A model generated the notes under the pieces. The model had not been told where the DNA came from and searched no databases. It worked only from the letters and a program-made list of their open reading frames with translations. The position numbers and the translations under genes are program-made. A DNA stretch of 32,547 bases from a virus, in the IMG/VR virus record IMGVR_UViG_3300010885_016018, positions 1-32,547 of that record. One strand, written 5' to 3'. Shown piece by piece: positions 1 to 32,547 of this stretch (positions are counted from its first letter, which is position 1; each line of letters begins with the position of its first letter).

Positions 1-1078
1 CTCCGATTGTTGTTCCCGTACCAGTCAAATAAAACTGATTGGCTCCAGGAGGAGCGGAAAACCAATTTGACCCACCTTGCACTAGATTTCTTGCAGCAGT
101 GCTATTGAGCGTCACTAACTTAGAATCCAAATCCACGACTATTGTATCACTGCTGCTATAAGTACCCGAAAAAGTGATGTAATTACCTTGCGTTACGTTT
201 CCGAGGGTGGGGTTTGTAATAGGACCAACTAGGGTAATTGTCGGGTATGTGGTCGCCCAGCCGTTATTTGTGACCGTTGTGGTCGTGGCATAAGAGCCGC
301 CGCCATAAACCAAAGGATAAATACGATTATACGTACGACCTAAAGGGTTAGAGATAGATAGCGTTCCTGTTTGTAAAGCGTCATCGTAATACCGAGGGTC
401 AGGGTTAAAAAATGTGTACTGGCTTTTTATGTAGCCGTAAGTGTAATCAGGGTCGACCAAAGTTTTGTTCGCGCGCACGCGACCGTAAAAACGTTGTAAT
501 GTTTCATTCGCTGCCATTTGAAATTGCATAGTGGTAGTGCCGCTCGTTTGCGGTAATAAATTCTGTTGCAATAAATTGTAATTTAATTGGGCGCTTGAAC
601 TCATGTTCATAGTTCCGCCTGAAGTATAAGTATCTGTCAAAACTACGGCGATAGTAAATTGAGTGGTAGATGTGACCGTAGAAATCTTATTAGTTTGGTT
701 GAATCCCGTTCCTGCCGTACCACTAAGATTTCCAGTTGAAATTACGCCAGTAATTGTGACGTATTGCCCTGTGACGAGTCCGTGCGCGGAAGAAGTCGTG
801 TAAGTGATAGTTCCAGTTCCAGCAGTTGTTGCCGCAGAAATACCAGCAGTTTTGCTATTGCCTGTCGTAAGAATCGTAATAGTAACTTCACGACCCGACA
901 AGAAATCGTTACCTGTAAACATACCGTCGGCATAACCGCGATTATCGTCTTGGTTACGAATAGCAGGTAAGGCTTCTAGCCCGTTTACGTCTAATACTTG
1001 GTGCATAGAAGATCCACCGCCAAATACATAACCGTTGAAAGCGAATGAATAATTATTCAAACTGGTGACTGTTGGCAT
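1..1078 (-). CDS. Distal tail (Dit-like) protein, 3' end outside window
   Basis: This gene starts at the ATG at 1078, which overlaps the tape-measure stop codon (TAATG), and stays open for 359 codons to the window edge, so its C-terminus is missing. The visible C-terminal part has the pattern typical of siphovirus distal tail proteins: a beta-rich stretch with 'GTYSSSDTIVVDLDSKLVTL' followed by 'NLVQGGSNWFSAPPGANQF', the jelly-roll-like domain that follows the tail-tube-like N-terminal domain. Around residues 75-155 there is a Thr/Gly-rich beta insertion ('AHGLVTGQYVTITGV', 'TTQFTIAV') of a kind often inserted into phage structural proteins. Its place directly after the tape measure fits a baseplate hub component that joins the tube to the receptor-binding apparatus. 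Family call by motif and position, not by search. Confidence 0.75.
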   Translation of the reverse strand, partial: MPTVTSLNNYSFAFNGYVFGGGSSMHQVLDVNGLEALPAIRNQDDNRGYADGMFTGNDFLSGREVTITILTTGNSKTAGISAATTAGTGTITYTTSSAHGLVTGQYVTITGVISTGNLSGTAGTGFNQTNKISTVTSTTQFTIAVVLTDTYTSGGTMNMSSSAQLNYNLLQQNLLPQTSGTTTMQFQMAANETLQRFYGRVRANKTLVDPDYTYGYIKSQYTFFNPDPRYYDDALQTGTLSISNPLGRTYNRIYPLVYGGGSYATTTTVTNNGWATTYPTITLVGPITNPTLGNVTQGNYITFSGTYSSSDTIVVDLDSKLVTLNSTAARNLVQGGSNWFSAPPGANQFYLTGTGTTIG

Positions 1079-3645
1079 TAAAAATTCCTATCGTAATTTG
1101 AGACTGTTTTGGAAATTCCTTGTGGCGCACCAAAACGATAAGCATTAGCAATAGTATCTAAAGTCGCTTGTGGATCTGCAAGGTTAGTTCCTGAAACAGT
1201 AATGTTGTTATTTACGGTCAAGTCACCGGAAGATTTACTTGCTAAACTAGCAGTAGGTAATGAAGAAATGCCTAATGATTCTGCATAAAGAGGCGGAAGG
1301 GGTGAAGAAGAAGTAGCAGGAACAGTTACAGAAGCACCCGCAATAGCAGTTTGTAAATCTTCGATTGCTTTAATAGTAGAGGCTACCGTTGTCTTAACAC
1401 TTCCTAATTTATCTTGAAAATCTCTAGAGATTTTATCTAGCGAGTCAGAAAGAGATTTTTGTGCGTCACTTTGCGCTGAGGCTAGATCGGCTTGTGCTGC
1501 AGCAAGGGCAGTAGCAAGATCGGTATGAGCAGTTGCGATTGCTGCATCTCTATCTTTTTCTGCCTGAGCCATACTATCGTTAAAAGTTTTATTTAAGTCA
1601 GTTTGCGCTGCAATAAAATTCTGATTTTCCATTACTAAAGTGCTGGCAAGTTCTGTCTGCGTTGCTTTATAAGCAGCAGTAAGTTCATCGGTAGCAAGTT
1701 TGCTTCCTGTATTCATAGAGGCTGCAAGGCTATCTAGACCGTGATTAGAAGTAGCCTCAATTTGACCATAGAGGTCTTGCATTTGAGCAACAGTTTCAGG
1801 ACTAGCCGTTAAAATAGATTGAGCAAGTTGATCACCGACATCGGGACCTTGGGCAACTACTTGCTGAATAAAAGTTTGTGAAAATCCTTTACCTGCTAAT
1901 GCCGCAGCGTCAGCAGCAAGGGTTTTAATTTTAGCAAGTTGATCTTTAAACTTCATTACTACGCCTTCTGCGGTAAAAGTGCCATTGTCAGAAAGTGTCT
2001 TAAAGAAGTCTTTCATGTTAGTTGCGTCGGTAAACGCACCGCGAAGTTCATCTATAGAAGCCTGAACAATAGAACGCAACTTATCTGCGTATGAATTCTG
2101 AATGTCAGCCATTCTAGTTGTATGGTCAGATTCAATTTTTGCTAAATCATCGGCTTTTTTCTTATTAAGATCAGCCATAGTATTATTGAATTTTTCCTGC
2201 GCCGATTTTATTTTCGTATTAGCATCTGCGTTAAGTTTCGTAGACTTATCATTAAAATCTGCTTGTAAAGATGTCATTTTGTCAGAGTAAGTTTTTTGGA
2301 CATCTGTTAAACGATTAGTTAGAGAAGTGACGGTACTAAGAATGCTTGAATTAGAAGTGCTAGTCGTACCTCCCGTATCTCCTGCAGCACCTAAACCACC
2401 AGCAATACCTGTAGAACCACCTGCAGCAGCACCGCCAGCAGTTAAACCAATACCTTTAAGAGAAGGTAAAGTAATTTTTGCATTAGATAACTTTCCTACT
2501 GAATCGTAGGCTTTGTCTATTTGCGTAACGAAACCTTTAGTAGCGTCAGCAGCCGCTTTGAATTTATCGCCACCAAGAGCATTAGGGAGATGAGAAAGTG
2601 CACCGAAAAGAGATGCAACGCCAGTTATGACCGCTCTAAAAATGTCTATGAAACCTTGAAGTACCCAGACAAGTGCTTTACGAAAAGCCTCAAAATGGTT
2701 GAAAGCATAAACGAAAGCCGCAACGACCGCCATAATAGCAACGACAACAGCAACTAGTTGCCAGTTAGCCGCCATCCATGCGTCGGCTTGTGCGTATAGT
2801 TTTTTAGTATAAAGAATAGTCGCAGGAATAATAATTGCGGTTAAAACTACTCCAAAGGCTACGAGAATTTCTTTATGTTTACTTAAAAAGTCAGCAGATG
2901 ATTTAATGGCAGAGATAAATCCTGTAACGACGGGAATTAAAACTGTACCAATTTTAGCGGCAAGGCTTTCACTTTCCGCCCCTAGAACTTCTAACTGTCC
3001 TTTGAAAGTTTTAGTGTAAGCATTAGCCTGACCACCAATTTTTTCGTTTAACTGGTCAAACGCTTTAGCAATTGCTTGATTCTTGGGAAGAGTTGCGTCT
3101 AATGTAATGCCAAGTTCTTTGAAGGCTCGTGCGTTGCCTTGCGTTGCGCGAGCCATAGTAGTAGCAGCGTCTTCTAATGCTATGTGTTTAAACCGTGCAT
3201 AATCCGCAGCAACGCCCATAAGTTTAGTTGCTTGTGCAGTATCTCCTGTTGCGGTAACAAGTTTCGTAAATGCTGCGGCAGTAGAAGTCGCTTTGAAACC
3301 TAATTTGTCATACCCGTCTACTAATTTTTCAGTATTAGCGCGAGTTTCTTCGGTATTAACTCCTGCGTTAGTAAGGGCTTGCGAAAGTTGCCCGAATGCT
3401 ACTTGGACATCCGATGCAGCCTTTATGGCAAGAAAAGAAATACCTGCAGCCGCGACACCTAAACCAAGTAATGCGGCTTTACTGACGCCAGCACTTTTTT
3501 CCATAGTAGAAAGCGCGCCACCAGCCTTTAGAGCCTTCTGCTCCATAACCGTTAATTCAGCGTTAATTTCATTAAAGGTTGCTATCGCTTCGCCTGCAAC
3601 GGCTTTGATTTCAAAAATTGCAGGTGGGAAAAAACTACCTAGCAT
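1078..3645 (-). CDS. Tape measure protein
   Basis: The longest gene in the window (855 aa), sitting between the tail chaperones and the distal tail protein as in most siphoviruses. The N-terminal 240 residues resemble TP901-type tape measures (SDVQVAFGQLSQAL, LGFKATSTAAAFTKLV). Hydrophobic helices lie near residues 57-76, 259-279, 296-315 and 325-348. A Gly/Ala/Ser/Thr-rich linker spans about 400-435, followed by long charged helical segments rich in Ala, Asp and Lys (about 440-560 and 650-770) that look like coiled coil. It sets tail length during assembly and is probably ejected with the DNA. If about 0.15 nm per residue holds, the tail would be about 125-130 nm. The ATG directly follows the TAA stop of the upstream gene. 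No lytic domain is obvious. Confidence 0.93.
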   Translation of the reverse strand: MLGSFFPPAIFEIKAVAGEAIATFNEINAELTVMEQKALKAGGALSTMEKSAGVSKAALLGLGVAAAGISFLAIKAASDVQVAFGQLSQALTNAGVNTEETRANTEKLVDGYDKLGFKATSTAAAFTKLVTATGDTAQATKLMGVAADYARFKHIALEDAATTMARATQGNARAFKELGITLDATLPKNQAIAKAFDQLNEKIGGQANAYTKTFKGQLEVLGAESESLAAKIGTVLIPVVTGFISAIKSSADFLSKHKEILVAFGVVLTAIIIPATILYTKKLYAQADAWMAANWQLVAVVVAIMAVVAAFVYAFNHFEAFRKALVWVLQGFIDIFRAVITGVASLFGALSHLPNALGGDKFKAAADATKGFVTQIDKAYDSVGKLSNAKITLPSLKGIGLTAGGAAAGGSTGIAGGLGAAGDTGGTTSTSNSSILSTVTSLTNRLTDVQKTYSDKMTSLQADFNDKSTKLNADANTKIKSAQEKFNNTMADLNKKKADDLAKIESDHTTRMADIQNSYADKLRSIVQASIDELRGAFTDATNMKDFFKTLSDNGTFTAEGVVMKFKDQLAKIKTLAADAAALAGKGFSQTFIQQVVAQGPDVGDQLAQSILTASPETVAQMQDLYGQIEATSNHGLDSLAASMNTGSKLATDELTAAYKATQTELASTLVMENQNFIAAQTDLNKTFNDSMAQAEKDRDAAIATAHTDLATALAAAQADLASAQSDAQKSLSDSLDKISRDFQDKLGSVKTTVASTIKAIEDLQTAIAGASVTVPATSSSPLPPLYAESLGISSLPTASLASKSSGDLTVNNNITVSGTNLADPQATLDTIANAYRFGAPQGISKTVSNYDRNF

Positions 3646-4098
3646 TTATCCACCTCCAAAACCAAGATGCTTACGGATAATCATAGGGGCTACTGACTGG
3701 AATTTTCTAAACGCGGGAGCCATGTAAGGGAATCGTTGCCCGTCTTTCCATGAAGGTGGTGCATAGTCACCGCCGTTTTCAAGTGCTCGTCCGTAAACTA
3801 CACCGGGTCCAACGATTGCTTCGTAACCGTCAAAACCACCAACATTAAATTTCTCACCGTGTATAGAACGGCGCAATCGTCCAGTTCTGTTTTGTGGTGG
3901 TTCACCTGATGTCGCTTTTGCATAGTACCGAGATTTTCCAGCACTTGGAAAATAGTATCGCTCCCCTTTAATTTCTTCCTGAGTCAACTGAATCAAAGCC
4001 GTCATCATTTCATCGCGAGCAGCCCGCGCACCATCATCTAATGACCGCGTTGCTTTAGTAATAGATTCTTTAACGAGGCGGAGATTGTTGTTTATCAT
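3646..4098 (-). CDS. HK97 gp10-like tail/neck protein
   Basis: A 150-aa protein with the hallmark order of the HK97-gp10 family: a helical N-terminus, the turn 'NRTGRLRRSI', a beta segment 'YEAIVGPGVVYGRALENGG', and the C-terminal 'RFPYMAPAFRKF' helix. Members act at the head-tail interface or as minor tail assembly components, and are usually encoded near the connector or tail terminator genes. Here the gene lies after the tail chaperones and just before the tape measure, an order somewhat shifted from lambda-like phages. It overlaps the end of the frameshifted chaperone product by 29 bases. Its TAA stop abuts the tape-measure ATG, which suggests coupled translation. Confidence 0.75.
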   Translation of the reverse strand: MINNNLRLVKESITKATRSLDDGARAARDEMMTALIQLTQEEIKGERYYFPSAGKSRYYAKATSGEPPQNRTGRLRRSIHGEKFNVGGFDGYEAIVGPGVVYGRALENGGDYAPPSWKDGQRFPYMAPAFRKFQSVAPMIIRKHLGFGGG

Positions 4099-4626
4099 TT
4101 TCTACTTGCCTGACCGTTGACGAGATAGAAAGAAGCCAATCAACAAGATGCGCTGGTTGCTCATCAACTTCATTAGGAGTCCATCCGAACTTATCGGCGC
4201 AGGAGTAGTAGAACCATTCATCATCTGGGTAAGTGAAGGACTCATGGCGTTCCCCTCCTTCCAGCAACCACTTTAGTCGCTGGAGTTTTCGGTAAGGACT
4301 TTTGGGTCTGCCTCGTTATCATCTGTCTTTGCTAGTGCTGGAAATAGCATTTTTTGTGCTTCTTCTGCTTCTTTTGCTAAGAAGTCATAGTCAGCCATTT
4401 CCATTTCGTCAATACTGTCAATCTTGATAGATGGAAGTATAAGGTCTAGCGTCCACGATTCAACTAAAACTGCAATTAAACCATCGGTAAGAGATAGAGC
4501 CTGTAGTAGACCTTCTTCTTTTGCAGCGTTGCGAAATACTTTTTTACGATCTTTTACTCTCAAAGTTGCAGGGTCACGTAAAGTTACTTCTGCTCCTGAT
4601 GGGAGGGTTACTTTTCTATTGCTCAT
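4070..4626 (-). CDS. Tail assembly chaperone GT-type fusion (programmed -1 frameshift)
   Basis: This is the long product made when ribosomes slip back one base at CCCAAAA (4300-4306) near the end of the upstream chaperone frame. The first 109 codons (from 4626) are shared with the short product. The -1 frame then adds 76 codons ending at 4070, for about 185 aa in all. The extension contains 'DDEWFYYSCADKFGWTP', 'EQPAHLVDWLLSISS', the aromatic, His-rich kind of segment found in many T-type chaperone tails. The -1 frame has no convincing start of its own: its first start-like codon is a TTG without a good ribosome site, and the frame is open upstream through the slip site. The fusion helps load tail-tube subunits onto the tape measure. 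The frame relation and heptamer are seen directly; slippage itself is inferred. Confidence 0.8.
4273..4626 (-). CDS. Tail assembly chaperone, G-type (short product)
   Basis: A 117-aa protein read from the ATG at 4626, beginning MSNRKVTL. This ATG has GAAAGG about eight bases upstream, whereas the longer frame to 4653 needs a TTG start without such a signal. The composition is typical of lambda G-type chaperones: a short beta N-terminus ('VTLPSGAEVTLRDPATL'), helices, and an acidic C-terminal tail. It lies between the tail tube gene and the tape measure, the expected place. It is the main product of the frameshift pair and normally far exceeds the fusion. The frame ends at a TAA at 4273-4275, nine codons past the slip site. 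Confidence 0.8.
   Translation of the reverse strand: MSNRKVTLPSGAEVTLRDPATLRVKDRKKVFRNAAKEEGLLQALSLTDGLIAVLVESWTLDLILPSIKIDSIDEMEMADYDFLAKEAEEAQKMLFPALAKTDDNEADPKVLTENSSD
4300..4306 (-). promoter_or_regulatory. Programmed -1 ribosomal slippage heptamer CCCAAAA
   Basis: On the minus strand the codons read GAC CCA AAA GTC, so the heptamer C CCA AAA is in the X XXY YYZ phase needed for simultaneous -1 slippage. The -1 frame entered here is open for 76 more codons. The site is 25 bases before the 0-frame stop, a common arrangement for siphovirus tail chaperone pairs. I did not fold the downstream mRNA for a stimulator. Confidence 0.8.
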
Positions 4627-4658
4627 GCTATGCCTTTCGTTTGTGCCTTCCAATTAGG

Positions 4659-4718
4659 GTGACGCAGGGGGCAGGAGCAGGGAAGGCGACTGCTACAACT
4701 ACTAATCCCCTGCGTCAC
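4659..4718 (-). other. 12-bp perfect stem-loop between tail tube and chaperone genes
   Basis: GTGACGCAGGGG (4659-4670) and CCCCTGCGTCAC (4707-4718) are exact inverted repeats separated by 36 bases. Inside the loop AGCAG (4676-4680) and CTGCT (4690-4694) can form a second 5-bp stem. No T-run follows on the minus strand, so it is not a standard intrinsic terminator. In the mRNA it sits after the tail tube stop and about 30 bases before the chaperone ATG. It could protect the abundant tube message or lower read-through into the chaperones; both roles are inferred. Confidence 0.7.
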
Positions 4719-4732
4719 ATTTACTCTAAGGA

Positions 4733-5719
4733 CTACTGGTATGTACCAGAAGTCTTAGCGTTCTTTAGTGTCCACTTGATTGGGGAGTAACCAGAAGTTG
4801 CTCCTGCGTCCGTGGTATTGCCTTGACCATTGACATCGCAAGTAATTTCAACAAAGTCACGGCTGCGTTCAATCGCTGCTGCAACATAAGCACCTTTAGT
4901 AAGAGTTGCTTGGATTTGCGTAGCAGTTGCACCCGCACCTGCTGACCAGTTGAGAACGATCGCAGGTTGCGTGTTAGTTAAGAAACGAGTTAATTCTGTA
5001 TCCGCTTCCATTACGAAAGTGAATTTACCAGTTACCTCTAATGAACCCACGAAAACACTGTATGGATTTTGAGTATTAGAAATACCGTAGATTGGAGTAA
5101 CTGGACGGGTCATGTCCAAGTTGCCACTTACTGCGTTAGAGATAGAAGAACCGCCAATAGTGACAGTTGCTTGCCATACTGGAGTAGGAAGAATTGCCGA
5201 GAACGATGGTGTCGGAGTTGAAGCAGTAGCCGAAGCCCAACCAGTTGCTTTAGTGTCATACTCTAAAAGACCCTCAGCAGAAAACTTTAATGAGAAATCA
5301 TGCACTTGGATACCTGCATACGCGCGCACGGCTGCAGAATAGTAATCAGTAACAGTGAAAGAAGTTGGTTGTGCATCTGCCGCTGCCGTTGCGTTATTTT
5401 TTACCGAAATTGCGTGGGTATAAGGAGCAGAAGCACCTGTAGTAGTAACATCACCAAGCAAGCCAGCAATAGAATAACCAATAGTGTCCGCAAACGCTGC
5501 TCCACCAAAATCAAACGTAGTGCGAGTGCGACCCGGAATGTAGTTGTAATTCTTTACATTTGAACCACGTAAACCTTCATCGTAAAGTGGGTCAATAATG
5601 TCAACTGGTTTCACACGAGAAGCGATGACGGGAATAAAATCTGTTGGAGTTACTGCAGTACCTTTTGTAACTTCTTTTGCGATACCTAAATAGGAGCGTA
5701 CTGATGCTTGTACGGACAT
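4733..5719 (-). CDS. Major tail (tube) protein
   Basis: A 328-aa beta-rich protein rich in Ser, Thr, Ala and Gly, encoded just upstream of the frameshifting chaperone pair, which is the standard place for the tail tube subunit. The N-terminus 'SYLGIAKEVTKGTAVTPTDF' and the 'DEGLRGS' region are typical of actinophage and Gp13-type tube proteins, which begin with an arm that inserts into the next ring. The C-terminal part contains repeated beta strands and 'DFVEITCDVNGQ'. Hexamers would stack into the hollow tube around the tape measure. The ATG overlaps the stop of the upstream gene (TAATG). A strong hairpin follows the gene. Confidence 0.85.
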   Translation of the reverse strand: MSVQASVRSYLGIAKEVTKGTAVTPTDFIPVIASRVKPVDIIDPLYDEGLRGSNVKNYNYIPGRTRTTFDFGGAAFADTIGYSIAGLLGDVTTTGASAPYTHAISVKNNATAAADAQPTSFTVTDYYSAAVRAYAGIQVHDFSLKFSAEGLLEYDTKATGWASATASTPTPSFSAILPTPVWQATVTIGGSSISNAVSGNLDMTRPVTPIYGISNTQNPYSVFVGSLEVTGKFTFVMEADTELTRFLTNTQPAIVLNWSAGAGATATQIQATLTKGAYVAAAIERSRDFVEITCDVNGQGNTTDAGATSGYSPIKWTLKNAKTSGTYQ

Positions 5720-5925
5720 TACTTCACCTCTTCTGCGGTTGAGTCAGACGGGGCTGACGGGGCTAGGTCTGCCGCAGGTGCGGCTTTCTTAATTGAATTG
5801 CTAGTAGATGAAACATTGAATGCTGAAAAATCACTAGGGGCTTCAAAGGCTTCATCTTTCTTAACGGTTATGCTTAGCGTTGGAAATACACGCTCATCTT
5901 CACCATCATAAATAAACTGACTCAT
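5719..5925 (-). CDS. Small protein of the head-tail region, function unknown
   Basis: A 68-aa protein with an ordered N-terminal half ('GEDERVFPTLSITVKKDEAFEAP') and a low-complexity Ala/Pro/Ser C-terminal tail. Short proteins with an 'RVFP..SITVK' type start occur near connector and tube genes of many actinophages, but I know no assigned function. It is translationally coupled on its 3' side to the tail tube gene (TAATG) and follows the tail terminator by nine bases. It could be a minor neck or tube accessory protein; this rests on position only. Confidence 0.7.
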   Translation of the reverse strand: MSQFIYDGEDERVFPTLSITVKKDEAFEAPSDFSAFNVSSTSNSIKKAAPAADLAPSAPSDSTAEEVK

Positions 5926-5934
5926 GGGTACTCC

Positions 5935-6429
5935 TTAGGCTTGAATCATTTGAGTTACGGTAAATCTTACGCCAGCCCAAGTTTCAGTTGCGCCACCGTC
6001 ATTGGTCACAGGTTCTCCGTATTGGACATCAATAGCAGGTTCCGCTGCTTGCCAAATAGTAGATCCATCTGGCAATCCTAGCGTATGCCCGCCGCCTCGT
6101 AAGCAAGTTTTAATGCCGTCAATTACTGTGTCGAAACTTGTCATAGCGTCTTCTGCATTAGTAACTACGGAGTGATGGAAAACCTGAAACTCAACTACGT
6201 AATCAACACGCTTCCATCCGTTATACGCACCGCCAACTGCAACTCGTTCTTCGCTTTCTGAACCAATAAATACGACGCCTGCTGCCCTGCTTGCTTGTCC
6301 GGGCTGGGCGTTTACTTGAAAGTTAATGCGCTTAGGGAAAGAAGTGAAAACTTGATTAAGTTCAGGTATGTTTGCTGCGGTAAGCCAATTAGCCACCGCA
6401 CTTCTAACCGCAGCGCGAGAGGCTGACAT
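5935..6429 (-). CDS. Tail terminator-like protein
   Basis: A 164-aa protein directly before the tail tube region. The layout (N-terminal helix 'SRAAVRSAVANWLTAA', strand 'VFTSFPKRINFQV', central strands 'GWKRVDYVVEFQVFHHSV', a helix with 'DAMTSFDTVIDGIKTCL', and a C-terminal strand 'WAGVRFTVTQMI') matches the alpha/beta fold of lambda gpU-type tail terminators. Such proteins cap the finished tube and provide the surface that joins the head. The ATG overlaps the stop of the head-tail connector (TAATG). The call rests on predicted fold and position. Confidence 0.65.
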   Translation of the reverse strand: MSASRAAVRSAVANWLTAANIPELNQVFTSFPKRINFQVNAQPGQASRAAGVVFIGSESEERVAVGGAYNGWKRVDYVVEFQVFHHSVVTNAEDAMTSFDTVIDGIKTCLRGGGHTLGLPDGSTIWQAAEPAIDVQYGEPVTNDGGATETWAGVRFTVTQMIQA

Positions 6430-7319
6430 TAACGAACTCGCTTGTAGAGGTCAAGCATAGAAAGAGCCATAGAAATTTCGCTGCCCCATAAAGCATTTGC
6501 AGTTACTCCCCTAGAGGGTGATGCGGTCATAGCCATAGTCATAGAACTGTCACCACGGGCTTTAATAAAAGCGGTAGTAACTAAAATTGCTGCTTGTTTA
6601 ATGGTGTTAGGCAAGTTGCCAAAAGTTGCAGTATTGGTATGGCTATAGGCGAGCGCAGACACTAAAGGAACGGTAGTGGAACCATAAGTATAAGTAGATG
6701 AAACTGTCACTTTTTCAGATGAGGCTCCGTCAAAAATACGCAAATCCATACCAGCGACAATACCTGTCGCATTCTGCACCGTCATAGAAGTTGCACCTGC
6801 GGTTGCGCTCGCAATTAAGTTGTTTACATAACCTGATGTGTAGTTATAGCGCACGAATACTTGCTGGGAAGGGTTGCCAAGGTTTCCAAAAGAAAGTGGA
6901 CCCGCGCTTGACCAAGTAGTAGATAGTTGAGAAACGGGGATAAGGACTTGCTGGTCTTCGAACCATGCGGTAGAGCAATCGGAAAGAGTTGTCAAGTTAT
7001 TCGGGTCTGAGCCATACGAAAAACTATTCAAAGAAATAATAGGGTTGTTATTAGGGTGAAGTGCTAGGTATCCTTGTGAATTAAAACGCATACGCTGGTT
7101 TTCAGTTTGAGTAGAGGCGTTGAGATTTTGGTTAAGATACTCGTCCATAAAGGATGACGCACGAATAATCACATTGTTTAATTCTGCCGTTTGTGCAGCC
7201 GCATTACCGTCTACTACTAAATTGTTGTAATCTATAGCGGTAGGGGCATTTATGTATTCAGTGCTTGTTAAATAAGGCAGTTCTTCAAATGGGTGCTGGG
7301 TAGTTATTCCTACGGTCAT
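6429..7319 (-). CDS. Head-tail connector (adaptor) with beta-domain insertion
   Basis: A 296-aa protein. Its outer parts (about 1-160 and 235-296) look like gp6/gp15-type adaptors that dock under the portal: helix 'ELNNVIIRASSFMDEYLN', strand-rich middle with 'GYLALHPNNNPIISL', and a C-terminal helical bundle from 'LPNTIKQAAILVTTAFIKAR' to 'ISMALSMLDLYKRVR'. Residues 166-234 form an inserted Thr/Ser/Ala-rich beta segment ('ATAGATSMTVQNATGIVAGM') of a type common in phage structural proteins. The insertion probably points outward from the neck. The gene begins right after the stop of the zinc-ribbon gene (TAAATG) and ends overlapping the tail terminator start. Confidence 0.7.
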   Translation of the reverse strand: MTVGITTQHPFEELPYLTSTEYINAPTAIDYNNLVVDGNAAAQTAELNNVIIRASSFMDEYLNQNLNASTQTENQRMRFNSQGYLALHPNNNPIISLNSFSYGSDPNNLTTLSDCSTAWFEDQQVLIPVSQLSTTWSSAGPLSFGNLGNPSQQVFVRYNYTSGYVNNLIASATAGATSMTVQNATGIVAGMDLRIFDGASSEKVTVSSTYTYGSTTVPLVSALAYSHTNTATFGNLPNTIKQAAILVTTAFIKARGDSSMTMAMTASPSRGVTANALWGSEISMALSMLDLYKRVR

Positions 7320-7595
7320 TTACTCCCCATCTCGCTCTGGTGTTCCATTCTGGTTTCCGCAACGCGAACACTTTCTAAACCATGAATTAAATCCGCACTC
7401 TGCACAAGTATAGCCTTCAGCACGAGGTATTCCGCCTAAACTTGCTACGCCTAATCCTTCTTGCTTTAATTTTTTAGCGAGTTTTGGATCTTTAATTTCA
7501 AACAACCCATCTCTGCCAGCCTTCAATACTCGTTCACCGTTAGAAGTTGTTACCGATAACTCTTTCATGCCTGTCGGTGGAATCATCTTCGTCAT
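7320..7595 (-). CDS. Small zinc-ribbon protein of the structural operon
   Basis: A 91-aa protein. The first 50 residues form a small beta/alpha segment ('NGERVLKAGRDGLFEIKDPKLAKKLKQEGL'). The rest carries two Cys pairs, CAEC and CSRC (spacing C-x2-C, x8, C-x2-C), expected to bind one zinc. Position between the major capsid gene and the connector, and the FEI..P.LAKKL motif, resemble short actinophage head-tail genes, but the Zn ribbon is an addition I cannot match to a family. AGAAGG lies seven bases before the ATG. Function unknown; a neck or capsid accessory role is inferred from context. Confidence 0.75.
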   Translation of the reverse strand: MTKMIPPTGMKELSVTTSNGERVLKAGRDGLFEIKDPKLAKKLKQEGLGVASLGGIPRAEGYTCAECGFNSWFRKCSRCGNQNGTPERDGE

Positions 7596-7620
7596 TTTAA
7601 TCCTTCTTTAGCCTTACTAA

Positions 7621-7650
7621 GAAAGAAAGGGAGAGAGCCGAAACTCTCCC
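7621..7650 (-). terminator. Probable intrinsic terminator after the major capsid gene
   Basis: In the minus-strand transcript GGGAGAG and CTCTCCC form a 7-bp stem with an 8-base loop (7629-7650), followed by TTTCTTTC (7621-7628). It lies 20 bases after the capsid stop. The T-run is interrupted by C, so termination is likely partial, which would leave capsid mRNA more abundant than downstream connector mRNA. Confidence 0.65.
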
Positions 7651-7669
7651 CCTTCCTTTTATTTAGTTA

Positions 7670-9346
7670 TTATGCAGAAACGATACCTGAAACGGCACCA
7701 TTCCATGCAGGTGCGTAGCAGAAGAAAGTTCCCCGGAAGTAAGTGGAGAATTCGTACGCAAACTGGTTTACAGGCCATTGAATACCCATGTAGTCCTGAA
7801 CCATAATGTTAGCCCAAACGTCAGAAACCTCTGTGTCAGGGATAGGCAAGGTATAGGAAAGAACTGGGGCAACGCCTTGTGGCAACCAAGGGTGAACTGT
7901 CAAGTTGACGAGTTTTCCTGTGATTTCGTTGTTGAGAGCACCAATTACAGCACCACCAACATAGTTACCTGCGTCATCTTGTGAAAGGTTAAGACGATAG
8001 TTAGCAGTTGAACCTGATTTGATAGCGTCAGATAGTTGCTTACGATCTCCACCGTTTACCAAGATCTCATCTGGGTCAGCCTTGACTGAATCCCATAGAG
8101 AAGAAAATACTGTCTGGAATTCTGCGCCCGGATTAGAAGTGCTGAATACAGAGTTGATTGCATTGTTCTTACCTGAGTTAGAACCAAGAACTGTAGGAAG
8201 AATTCCGTCATAACCTGTTCCGTAAGCAGAAAGTTGTGTACCTGCTCCTTGCGCGGTAACGATTGTTGAAAGAAGTGTTCCAGTAGTTGTGAATACGAGG
8301 TTGTTACCAAGTGTATTAGTTGAAGCAGCACCTTGAAGTGTTGCAGTTGTTGTAGTTGTACGACCAACATAGTACGCGTTAGCAGCACCAGTAGTTGTGC
8401 CAACATAAACGTTGTAACCGATTGCTCCAGCGACGGCAGTAATGCTTACGTTGAGAACTTGGGTTGCGGTTGTTGTTGCAACGGAAACAACTGTTGAAGG
8501 AGCAGACTGACCAAATGAACCTGCATCAGCAGTTACATAAACGTAGTATGTAGTTGAAGTTGCTAGAGATACTTGACCTGCAGTTGAAGTTGAAACGGTT
8601 GGTGTAGCGACTGTAGGAGTTCCGAGAAGTCCTGAGTAGCCAGAAGCAGTTCCGCGTGACATAAGCATCATACGCTCTTCCATCAACATAGTTGCGTAGA
8701 GAGTAGAAGTAGATGACAACTGGCGTAGGTCTTGATAACCCATGCCTGAGAAGTTAGCGTCAAATGAAACGCTATCTGATAGTGAGTAACTGTTGTATGG
8801 CAATACTAAATCGTCAGCAGCATAGGCAATTTTTGGACCACGCTCGTAAGAGATGGAACCAAATGCTGTAGTTGTTGACTCTGTGATACCAGGCCATGTG
8901 TTTCCAACTCCGCCTGTACCTGTACCTGTGTAACCGTTAATACGCTTTACACGGTGAGAAGTACCAACGCCCTTTTTACGGACGATCTTGTTGCGAAGTG
9001 GTGTTGGGCGTGGTGTAAGCAACTTGGCAGGTGCTTCGAGGTCGAATGCCGCGAAAGAAGTGCTAAGTGGGCTTGTGAGAGTTAAATCCTTAGCAATGTC
9101 AGCAGAAACTTGGCGTTGTGTAGCAAGCGCGGTGTTAAGTGCTGAAAGGGCATCTGGAGTTAAAGACTTGTTTAGTGCGAGTGATTCTAGTTGTGCTACT
9201 GGATCAGCCGCTGGTGCTTGACCGGGGACTGTGGATGGGTTACTTAGTGACTTATTTAGTTCACCAAGGTAGTTGTCCATCGCTACTGCTGCTGCTTTTG
9301 GTGTTTCATCACCAAAGAGTTCAACTGCACGAGGCATAGAAGCCAT
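7670..9346 (-). CDS. Major capsid protein (HK97 fold) with inserted Ig/FnIII-like domain
   Basis: A 558-aa protein in the canonical place after the maturation protease. The N-terminal ~115 residues are helical and probably act as a delta/scaffold domain. The HK97-fold body follows: 'TPLRNKIVRKKGVGTSHRVKRI', 'KIAYAADDLVLPYNSYSLSDSV', the long spine helix around 'STLYATMLMEERMMLMS', 'DEILVNGGDRKQLSDAI', and a C-terminal 'WPVNQFAYEFSTYFRGTFFCYAPAW'. Residues about 244-340 interrupt the fold after 'GYSGLLGTPT' with a Thr/Ser/Val-rich segment containing 'TYYVYVTADAGSFGQSAPS' and 'GYNVYVGTT', the pattern of an Ig or fibronectin type III domain. It would decorate the capsid surface on every subunit. 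The start has GAAAGGA about eight bases upstream. Confidence 0.9.
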   Translation of the reverse strand: MASMPRAVELFGDETPKAAAVAMDNYLGELNKSLSNPSTVPGQAPAADPVAQLESLALNKSLTPDALSALNTALATQRQVSADIAKDLTLTSPLSTSFAAFDLEAPAKLLTPRPTPLRNKIVRKKGVGTSHRVKRINGYTGTGTGGVGNTWPGITESTTTAFGSISYERGPKIAYAADDLVLPYNSYSLSDSVSFDANFSGMGYQDLRQLSSTSTLYATMLMEERMMLMSRGTASGYSGLLGTPTVATPTVSTSTAGQVSLATSTTYYVYVTADAGSFGQSAPSTVVSVATTTATQVLNVSITAVAGAIGYNVYVGTTTGAANAYYVGRTTTTTATLQGAASTNTLGNNLVFTTTGTLLSTIVTAQGAGTQLSAYGTGYDGILPTVLGSNSGKNNAINSVFSTSNPGAEFQTVFSSLWDSVKADPDEILVNGGDRKQLSDAIKSGSTANYRLNLSQDDAGNYVGGAVIGALNNEITGKLVNLTVHPWLPQGVAPVLSYTLPIPDTEVSDVWANIMVQDYMGIQWPVNQFAYEFSTYFRGTFFCYAPAWNGAVSGIVSA

Positions 9347-9376
9347 CTTTGTTTCCTTTCGTAAAGAGGTTAGTTG

Positions 9377-10822
9377 TTATTCTGCAGGTATTGAGGCTTT
9401 AGCAGCAAAATCTTCTGCTATTTCTTTATAACCTTTAGAAAGTAATTGGTCTGTTGTTGCGGCGGCTTTTGCGCGATAGAGAGCAGCCATAGATAGTGCC
9501 TTGTCGGCAGATACCTTAGTTACTCCTGTGCGCTTAGGTCCACCTGATACTGCTAAAGCCTTAGCCGCTACTAATTCAGATTCCAATTCATTAACCTTAT
9601 TCTCTACCGCCTCTTTAGCGGACTTAATAAGAGTTATTTCCTCGATAACTGACTCTTTAGCACTCTTTACGGCTCTTTCGATAACGGCAGTAATGTCGTC
9701 ATCTGAAAGGCTTACGTCTGAACTTGGTTCAGAAGACTTAGGGGTTTCATCTGGAGAAACCATTTCGGCAGTTGTGACATCGCTGCGACCATGAGAATCT
9801 GCTGGTTTATCGCAACCGCATTCAAGGCACTTATCTGCTGATTTGACAGAAGCCTCTTTCCCACACTTGCACATTTCAAGAGCGCAACCTTTTCCGTCAG
9901 CGCACTTATCACATTTGCATTCACAACTACCAGCGTCAGGAGCGGCAGCCATTTCAAGAGATTCAGTTTCAGAAGGAACTTCACCTTCCGCTTCTTCTCC
10001 CGCATACCATGATTCTAGGCATTGAATAGCACCAAGAAGGTTGCTAAGTGAACTGCGCTCATCGCTTCCCTCTTTCATCTCATTCGCTTCAACGATAATT
10101 AGTTGAGCAAGAGCGGTACGGGCAGCCTCGTAAAGTCCTTTATCGAACTTAACAACTTCACCCACGATTTCTTTAGCAACTGCTACTGCGTCAGCCTTCT
10201 CATCTACTGCTGGGGCAGGAACTTCTTCTGCTACTACTTCGGCAAGAGTTTCTTCGGCTACTACTTCTTCAGCCTTAACTTCTTCTACTTCAATAGGTGC
10301 TTCAGTTACTTCCTCTACTGGTAATTCTTGTTCGACAAGTTCTTCCACTTGGACAACCTCTCCCCCATCTGACTTTGCCAGCATGAGTTTTGCGTTAGGG
10401 TTAGCAGGGCGGTCAACTAAAGAAATTTCTACGATTTGACCATCTATGATTCTGCCGTTAATTGCTTTGTTATCGCGTACAACTCGTGGTGCGCGAATGC
10501 CGATTGAGAAGCCTTTAAGAACTCCTGTTTCTACTTTTTTAATTGACTGTGCATCAACTACAAGGGCGTTAATGTAAAAGCCATCTGCTTTGCTATCTAA
10601 TTCTTTAGCAACTCCTGCGGCAATGTTAGAGTGCTGTTCACGAATGTTTCCGCCAGTTTTAAACCATTCAGGCATAGCCTTTTCTAACCAAGTCATGTCG
10701 CAAATCTGGTTATCACTATCTATAGAATCATCAGTTGCTTTACCATAAACAAGGAGAGTTCCATCCTCTTGCTTTTCACTTTTTGTAATCGCAGCATAGG
10801 TGGTTGTAAAGTCTATTGCCAT
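9377..10822 (-). CDS. Capsid maturation protease fused to scaffold-like region with Cys-rich cluster
   Basis: A 481-aa protein. Residues 1-150 match XkdF/HK97-type prohead proteases: 'LLVYGKATDDSIDSDNQ', His64 in REQHSN, Ser106 in KGFSIGIR, and 'QIVEISLVDRPANPNAKL'; His64 and Ser106 are the probable catalytic residues. Residues 155-210 are a Glu/Val repeat region. Residues 300-337 contain ten Cys (300, 302, 304, 307, 313, 318, 320, 332, 335, 337), which looks like a metal-binding module and is unusual here. From about 365 on the sequence is helical and coiled-coil-like, as in scaffolding domains ('EKVxxxL'-type spacing around 'AKEAVENKVNELESELVAAKAL'). It probably guides capsid assembly and then cuts itself and the capsid delta domain. 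GAGGAG precedes the ATG. Confidence 0.85.
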   Translation of the reverse strand: MAIDFTTTYAAITKSEKQEDGTLLVYGKATDDSIDSDNQICDMTWLEKAMPEWFKTGGNIREQHSNIAAGVAKELDSKADGFYINALVVDAQSIKKVETGVLKGFSIGIRAPRVVRDNKAINGRIIDGQIVEISLVDRPANPNAKLMLAKSDGGEVVQVEELVEQELPVEEVTEAPIEVEEVKAEEVVAEETLAEVVAEEVPAPAVDEKADAVAVAKEIVGEVVKFDKGLYEAARTALAQLIIVEANEMKEGSDERSSLSNLLGAIQCLESWYAGEEAEGEVPSETESLEMAAAPDAGSCECKCDKCADGKGCALEMCKCGKEASVKSADKCLECGCDKPADSHGRSDVTTAEMVSPDETPKSSEPSSDVSLSDDDITAVIERAVKSAKESVIEEITLIKSAKEAVENKVNELESELVAAKALAVSGGPKRTGVTKVSADKALSMAALYRAKAAATTDQLLSKGYKEIAEDFAAKASIPAE

Positions 10823-10908
10823 GTTATTTCTCCTCGTTATTCAGGCGCACTATCTAAGCCTAACAGTATGCGGTAGGTAAATAGTAACGGACTTACTGGG
10901 TGTTTTGG

Positions 10909-11085
10909 TCACGCGGGATAGCCGTCCTTGAACCATTCTTGATAAAGAGCAGGAAGGTCAGAGATTTTGGCATAGTTCTCTAAAGCAGAAATGAAGTGTC
11001 TGCGTTCCGCTAAAGGAACGTTTTGAATAATCCGTGCAGCCCTGCGGCTTGCTTCTGGTTGAGTTGCTAAACTGCCTTTTATCAT
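10909..11085 (-). CDS. 58-aa hypothetical protein between MuF and protease genes
   Basis: A short open frame, MIKGSLATQPEASRR to the end EWFKDGYPA, with its ATG overlapping the MuF stop in an ATGA junction, the same coupling used throughout this operon. The composition is normal for a helical protein (Ala, Glu, Arg rich, with 'LAERRHFISALENYAKI'). I recognise no family. The conserved-looking junction and the lack of any other use for this 260-base gap support it as a real gene. It could be a small internal head protein, but nothing in the sequence shows this. The remaining 86 bases to the protease start hold only its ribosome site. Confidence 0.6.
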   Translation of the reverse strand: MIKGSLATQPEASRRAARIIQNVPLAERRHFISALENYAKISDLPALYQEWFKDGYPA

Positions 11086-12653
11086 TTAAGAACTGTTACC
11101 TTTCCTCTATTTAGGATAATTTGGTAAGTTTCGTGATCAAGATTTCGGGTAATCCCATCGTAGCCTAATGCGGCGGCAAGCCTTCCTTGATCGCTATAGA
11201 TGGTCATCGCGTCGCTAATAGGTTTTAATGCTTCTTGAATCATCTCTAAACCTTTATCAAATGGCACTTTATCTTTGATAATAGCCTTGGTCACTTTTTT
11301 TTCTACTATGTCCCTTTGAGTTTTTAAGTCCCTGTAAACAGTATTCGATAAGCGCAGCATTTCATTTGACTCTATGTAGTGAGAAGTATCAAAAACCATA
11401 GAAATAACATTTTCACTTTTCAGACTAGCGTAATCGAGTGCGGAATTGAATAGGTCACTTGAATAAGTACCGTTTCCGAAAATGCCGTATCCAGCATAGT
11501 AATCACCCGTTTTGAAATTGTTTATAAGTTCTTGAGCGGTGCCGTTGTCGCCAAAGTCTTTCACCCCACGATAATAAACTTTTTCAGTTTTTTTAAGTGA
11601 GTCAAAAGTTGCTTTATCTACTATTTTCGGTAAAGCGTCAAACCCTCTGGCGGCGTAAATGTGGTTTAACACGCCATCTCCAAATTGAACCGTTTTTTCA
11701 TGTTCAAGTCCCGTTACCGCTAAATGAACCAAATCATTAAGAGAAACATCCTTATAAGACCCCGTTACTCCGTAATCAGGAATAGAAGCCTCACTGCTAT
11801 CTGCTTCTGGTGCTTCTGCTCCCGTATCGCCTTCATTGGTTGGGGTAAATGACTCGTCTAAGCCTTCTGCTACGCCTCGGGTATCTACTACATACGGAGC
11901 AAGAGCGCACATACAGTTAGGGTGAGCAGGTGGTTCAGCATCTCCTGATGGGAAAGTTGCATCTATGGGAATGGGAGAAGCGTCCGCGTTTTCTTGGCAA
12001 TCATCACACCCTTCTGCTACGAGCCATTCCACATACTCGACTCCAGAGGTTTCATAGGTGTTTCTGGCAGCAATAGATGAGGCTCTGGCGGTTTCGGTAC
12101 GGGCGATCATTAGTGACCTAGATGAGTCATTCATTACTTGATCGAGAAGGTTTGCGGTTTGCTCATTAGTTAAACCCTCAGCAAGAGCAGTAGATAACTG
12201 GGTTCCGAGCCTGTCATAAGTTGTGTTGTTAATGTCCTTGATAACTGTAGTCCGTGAGGCTAAGAGGCTCTGTAAGCCTCCTGCGGGCTTTAGTAGGGCG
12301 GCTGCAGCGGCTTCGCCCGGTTTCCAGTTATCCCAATTTATAGGTGCTAGGTCAGGAACTCCCGCTTTAGTTTTTCTTTTTGGGCGTTTTAATAACTCAG
12401 TTGCTGACTTTACTCCCAGTACCCACGCGTCAGCATAAGCGAAACGGAGGGCGTTGTTTAATTCTTTATCGGCGGGAATAGCATGAACCTTGACCCATGC
12501 TCTTGCTTGGGCAGGAGTAGTGCCTTCTACTGGGTGACTTGACTGCCAGTCTTCTACCAGTTTCCCAGTATTGATCGTAGCCCGTAAGGCTCTACGAATC
12601 TTTCCCGCGTGTCTTGCTGCAAGGCGTTCCCTTGCTGCCTCTACTGCTTTCAC
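11082..12653 (-). CDS. MuF-like head morphogenesis protein with C-terminal ADP-ribosyltransferase-like domain
   Basis: A 523-aa protein that starts with GTG right after the portal stop (TAAGTG). Residues about 130-255 are the Mu F / SPP1 gp7 core: 'LMIARTETARASSIAARNTYE' (R185, E187), then C216, C219, and 'PPAHPNCMC' (H244, C247, C249). An acidic linker (260-295) leads to a C-terminal domain of about 190 residues with ADP-ribosyltransferase features: 'VYYRGVKDFG' (R362), 'GIFGNGTYSSDLFNSALDYA' (the Ser-Thr-Ser-like strand, S398/S399), and the ending 'LGYDGI...HETYQIILNRG'. E508 is a candidate catalytic Glu. MuF-toxin fusions are known in phages; the domain may be delivered with the DNA and modify host proteins. 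The target is unknown. Confidence 0.88.
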   Translation of the reverse strand: MKAVEAARERLAARHAGKIRRALRATINTGKLVEDWQSSHPVEGTTPAQARAWVKVHAIPADKELNNALRFAYADAWVLGVKSATELLKRPKRKTKAGVPDLAPINWDNWKPGEAAAAALLKPAGGLQSLLASRTTVIKDINNTTYDRLGTQLSTALAEGLTNEQTANLLDQVMNDSSRSLMIARTETARASSIAARNTYETSGVEYVEWLVAEGCDDCQENADASPIPIDATFPSGDAEPPAHPNCMCALAPYVVDTRGVAEGLDESFTPTNEGDTGAEAPEADSSEASIPDYGVTGSYKDVSLNDLVHLAVTGLEHEKTVQFGDGVLNHIYAARGFDALPKIVDKATFDSLKKTEKVYYRGVKDFGDNGTAQELINNFKTGDYYAGYGIFGNGTYSSDLFNSALDYASLKSENVISMVFDTSHYIESNEMLRLSNTVYRDLKTQRDIVEKKVTKAIIKDKVPFDKGLEMIQEALKPISDAMTIYSDQGRLAAALGYDGITRNLDHETYQIILNRGKVTVLK

Positions 12654-14444
12654 TTAGAAACCTAGATAGCGTTCCGCGTACCAGCGCGCCCCGTCTAAGT
12701 CACCAGTAATAATAAATTTGTTAAGAGTTGCAGCGTATTCTTCTTCTAAATGCTCAAAGTTAAACTCTCTATCGCGCGCGATGCGTGACCATTTAAGGAA
12801 TGCTTTTACTTCCGACACCGCAGGTTTTTCTTCTGCTTTAGGTTTTTCACCAGCAGGGGTAGTTTCTTCTGCAACTGGGGCTGGTGGTTGCACGGGTTGG
12901 ATACCAGTTGGTGTAATAAAGAATGAGTTCGAACCAGCAATAACAAGAGGGTAGTCCGCTTCGGGTGCGTCAAGAAGGGAGCGACCAGCAAGAGAACGAG
13001 CCTCGTTGATGGTAAGTTGTCCATCTTTGATCTGCGTATCAATGATAGATGCTTTCTCTGCCGTTTCCTCTCGATTAGAAACCATAAGCCTAAACTCAAG
13101 TTCGCGTGGCATACCAAGATAAACGTATGAAAGGTTAGTAATCATCTTGCTAATCCAGTTACTAAGCGGGATTAAACCAATTACTTCTGATGACGCTGCT
13201 TGACCCTGCTGATGTCCTGCTCCGCCTAAACCACCTTTAGGAGAGAATCCAATTTCAGAAGGCTGAATGCCAAAGTGACCGCAGATAGAGTTAACTAAAT
13301 ACTCATCTAAAGTTTCTTTGAACTTTTCTCCATAACCTTCGAATTGAATTGGAGTTAAACCTTGCGGCAATAAGCGAGCGCGCATACGCTGCTCTGTTTG
13401 ACCCGCTAAATCGTCATTGAAAATGTTTTCGTACGCGCGAAGCAAGTCAGGATTGTTACCAAAGTTAGCGTCAGTTGTAAACATAAGTTCTGGTAATACA
13501 CCATCTGTGTATTCTTTTCGAACCCAGTTTTGACGGCGTAAATAAAGGTCAGCGATAGGAAGGCAACGCTCTACTGGAGAATAACCATAGACAGTCATAG
13601 AACGGCGATTGCGTACTAAGTATGAAAGTTCATCTGAGGAAAACTCACCGTCAGCCTCTACAGATTCTTCTGGTGCAGCGAATTCAGAGCGCGGGAAACC
13701 ATAAAGTATTTGTTGGAAGGCTGGATACGGAGCCATTGGGCGCATACCGCGATCATCAATAAGAGGTTTAATAGTTGAGCCATCTAAAATCTGCAATCCA
13801 ATTAACTTGCCACCGACAGATTTCTGAGGCCAGATACTCCAAGCGTCCAATACAAGGATTTCTTCTAACGCCATGCTTAACCAGTCAGAAAAAGTTAATC
13901 CATTAGATGGGTCAGGTTGTTCCCAAAATTGCCTTAGGCGATTTATTTCTGGTGAAAACTTTTCTTTTGCAATTTGCTTAGCGCGAATTTCATCTACTCC
14001 AGACTCAGCCATAACTTTTTCAGTTGCATCTTCGCCTAATGTAATGTCCCAATTTAACCCAAGTATTTTCGCTTTCATTGCTTCAATACATCTACGCACA
14101 ATGTCAATTTGGTCAGCCGCCGCCCGTAAAGTCTTAAAAGGAACTAAACGAGTTTCAGTAACGTTTATGTTTTGTGCAACTAAGAATTCATAACGGCGTG
14201 GGTCAGGACGACCATCTTCGCGTGTCGGGTTAATGGCACCGGGACGAAGTGGTAAGCCCGGTGCAAAAGGAACACTTCCTAGAATTGGATTACGCGGAAG
14301 TTCTACAGTATTTCCATAGTTGGTATTGTTGGCAACTTGGCGCATTTGAGTTTCAGACATAGTAACTGAACCGGCTGGAAGTCTAGGAGCCTTCTCTAAA
14401 TCTTTACCTGCGATTGCTTTTGCGATTCGGTTTCTTAGACCCAT
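12654..14444 (-). CDS. Portal protein
   Basis: A 596-aa protein just upstream of MuF, the usual portal-MuF order. The DUF935/SPP1-like portal features are visible: 'DQIDIVRRCIEAMKAKILGLNWDI' near residue 110, 'WLSMALEEILVLDAWSIWPQ', 'LQILDGSTIKPLIDD', 'VYGYSPVERCL', the C-terminal wing and stem region 'HFGIQPSEIGFSPKGG', and 'GQLTINEARSLAGRSLLD'. Twelve subunits form the DNA channel at the capsid vertex and the dock for terminase and connector. The extra 80 residues at the C-terminus are Pro/Glu/Lys-rich, then helical. AAGGGGATTCAC precedes the ATG. Unlike most phages, four small genes lie between terminase and portal. Confidence 0.92.
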   Translation of the reverse strand: MGLRNRIAKAIAGKDLEKAPRLPAGSVTMSETQMRQVANNTNYGNTVELPRNPILGSVPFAPGLPLRPGAINPTREDGRPDPRRYEFLVAQNINVTETRLVPFKTLRAAADQIDIVRRCIEAMKAKILGLNWDITLGEDATEKVMAESGVDEIRAKQIAKEKFSPEINRLRQFWEQPDPSNGLTFSDWLSMALEEILVLDAWSIWPQKSVGGKLIGLQILDGSTIKPLIDDRGMRPMAPYPAFQQILYGFPRSEFAAPEESVEADGEFSSDELSYLVRNRRSMTVYGYSPVERCLPIADLYLRRQNWVRKEYTDGVLPELMFTTDANFGNNPDLLRAYENIFNDDLAGQTEQRMRARLLPQGLTPIQFEGYGEKFKETLDEYLVNSICGHFGIQPSEIGFSPKGGLGGAGHQQGQAASSEVIGLIPLSNWISKMITNLSYVYLGMPRELEFRLMVSNREETAEKASIIDTQIKDGQLTINEARSLAGRSLLDAPEADYPLVIAGSNSFFITPTGIQPVQPPAPVAEETTPAGEKPKAEEKPAVSEVKAFLKWSRIARDREFNFEHLEEEYAATLNKFIITGDLDGARWYAERYLGF

Positions 14445-14497
14445 GTGAATCCCCTTTATTGCGCCCCTCGTAAATCAGGCTTCGGTAATGGTATCAG

Positions 14498-14836
14498 TTA
14501 TGAAATCAGATCCCAATTTTGTTCTGTTTCATTCCATGAATAAATTTTATCGTCATTGGGGCGAGCAACTGGAGGTTGCCATTGAGCATTTTTGTCCAAG
14601 ATCCAAGATGGAAAAGGTTGTGGAGCAACAAATGCGTCTATACCTTCACGGTATTCATAACCTATGCCAGCAAAATTCTTGCGAAATCCATTAGTGGCTG
14701 CATTGTATGAAGTTTTAATCCAAGTGCCGCCAAGTTTTTCAATAAGCCATTCATAGCCTTCGTCAATTTCATTGTTATCGCCAACCAATACGCGTATGAC
14801 TTTATTATCTTGATCTATTTCTGCCCAATGACTCAT
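14498..14836 (-). CDS. Virion-associated protein of the PFPSWxLD type, function unknown
   Basis: A 112-aa acidic, aromatic-rich protein: 'MSHWAEIDQDNKVIRVLVGDN' at the start, 'WIKTSYNAATNG' in the middle, then 'PQPFPSWILDKNAQWQPPVARP' and 'YSWNETEQNWDLI' at the end. Proteins with the same tail pattern (PFPSW.LD...W.PP...P..G..Y.W.E....W) are frequent in marine and freshwater phages, often near fibres; their function is not established. Here it follows the glycine-rich fibre gene by two bases and belongs to the same mini-cluster. A fibre-associated or chaperone role is a guess from context. Confidence 0.75.
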   Translation of the reverse strand: MSHWAEIDQDNKVIRVLVGDNNEIDEGYEWLIEKLGGTWIKTSYNAATNGFRKNFAGIGYEYREGIDAFVAPQPFPSWILDKNAQWQPPVARPNDDKIYSWNETEQNWDLIS

Positions 14837-14838
14837 AA

Positions 14839-15729
14839 TTAAACCGCCGATTTTAGGTAACGAACTATAACAAGACCAGACCCACCCGAACCACCAAGAC
14901 CATTAGTGCCTCCTTGCGCTCCTCCACCAGCACCCGTATTAGCAGCACCAGAATTTGCGCCACCACCTGCGCCTCCGCCGCCTAAACCGCCTGCCGTTGC
15001 AATTACTGCTGAATCGGTACTCGCTCCACCGCCACCAGCGTAATAACCGCTATTAGCACCAGTTGTAGTCGGTGTCGCCAATGCAGTTATTTGCACTCCA
15101 TTACCACCTACACCCGCAGCATTTCCCGCTTGTGTGGATTGCCCGACTTGACCTGCTCCGCCGCCTCCGCCGCCGCCATAAGGAGGTAAACCTACGCCAC
15201 CGCTACCGCCAGCATAACCTTGATTTGTAGTTCCAACACCAGTGCCTCCTCCTGGCCAAGCGCCTCCACCTGAACCACCTGAAAAGCCAGCAGCACCTCC
15301 ATTACCTCCGCCGCCACCGCCAGTAGAAGTAATAGTTGAAATTGAACAATCATTTCCGTTGTAACCACGAAGCGATGTATCTCCGCCAATAATAGTAGAA
15401 CCTGCTCCGCCAGCGCCAATAATTACGTCATAAGCAGAAACGCTTGTAAAAGACAAACTTGTTTCAAGTGTGCCGCCGCCGCCAGTTGCGGTGACTGTTG
15501 AACGTAATCCACCCGCACCTCCACCACCTAAACGAGAAGCACCTCCACCAGCAGCAACCACTAAATAATCCATTGTTATAGATGAGTTGCTTATTGTTAA
15601 AGTTCCGTTAGCAGTAAAGGTGCGGTAATAATAAGTCGCGTCAGAAGTTAATGTTCCGCCAGTTACTACAGGTTTACTATTGACAACGATTGCAGGTTGC
15701 GCGACTGTTCCGTAAATTGCGCGTTGCAT
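14839..15729 (-). CDS. Glycine-rich adhesin/tail fibre-like protein
   Basis: A 296-aa protein. The first ~65 residues form a beta region ending in 'MDYLVVAAGGGA'. The middle 200 residues are rich in Gly runs alternating with Ser, Thr, Ala and Asn, and the end 'GSGGSGLVIVRY' is a recurrent closing motif of this class. Such sequences form polyglycine-II type sandwiches, as in T4-like gp38 adhesins, and commonly act in receptor contact or as fibre tips. The repeats are irregular on the DNA level. Its site between terminase and portal is not where tail fibres usually lie. The ATG directly follows the upstream stop (TAAATG). Confidence 0.75.
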   Translation of the reverse strand: MQRAIYGTVAQPAIVVNSKPVVTGGTLTSDATYYYRTFTANGTLTISNSSITMDYLVVAAGGGASRLGGGGAGGLRSTVTATGGGGTLETSLSFTSVSAYDVIIGAGGAGSTIIGGDTSLRGYNGNDCSISTITSTGGGGGGNGGAAGFSGGSGGGAWPGGGTGVGTTNQGYAGGSGGVGLPPYGGGGGGGAGQVGQSTQAGNAAGVGGNGVQITALATPTTTGANSGYYAGGGGASTDSAVIATAGGLGGGGAGGGANSGAANTGAGGGAQGGTNGLGGSGGSGLVIVRYLKSAV

Positions 15730-16011
15730 TTAGATACCTGAATAAAGAATTACTACGTCTCCAGCACTTGTCGCGCTTGCAGCGAGCGCATAAAGAGCGT
15801 CGTTGGCGTTCATGTTTATAACTAAACTGCCCGCAGCAGCAATAGTCATGCCTTTATTGCTTCCTGTTGTGGTAGTTGAAGCGTCTCCAACAAAAATTGC
15901 CGCAGCAGACCCGTTGTAAATAGTGACAGTTGTGTATTGAACGCCTGTTGGTATTTGAACTATTTTTTGAGTCGTTGTGCGAATTACTGGGGTCAGATGA
16001 ACTGTTGCCAT
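15730..16011 (-). CDS. Small beta-rich virion protein (decoration or fibre base), unassigned
   Basis: A 93-aa all-beta protein with 'VTIYNGSAAAIFVGDASTTTTG', 'KGMTIAAAGSLVINMNANDALYAL' and the end 'SAGDVVILYSGI'. Small proteins with this alternating pattern are common beside fibre genes and as surface proteins in many phages. It is preceded by AGGAGCAATAA before the ATG, a good ribosome site, and followed directly by the glycine-rich protein. It could attach that protein to the virion. No enzyme motif is visible. Confidence 0.7.
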   Translation of the reverse strand: MATVHLTPVIRTTTQKIVQIPTGVQYTTVTIYNGSAAAIFVGDASTTTTGSNKGMTIAAAGSLVINMNANDALYALAASATSAGDVVILYSGI

Positions 16012-16022
16012 TTATTGCTCCT

Positions 16023-16091
16023 TTAAGACTCTGCGAGAATCATAATACTACCGCACTTTGAGCAGCGCGACTGAGATTTAGGCATAGCCAT
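16023..16091 (-). CDS. 22-aa CxxC microprotein (tentative)
   Basis: An open frame of 22 codons starting MAMPKSQSRCSKCGSIM, in a different frame from, and partly overlapping, the 29-codon frame upstream. It contains one CSKC pair, as in zinc knuckles, and its TAA sits just before the ribosome site of the next gene. A +1 shift from the upstream frame would also lead into it, giving one collagen-like plus Cys-pair peptide. Too short to be sure; it may be chance. Confidence 0.3.
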   Translation of the reverse strand: MAMPKSQSRCSKCGSIMILAES

Positions 16092-16167
16092 TTGTTCCGT
16101 TGGTACCATTGGTTCCTGCGTCGCCTTTTGCGCCTTGATCTAAAGTTGTATTGTAATTTGTAGCCAT
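16078..16167 (-). CDS. 29-aa collagen-like (Gly-X-Y) microprotein (tentative)
   Basis: The ATG lies one base after the terminase stop (TGAGATG). The frame encodes a short polar start (MATNYNTTLDQ) and then six Gly-X-Y triplets (GAK GDA GTN GTN GTN GYA) before TAA. Collagen-like triplets are common in phage fibres and trimerise, but six triplets are too few for a stable helix alone. It could be a remnant of a longer fibre gene, the first half of a frameshifted product, or a true small gene in the fibre mini-cluster. Confidence 0.45.
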   Translation of the reverse strand: MATNYNTTLDQGAKGDAGTNGTNGTNGYA

Positions 16168-16168
16168 C

Positions 16169-17587
16169 TCAACCTCTCACAATCGCGCCGCAACTTGGAC
16201 AGTTTACTAGACTTTTAATAAGCGGCATACGACATTTTGGGCAGAAATTCGCAAGTGCAGCAAGGCTAAGCATAGACGATGCGCTCTCCGATAATTCAGT
16301 TAACGCCCATACCAACGCATCCATGCGGTCAGGGGAACTTCCGCTATCTGGTGTCCACATAACCATTTGGTCTTCTAATTCTGGAAAACCTCCGACATGA
16401 TGGACTCTTGCTTGCTCATACAATGCAGAAATAGGCTCTGCTCTAACTTTTTTGCCACGAGTTGCCGTTACTTTCTTAAAAGAAACTACTGAGTCAACTT
16501 GTTTTAATAGCAATTCAATCATGTCACCGCCGTTATTAGCCTCACCAATAACTCTGTCTGCTTTATGCCTATGGTACGACTCAATCGCTTTCCTAGCCCA
16601 AGCATCTGGTGAAGCCCTTAATGAATTGTCCTCCATTACATAGTAGTGACCATCTGCCGTTACTCCTGCAGTAACTATTCCCGTTTCGTCTGACTCTTCA
16701 CCGCTTGTCACCGCAGGATCAATCGCAACGACAATTCTTACCAACGGGGGCATTTCTTTTACTCGGGCGTCATCTATCATTTTCCGAGTCCAAAGTGCGC
16801 CTTCAATGTCCTCTAATAACTGACCATAAAGTTCTTGCCGACCCATACGCGTACCTGCATAACGACTCTCTAATTCTAAAAGAGCAGCCTGAGAGAGGTT
16901 TGCTTGGTTCTCAAAAGTGCTACCGCTTGTAATGTAAACAGAACCATCTTTGCGGGCAGTCCAATCACGCAGAAGGCGGATAGGTTTAGGCGTAGTAGTA
17001 ATACAGGCTCTAGGCTTTTCACCAATACGCAAAGCAAGAGCGATACCTTCTGTCCATGTTTCATACGGGTATTTCCATTTAGCAACCTCATCTGCCCATA
17101 CTCCTGCTAAGTTAAATCCGCGACCAGCGTCAGGGTTATCTGCGCCGAAAAGGTGGATACGCTGCCCTTTTGCTAAGTTGATTTGCCAAGATGAGCGGTT
17201 GTATAGAAAGTCAGTTCCTTCTTCCCAGCCAAGACGACGCAAGACACGCAGCACTCCACTTGGTCCTTCTACGCAAACAGTGCGACAATCTGAGAAAGTT
17301 TCTGCAACTATTGCCCATTCGGTCGGAGTCCCATCTGGTGCAACGGGATTCTTTATAACTGAGTCGATAAGCCATTCTGAACCCGTCCGAGTTTTTCCCC
17401 ATCCGCGTCCTGCAAGAATAAGCCAAATGTTCCAATTTCCCTCTGGAGGTTGCTGCTCTGGTCGTCCCAAAAACCACCAAGGAGAAAGTGCGACATCTTT
17501 AGCAACTTCTTCAGGTAAAGCCGAAAGCCATTTTTCTCGCTCTTGGTCAGGGAGATTAGATACCTCATCATAGATAGATGACGCCAT
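16169..17587 (-). CDS. terL: Terminase large subunit with C-terminal zinc ribbon
   Basis: A 472-aa DNA-packaging ATPase and nuclease. The ATPase has Walker A 'AGRGWGKT' (59-66), Walker B 'GVWADE' (D166, E167) and a coupling motif TTTP (197-200). The RNase H-like nuclease has 'VVAIDPAVTS' (D290), 'IGEANNGGD' (E349) and 'SPDRMDALVWAL' (D420/D423), so all acidic metal ligands are present. After the usual end the protein adds 30 residues with CPKC (449-452) and CPSC (463-466), a zinc ribbon. The ribosome site before the ATG is weak; the gene starts 33 bases after the small subunit. It acts at the portal during head filling. Confidence 0.95.
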   Translation of the reverse strand: MASSIYDEVSNLPDQEREKWLSALPEEVAKDVALSPWWFLGRPEQQPPEGNWNIWLILAGRGWGKTRTGSEWLIDSVIKNPVAPDGTPTEWAIVAETFSDCRTVCVEGPSGVLRVLRRLGWEEGTDFLYNRSSWQINLAKGQRIHLFGADNPDAGRGFNLAGVWADEVAKWKYPYETWTEGIALALRIGEKPRACITTTPKPIRLLRDWTARKDGSVYITSGSTFENQANLSQAALLELESRYAGTRMGRQELYGQLLEDIEGALWTRKMIDDARVKEMPPLVRIVVAIDPAVTSGEESDETGIVTAGVTADGHYYVMEDNSLRASPDAWARKAIESYHRHKADRVIGEANNGGDMIELLLKQVDSVVSFKKVTATRGKKVRAEPISALYEQARVHHVGGFPELEDQMVMWTPDSGSSPDRMDALVWALTELSESASSMLSLAALANFCPKCRMPLIKSLVNCPSCGAIVRG

Positions 17588-17620
17588 CAGGAAATACGAG
17601 TGAGTTCTACGGCTTTCTCA

Positions 17621-18091
17621 CTACTCTCCGTTTTCGGGATTGTCTGCGTTATTATTGTTAAGAGAATCGTGACGCTGGTCGAGTAATTCTCGAACGATTG
17701 CTTTTGCGTCCATGACTGGGAGCGCGTCACCGTTCTTTCCCGTAATTTCTTGTCTGAGTTTGTCATTTCGCCCCCATCTGTCTGAATGTTTTCTTTCTAA
17801 AAACCATCCTGCCGCTTGCCATGTCCCATTCTGAGCAGCAGTTCTAATAAGAGTCACGTTTGCAGCCTCAGCAATAGCCTCAGCACGCGTTACTGCATCG
17901 GAAAAATCGGAAAAGATAGTCGTCTTTCCTTTTGCAGCGTCACTCTTGCCTCTATTAAGCCACTCATAGTAGGTATCAGGGTTAATCCCTGCAGCGAACG
18001 CAGCAATCTTGGCATAGTTTCCTGCTTGAATGATGTCTGTTATACGCTTATGTATCTCAGGAGTAAGTTTAGTTTTGCGTCCTTTAGCCAT
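17621..18091 (-). CDS. terS: Terminase small subunit
   Basis: A 156-aa protein with an N-terminal helix-turn-helix ('RITDIIQAGNYAKIAAFAAGINPDTYYEWLNRG', about 16-48) that should bind the packaging site, a helical oligomerisation region rich in Ala ('SDAVTRAEAIAEAANVTLIRTAAQ'), and a conserved 'WQAAGWFLERKHSDRWG' segment. The C-terminus is Asn/Asp/Glu-rich. It sits directly upstream of the large subunit. Its ATG is one base after the folE stop, so packaging genes are read on the same mRNA as the base-modification operon. Confidence 0.9.
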   Translation of the reverse strand: MAKGRKTKLTPEIHKRITDIIQAGNYAKIAAFAAGINPDTYYEWLNRGKSDAAKGKTTIFSDFSDAVTRAEAIAEAANVTLIRTAAQNGTWQAAGWFLERKHSDRWGRNDKLRQEITGKNGDALPVMDAKAIVRELLDQRHDSLNNNNADNPENGE

Positions 18092-18092
18092 T

Positions 18093-18662
18093 TTATCCTG
18101 CCAACGATAGAAATTCAGCGCGCACTTCGGGATTGCGGAACTCGCCAGTAAGGGAGGAAGTCACCATTTCAGCACCGGGCTTCCTAACCCCTCTGCAGCC
18201 CATACACGAGTGATGAGCGCGAATGAGAGCAGCACTACCCTGAGTGCTTAAATGCTCATCTAATGCCGTTGTAATCTGCGTTGTTAGGCGTTCTTGCACC
18301 TGTAGGCGGCGAGCATAAGCGTCTACCAGCCTTCCTATCTTGGAAAGCCCTACTACTCGGTCTTGCGGAATGTAGGCGACAGTAGCGGTTCCTGTAAAAG
18401 GTAACAGATGGTGCTCGCATAAACTGACGAAATCTAAGTTCCTGACTATAACCATCTCATCCACATTCCCTACTTCAAAGGTGACTCCCAAGATTTCTGA
18501 AATGTCCTTGCCGTAACCTTCCGTCATTTCTTTATAGGCTTTAGCAACACGCTTAGGAGTATCTAATAAGCCTTCGCGGTCAGGATTCTCTCCTATAAGG
18601 CGCAATAGCCATTTGATTCCTTCTTCTGTTGCTTCCTGTAAGTTGCCTGTAAGCGCGTTCAT
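18093..18662 (-). CDS. folE: GTP cyclohydrolase I
   Basis: A 189-aa enzyme that converts GTP to 7,8-dihydroneopterin triphosphate, the first step toward preQ0. Visible motifs are 'ENPDREGLLDTPKRVAKAY', 'SLCEHHLLPFTGTATVAYIP' with zinc ligands C82 and H85, and 'HHSCMGCRGVRKPGAEMVTS' with C153. The start at 18662 is chosen because its ATG overlaps the queE stop (ATGA) and has GGAGGGG just upstream; the longer frame to 18716 would overlap queE by 58 bases without a ribosome site. Length is normal for the family. It is the last gene of the deazaguanine operon. The host must have its own FolE for folate, so this copy probably boosts flux. Confidence 0.95.
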   Translation of the reverse strand: MNALTGNLQEATEEGIKWLLRLIGENPDREGLLDTPKRVAKAYKEMTEGYGKDISEILGVTFEVGNVDEMVIVRNLDFVSLCEHHLLPFTGTATVAYIPQDRVVGLSKIGRLVDAYARRLQVQERLTTQITTALDEHLSTQGSAALIRAHHSCMGCRGVRKPGAEMVTSSLTGEFRNPEVRAEFLSLAG

Positions 18663-19372
18663 ACGCCCCTCCGTAAATCCCAAATTAAAGTATGAAGTCT
18701 GGTAGTCAGATTCCATCTACGAGCAATAACTCCATCAGCAATTCGCTGCAGCGTAGTTAACTGCTCTTCTCGGGTTGCGCCTTCTGGCATAACCCAAATC
18801 TTATCTTCTGGTAAGTGGAAATCTTTTACCCATTTGGCTATTTCTTCCAAATCGCTCTCTTGCTGAGCAACGAACTTAAAAATTACGCTATCGTGATAGT
18901 CAGAAAGATTGGTAAAGGTGTCTAGTGCTTCTCGGTTTATCCGCTTAGACTCCGGATCTCCGCCATGAGCCAATTTCGGGGAAACTGAGAATTGCTGGAC
19001 TTTAAGAATAGTATCTCCTGCAGGAACTATCGTTCCGTTGGTTTCAATGTGAATCTTTATACCTGCAGCGAATAAGCCGTCAAGGAGCGCATTCCAACCA
19101 TCTTGCTTCTGTTGTAATAAAGGTTCTCCGCCTGAGATAACTACTGCTTTAACCTGCAATTCCTTTACTGATTCTAGAATTTCGCTAACGGGTGTCCGCA
19201 CCATTTCATTGCGCAGATCAAATCGAGTCGCGTCCCAAGTGTAAGGTGTATCGCACCATGAGCAAGAAAGATTACAAGCACCTAAGCGAATGAATCCCAC
19301 TATTTGCCCAGCATAAACTCCCTCACCTTGAATGGTGGGTCCGAAAATCTCAGAAACAACAAGAGTTTTCAT
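18659..19372 (-). CDS. queE: 7-carboxy-7-deazaguanine synthase (radical SAM)
   Basis: A 237-aa radical SAM enzyme that turns 6-carboxytetrahydropterin into 7-carboxy-7-deazaguanine. The cluster motif C33-x3-C37-x2-C40 ('CNLSCSWC') follows the substrate-binding 'EIFGPTIQGEGVYAG', and 'VVISGGEPLLQ' is the GGE motif for SAM binding. 'IETNGT' and 'SPKLAHGGD' are also family signatures. The start overlaps the queD stop (TAATG). It is third from the end of the operon, after queD, the enzyme that supplies its substrate. Confidence 0.95.
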   Translation of the reverse strand: MKTLVVSEIFGPTIQGEGVYAGQIVGFIRLGACNLSCSWCDTPYTWDATRFDLRNEMVRTPVSEILESVKELQVKAVVISGGEPLLQQKQDGWNALLDGLFAAGIKIHIETNGTIVPAGDTILKVQQFSVSPKLAHGGDPESKRINREALDTFTNLSDYHDSVIFKFVAQQESDLEEIAKWVKDFHLPEDKIWVMPEGATREEQLTTLQRIADGVIARRWNLTTRLHTLIWDLRRGV

Positions 19373-19821
19373 TATTCACCTTTATAGTAAGCAACAGAAG
19401 TAGGAGTTTCCCATACTGCAACTTCTTCTAACACTAAACCATCTCGGAATCGTTCATTTATTGTCCAAAAGAGTTGTTCCCATGACCAGCGAGCAATGTT
19501 TTCCGCAGTTGGAATGTATGGAAAGTTAATTACTTGCCAACCATTACCGTTAAGCAAATCACTTAATACCGAATCTTCTTCCCAAACGATAAATGAATGG
19601 TCAAGGACATCATGGACTAAATGAGTCATGATGAGTTTTAAGTCTGAGAAATCTACGAGCATTCCGTTATCGGGAGAACCTGCTTCATCTACTATCTTGC
19701 CTACGCAGGTAACGCGCACTTTATAACGATGTCCATGCGGGTTGCGGCATTTGCCTTGATGTGAAGGTACGCGGTGTCCAGCGTCAAATTCTATTTCTTT
19801 AGAAATTAGGGCTTTTGTCAT
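19372..19821 (-). CDS. queD: 6-carboxytetrahydropterin synthase
   Basis: A 149-aa member of the 6-pyruvoyl-tetrahydropterin synthase family, making 6-carboxytetrahydropterin from dihydroneopterin triphosphate. Zinc ligands are H16 ('FDAGHR'), H29 and H31 ('NPHGHRY'). C25 lies in the right place to be the catalytic Cys, H75 is in 'LDHSF', and E138 is in 'VWETP' for pterin anchoring. It overlaps queC by ATGA and queE by TAATG. Length is a little over the E. coli enzyme because of an insertion after the central strand. Confidence 0.95.
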   Translation of the reverse strand: MTKALISKEIEFDAGHRVPSHQGKCRNPHGHRYKVRVTCVGKIVDEAGSPDNGMLVDFSDLKLIMTHLVHDVLDHSFIVWEEDSVLSDLLNGNGWQVINFPYIPTAENIARWSWEQLFWTINERFRDGLVLEEVAVWETPTSVAYYKGE

Positions 19822-20507
19822 TTTAGTGGGTTCTCATACTCAGGAAATGACGCGTATTCGGTTGGGTCTTCTACGCCCGCAACGGTAAAGGCTTCGCGTC
19901 TTTCAAAGCAAGTACCGCACGCTCCACAATGAATTTCTCCGCCTTTATAGCATGACCAAGAAAGACTTAAAGGAGCATCAATGTCTGCTCCTATTTTTGC
20001 GATGTCCGCTTTAGAGATTTCTACGAAAGGAGCGATAATCGTAATGTCACCAAAAGTATTAGTGCCAAGTTCTAACGCTTTACTCATAGCCGTAACGAAT
20101 TCTGGTCGGCAATCTGGATAGATGTAATGATCTCCGCTATGCACCGCAGTTGCTACATAATCTAGTTTCCTTGCCACCGCAATTCCCGCAGCAACTGAAA
20201 GCATAATTGCGTTTCTATTAGGAACGACTGTAATTCGCATAGTTTGCTCTGCATAGTGTCCATCAGGAACTACTACTTCATCGGTAAGTGCGCTGCCAGT
20301 TAGAAATGGTTTAATGGATTCGAGGCTGACCGTGTCGTATTTAATTCCGAAATGGTCGGCAACTTTATAAGCGGATTCTAACTCTTTAGAATGGCGTTGC
20401 CCGTAGTTAATTCCAATAGTTTCAACCCAGTAACCATCTGCTAGTAATTTTGCAACTAAAGTGGTGGAATCCATGCCACCTGATAGAAGTGCTAAGGCTC
20501 TTTTCAT
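19818..20507 (-). CDS. queC: 7-cyano-7-deazaguanine (preQ0) synthase
   Basis: A 229-aa PP-loop ATPase that converts 7-carboxy-7-deazaguanine, ammonia and ATP into preQ0. The PP-loop 'SGGMDS' is at 9-14; 'GINYGQRHSKELESA' follows. A zinc site is formed by C186, C194, C197 and C200 in 'CYKGGEIHCGACGTC'. 'VPNRNAIMLSVAAGIA' and 'GDHYIYPDCRPEF' are family motifs. All catalytic features appear intact. It is coupled to the QueF-like gene before it and to queD after it by ATGA overlaps. Confidence 0.96.
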   Translation of the reverse strand: MKRALALLSGGMDSTTLVAKLLADGYWVETIGINYGQRHSKELESAYKVADHFGIKYDTVSLESIKPFLTGSALTDEVVVPDGHYAEQTMRITVVPNRNAIMLSVAAGIAVARKLDYVATAVHSGDHYIYPDCRPEFVTAMSKALELGTNTFGDITIIAPFVEISKADIAKIGADIDAPLSLSWSCYKGGEIHCGACGTCFERREAFTVAGVEDPTEYASFPEYENPLK

Positions 20508-20908
20508 GCTAACTCTTTCTGAAAGCGGAGTGCGGTAGAAGTCATTTGTAAGCCACCGCGTATTTGCTGAATAGAAGTAACCTCTATGCGAAATGGCTTA
20601 AAAGCGTCCATCAAGTCATTTGCGATAGTTGCTGCTACTGCTTCACCAAAAATTCCAGTATTGCGAAATTTCATAAGGTATAACTTCAATGACTTAGATT
20701 CAACGCATAACTCATCTGGTACATAGTCAATGATGACTGTATAAAGGTCAGGCTGATCTGTTACGGGGCAGAGAGAAGTAAATTCGTGAGTTTCGAACTT
20801 AACTGAATTTACTTTTGGATTAGCAAAAGTTTCTAATTGGTTGGCTTCTAACGCTCCGTCAATTTTGCTTCCAAGAACTGTTAAATGTTCTACTGATGGA
20901 TTACTCAT
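20504..20908 (-). CDS. queF: QueF-like 7-deazaguanine reductase lacking the active-site His
   Basis: A 134-aa T-fold protein of the single-domain (B. subtilis-type) QueF family, which reduces the nitrile of preQ0 to the aminomethyl group of preQ1 with NADPH. Cys47 in 'FTSLCPVTDQPD' and Asp54 match the nucleophile and acid (C55, D62 in B. subtilis). The QueF motif E70-SKSLKLY for NADPH is intact, and Glu89 matches E97. The motif usually read FRNHGxFHE is here FRNTGIFGE, so the conserved His (H96) is Gly88, confirmed at codon GGT. The protein is shorter than QueF at the C-terminus. It could be a slow QueF, or an enzyme adding something other than hydride to preQ0. It overlaps queC by ATGA. Confidence 0.85.
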   Translation of the reverse strand: MSNPSVEHLTVLGSKIDGALEANQLETFANPKVNSVKFETHEFTSLCPVTDQPDLYTVIIDYVPDELCVESKSLKLYLMKFRNTGIFGEAVAATIANDLMDAFKPFRIEVTSIQQIRGGLQMTSTALRFQKELA

Positions 20909-20915
20909 TTTTCTC

Positions 20916-21557
20916 CTAAATAAAAATTACGGGTGCTTTTGTTGGCTGCAGTGAAAACCGATTTGCGTATTTGAGCAAGAGGGTTGCCTTGTGGTTTTTT
21001 AGACCAAAATAATCCGCCCACTCGCATAGCCTTTCTATTCGCCTTGCCACATCTAATGCCGTTTCAGTTGTAGGTGGGGTAATGGTGCAAAGTGCACCAG
21101 TTCCGCCATCTGTCCTTTTCATAGCCCAACCACGCCCGAATAGTCTTTCATTAACTGTCCAGACATCGCCTTGCTTTATAAAACGGATTAGTTCAAAATC
21201 GCACGAAAAAGGTTGTTTCCCATGTATTCCGCATCTTCCGTTTTCTTGTATTAAGTTTTTACATCTACTGCCTTTATTCTCTTCCTGCGTATCTGACCAA
21301 AGAGTAACACTTTTTCCATTAAAATCAACTGTTCTTTCAACTAATTCATACGGTTTTGCTTCTTTTTCTATGTAATCTAATGAGAAAGTAGGGCAACACC
21401 CTCCGCAGTTAGAAGGACAAGTAAAGCCTTTTAAGAATCCAGTTCCAACTCTTAGCAGCATAGGTTGGTAAATCGTGCCTTTATAAGTGAAGGGGTGAGA
21501 GGTAATGGCAGCAAAATAACTGCTAACCACTTTATCTATCGTATCCCGTTGGGGCAC
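20916..21557 (-). CDS. YkgJ-type Cys-cluster protein of the deazaguanine operon, candidate base-tailoring enzyme
   Basis: A 213-aa protein starting with GTG inside the stop of the ParB-like gene (TAGTG). It has the YkgJ/FliB signature C47-x3-C51-x2-C54-C55 ('CPSNCGGCC') plus C99, C109, H112 and C119 ('GRCGIHGKQPFSC'), expected to hold an iron-sulfur cluster or zinc. Residues 130-213 form a helical C-terminal part with 'FGRGWAMKRTDGG'. Members of this superfamily include FliB, which methylates flagellin lysines, so a methyl transfer to an amino group is possible. Its place between the transglycosylase pair and the QueF-like gene suggests it acts on the 7-deazaguanine side chain or works with DpdA. 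The exact reaction cannot be read from sequence. Confidence 0.75.
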   Translation of the reverse strand: MPQRDTIDKVVSSYFAAITSHPFTYKGTIYQPMLLRVGTGFLKGFTCPSNCGGCCPTFSLDYIEKEAKPYELVERTVDFNGKSVTLWSDTQEENKGSRCKNLIQENGRCGIHGKQPFSCDFELIRFIKQGDVWTVNERLFGRGWAMKRTDGGTGALCTITPPTTETALDVARRIERLCEWADYFGLKNHKATLLLKYANRFSLQPTKAPVIFI

Positions 21558-22228
21558 TACTTTCCTGCTTTATTAAGAAGATGAGAAATAAAAGCCCCTG
21601 CCTGTAATTTCGGGTCTTTAGGAAAATCGCTGCGTAATTCAGCAAGGTAATCTTTCCAACGTTGCTCGGTATCTTCATCTAAAAGAGCATTAACCCGAAA
21701 ACCTTCATCACTTTTAGTATCGAAATCATCATCTACTACTCCAGTACCAAACTCATCCCAGTTAAAATCTGAAACCGCCATAAGTTCTGCAATTTGAGGC
21801 GCGGTATAAGGCAGACCTACTCCCAAAGTATCTCCCAAAGTTAGAGAAATGTCTGCTAACAAATGACCCAAACTAACGAGATCGGCTTGACCGCGAGTTT
21901 CATTCATGATAACCGTTAGTTTTTTTGCTCTTGCTTCTTCTATCTCTAGCACTACCGCAGGAATAGTTCTTTGCTTGATGAGGTCTTTGACATTTTCTTT
22001 ACCTTCTAATTTTTTTTCTGCTATTTCCTGCAACGCTCGCCATCTATGCTCCCCGTCAATAATTTGATAGTTACCTTCATGCTCTCGGACGAGAATAGGG
22101 GCGATGAAACCGTTGTCTAAGATAGATTCGATTTCTGCTGCATACTGACGCTCGTTCTGCTTATTCGGGTTCCAAGGATTTGCTTCTACTTTAGCGATAG
22201 GTAAGTGTTCTACTATGAGTTTTTCCAT
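21557..22228 (-). CDS. ParB/sulfiredoxin-fold protein paired with DpdA (DpdB-like)
   Basis: A 223-aa protein with a ParB N-terminal domain: 'IAKVEANPWNPNKQNERQ' and the nucleotide-binding box 'YQIIDGEHRWRAL' (GEHRW at 59-63). The C-terminal half is helical and acidic, with no clear HTH. The start at 22228 is chosen because its ATG overlaps the dpdA stop (TAATG); the longer frame reads back into dpdA. In bacterial dpd islands DpdB, which has a ParB-like domain, is needed with DpdA to insert preQ0 into DNA, and phage dpdA genes often have a ParB-like neighbour. It likely powers or targets base exchange; a plasmid partition role is unlikely here. Confidence 0.82.
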   Translation of the reverse strand: MEKLIVEHLPIAKVEANPWNPNKQNERQYAAEIESILDNGFIAPILVREHEGNYQIIDGEHRWRALQEIAEKKLEGKENVKDLIKQRTIPAVVLEIEEARAKKLTVIMNETRGQADLVSLGHLLADISLTLGDTLGVGLPYTAPQIAELMAVSDFNWDEFGTGVVDDDFDTKSDEGFRVNALLDEDTEQRWKDYLAELRSDFPKDPKLQAGAFISHLLNKAGK

Positions 22229-23049
22229 TAGTCCTCCCAGACAATTCCGCGAGCAGCCCATAACGAAGTTATAGCATCGCCCATGCGTATTTGATTTTCT
22301 ATTCCTTTTCGGGCAACGAAAGTAACTGCTTCCCGACTATCTCTGTGCCTTATTACTTCTACTCCGTAATTCTTACCTACCCGAGCAGTTTTGCCAAGTT
22401 CATTGGTATAGCCTCCATAACGAAAAGGTGATGACCAAGTTGAGGAATCTGCTGAGTAATACGGAAAGTTAGCAAGCATTCGGTAAGAGGTAACGGCTAA
22501 ACCATGAGTGCGCGGAAAAACTTTATTATGATTTTCTACAAAATGACCCATAAGAACTTTCTGCCATGCCAGTTTAGAATTAATCGCGACATCGTTTCGG
22601 GGAGAAATGCCAAGAATTCCTTTAGGCGGTAAGCGTGATACCAGTAAGTCTAAAAACTCTCTTGATTCATCTTGGTGGAATACTTCCATTACTTCCAATC
22701 CCTGCGCTCGCAAGTAATCTGCGTTTTTAAGGCTCATCTCCATGCCAGCCTTGCGTTCTTTTTCGCTAGAAGTCTTGCCTCTTTCACCCGGAATCACATC
22801 TAAGTTAACGCATACCACGCGCCTGTATTTTTCTTTTTGTTTATTTGACCAATCCGCGTATGCTGAAATGTCTACTTTAGTTCCTTTAGACCATGCGCTA
22901 AACGCACCAGAATCAAAGATTAAATACTCAGGATTCCAAGTGACGGGTTCTAGTGCTTCTTTATACTCAAAAGATACTAAGACATTTTTCGGCGCGAGTT
23001 GCTGCATCATAAGCCCATGACTTAAACCAAGTGCGAAGGTCAGCCTCAT
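22228..23049 (-). CDS. dpdA: DpdA-type DNA 7-deazaguanine transglycosylase
   Basis: A 273-aa TIM-barrel protein related to tRNA-guanine transglycosylases. Matching positions are 'LIFDSGAFSAW' (D46, like the substrate-binding Asp of TGT), 'VNLDVIPG' (D84), 'MEVFHQDE' (H125), 'GILGISPRND', 'THGLAVTS', and 'YYSADSSTW' with D201 in the place of the nucleophilic Asp. It is shorter than tRNA TGT and lacks its zinc-binding C-terminal Cys set, as is usual for phage DpdA. It should swap guanine in DNA for a 7-deazaguanine made by the downstream genes. It leads the operon, behind a 14-bp hairpin that ends 16 bases before its ATG, with GAAAGG as ribosome site. Confidence 0.88.
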   Translation of the reverse strand: MRLTFALGLSHGLMMQQLAPKNVLVSFEYKEALEPVTWNPEYLIFDSGAFSAWSKGTKVDISAYADWSNKQKEKYRRVVCVNLDVIPGERGKTSSEKERKAGMEMSLKNADYLRAQGLEVMEVFHQDESREFLDLLVSRLPPKGILGISPRNDVAINSKLAWQKVLMGHFVENHNKVFPRTHGLAVTSYRMLANFPYYSADSSTWSSPFRYGGYTNELGKTARVGKNYGVEVIRHRDSREAVTFVARKGIENQIRMGDAITSLWAARGIVWED

Positions 23050-23065
23050 TTTTGCCTTTCAAGGT

Positions 23066-23113
23066 GGTAGGTGAGAGATAGTCGTCAGGGTAGGAAACGA
23101 TCTCTCACCTACC
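23066..23113 (-). other. 14-bp perfect stem-loop in the dpdA leader
   Basis: GGTAGGTGAGAGAT (23066-23079) and ATCTCTCACCTACC (23100-23113) are exact inverted repeats around a 20-base loop. In the mRNA the base of the stem abuts the ribosome site of dpdA, and no T-run follows, so this is not an intrinsic terminator. It could control initiation, block RNase attack on the operon mRNA, or bind a regulator as DNA. The structure is certain from sequence; the role is inferred. Confidence 0.75.
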
Positions 23114-23124
23114 TCTCGTACTGT

Positions 23125-23150
23125 AGCGCATTAAATTCCCGTAATGCGCT
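23125..23150. other. 9-bp hairpin at the end of the ssb-HTH gene block
   Basis: AGCGCATTA (23125-23133) and TAATGCGCT (23142-23150) form a perfect stem with an 8-base loop that includes the stop codon of the HTH gene. On the minus strand no T-run follows; on the plus strand TTTT follows (to 23153). It may act as a 3' end stabiliser for the early mRNA or as a weak block for plus-strand transcripts. Confidence 0.55.
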
Positions 23151-23334
23151 TTTCGCTTCGACGCTTCCCCAACGCCAAAACTTCAGTACGAGAAAACTGC
23201 GAGCGCCTATGTTTGCGCCCCATAACTGTTAATTCTTTCCGAAATACCAGTTGCCTAAGATTAGTTTGAGAAATCCCTAGCAATTCAGATACGTCTTTAG
23301 AATCTATTTTGTCTTCATTACCAAGGGAATTCAT
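23131..23334 (-). CDS. Excisionase/MerR-like helix-turn-helix protein
   Basis: A 67-aa protein read from MNSLGNEDKI at 23334. The N-terminal 'DSKDVSELLGISQTNLRQLVFRKEL' is a MerR/Xis-type winged HTH: a helix, the 'ISQTNLRQLV' recognition region, then a wing and a basic C-terminus 'RKHRRSQFSRTEVLALGKRR'. It overlaps ssb by 17 bases and has GAGG upstream within ssb; a longer frame to 23403 would overlap much more. With no integrase in view, it is more likely a small transcription or DNA-bending factor than a true excisionase. A 9-bp hairpin covers its stop. Confidence 0.7.
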   Translation of the reverse strand: MNSLGNEDKIDSKDVSELLGISQTNLRQLVFRKELTVMGRKHRRSQFSRTEVLALGKRRSEKRITGI

Positions 23335-23701
23335 CTTCTGCCTCTGCCGTTGCTTTAGGGGCTGCATTGTTACTCTTTGGTACGATACCAAAATCGTTAG
23401 CATTAACTTCTAGTGAATACTTTTCATTTCCTTCTTTATCTTTATACTTGCGGTTTTGGACTGTTCCTGAGATAAGCACCGAAGTTCCTTTATTAAGTGC
23501 ATCAACGGCAATTTCTGCTTTCCTGCCCCATAAAGTAACTCGATACCAAGTCGGTTCGCCATCTTTCCATTCTCCATCTATCTGCGTACTTGGAGTAACG
23601 GCAACTGAAAAGTTACAAACGGCAAATCCTTTCGGAGTAATTTTTAATTCGGGGTCACTCCCTAAGTTCCCGCGAAGTGTTATTAGTGCCTCACCAGCCA
23701 T
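23318..23701 (-). CDS. ssb: Single-stranded DNA-binding protein
   Basis: A 127-aa OB-fold SSB: 'ITLRGNLGSDPELKITPKG', 'FSVAVTP', 'TWYRVTLWGRKAEIAVDAL', 'LISGTVQNRKYKDKEG', then a short linker and the acidic tip DEFPW for contacts with replication proteins. It coats single strands during phage replication and Bet-driven annealing. GGAAGG lies nine bases before the ATG, inside the HNH gene it overlaps by 11 bases. Confidence 0.95.
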   Translation of the reverse strand: MAGEALITLRGNLGSDPELKITPKGFAVCNFSVAVTPSTQIDGEWKDGEPTWYRVTLWGRKAEIAVDALNKGTSVLISGTVQNRKYKDKEGNEKYSLEVNANDFGIVPKSNNAAPKATAEAEDEFPW

Positions 23702-24035
23702 CTTTTTTTCCTTCCAAATAATGATAAGTGCCTTCCGCGGTCAGTATAACAGTTTCTCCGCTCGGAAGTGTTAGAGGACACTCCGAAGGATTTTGCCATG
23801 ACCCGACCATAAAGCCTTTTTGCTCAGACATAGAAGGATTCAAGTGAACACTCTTAGTGCCTAAGTTGTGGCAATTATGGTGTAACGCAACGAGATTCTC
23901 AACTTCATCTCTGCCTCCACGTGAGCGCAGTTTTCTATGATGAATCGCCCATGACGCAGGAAGCGGTTTTCCGCAAAATTCACAGTATCCTTTACTTCGT
24001 GCAAAAACTATCTCCCGAAGAGATTTTTCCATCAT
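23691..24035 (-). CDS. HNH endonuclease
   Basis: A 114-aa protein with a classic HNH site: CEFC (18-21 region), 'WAIHHRKLRSRGGRDEVENLVALHHNCHN', where the two zinc Cys, the paired His and the Asn/His are all present. The rest ('NPSECPLTLPSGETVIL') is a short beta tail. It starts in an ATGA overlap with the RusA stop. HNH genes often lie next to terminase and help packaging; this one lies in the replication block instead, so roles in recombination, host DNA breakdown or homing are all possible. Confidence 0.88.
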   Translation of the reverse strand: MMEKSLREIVFARSKGYCEFCGKPLPASWAIHHRKLRSRGGRDEVENLVALHHNCHNLGTKSVHLNPSMSEQKGFMVGSWQNPSECPLTLPSGETVILTAEGTYHYLEGKKDGW

Positions 24036-24490
24036 TCGCCTCTGACTACTCTCTCGTAACTTTTTTTGCTGAGATGTCGGAACAAGGTATTGGAATCCGT
24101 ATCATCTTCAAACCCGTCTACGCTGCTGCCGCGTAATTCAATAACTACTCCTGATTCTTTTTGGTATGACTTACGCGCTTCTATGTAAGTCACCTGTTGG
24201 TCATCATCGTAAGCAACCCCAGTTAACCCATCTAACACCGCTCTTATGTATTTATCCAAATCGGGTTTAACGATAGGTTCTGATCGCACTACTGTCTTGG
24301 GTCGCTCTACGCCAAAATGTAAATAGATTTCTACCGAGCCTTTTAATGGCGCACGACAGAGAGCCTTTGCGCTCATAGCAATAGCCTTTCGCCATGCCAT
24401 TAGTTCTTTACTTTTCGCATGAACTAAATTGCCTCTTATTAAAACAAGTGAGCCTTGTGGCATAGGTTTCCCTGCCACGAAAAACTGCAC
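24032..24490 (-). CDS. RusA-type Holliday junction resolvase
   Basis: A 152-aa protein starting with GTG directly after the upstream stop (TAAGTG). 'FFVAGKPMPQGSLVL' is the RusA N-terminus, and 'KPDLDKYIRAVLDGL' followed by 'VAYDDDQQV' carries the catalytic Asp residues of the family. It cuts four-way junctions left by recombination and branched replication, ahead of packaging. The 30 residues after the core ('DGFEDDTDSNTLFRHL') are an unassigned extension. It fits with Bet/RecT and the Cas4-like nuclease encoded upstream. Confidence 0.9.
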   Translation of the reverse strand: MQFFVAGKPMPQGSLVLIRGNLVHAKSKELMAWRKAIAMSAKALCRAPLKGSVEIYLHFGVERPKTVVRSEPIVKPDLDKYIRAVLDGLTGVAYDDDQQVTYIEARKSYQKESGVVIELRGSSVDGFEDDTDSNTLFRHLSKKSYERVVRGE

Positions 24491-24913
24491 TTAATACCAC
24501 CCAACTCCAGTTCTGGACTTAAATTGCCAGAATCCCCACGCCTTGCAGGGCGAGCCATAACGCGCTCGAATGTAGTCTAGTCCATGAGCGATCTGGGTGT
24601 GTGGCATAACTGAGGTTTCACCTAATTTTTGCGCGATACCTCTCGCATGGAGAGCCACTTTCTTGCCATGAATGATGGCATAAACGGGGGTCTTGTTATA
24701 AGAAAGTGGATTCCAATTTGACTCTCTAGTCCAAAGATGAACTAGGCAGCCGTATTCTTTAGAATTCCACCCGTATTGCTTCATCTTGAAAGAAGCAAAA
24801 GACTTCGGAGCCATAAGGTACTCGGCTGCGATGGCAGATTTAGGTTCAATAGATGACGGAGTAACTAACCCAATCAGTAAACCTAAGACAATTCCTTTTC
24901 GTAGTATTCGCAT
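24491..24913 (-). CDS. Exported lysozyme-like (SLT-type) peptidoglycan hydrolase
   Basis: A 140-aa protein with a signal peptide: basic start MRILRK, hydrophobic 'GIVLGLLIGLV', and a likely cut near SAIAA-EY (residue 30). The mature part has 'YGWNSKEYGCLVHLWTRESNWNP' with E64 as probable catalytic Glu, 'ARGIAQKLG', and 'AHGLDYIRARYGSPCKAWGFWQ', the arrangement of transglycosylase-like domains of actinobacterial wall hydrolases. It should leave the cell by Sec and cut wall glycan. Its place between replication genes is odd for an endolysin, and no holin is adjacent, so it may act early in remodelling the host wall or be the lysin of the phage. Confidence 0.78.
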   Translation of the reverse strand: MRILRKGIVLGLLIGLVTPSSIEPKSAIAAEYLMAPKSFASFKMKQYGWNSKEYGCLVHLWTRESNWNPLSYNKTPVYAIIHGKKVALHARGIAQKLGETSVMPHTQIAHGLDYIRARYGSPCKAWGFWQFKSRTGVGWY

Positions 24914-24922
24914 TTCCTAACC

Positions 24923-25246
24923 TCACAAGGTTCGGGTTCTATCCTGCTCTGCGTTTTCATAGGATTCTTGACGACGAGCAGAAGAACGCTCTCGGAGTCG
25001 CTTATCTCTTTCTTCTAGCGACTTGCTGGTGCGGAAAATTTCCGCTCTCTCTGGATCACAAGTTGGGCAAGGCGTGACCGCTTCATGGTTGGTATTACTA
25101 ATTATAGTATCCCCATCACGGTTTCTGCGCTTTTCTTGGACAGTTTCTACTATCCAAATCCAACCGCGCTCGCAAGGTTCCTCATGAGTGCAGCGACACC
25201 AGTCTTTATAGCAGGTTGCTCTATTCTTCATCTTCTTCTTCGTCAT
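24923..25246 (-). CDS. Cys-rich (zinc-finger-like) hypothetical protein
   Basis: A 107-aa very polar protein with Cys in 'CYKDWCRCTHEEPCERGWI' and a later 'PCPTC', a set that could bind zinc in the manner of DnaJ-like or ribbon folds. The C-terminal third is a basic helix ('SKSLEERDKRLRERSSARRQ'), suited to nucleic-acid binding. Two starts are possible: 25246, or 25231 (MKNRATC); neither has a strong ribosome site, and both overlap the acidic microprotein upstream. The 'C..GWI...C..C' pattern occurs in uncharacterised actinophage proteins. Function unknown. Confidence 0.72.
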   Translation of the reverse strand: MTKKKMKNRATCYKDWCRCTHEEPCERGWIWIVETVQEKRRNRDGDTIISNTNHEAVTPCPTCDPERAEIFRTSKSLEERDKRLRERSSARRQESYENAEQDRTRTL

Positions 25247-25304
25247 CCTCTAAATCAGGAACTATGGTAGAAGTTTTCGGTTCGCTCGGTATTAACCATC
25301 CCAT
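25221..25304 (-). CDS. 27-aa acidic microprotein
   Basis: The ATG directly follows the stop of the 88-aa gene (TAAATG), with AGGAG about nine bases before it. The product starts MGWLIPSEPKTS and ends in 'VPDLEDDEEEDEE', a run of acidic residues. A near-identical tail (VPDLDEDDEEDED) ends the rightward gene at 32115-32321. The strong ribosome site and coupling make it a credible gene. An acidic peptide like this could bind SSB-interacting or DNA-binding proteins as a mimic, but there is no direct evidence. Confidence 0.55.
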   Translation of the reverse strand: MGWLIPSEPKTSTIVPDLEDDEEEDEE

Positions 25305-25571
25305 TTATTTTTCTCCTAACGCTATGTCAGCGCAAATCGCTTGTACGCCTAGAAGTGCGGCATCCATGCTACCTGCAGTTTTGAGTATTTGTCTTCTATT
25401 GCTTAGCGGTTCCCACGAACAGATGTCTGCAAAAATCCGCTCTCTTATTTGTTTCTCTAACACTTTTATAACAGTTTTAGCAAGTTCTTTTTGGTCTTCC
25501 GTTAGAGTTATTAACTTTAACTGTCCTTCGGAAACTTCCCAATGGTTACCGTTACATTCTTCTTCACTCAT
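25305..25571 (-). CDS. Hypothetical protein, 88 aa, helical
   Basis: A mostly helical acidic protein: 'LTEDQKELAKTVIKVLEKQIRERIFADICSWEP' then 'RRQILKTAGSMDAALLGVQAICADIALGE'. No catalytic or metal motif is seen. Its ATG overlaps the stop of the DnaD-like gene (ATGA) and its stop abuts the acidic microprotein, so it belongs to the replication operon. Proteins of similar length and helicity follow replication initiators in many actinophages; their function is unknown to me. Confidence 0.75.
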   Translation of the reverse strand: MSEEECNGNHWEVSEGQLKLITLTEDQKELAKTVIKVLEKQIRERIFADICSWEPLSNRRQILKTAGSMDAALLGVQAICADIALGEK

Positions 25572-26368
25572 GCTTTCCTCTCCTTGTATTCGTTTTGCGC
25601 TACGCGGTAAGCGTAACTAACTAAATCAGTAAGGTCTTTACTCGCTGCCTCATCTATTGCTAAAAGCCCGATACGACCAAACCTTTTCGTCATCTGTCCG
25701 ATTCTGCCTATCTCTTGCGAAGTTAGGTTTCTATTCTGCAAAAATTCCACATACCAAACAGTTAAAGCAATACAGGCTCCAACCTCATCTCTTGAATGGA
25801 GAATGTCCCACTCATCTTCTACCAATTTAATTAAGTTCCATGCGTTTATACCCTGCGAGCGCGCTTCTCCTAGCCTTGCTTGAATAGAAAGAACGGCTGC
25901 TTGGGCTGACTTGACTCTAGGTAAGGCTATTTCCTTCGGATGTCTTTGTATTTCTGTATCTGTATCTGTATCTGTATCTGTATCTGTATCTGGTTCCATT
26001 AGTAATGTATTAGTAATGGCATTAGTAATGCCATTAGTTTTCCGTTCTTGGTACTTTTTGACCCTTTCCCGATTCGCTTGTTTTTCTGCTTCTACCTGCA
26101 CCCTGCTAGATTGGTGTTCTAGGTAATCATGAATCTCGAATCCATTTTCCGCTGGTTTCTCATCCCATAAACCAGCCTTAGTTAACTCAGCAAGCACTTT
26201 AACTTTCTCAGAAGCAAATCGCGCTGCTATTGCCATCGGAATGAAACCATCAGTTAAATACCTCCCCGAATAGCAAAGGCTAGTTACATGAACTCGAAAG
26301 GCTGCGTCAGAGAGTCCAAAAACTTTCGGGTGGTCGGGAAATGAATCGTCTATCTTTATCCAAGTCAT
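25568..26368 (-). CDS. DnaD-like replication initiation protein with Asp-Thr repeat linker
   Basis: A 266-aa protein read from MTWIKIDDSFPDHPKV at 26368. That ATG overlaps the stop of the zinc-ribbon gene and has AAGGAAAG upstream; the frame open to 26404 is not needed. The N-terminal ~100 residues form a winged-helix domain ('RVHVTSLCYSGRYLTDGFIPMAIAARF', 'LAELTKAGLWDE') as in phage O/DnaD-type initiators. Then follows a basic helix, a linker of six Asp-Thr pairs, and a helical C-terminal domain. It probably opens or marks the phage origin and loads helicase. The linker is coded by a hexanucleotide tandem repeat that can vary in length without a frameshift. Confidence 0.75.
   Translation of the reverse strand: MTWIKIDDSFPDHPKVFGLSDAAFRVHVTSLCYSGRYLTDGFIPMAIAARFASEKVKVLAELTKAGLWDEKPAENGFEIHDYLEHQSSRVQVEAEKQANRERVKKYQERKTNGITNAITNTLLMEPDTDTDTDTDTDTEIQRHPKEIALPRVKSAQAAVLSIQARLGEARSQGINAWNLIKLVEDEWDILHSRDEVGACIALTVWYVEFLQNRNLTSQEIGRIGQMTKRFGRIGLLAIDEAASKDLTDLVSYAYRVAQNEYKERKA
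25953..25992. repeat. Hexanucleotide tandem repeat (TGTATC)n inside the initiator gene
   Basis: About six and a half copies of TGTATC (GATACA on the coding strand) in a row, encoding alternating Asp and Thr. Unit length is two codons, so slippage would lengthen or shorten the linker and keep the frame. Confidence 0.92.
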
Positions 26369-26523
26369 TTGCTTTCCTTCGCACATAATTCGCATAAAAA
26401 CCAATGAATGCCATCACTATCTTCGTACCGCGAAACGCTTTTAGTTTCTCCGCAACGCCAGCAAAGATTCCATTTCTCATTTCTCGGATCAAGTTTTTTT
26501 TCTACTCCTGTTATCGTTATCAT
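26365..26523 (-). CDS. 52-aa zinc-ribbon microprotein
   Basis: The ATG overlaps the stop of the Cas4-like nuclease gene (ATGA) and the TGA overlaps the start of the initiator gene (ATGA). The product has two Cys pairs, 'CWRCGETKS' and 'CELCAKES', spaced by 25 residues, a treble-clef or ribbon-like zinc site. The perfect fit between two neighbours, both with overlapping stops, strongly supports it. It may bind DNA or act as a partner of the nuclease or the initiator. Confidence 0.8.
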   Translation of the reverse strand: MITITGVEKKLDPRNEKWNLCWRCGETKSVSRYEDSDGIHWFLCELCAKESK

Positions 26524-27443
26524 TTTTTCACCGCCAATCGCAACGACGGGTTTCCCTGTTTCTTTGGAACGTAGCCAAGTAACTTCTGCACTTCACTTTC
26601 ATCAACGCTAGACCTTCCTGCGATTTGCGACCAACCAACGCTTACGCCTTCGGGAGTAATGCCCGAAACACCCTCTAGCAGCGATTTTAACGCGTTCTGC
26701 TCATCCTCTAGTGTCTTAACTTGACTCCCAATTTCAAGGTATCTTAAAGCGGCTTTAATCGCGGATTCGTCCTCTATAAAATGAGGATCATCGGCTACCG
26801 CTTTTTCTTTTCCCAAGCAAGATTTCCCAAAAAATTCACAGTAATGCTGGCAAAAAGAAACCGCATCTCTTTCGGGTGCAGGGCGAGATTTCATTTCTTT
26901 TAGTTCTGCTAGCCAAGTAAGAGCCTCTTGGGCGATTGCTTCATCGTATGGCTCAGTATGCACTTTTATACTGCGCTCATCTCCATCTCTAGGAATGCCA
27001 ACCAAACTAACAGTATTACATTCTCTGCCAGTTTTTATAAGAAGCCAGCCGTAAAGATGAACTTGCCATCGTTGCTGCCTATTAGGAAAATACGAAAGAT
27101 TCTTAACCTTCGTAGTTTTCCAATCAACCACCGCACCTGACGCTGGTATGTATAAATCAATGTGACCCTTTAAGCCTTCATGCTCAACTTCTATTTCAAG
27201 TTCGAAAGCATCTCCAAAAGGATCGAGTCGGGAAAACGCTTGCTCAATTCCTTTATGAATTGACGAACCAAGCATGGCAGGAAGTTTTAGAGTAGCATTT
27301 TCTTTTTTAGTTCCCTGCAACTGCAGCCAAACTTTCGCTCTACAATCTCCAACTTGACTCGGTCCGATTTCGACTTGCTGCGATCTTCCGCGCGCGTTGT
27401 CTTGCTCGGTAAGAGCCTTTAATAAAAAATCCTGAATTTCCAT
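26520..27443 (-). CDS. Cas4/RecB-like PD-(D/E)XK exonuclease with Fe-S cysteines
   Basis: A 307-aa nuclease. The core has H63 ('GSSIHKGIE'), D96 ('GHIDLYIP'), 'VVDWKTTK' (D107, K109) and Q127 ('QVHLYGW'), the RecB-family active site. Four Cys, C34 near the start and C198, C202, C209 after the core, match the [4Fe-4S] staple of Cas4 and AddB. The last 90 residues are helical, with 'SQVKTLEDEQNALKSLLEGV'. It likely resects double-strand ends to make substrate for the Bet/RecT annealer and SSB; no CRISPR array or cas1/cas2 is present, so an adaptation role is unlikely. Confidence 0.88.
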   Translation of the reverse strand: MEIQDFLLKALTEQDNARGRSQQVEIGPSQVGDCRAKVWLQLQGTKKENATLKLPAMLGSSIHKGIEQAFSRLDPFGDAFELEIEVEHEGLKGHIDLYIPASGAVVDWKTTKVKNLSYFPNRQQRWQVHLYGWLLIKTGRECNTVSLVGIPRDGDERSIKVHTEPYDEAIAQEALTWLAELKEMKSRPAPERDAVSFCQHYCEFFGKSCLGKEKAVADDPHFIEDESAIKAALRYLEIGSQVKTLEDEQNALKSLLEGVSGITPEGVSVGWSQIAGRSSVDESEVQKLLGYVPKKQGNPSLRLAVKK

Positions 27444-27446
27444 TTC

Positions 27447-27803
27447 CTACCCCACTTCGTAACTTGTTCGGACACTCGTACCAACCGAACGAGTGATTTC
27501 TACTTGAATCCTTAACCGTGCAGCATTTGCTCTTGCTGCCTTAACCATTACTTCCGCCTCGTTTAACTCTATGAACTTTTCAGTATTTTCTATTAGTGCC
27601 GTATCTTCTACTTCTCGTACCCGCATTTTGGTATCTATTCCGCGATAACTCAACCGCACTTTCGCAACGCCTAATTCATAGGCAGTTTTGGCACGGTGGT
27701 ATCGCCTTTCTGCATCAACTAAATCGGCATAAGCGTTATCTATTTCTTTGCTCAAACTTACGAGCCTTGCCTCTACTTTTTCAGGAGTAAGAATTGCCAT
27801 CAT
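27447..27803 (-). CDS. Coiled-coil hypothetical protein next to the nuclease
   Basis: A 118-aa protein (from 27803, MMAILTPEKVEARL) that is nearly all helix: 'SLSKEIDNAYADLVDAERRYHRAKTAYELGVAKVRL' and 'FIELNEAEVMVKAARANAARLRIQVEITRSV'. The start is set by GGAGGAAACCAA and by an ATGA overlap with the upstream microprotein; an ATG three bases on is equally usable. Similar helical proteins lie upstream of Cas4-like genes in many actinophages and are unassigned. It may assist end resection or bind the nuclease. Confidence 0.75.
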   Translation of the reverse strand: MMAILTPEKVEARLVSLSKEIDNAYADLVDAERRYHRAKTAYELGVAKVRLSYRGIDTKMRVREVEDTALIENTEKFIELNEAEVMVKAARANAARLRIQVEITRSVGTSVRTSYEVG

Positions 27804-27892
27804 TTGGTTTCCTCCGCTTCGCAAGTCATACATGGGTCATCTCCATAAAGCCATGCCCCACACTTGCAGCGCGTTAGTTTTTGGTCGCTCAT
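27800..27892 (-). CDS. 30-aa zinc-knuckle microprotein
   Basis: The ATG overlaps the stop of the small membrane protein and the TGA overlaps the start of the coiled-coil gene, both as ATGA. The product, starting MSDQKLTRCKCGAW and continuing to 'CMTCEAEETK', has four Cys in C-x-C, x12, C-x2-C order, enough for one zinc. GGTC-rich context gives only a weak ribosome site, so translation is probably coupled. The double overlap supports a real gene. Confidence 0.65.
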   Translation of the reverse strand: MSDQKLTRCKCGAWLYGDDPCMTCEAEETK

Positions 27893-28077
27893 AAGACATA
27901 CCCAAAAAAGTAGAAAAGCCCTGCAGAAAAAAGAAAAACTCCAAGTCCTAAACCAAATCGTTTTAGTTTAAGATTTTTTTCAAAACGGCGGAATCGTTCT
28001 TGGTCATCTATGCGAAGTAAATCATGATAACCATTTACGAATCTTTCCCACTCGCTATCGAAATGCTCGTTTTTCAT
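27889..28077 (-). CDS. Tail-anchored small membrane protein
   Basis: A 62-aa protein read from MKNEHFDSEWERF at 28077, where GGAGG precedes the ATG and the start overlaps the upstream stop (ATGA). The first 40 residues are charged and helical ('LLRIDDQERFRRFEKNLKLKR'); the last 20 ('FGLGLGVFLFSAGLFYFFGY') form one transmembrane helix at the very C-terminus. It would sit with its charged domain in the cytoplasm. It is not next to a lysin, so a holin role is not supported; membrane attachment of replication or superinfection control are possible. Confidence 0.7.
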   Translation of the reverse strand: MKNEHFDSEWERFVNGYHDLLRIDDQERFRRFEKNLKLKRFGLGLGVFLFSAGLFYFFGYVL

Positions 28078-28445
28078 AATTTGCCTCCACAATGCTTACA
28101 AGTTTTTACTGTCCGTTCTGCAATTTCGCGCCCTGCTACATACTCAGGAGCGACATAAACTGCGCAACCTAAACGCTTTTCTTTAAGGCGTACTACTAAT
28201 CCTTCTTTATGAAGGACAGATAAGACTCCCGAAGCCTGTCCATGATGCCAGTTATTTTCACTCGCCAATTCTTTCCAAGTGACTCCATGAGAGCCTGAAT
28301 AAAGAATTGCCATTAAAGTGACGCGTTGACGAATAGAAGTCGTACCATCTTTATCGTCTTTTTCTGCTCGCTTCTTGCTTGTTTCACTTCCCGACCAACC
28401 CGAAGTGCCAGCATAAGGAAGCGCAGGTAAAGCCATCTGCTCCAT
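28074..28445 (-). CDS. Winged-helix DNA-binding protein with C-terminal Cys pair
   Basis: A 123-aa protein. After a Ser/Gly-rich N-terminus ('YAGTSGWSGSETSKKRA') comes a winged helix: 'QRVTLMAILYSGSHGVTWKELASENNWHHGQASGVLSVLHKEGLVVRL'. The WHHGQASG stretch in the recognition helix region is typical of a family widespread in actinophages. The end 'KTCKHCGGKL' adds one Cys pair. It probably regulates phage genes or helps replication. It overlaps the gene before it by TAATG and the one after it by ATGA. Confidence 0.8.
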   Translation of the reverse strand: MEQMALPALPYAGTSGWSGSETSKKRAEKDDKDGTTSIRQRVTLMAILYSGSHGVTWKELASENNWHHGQASGVLSVLHKEGLVVRLKEKRLGCAVYVAPEYVAGREIAERTVKTCKHCGGKL

Positions 28446-28774
28446 TATTGCACTATCTCAAATGGCTCTAGTGGAAAACCTGCGCGAAACTCGTCAATAG
28501 TGCAGACCATAAAAATCTGTTCTGCGTGAACTCCGCTAGGGGTTAATAGGGTTAGTGGATCAACCAACTCAAAAGAAAAGTATTTAATTGCCTCATCTCC
28601 TGAATCTTTCCAACGAATTGTCGCGGTTATGCCTGTAACGGGAGGAATTTCAGGAATGTCTTTATCGTCAACTTTCTTAAATCCTTCTTTTAGCATTTCG
28701 TCTAAAACATTATCTAGGTTTCTTTTTGCCTCAAATAATCTTTCAACGAACTCTGACGAAAACTTCTGACTCAT
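28445..28774 (-). CDS. Hypothetical protein, 109 aa, recombination operon
   Basis: An acidic protein with an N-terminal helix ('EFVERLFEAKRNLDNVLDEMLKEGFKKV') and a beta-rich rest ('GITATIRWKDSGDEAIKYFSFELVDPLTLL', 'EQIFMVCTIDEFRAGF'). No known motif is visible. It overlaps the bet gene stop/start by ATGA and the winged-helix gene by TAATG, so it is expressed together with recombination genes. Function unknown. Confidence 0.75.
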   Translation of the reverse strand: MSQKFSSEFVERLFEAKRNLDNVLDEMLKEGFKKVDDKDIPEIPPVTGITATIRWKDSGDEAIKYFSFELVDPLTLLTPSGVHAEQIFMVCTIDEFRAGFPLEPFEIVQ

Positions 28775-29586
28775 GATGCCTCCGATTGTTTCTCGTCACG
28801 GGCAGTAATTATTAGTTCGCGCATAGTCATAGTTTCATTAACTTGCTCGTCTAAAATGCCAACTTTTTCTGCTTCCCGATAAAGACTCCGTAATGCGGTT
28901 ACACTAGAGGCTTCTGCAATTTGCTTAACAAAAAGCCTAACCAGTTCATCATCTACTTCTACCTTTTGTTCTTTAAGTTCAACAACTGGAGGTTCTATAG
29001 AGATTGCTTTTTCATCAGTAACTACGAAACGAGAAGGTGCAGGATTTTCAGTCTGCTCCATTTCTTCGGCAGTATAAATACCTGACAAGTCTTGCGGAAA
29101 TGCTTTGCGTAGTGCAAGTGCTTCGGCGCACTTTGCGAGCATTAAGTCAGGCATCTTTTTCCACATAGGAGAATTAACTACGGCAAAAGAATCCCACTTA
29201 GCAATCGCGTATAGTGGTTCTGCAAAGTCTTTGTTATAAACTCCGACTCGTGCTGCAGATGGGAAGTCTTTGCTCAGCCATACTTCTTTCCATACTCCGT
29301 CATCTCCGCACCATTCGCTCTTAGTCTGACCTGCGTATTTACCTGAGCGTTGAGCGACAATACGAAAGCCGTCAATAGATGTCTGAATCTGAAAATTGCC
29401 TCCGCGCGCAATCATGTAGATTTGACGAGCGAATGGGTCAAGTCCTGTTCGTTGGGCATAGTGGAGAAAAACTGCTAAGTCACCTTTAGGAGCGTTGCCT
29501 AGCCCTATCTGCTTTAATGCAGCGAGTTGTTTATCATCCCAGAACCCTTGCTCACTTGTTACGGCGAGCGCAGCGTTAGTGGTCAT
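28771..29586 (-). CDS. bet: Bet/RecT-family single-strand annealing protein
   Basis: A 271-aa member of the lambda Bet/RecT superfamily: 'FLHYAQRTGLDPFARQIYMIARGGNFQIQTSIDGFRIVAQRSGKYAGQ', then 'MLAKCAEALALRKAFPQDLSGIYTAEEM', the classical family signatures. The C-terminal 70 residues are a linker and a helical tail likely to contact SSB. It anneals complementary strands after resection by the Cas4-like nuclease. It overlaps both neighbours by ATGA. Confidence 0.94.
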   Translation of the reverse strand: MTTNAALAVTSEQGFWDDKQLAALKQIGLGNAPKGDLAVFLHYAQRTGLDPFARQIYMIARGGNFQIQTSIDGFRIVAQRSGKYAGQTKSEWCGDDGVWKEVWLSKDFPSAARVGVYNKDFAEPLYAIAKWDSFAVVNSPMWKKMPDLMLAKCAEALALRKAFPQDLSGIYTAEEMEQTENPAPSRFVVTDEKAISIEPPVVELKEQKVEVDDELVRLFVKQIAEASSVTALRSLYREAEKVGILDEQVNETMTMRELIITARDEKQSEAS

Positions 29587-29789
29587 TTAATTACCTTCCG
29601 TTTCCAGTATTTGCTATTAGTTTGCTCTTCCGCAGCGACCCACGCATCCAGCGCAGCGCGCTCGTATCCGTCTATGACGGAATTCAGGTTTTTGATAACT
29701 GCCCAAGCAAGTTCAGGGTCGTTATCAATTATTGCTCTTTTACAATTAACTATCGTGCGTTCTAAAAATCCTTTAACTTTTGGATCCAT
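29583..29789 (-). CDS. Hypothetical protein, 68 aa, helical
   Basis: Read from MDPKVKGFLERT at 29789; the longer frame to 29816 uses TTG. The protein is helical and mixed in charge: 'VNCKRAIIDNDPELAWAVIKNLNSVIDGYERAALDAW'. It ends in a basic 'KYWKRKVIK' and overlaps the bet start by ATGA. It could be a small partner of Bet; no motif shows this. Confidence 0.7.
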   Translation of the reverse strand: MDPKVKGFLERTIVNCKRAIIDNDPELAWAVIKNLNSVIDGYERAALDAWVAAEEQTNSKYWKRKVIK

Positions 29790-29791
29790 TT

Positions 29792-30031
29792 CTATAACCC
29801 CCAACCAATCGCGCAACCTTGCTCTAAATTGCGAAGGTCACAAGCCACCGAGTATTTACCTGACACATAAAAGCAGATACCACCGACAATAAAGCCAACG
29901 ACTCCAATAACTATTTCACCTCTGCGTGTGAATTTCCAAGTGGCATTTCGCTCAAAGGAATACGCGAGAACCATAAGAACTGCGGCAAAACTCGCACCGC
30001 ATACAATTAAACCTAAGACATAGATAAACAC
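29792..30031 (-). CDS. Small membrane protein, two transmembrane helices
   Basis: A 79-aa protein starting with GTG, six bases after AGGAGG. Two hydrophobic stretches, 'FIYVLGLIVCGASFAAVLMVLAY' and 'IVIGVVGFIVGGICFYVSG', are separated by a charged loop 'SFERNATWKFTRRGE', so both ends should lie on the same side of the membrane. The last 20 residues contain two Cys. Two-helix holins look like this, but no lysin gene is adjacent and the gene lies in the early operon. It is the first gene after the DUF932 terminator. Confidence 0.7.
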   Translation of the reverse strand: MFIYVLGLIVCGASFAAVLMVLAYSFERNATWKFTRRGEIVIGVVGFIVGGICFYVSGKYSVACDLRNLEQGCAIGWGL

Positions 30032-30072
30032 TTTATCCTCCTACCCTTTCATTAGTATAAGTACCAACTTGC

Positions 30073-30107
30073 AAAAAATGGGGCAAGAGAGGGGAAACTC
30101 CTGCCCC
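30073..30107. terminator. Strong intrinsic terminator after the DUF932 gene, probably bidirectional
   Basis: In the minus-strand transcript GGGGCAGGAG and CTCTTGCCCC form a 10-bp stem with one G-U pair and an 8-base loop (30080-30107), followed by ATTTTTT (30079-30073). On the plus strand the same stem is followed by TATTTTTT, so it could also stop transcripts from the left. It lies seven bases after the DUF932 stop codon. Confidence 0.88.
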
Positions 30108-30113
30108 TATTTT

Positions 30114-31073
30114 TTACAAAAGTGCTAAAGCCTTTTCTTTTAGCATTTCAGTTGAGCCAGTTAGAATTCGCTCTGCGCGAATAATTTCTTTATCAGAACC
30201 ACCGCGAACTGGTTTAACCCAATCTGCGTATTCAGCAACTGCGTTATAGGCAGCCCATTTGGTTCCAAAAATGTTCGCTTGCGTATCTGCTGACCAAAGA
30301 TTCATAAGGTCAATGCGAGCAGAAGTTACAGTTTCAAATTGCTTCTTAGAAGAATTTGGCACATCTAGTGGCATAAGTTGCTGCACTAAACCAAAAAACT
30401 CATCTGTCGAATACTTCGCTGCAATTAAACTTTCTACTTCTTTCTCAAAGGCATCTTGATAAGCAAAAGTCATTTCAAGAGCCTGACGAGCCTGAGCAAC
30501 TTTGCCCAACGCGTTCAATGTATGCTTATACGAAATCTTTCGCTTAGCATTACGGACAAGACCTGCTACTTGGTTAGTGCAGCGAAGGCGGATAGACGAA
30601 ATAGAAACTGTGAAAGCCGTTGAGCCATCATGAGAGTTGGTGGCATAAAGACCCAAGTCAATCGGATCCATTCCACCAACTAAAATAGTAGAAGGCATTT
30701 TAATAGACATGACAGTTTGCTTACCTTTAGCAATAGTACCAACTACTTCAATTTCTGCGCCTGACTCGTCAATAAGAAGATTCAAGAAATCGAAAGCCTC
30801 GACATCTTGAATTGGGGTATAACGATTGCCAACCACTCCAAGAGGGGTTAATTCGCCGTTTAATTTTTGACGATAAGTAAGAAACTTATCACCAGTCGTA
30901 AGCGTAGTTAATTTTTCACCAAACTCACCCATTGTCCGAACCTGCGCGCTAACTGGTGACTCAGATACTTTCACTTTGCCGTCAAGATTTGCCATCGTAA
31001 GTGCTTCTTGAATGTTAGAAGCACCGCGTACAAAAGCACCAATTCGTTCTGCAGGTGCTATTCGGTTAGTCAT
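30114..31073 (-). CDS. DUF932 (TIGR03299-like) phage/plasmid protein
   Basis: A 319-aa protein of the DUF932 family found on phages and plasmids; signatures include 'EKLTTLTTGDKFLTYRQ', 'LGVVGNRYTPIQDVEAFDFLNLLIDESGAEIEVVGTIAKGKQTVMSIKMP' in pieces, 'YATNSHDGSTAFTVSISSIRLRCTNQ' in pieces, and 'TKWAAYNAVAEYADWVKPVRG'. Its biochemical role is unknown; it is usually highly expressed early. The start at 31073 (MTNRIAP) has AAGGGTAGAAAA just upstream, shared word for word with the gene at 31379. It has its own terminator, and a structured RNA segment lies in its leader, which sets it apart from the coupled operons around it. Confidence 0.85.
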   Translation of the reverse strand: MTNRIAPAERIGAFVRGASNIQEALTMANLDGKVKVSESPVSAQVRTMGEFGEKLTTLTTGDKFLTYRQKLNGELTPLGVVGNRYTPIQDVEAFDFLNLLIDESGAEIEVVGTIAKGKQTVMSIKMPSTILVGGMDPIDLGLYATNSHDGSTAFTVSISSIRLRCTNQVAGLVRNAKRKISYKHTLNALGKVAQARQALEMTFAYQDAFEKEVESLIAAKYSTDEFFGLVQQLMPLDVPNSSKKQFETVTSARIDLMNLWSADTQANIFGTKWAAYNAVAEYADWVKPVRGGSDKEIIRAERILTGSTEMLKEKALALL

Positions 31074-31093
31074 TTTTCTACCCTTCATTTTAA

Positions 31094-31110
31094 GAACTCC
31101 GAGTGAGTTC
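31094..31110 (-). other. 6-bp leader hairpin before DUF932
   Basis: GAACTC and GAGTTC pair around a 5-base loop in the minus-strand RNA, 21 bases before the DUF932 ATG. A second GAACTC lies at 31141-31146 inside the tRNA-like element, so the GAGTTC arm could pair with either copy. No T-run follows on the minus strand. Confidence 0.6.
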
Positions 31111-31114
31111 TAGT

Positions 31115-31156
31115 GCCTACCGAAGGAATTGAACCTTCGCGAGTTCCAAAGTAGGC
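31115..31156 (-). other. 42-nt tRNA-like minihelix (acceptor stem plus T arm only)
   Basis: The minus strand reads GCCTACT at the 5' end and GGTAGGC at the 3' end, forming a 7-bp acceptor-like stem with one G-U pair. Between them lie an 11-base link and a perfect T arm: GAAGG, loop TTCAATT, CCTTC, matching the tRNA consensus loop. The stem is followed by ACTA in place of a CCA end. There is no D arm or anticodon arm, and no alternative 5' half upstream. It is either a tRNA remnant, an attachment-site-like fragment, or a deliberate tRNA mimic in the leader of the DUF932 gene. Confidence 0.6.
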
Positions 31157-31163
31157 GATACTG

Positions 31164-31379
31164 CTATAAAGAGGGGTTTGACTGAATAGTGTTTCTAAGA
31201 GCGCACCCGAAGCAATTTGCTGGAACTTCACTTTCGTGTAATGGATAAGGCGCGGTAAGAGTTGCTTCTTGGTTGCAGGTTGCGCAAATGCGTGTGTAAG
31301 TAAATCCATAAGGAGTAACTTTTTTACTAATAGAAACAAACGAGTTACTTTGGTTTTTTGAGGCTAATACTTTTTCCAT
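31164..31379 (-). CDS. Small zinc-finger protein, early region
   Basis: A 71-aa protein: polar start MEKVLASKNQSNSFV, then 'YTRICATCNQEATLTAPYP' and 'VPANCFGCALRN', giving two Cys pairs 20 residues apart, suited to bind one zinc. It begins with the shared leader AAGGGTAGAAAAATG and lies behind a good promoter (31428-31456), so it is probably an early DNA- or protein-binding factor. A competing frame on the same strand (31085-31339) lacks a ribosome site and runs through the structured leader, so it is rejected. Confidence 0.7.
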   Translation of the reverse strand: MEKVLASKNQSNSFVSISKKVTPYGFTYTRICATCNQEATLTAPYPLHESEVPANCFGCALRNTIQSNPSL

Positions 31380-31427
31380 TTTTCTACCCTTTTCTTTTTA
31401 GATGACCTTTTGCCATCTTGTACCTTA

Positions 31428-31456
31428 ATTTTAAGTTAAGATGTAACAGAACGCAA
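31428..31456 (-). promoter_or_regulatory. Early promoter, TTGCGT-17-TAAAAT
   Basis: On the minus strand a -35 box TTGCGT (31451-31456) and a -10 box TAAAAT (31428-31433) are 17 bases apart, about 50 bases before the zinc-finger gene. The palindrome CTTAA-TTTTAAG-TTAAG overlaps the -10 box and could be an operator. The -35 box and spacing equal those of the promoter at 32048-32076. Confidence 0.65.
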
Positions 31457-31465
31457 CCAATTTCA

Positions 31466-32005
31466 TTAAGATTTTTTAATTCTTTTTGGAATCGCAGCGT
31501 TAGAGTATTTGACTCTATTTTCTTTGTATGCTGCCCGTAATTCTTTTCCTGCTTCTACTCCGAGAATTTGAGTTACGAGGTAGAGGTAAATACCAGCGAA
31601 GTTCTTGCCGTGCATTTCTCTAAAAGGTGAACACGCATGAGCCAACTCGTGGATAAGAATCCATTCAGTTCTAGCCTCGTAGTTAAGTCGTATAGTCCGA
31701 CCCGAAGTTGTCGCTCCGTTGCCTTTCATAACTTGGACTTGGAAGTACCGACCCCACCTGCTTTTGAACCAATCGTGACGAATTATTTCGTCGTAGTATT
31801 TTTGGCAAGCCTCTAGAGTGGGATAAGTTTTCCGTCTTTCAGGAGAATAGACTTGGTATTTAGAATCCGTAAAGTGCTTAGCATACTTAGACGGCTTGAC
31901 TTGATTCATGAAGTCACGAGTGCATCTTTCAGCCTTATAGACGCGACTTCGTTGGTTATCTCTTTCGTATGAAAGTGTTACTTTTTTCTCGTAGATGCCT
32001 AACAT
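31466..32005 (-). CDS. SprT/TIGR04338-like HExxH metallohydrolase
   Basis: A 179-aa protein. The motif 'WILIHELAHACSPFREMHGKNF' (given in parts: HELAH, then the third ligand in MHGKNF) is the zinc site of SprT-like and TIGR04338 metallohydrolases; the upstream strand 'TIRLNYEARTEWIL' is also typical. The N-terminal half is basic and aromatic ('ERRKTYPTLEACQKYYDEIIRHDWFK'), as in actinobacterial and actinophage members. The substrate is unknown; SprT-type enzymes cut DNA-bound proteins, so removal of host proteins from DNA is conceivable. It is the first gene of the leftward early block, with AGGGGTAGG before the ATG. Confidence 0.8.
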   Translation of the reverse strand: MLGIYEKKVTLSYERDNQRSRVYKAERCTRDFMNQVKPSKYAKHFTDSKYQVYSPERRKTYPTLEACQKYYDEIIRHDWFKSRWGRYFQVQVMKGNGATTSGRTIRLNYEARTEWILIHELAHACSPFREMHGKNFAGIYLYLVTQILGVEAGKELRAAYKENRVKYSNAAIPKRIKKS

Positions 32006-32047
32006 TCCTACCCCTTTTTTGGTGACCGTATGCCACCTGCACTTATG

Positions 32048-32076
32048 AGTATAGTGGAAGCGTTACAAAAACGCAA
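32048..32076 (-). promoter_or_regulatory. Early leftward promoter, TTGCGT-17-TATACT
   Basis: On the minus strand TTGCGT (32071-32076) and TATACT (32048-32053) are 17 bases apart, about 45 bases before the metallohydrolase start. An inverted repeat GCGTT-N5-AACGC (32060-32074) lies in the spacer and -35 box, and could be an operator. The box and spacing match the promoter at 31428-31456. Confidence 0.7.
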
Positions 32077-32077
32077 C

Positions 32078-32108
32078 TTGATGGATTTCCGGCATTTTGC
32101 CCTACACT
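32078..32108 (+). promoter_or_regulatory. Divergent rightward promoter, probably giving a leaderless mRNA
   Basis: TTGATG (32078-32083) and TACACT (32103-32108) are 19 bases apart, one base away from the -35 box of the leftward promoter. The ATG of the rightward gene begins seven bases after the -10 box, so the transcript would start at or next to the start codon, as in many actinobacterial leaderless genes. Confidence 0.6.
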
Positions 32109-32114
32109 TATCTT

Positions 32115-32321
32115 ATGTCCTACGCCTTCATGAAACTGGGTGCTTTAGAGGTATCCATAGAGTGTGATGCAACCTACCCTGATGCACTAGATGACATTAC
32201 GAGTCGGGTAAGGCAACTTTTTCATGACGCTTTAGAAATCTGCAAAGAGCACGGACTTGACCCTATCCAAGCAGTTTTCGTTCCTGACTTAGATGAAGAT
32301 GACGAAGAGGACGAAGACTAG
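32115..32321 (+). CDS. Rightward 68-aa acidic protein, likely leaderless
   Basis: The only credible plus-strand gene. It starts at the ATG at 32115 (MSYAFMKLGALEVS); the frame is open back to a TTG at 32097 but there is no ribosome site at either. The product has an N-terminal beta strand, a helix 'DALDDITSRVRQLFHDALEICKEHG', a strand 'IQAVFVPD', and a very acidic tail. The tail closely resembles that of the microprotein at 25221-25304. I recognise no family. Its TAG shares bases with the stop of the opposing gene. It may be an early regulator read in the opposite direction from all else. Confidence 0.72.
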   Translation: MSYAFMKLGALEVSIECDATYPDALDDITSRVRQLFHDALEICKEHGLDPIQAVFVPDLDEDDEEDED

Positions 32322-32524
32322 CCTTTACGCCATAGCAAGTAAGAACGGGTATAAACAGTCCCGTAGGCAAAAGACGCAGCGATAAACCCGTACTGATGGG
32401 TTGTGACGGCATAGCAAAGCCATAGGCATTCATTAAAAAGCAGAATCAACCAACCCGAGATAGTTTTCTTTCCCACGAAGAAAATTCCCGTAATTCCAAA
32501 AAAGGCAAGAACCCACGACCACAT
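32318..32524 (-). CDS. Small multi-pass membrane protein (PnuC-like segment)
   Basis: A 68-aa protein with three probable transmembrane helices: 'MWSWVLAFFGITGIFFVG', 'SGWLILLFNECLWLCYAVTT' and 'YGFIAASFAYGTVYTRSYLLW'. The pattern GW...E.LW..YA..T.QYGF recalls a piece of PnuC-type vitamin transporters and small actinophage membrane proteins, but it is too short to transport by itself. The ribosome site is weak. It is convergent with the rightward gene and ends in the palindrome CTAG, which gives both genes their stop. Confidence 0.7.
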   Translation of the reverse strand: MWSWVLAFFGITGIFFVGKKTISGWLILLFNECLWLCYAVTTHQYGFIAASFAYGTVYTRSYLLWRKG

Positions 32525-32547
32525 TAGTCAAGCCACACTTTATACTC

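Follow-up and report, generated by a model that had tools for sequence, protein, structure and literature searches.

An eight-gene phage operon that probably places dPreQ1 in DNA, methylates its amine and blocks restriction

7-Deazaguanines are found in the DNA of several phages: the base in phage 9g is dG+, and preQ1 derivatives such as fdPreQ1 also occur in phage DNA. The DNA of Streptococcus phage Dp-1 contains dPreQ1, while in CAjan the transglycosylase DpdA is essential for DNA modification (PMC6884629). Vibrio phage 6E351A, which has the reductase QueF, contains 15% dPreQ1, with a mass of 295 (PMC12028318). Close cousins of the operon described here are already present in sequenced phages. 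Mycobacterium phage Knocker has, as genes 1-8 and close to a terminase gene as in the present DNA, a single operon encoding ParB, QueF, DpdA, a Cys-cluster protein, QueC, QueD, QueE and FolE, but in another gene order, with a ParB fused to a DUF6610 domain (which gave only a weak hhalign match to DpdA, around the catalytic motif) and with a distant DpdA (28% over 172 residues). Arthrobacter phage Mufasa8 (genes 90-96) shares the order dpdA-parB-queF-queC-queD-queE-folE, and its DpdA is 48% identical, but it has no Cys-cluster gene and its predicted end product is therefore dPreQ1. Dp-1 shares a DpdA of the same clade, the preQ0 genes and QueF, whereas a ParB partner and a Cys-cluster gene were not seen in the region. 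QueF, a Cys-cluster homologue and the 7-deazaguanine pathway are also shared by Cellulophaga phages phiSM/phi38:2 and by the Vibrio schizotequatroviruses (VH7D group); phiSM differs in its DpdA (30%), and VH7D in having a distant DpdA2-like protein of 458 aa and dispersed genes. The earlier note had held that the combination of QueF and YkgJ-type (Cys-cluster) genes went beyond actinophage clusters. This view has to be abandoned, as Knocker has the full set and Mufasa8 all but the YkgJ-type gene. The combination indeed exists in actinophage records, hidden under annotations such as GTP cyclohydrolase and hypothetical protein; in Knocker, QueF itself is annotated as GTP cyclohydrolase I.

The window, i.e. 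the whole stretch of DNA analysed here (32,547 nucleotides), is a linear IMG/VR record of 32.5 kb and probably a fragment. Besides the operon, it contains terminase, portal, head, tail and recombination genes, which identify it as phage. The operon comprises eight translationally coupled minus-strand genes running from 23049 to 18093, in the 5' to 3' order dpdA, parB-like, PF03692 Cys-cluster gene, queF, queC, queD, queE and folE, and a 1-nt gap separates it from terS. Its junctions read TAATG, TAGTG or ATGA, and the sole internal gap is the 7 nt between ykgJ and queF. All eight genes were confirmed as real, in the order first described, and eight coupled homologues of one pathway exclude chance as the cause. 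The features are as follows.

18093..18662, minus strand: folE, GTP cyclohydrolase I; about 189 aa, counted from its ATG at position 18662; TIGR00063 above cut-off
18659..19372, minus strand: queE, CDG synthase; 237 aa; radical SAM motif CxxxCxxC
19372..19821, minus strand: queD, 6-carboxytetrahydropterin synthase; 149 aa; CxxxHGH motif in the alignment
19818..20507, minus strand: queC, preQ0 synthase; 229 aa; with an SGGMDS loop and a site of four Cys
20504..20908, minus strand: queF, unimodular preQ0 reductase; 134 aa
20916..21557, minus strand: Cys-cluster protein, PF03692/YkgJ-type; 213 aa; probable DpdM, predicted dPreQ1 N-methyltransferase
21557..22228, minus strand: parB-like gene; about 223 aa, counted from its ATG at position 22228; ParB_N domain, DGEHRWRAL motif
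22228..23049, minus strand: dpdA, phage DNA guanine transglycosylase, short ParB-linked subtype; 273 aa
23065..23113, minus strand: leader hairpin; perfect 14-bp inverted repeat just upstream of dpdA

We consider it probable (about 0.7) that this operon places dPreQ1 in the phage DNA, then methylates its amine and so blocks restriction. Judging from the sequence, the replacement of part of the DNA guanine by an amine-bearing 7-deazaguanine is very probable, and subsequent methylation of that amine, hiding the DNA from restriction enzymes, is probable. FolE, QueD, QueE and QueC would convert GTP to preQ0, and a complete set with its catalytic motifs, as described earlier, was indeed found by Pfam, NCBIfam and PHROG matches and by alignment. 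FolE matched at 4e-68 (Pfam/NCBIfam), exceeding the equivalog cut-off, with the zinc ligands CEHH and HSCM conserved in the alignment; the ATGA junction indicates that its start should be corrected from the ORF caller's 18716 to 18662. QueC matched Pfam at 1e-61 and TIGR00364 above cut-off, while QueD (2.5e-33) was just above that of TIGR03367 (90.6 bits for 89.25). QueE matched Radical_SAM at 2e-11 and PHROG 2076 (QueE-like) at 2e-64, its score lying below the cut-offs of the NCBIfam QueE subtypes. The QueF-like enzyme, also announced in the earlier note, belongs to the reductase class: it matched TIGR03139 (QueF-II) at 2.8e-34, above cut-off, and contains the catalytic residues C47 and D54, E89, and the NADPH motif ESKSLK. 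Comparison with solved QueF reductases in the PDB gave 1e-37, versus 1e-8 for the QueF-like archaeosine synthase (QueF-L), and the archaeosine reading was rejected on these values. By sequence, QueF is thus a preQ0 reductase rather than an archaeosine synthase, and the NADPH motif together with the far better match to QueF makes preQ1 the predicted base. With NADPH, QueF would reduce the nitrile of preQ0; the resulting base, preQ1, bears a primary amine.

DpdA would then exchange guanine in finished DNA for preQ1. No Pfam match was found for it, but PHROG 887 was matched at 6e-34, and the tree and the fold also place it among DpdA-type transglycosylases. The preQ0 set, QueF and this enzyme together support, as a prediction, the earlier claim that the phage DNA carries a 7-deazaguanine. 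An effect of the operon on the host, raising queuosine in its tRNA through a DpdA working on tRNA, would suit the name of PHROG 887 ('queuine tRNA-ribosyltransferase') and the TGT-type fold of the AlphaFold model, for which the top PDB matches in Foldseek were TGTs (E 1.4e-4, TM 0.64). We regard it as highly improbable. Grouping of the transglycosylase with tRNA enzymes, the outcome named beforehand as contradicting DNA modification, was not what the tree displayed: DpdA joined 9g and Dp-1 in the clade of phage DpdA proteins, a DNA-modifying clade from which TGT is set apart by a 99% branch, and nested with relatives and the Mufasa8 DpdA at 100%. It had no match to PF01702, which bacterial TGTs match strongly, and lacked their CxCxxC zinc site; from the PF01702 result and the tree placement, identity as a tRNA TGT was rejected. 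Neither QueA nor QueG was seen in the window, and the ParB partner and a DpdA-ParB fusion also argue against a tRNA role. Across 49 DpdA homologues, D84 and D201 were invariant and D46 nearly so. As hhalign gave no sequence-level match between DpdA and TGT, their proposed homology rests on the modelled fold and on DpdA2 as an intermediate.

Under the preferred reading, the amine of dPreQ1 would next be methylated to 7-(methylamino)methyl-7-deazaguanine by the Cys-cluster protein, a DpdM-type enzyme probably using an Fe-S cluster and SAM; the outcome would be partial replacement of guanine and a block to host restriction enzymes. The protein matched PF03692 at 3.8e-5 (24.7 bits for a curated Pfam cut-off of 23), as did 41 of 46 family members (E up to 0.1), and eight Cys are conserved in the family. 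Its model (pLDDT 95) had no PDB match below E 3.4 and was matched in BFVD by its own family alone, and its fold was unlike known methylases in the structure search. This family is probably the DpdM of Cui et al. 2023, reportedly a validated dPreQ1 methylase; it also occurs in Cellulophaga and Vibrio phages, which are presumably DpdM carriers. FliB, a flagellin lysine methylase that methylates a primary amine via SAM, likewise has eight conserved Cys in a PF03692-like motif, which in FliB holds a [4Fe-4S] cluster (PMC8598068), but its substrate is a protein and its Cys spacing is CX4CX3CC instead of CX3CX2CC.

That this protein is a dPreQ1 methyltransferase is probable, but it could alternatively have a metal-delivery or another tailoring role. 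Synthesis of a different dPreQ1 derivative, for instance a formylated or oxidised one, seems improbable: chemistry cannot be read from a fold without a solved relative, and fdPreQ1 offers a precedent, but the FliB-like Cys pattern and the reported activity of DpdM favour methylation. Somewhat less unlikely, though still well behind, is a modification ending at dPreQ1 (or dPreQ0), with the Cys-cluster protein aiding metal supply, e.g., to the radical SAM enzyme QueE, and no tailoring of the base. PF03692 proteins are indeed annotated only as zinc- or iron-chelating, and dPreQ1 as an end product is documented in Dp-1 (PMC6884629) and 6E351A (PMC12028318). The linkage, however, is to QueF, which co-occurs in 27/27 phage isolate records bearing the Cys-cluster protein and is encoded immediately beside it in 27 of the 47 loci holding both genes, and the carriers include no preQ0-only phages with QueE. 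Among metagenomic viruses, 35 of the 41 Cys-cluster loci, collected by alignment scan without reference to QueF (a single-sequence scan gave zero), have QueF locally or elsewhere in the record, and the six in which it was not found are contigs of 4-47 kb. In the pooled loci, a Fisher test of Cys-cluster protein against QueF was not significant (p 0.18-0.31), because most of the control loci, collected by DpdA, carry QueF as well; this linkage is better tested on the isolate collection. In the Vibrio record 6E35.1a, QueF was present and no Cys-cluster match was found; presumably, from its name, this is phage 6E351A, which would make it a natural control with QueF, apparently no Cys-cluster gene, and plain dPreQ1.

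The ParB-like protein matched PF02195 (ParB_N) at 5e-14 and PHROG 723 at 3.5e-27. Its start is most likely 22228 and not the ORF caller's 22261, given a GGAGG just upstream, an ATG overlapping the dpdA stop (TAATGG) and the alignment. It is probably complexed with DpdA and may provide DNA binding that the short DpdA lacks. The DpdAs linked to ParB form a short subclade, with a natural DpdA-ParB fusion, and sister phages have one or two GNAT acetyltransferases in place of the Cys-cluster gene. A wider scheme, possible but on balance doubtful, is a two-component DNA transglycosylase in which a short DpdA relies on a ParB-like protein to bind DNA or to spread, combined with an interchangeable amine-tailoring slot, filled by a methylase here and by GNATs in the sister phages. 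If this were true, the latter would make an N-acyl-dPreQ1 DNA base, which to our knowledge has not been described so far. The predictions are a subtype of short DpdAs that depend on ParB, an amine methylase of the Fe-S kind with DNA as its substrate, acetylated dPreQ1 in the sister phages, and more viruses with methylated preQ1 in their DNA. Bases of this kind are important in the evasion of restriction and in the sequencing and cloning of phages, and also as tools for labelling DNA via the amine.

An Rfam search of the window found no riboswitch. The region of the leader hairpin upstream of dpdA (23045-23160) gave a fold z of -5.9.

At the level of its genes, we consider it near certain (probability about 0.93) that the operon of the window serves a phage for 7-deazaguanine modification of DNA. 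The minus strand of the linear IMG/VR record of 32,547 bases encodes exonuclease, RecT, RusA and SSB as well as terminase, portal, head and tail proteins, and the operon is flanked by the SSB side and by the gene of the small terminase. The coupling of eight genes proposed in the earlier note was confirmed by reading the junctions in the sequence, which also placed the starts of parB and folE best at 22228 and 18662, respectively.

Operon and its junctions, from the sequence:
18093-23049, minus strand, eight-gene operon
dpdA/parB, TAATG
parB/ykgJ (Cys-cluster gene), TAGTG
ykgJ/queF, 7-nt gap with ribosome site
queF/queC, ATGA
queC/queD, ATGA
queD/queE, TAATG
queE/folE, ATGA
folE/terS, 1-nt gap

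The dpdA leader (window 23065-23150) was strongly structured (fold z -5.9), with an inverted repeat of 14 bp without mismatch, followed by another hairpin of 9 bp; an unrelated inverted repeat occupies the matching spot before dpdA in comparison locus L057. The large terminase was closest to that of a Microcystis phage (48%) and also matched many Gordonia, Microbacterium and Arthrobacter phages. The dpdA-parB pair had its nearest relative in an Arthrobacter phage. Our guess is that the host is a freshwater actinobacterium.

Regarding the pathway, FolE, QueC, QueD and QueF passed NCBIfam cut-offs, and QueE, which fell under the NCBIfam subtype cut-offs, matched the radical SAM Pfam family and the QueE PHROG (2e-64). 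The catalytic motifs attributed to the first four enzymes were indeed all found, i.e., the FolE zinc ligands, QueD CxxxHGH, QueE CxxxCxxC, and QueC SGGMDS with its Cys site. QueF possesses the catalytic residues Cys and Asp, together with the Glu and the ESKSLK motif, and its family profile matched solved QueF reductases at 1e-37, versus 1e-8 for the QueF-like archaeosine synthase; this makes preQ1, which bears a primary amine, the predicted free base, and preQ1 is the likely base inserted into DNA. Mufasa8 gp92 (L010:8500-8907, Arthrobacter phage) and Knocker gp2 (L012:1310-1702, Mycobacterium phage) are likewise QueF, though annotated as GTP cyclohydrolase I. The view that a QueF plus YkgJ-type set goes beyond known actinophage clusters did not hold: the set as a whole has precedents, since all of its components are encoded by Knocker, and all except one by Mufasa8, under other annotations.

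The window DpdA had no Pfam match and belongs to a phage PHROG family. Its AlphaFold model (pLDDT 90.7, from 49 homologues) best matched tRNA-guanine transglycosylases (TGTs) in the PDB (E 1.4e-4, TM 0.64, 9-13% identity). Placement with the tRNA enzymes was not found in a quick tree, in which phage DpdAs were joined by six DpdA2-like proteins and four bacterial TGTs, with long branches flagged (Knocker, Bipper, others): a 99% branch separated the TGTs from the clade enclosing the window DpdA, which includes phages 9g (dG+ DNA) and Dp-1 (dPreQ1 DNA), and the protein grouped at 100% with IMG/VR relatives and Mufasa8. The CxCxxC zinc site was absent from its sequence alignment, and a PF01702 search, which found the bacterial TGTs strongly, did not find it. 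D84 and D201 were invariant and D46 nearly so across the 49 homologues; they fall in the DSGAF, VNLDVIPG and SxDSS motifs, alignable with DpdA2.

The parB gene adjoins dpdA or lies at most three genes away in the window, L002-L010, the Cellulophaga phage phiSM and several further viruses, and 15 ParB-linked DpdAs clustered at 92% in the quick tree. DpdA length after the DSG motif had a median of 228 residues with parB within three genes vs 270 otherwise (n = 23 vs 80, p 3e-12, ignoring shared ancestry). DpdA and a ParB domain are fused in a single 596-aa protein (L060:10001-11791), and ParB-type proteins with an extra C-terminal domain occur in 7-deazaguanine operons (L016:7623-8963, L019:7104-8552, L040:7179-8435, Knocker L012:1-1317); this domain is DUF6610 by Pfam in L040 and Knocker, with which L016 and L019 align. 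DUF6610 may be a divergent transglycosylase; no separate dpdA was recognisable in L016, L019 and L040. Adjacency, shared clade, shorter DpdA, the fusion and the DUF6610 proteins thus support a joint action of DpdA and ParB on DNA, in which we infer the role of ParB itself. In the closest relatives, though not in the window, dpdA is directly preceded by the gene of a further protein, which contains two ParB domains (L002:8814-9986, L003:8814-9986, L005:6192-7367).

The Cys-cluster protein cleared the PF03692 cut-off, PF03692 was matched (E up to 0.1) by 41 of 46 homologues, and its family conserves eight Cys (C47, C51, C54, C55, C99, C109, C119, C157). Its model (pLDDT 95.3) had no PDB match (best E 3.4), and in BFVD matched only three proteins, all of its own kind. 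Among phage isolates, it is present in 27 records, all with QueF (nine, plus eighteen Vibrio records), which represent four lineages (Knocker, Pan1, the Cellulophaga phiSM group, Vibrio schizotequatroviruses); DpdA matched 183 isolate records, and QueF was listed for 0/39 Escherichia and 2/30 Pseudomonas records among them. QueF was nearby in 32 of the 41 IMG/VR loci picked up with the Cys-cluster alignment alone and elsewhere in the record in three more, the other six being contigs of 4-47 kb. Homologues also occur in bacterial MAG contigs (L129, L130, L132, L133; Acidobacteriota, Syntrophobacteraceae, Alphaproteobacteria, Smithella); L132 and L133 also have dpdA and queF and are probably phage contigs.

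From a mechanistic point of view, the inserted preQ1 is probably methylated in the end. A dPreQ1 methyltransferase, DpdM, was reportedly named by Cui et al. in 2023, its fold being reported as novel among methylases of nucleic acids. It is also reported from phages such as those carrying the Cys-cluster family, a lead for the identity of this protein. The record 6E35.1a, missing from the Cys-cluster carriers of the isolate collection, has QueF and is presumably phage 6E351A. This QueF-positive Vibrio phage contains 15% dPreQ1, of 295 Da (PMC12028318), so that, if both are the same phage, QueF in the absence of the Cys-cluster protein leaves plain dPreQ1. FliB, with eight conserved Cys and a PF03692-like motif, performs SAM-dependent methylation of lysine amines via a [4Fe-4S] cluster (PMC8598068), the kind of chemistry that would by analogy convert dPreQ1 into N-methyl dPreQ1.

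Sister operons have GNAT acetyltransferase genes between dpdA and parB, two in L006-L008 and one in L009:
L006:3799-4739, GNAT genes
L007:10209-11146, GNAT genes
L008:10762-11699, GNAT genes
L009:672-1115, GNAT gene

A gene of the same GNAT protein cluster lies beside dpdA/queF in L065, L068, L074 (assigned by cluster membership) and L103 (under the Pfam cut-off). The Cys-cluster gene occurred in none of these eight GNAT loci, a small and biased sample. This suggests, as a prediction only, an N-acyl-dPreQ1 DNA base in the sister phages. A Vut_1 (YhhQ-type) transporter gene lies between parB and queF in L005:8940-9653, L006:5491-6141 and L008:12461-13111. The L005 operon keeps queC and queF, with queD, queE and folE missing. 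Finally, a ~295-aa family without Pfam or PHROG match, found next to queF/dpdA or queC (L098:6903-7790; relatives in L056, L063, L066, L079, L102), is possibly another tailoring enzyme.

Follow-up and report, generated by a model that had tools for sequence, protein, structure and literature searches.

The window analyzed here is the whole 32,547-nt stretch of viral DNA in IMG/VR record IMGVR_UViG_3300010885_016018. It carries a run of eight genes on a single strand, in the order DpdA-type transglycosylase, ParB-like protein, DpdM-like Cys-cluster protein, QueF, QueC, QueD, QueE and FolE (Table 1). The FolE-QueC-QueD-QueE-QueF-DpdA cassette is therefore complete, and all enzymes for the route from GTP to preQ1 are encoded in the window. 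The third gene of the run is real: its open reading frame lies on the minus strand and opens with a GTG codon at 21557, while the plus strand of the same interval is riddled with stops. The final G of the TAG codon of the ParB-like gene doubles as the first base of this GTG, so that the overlapping start given in the preliminary description is confirmed as a 1-base overlap, and the ATG of queF begins 7 bases past the stop of the DpdM-like gene. The same description placed the gene between a transglycosylase pair and a QueF-like gene. The QueF neighbor stands, but only the 273-aa protein matches transglycosylases; the supposed second member of the pair is ParB-like and has no transglycosylase domain match. 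Invariant Asp residues of alignment A7 fall in the DSGAF and ADSSTW motifs of the window DpdA. As a side observation, phrog_887 matches this protein, whereas PF23859, the DpdA model in Pfam, gives no match at E 0.5. Scanning the window for Rfam families and tRNA genes found none, and PADLOC made no call for the DpdM-like protein.

Table 1 Genes of the window cassette and DUF6610 genes of three bacterial loci
Feature	Record	Position	Strand	Size and evidence
DpdM-like Cys-cluster protein	window	20916..21557	-	213 aa; ORF, PF03692, phrog_16018, conservation, model
ParB-like protein	window	21557..22261	-	234 aa; PF02195 5e-14; phrog_723
DpdA-type guanine transglycosylase	window	22228..23049	-	273 aa; phrog_887 6e-34
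QueF (QueF-II type), preQ0 reductase to preQ1	window	20504..20908	-	TIGR03139 117 bits vs cut-off 86.9; PF14489
QueC, 7-cyano-7-deazaguanine synthase	window	19818..20507	-	TIGR00364 194 bits vs 150
QueD	window	19372..19821	-	TIGR03367 90.6 bits vs 89.25
QueE, radical SAM	window	18659..19372	-	TIGR03365 6.8e-33 (below cut-off); PF04055
FolE, GTP cyclohydrolase I	window	18093..18716	-	TIGR00063 220 bits vs 181.6
DUF6610	L053	7239-7943
DUF6610	L049	7297-8007
DUF6610	L048	1201-1920
DUF6610 + DpdM-like pair	L053	7239-8630
DUF6610 + DpdM-like pair	L049	7297-8633
DUF6610 + DpdM-like pair	L048	1201-3548

The translation of the DpdM-like gene contains the cluster C47-x3-C51-x2-C54-C55 (CX3CX2CC). This C-x3-C-x2-C-C cluster, already pointed out in the preliminary description, is borne out beyond chance: PF03692, the YkgJ-type CxxCxxCC domain, scores 24.7 bits against a gathering cut-off of 23, phrog_16018 matches at 4.1e-35, and the cysteines are kept throughout the family. 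In alignment A2, which comprises 40 sequences (the window protein, 34 viral-contig rows and five phage rows) and excludes incomplete, disrupted or redundant rows, among them L029, L030, L036, L041, L042, L044 and L046, residues 47, 51, 54, 55, 99, 109, 119 and 157 are Cys in 40/40, and the ninth cysteine, C178, is not conserved (Cys in 1/40). Glu122 is found in 39 of the 40 sequences and His112 in 35. PF03692 matches 37 of the 40 at E 1. In the window protein the match spans residues 47-121 only, and the N-terminal part as well as C157 with the C-terminal helices fall outside the domain match. The radical SAM family PF04055 had no match to the window protein at E 1 and does not figure in the list of 14 families for A2, and no SAM-binding motif was identified in the DpdM-like family.

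An AlphaFold2 model of the DpdM-like protein, built with 36 sequences, reached a pLDDT of 96 and a pTM of 0.91. Searched against the PDB with Foldseek, this model retrieved no solved structure at E 0.001, and the best hit of a second fold comparison with the PDB (VIA-align Z 3.3, rmsd 3.7) covers only 58 residues. Among the viral models of BFVD there were just three matches at E 0.001, with lengths of 214, 217 and 304 aa that fit the Knocker, phiSM and Vibrio relatives described below; M1PXL2, whose 217 aa equal the length of phiSM gp53, has a TM of 0.84 to the DpdM-like model. Zinc fingers returned by a sequence search of solved structures were rejected as chance-like (best E 0.16).

To our knowledge, FliB is the only characterised enzyme with a comparable eight-cysteine core. 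FliB is described as a SAM-dependent methylase that has eight conserved cysteines and needs a [4Fe-4S] cluster on CX4CX3CC (PMC8598068). We gathered 12 FliB proteins with the NCBIfam model NF038110 and found the eight cysteines invariant in all 12, in the same order as in the DpdM-like family; in both, the first four form a tight, CC-ending cluster. Comparison of the FliB and DpdM-like profiles gave a score of 31.8; none of 200 column shuffles exceeded 22.2, and the reversed profile reached 10.4. The match probability was 17% when the DpdM-like family was the query and 60% when FliB was the query. Ordinary PF03692 proteins scored higher, 43.5, a value to be taken as a caution only since it comes from a poor, mixed alignment of five proteins from eight loci. 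PF03692 itself matches 8/12 FliB proteins at E 10. Searched the other way, NF038110 yielded no family match for the window protein at E 0.1 and matched 0/5 phage records with relatives and 0/14 controls; in the phylum to which bacterial genome G047 belongs, it matched 18 of 398 genomes. Unlike FliB, which has CX4CX3CC in about 400 aa and acts on a lysine in a protein, the DpdM-like protein has CX3CX2CC in 213 aa and its proposed substrate is a base. The superfamily link to FliB that had been suggested for this gene is remote: the order of the eight cysteines is shared and the profile match, although weak, lies above the shuffles, but the NCBIfam model of FliB stays silent and the spacing differs. 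Because NF038110 is unmatched, the Cys spacing differs and ordinary PF03692 proteins score higher, we do not count the family as FliB members; the two have a common domain and perhaps a common mechanism.

Relatives of the DpdM-like protein occur in 27 of 50,697 phage records and, by an alignment-based scan, on 41 viral contigs, some of them near-duplicates (L044 and L004 represent one virus); a viral-contig scan with a single sequence as the query found no relative. In bacteria there are nine loci in eight genomes, and a plasmid search gave no match. The family profile matched 3/385 sampled genomes of the class of G047, two of them already known and one weak, and the family is therefore rare in bacteria. 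Gp53 of the Cellulophaga phage phiSM aligns at 38.7% with 99% of the window protein used as query (E 3e-35; 42% identity in alignment A1) and is flanked by queF and dpdA. In Pseudanabaena phage Pan1 the relative lies between a small ORF and a TGT gene, with QueF just upstream, and in Mycobacterium phage Knocker it lies between dpdA and queC. Deazaguanine genes (FolE, QueC, QueD, QueE, QueF or DpdA) were present within the fetched flanks at 35/41 viral-contig loci, and 180 of 180 such neighbor matches share the strand of the relative; the flanks of the other six loci contained none. The position within the cassette varies: the order FolE-gene-QueF was seen in 15 loci, and others have QueC-gene-QueD, QueD-gene-QueE or QueE-gene-FolE. 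From these several positions it follows that the DpdM-like gene was probably put into cassettes repeatedly and then kept there. In Vibrio phages the gene is distant from the cassette in both records examined (2 of 18), and the fetched flanks of most bacterial copies contained no deazaguanine gene.

The gene is closely associated with queF, which was present in 27/27 isolate records with a relative, representing four lineages and not 27 independent cases (nine records were found via the window QueF and 18 Vibrio records via a Schizotequatrovirus QueF). QueF scored above the cut-off in 40 of the 47 records examined; the other seven comprise the 47-kb contig G032 and six fragments, 4-18 kb in size. 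In two of the eight bacterial genomes with a relative, QueF over the cut-off was not found. Among the best 80 of 154 DpdA loci, the DpdM-like gene was found at 16 of 66 loci with QueF and at none of 14 without (Fisher p 0.03), which is a weak test because most members of this DpdA clade have QueF in any case, near-duplicate contigs are included and the sample is the best 80 of 154; some gene labels in it are low-scoring (for example those in L157, at 37 bits, and L184, at 41 bits). The constant company of QueF bears on whether the DpdM-like protein might methylate a protein as FliB does, for example a DNA-binding protein of the phage or host, and merely travel with the cassette. Vibrio phages and some bacteria have the gene apart from the cassette, which would suit such a role, as would the remote similarity to FliB; however, every isolate record with the gene and all 16 of the DpdA loci with it (among the best 80 of 154) have queF, and FliB's own model is unmatched, so that we regard protein methylation as very improbable.

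Published base chemistry provides a contrast. Plain dPreQ1, with no methyl group, is given for phages Dp-1, HVTV-1 and 6E35.1a, and dPreQ0 for the DNA of nt-1 (PMC12028318 and PMC6884629 for the former, PMC12028318 for the latter). For 6E351A, which we took as record 6E35.1a, PMC12028318 gives 15% of dG as modified, with a mass of 295 Da consistent with dPreQ1. A profile search at E 10 over the whole records of 6E35.1a, Dp-1, HVTV-1 and nt-1 found no relative of the DpdM-like protein, and the same search did recover the relative in Knocker and phiSM. In 6E35.1a, Dp-1 and HVTV-1, queF is present and the relative absent; Schizotequatrovirus D480, unlike 6E35.1a, does have the gene. The Vibrio phages nt-1 and CZ01 have QueC and are among neither the QueF records nor the records with a relative. 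That queF cassettes without the DpdM-like gene give plain dPreQ1 fits a gene acting after QueF. Furthermore, the Mycobacterium phages Knocker (L003) and Rinkes (L234) have the same operon, in Rinkes without the DpdM-like gene, and so constitute a natural presence/absence pair. Funsized, like Knocker and Rinkes a Mycobacterium smegmatis phage, has QueF as well, and no relative was detected in it.

These comparisons also weigh on an accessory function, in which the protein would carry a metal or Fe-S cluster for the radical SAM enzyme QueE or for DpdA and tailor nothing. The Pfam label of PF03692 as a putative zinc- or iron-chelating domain and the radical SAM QueE within the cassette would both agree with a carrier. 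Nevertheless, full QueE and DpdA cassettes exist without the gene, which is absent from 64/80 DpdA loci (best 80 of 154), and the modified phages Dp-1, HVTV-1, 6E35.1a and nt-1 do without it, as does Rinkes with its otherwise same operon; a carrier role is accordingly quite unlikely. The cassette context, the 27/27 records with queF and the contrast with the plain-dPreQ1 phages instead give good comparative support to the earlier proposal that the protein modifies the aminomethyl group which QueF generates, with methylation as the simplest option. A base-tailoring role downstream of QueF is likely.

As to which enzyme this would be, Cui et al. 2023 (NAR) reportedly found 7-(methylamino)methyl-7-deazaguanine in the DNA of phages and are said to have validated DpdM, a dPreQ1 methyltransferase whose fold differs from that of other nucleic-acid methylases. 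Gp53 of phiSM, which we take to be the published DpdM, is the sole enzyme-like gene of the phiSM cluster that lacks an assigned function: gp55 is Lys/Ala-rich, gp56 has 61 residues, and neither has a Pfam match. Since gp53 is the only enzyme-like candidate there, we take the window gene to be, most likely, DpdM, a (d)PreQ1 N-methyltransferase. Like the reported DpdM, the window protein belongs to a phage cassette with QueF and DpdA, and its model retrieves no solved structure at E 0.001; unlike DpdM, it comes from another phage and has the 42% identity to phiSM gp53 noted above. The suggestion that it is a new base-tailoring enzyme was therefore not upheld. It is very probably a further member of an enzyme type that is known but has been little studied.

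The pathway that we propose runs as follows. FolE, QueD, QueE, QueC and QueF would make preQ1 from GTP, and DpdA, presumably with its ParB-like partner, would swap guanine in DNA for preQ1. The DpdM-like protein, as a member of the DpdM family, would probably add one methyl from SAM to the exocyclic primary amine of 7-aminomethyl-7-deazaguanine, either as the preQ1 free base or as dPreQ1 in DNA, giving 7-(methylamino)methyl-7-deazaguanine in phage DNA. We infer an Fe-S/SAM mechanism, in which a metal centre, [4Fe-4S] or similar, on the four-Cys cluster may assist in binding or activating SAM, as in FliB. Judged by homology and the activity reported for DpdM, methyl is most likely the group added. 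The co-occurrence data point to the QueF-made amine and not to the type of group, and a SAM motif was not found, both of which leave room for another tailoring of the preQ1 amine, such as dimethylation, formylation or the attachment of some other one-carbon or acyl group. Published enzymes of this kind, however, reportedly include a methyltransferase of unusual fold. In addition, FliB, with its comparable eight-cysteine core, is a SAM methylase (PMC8598068), and we consider another added group unlikely.

If monomethylation is right, N-methylated preQ1 in place of dPreQ1 is predicted for a set of phages with marine, mycobacterial or cyanobacterial hosts as well as for many uncultured ones, a prediction made directly testable by the near-identical operons of Knocker and Rinkes. 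The eight-Cys order in common with FliB would also offer a concrete mechanism for an enzyme that matches no solved fold.

In three bacterial records, Methylobacterium sp. Leaf117 (L053), an Alphaproteobacteria MAG (L049) and an Acidobacteriota MAG (L048), the DpdM-like gene adjoins a gene for DUF6610 (PF20314; Table 1), and the flanks retrieved at these loci yielded no gene for deazaguanine synthesis. In the cassettes of Knocker (L003:1-1314), L007, L010 and L031, DUF6610 also occurs as the C-terminal portion of a ParB fusion, and the last three records contain no phrog_887 transglycosylase. The model of the L053 DUF6610 protein (pLDDT 91, pTM 0.87) matched tRNA-guanine transglycosylases at a Foldseek E of 4.3e-5, with other TIM barrels scoring alike. 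With 2nqz, one of these transglycosylases, it gave a VIA-align Z of 13.7 (rmsd 3.4, 219 residues); two pyridoxine-phosphate-synthase barrels tie 2nqz in Z, but align over just 182-183 residues. From this model, we predict that DUF6610 forms a barrel resembling guanine transglycosylases. A nearby DpdA match was seen at none of the 77 viral loci with DUF6610, while QueC, QueD or QueE was present at 16, and DUF6610 seems to stand in for DpdA in some deazaguanine cassettes. It would then be a further transglycosylase family of 7-deazaguanine DNA systems; our literature search found no paper naming DUF6610. The bacterial pair of DUF6610 and the DpdM-like gene is a possible two-gene modification module. 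The L053 genome has QueF elsewhere. No QueF over the cut-off was found in the L049 and L048 genomes, which speaks against a simple supply of preQ1 there, though both are MAGs. It is a tentative and rather doubtful idea that FliB-like Fe-S/SAM base methylases extend beyond phages, with the DUF6610 pair of bacteria such as Methylobacterium acting as a chromosomal module in which DUF6610 would be an unrecognised DpdA-type transglycosylase, and writing a methylated 7-deazaguanine into DNA or RNA from preQ1 of the host queuosine pathway.

Two further observations concern unusual copies. A Syntrophobacteraceae MAG (genome G044; L050 and L054) has the DpdM-like gene in four copies, including a tandem pair, with no deazaguanine-gene match adjoining the copies in L050 and L054. 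In two similar contigs, one viral (L046:5998-6628) and one from a Smithella MAG (L056:1833-2460), the DpdM-like gene is split into two frames.
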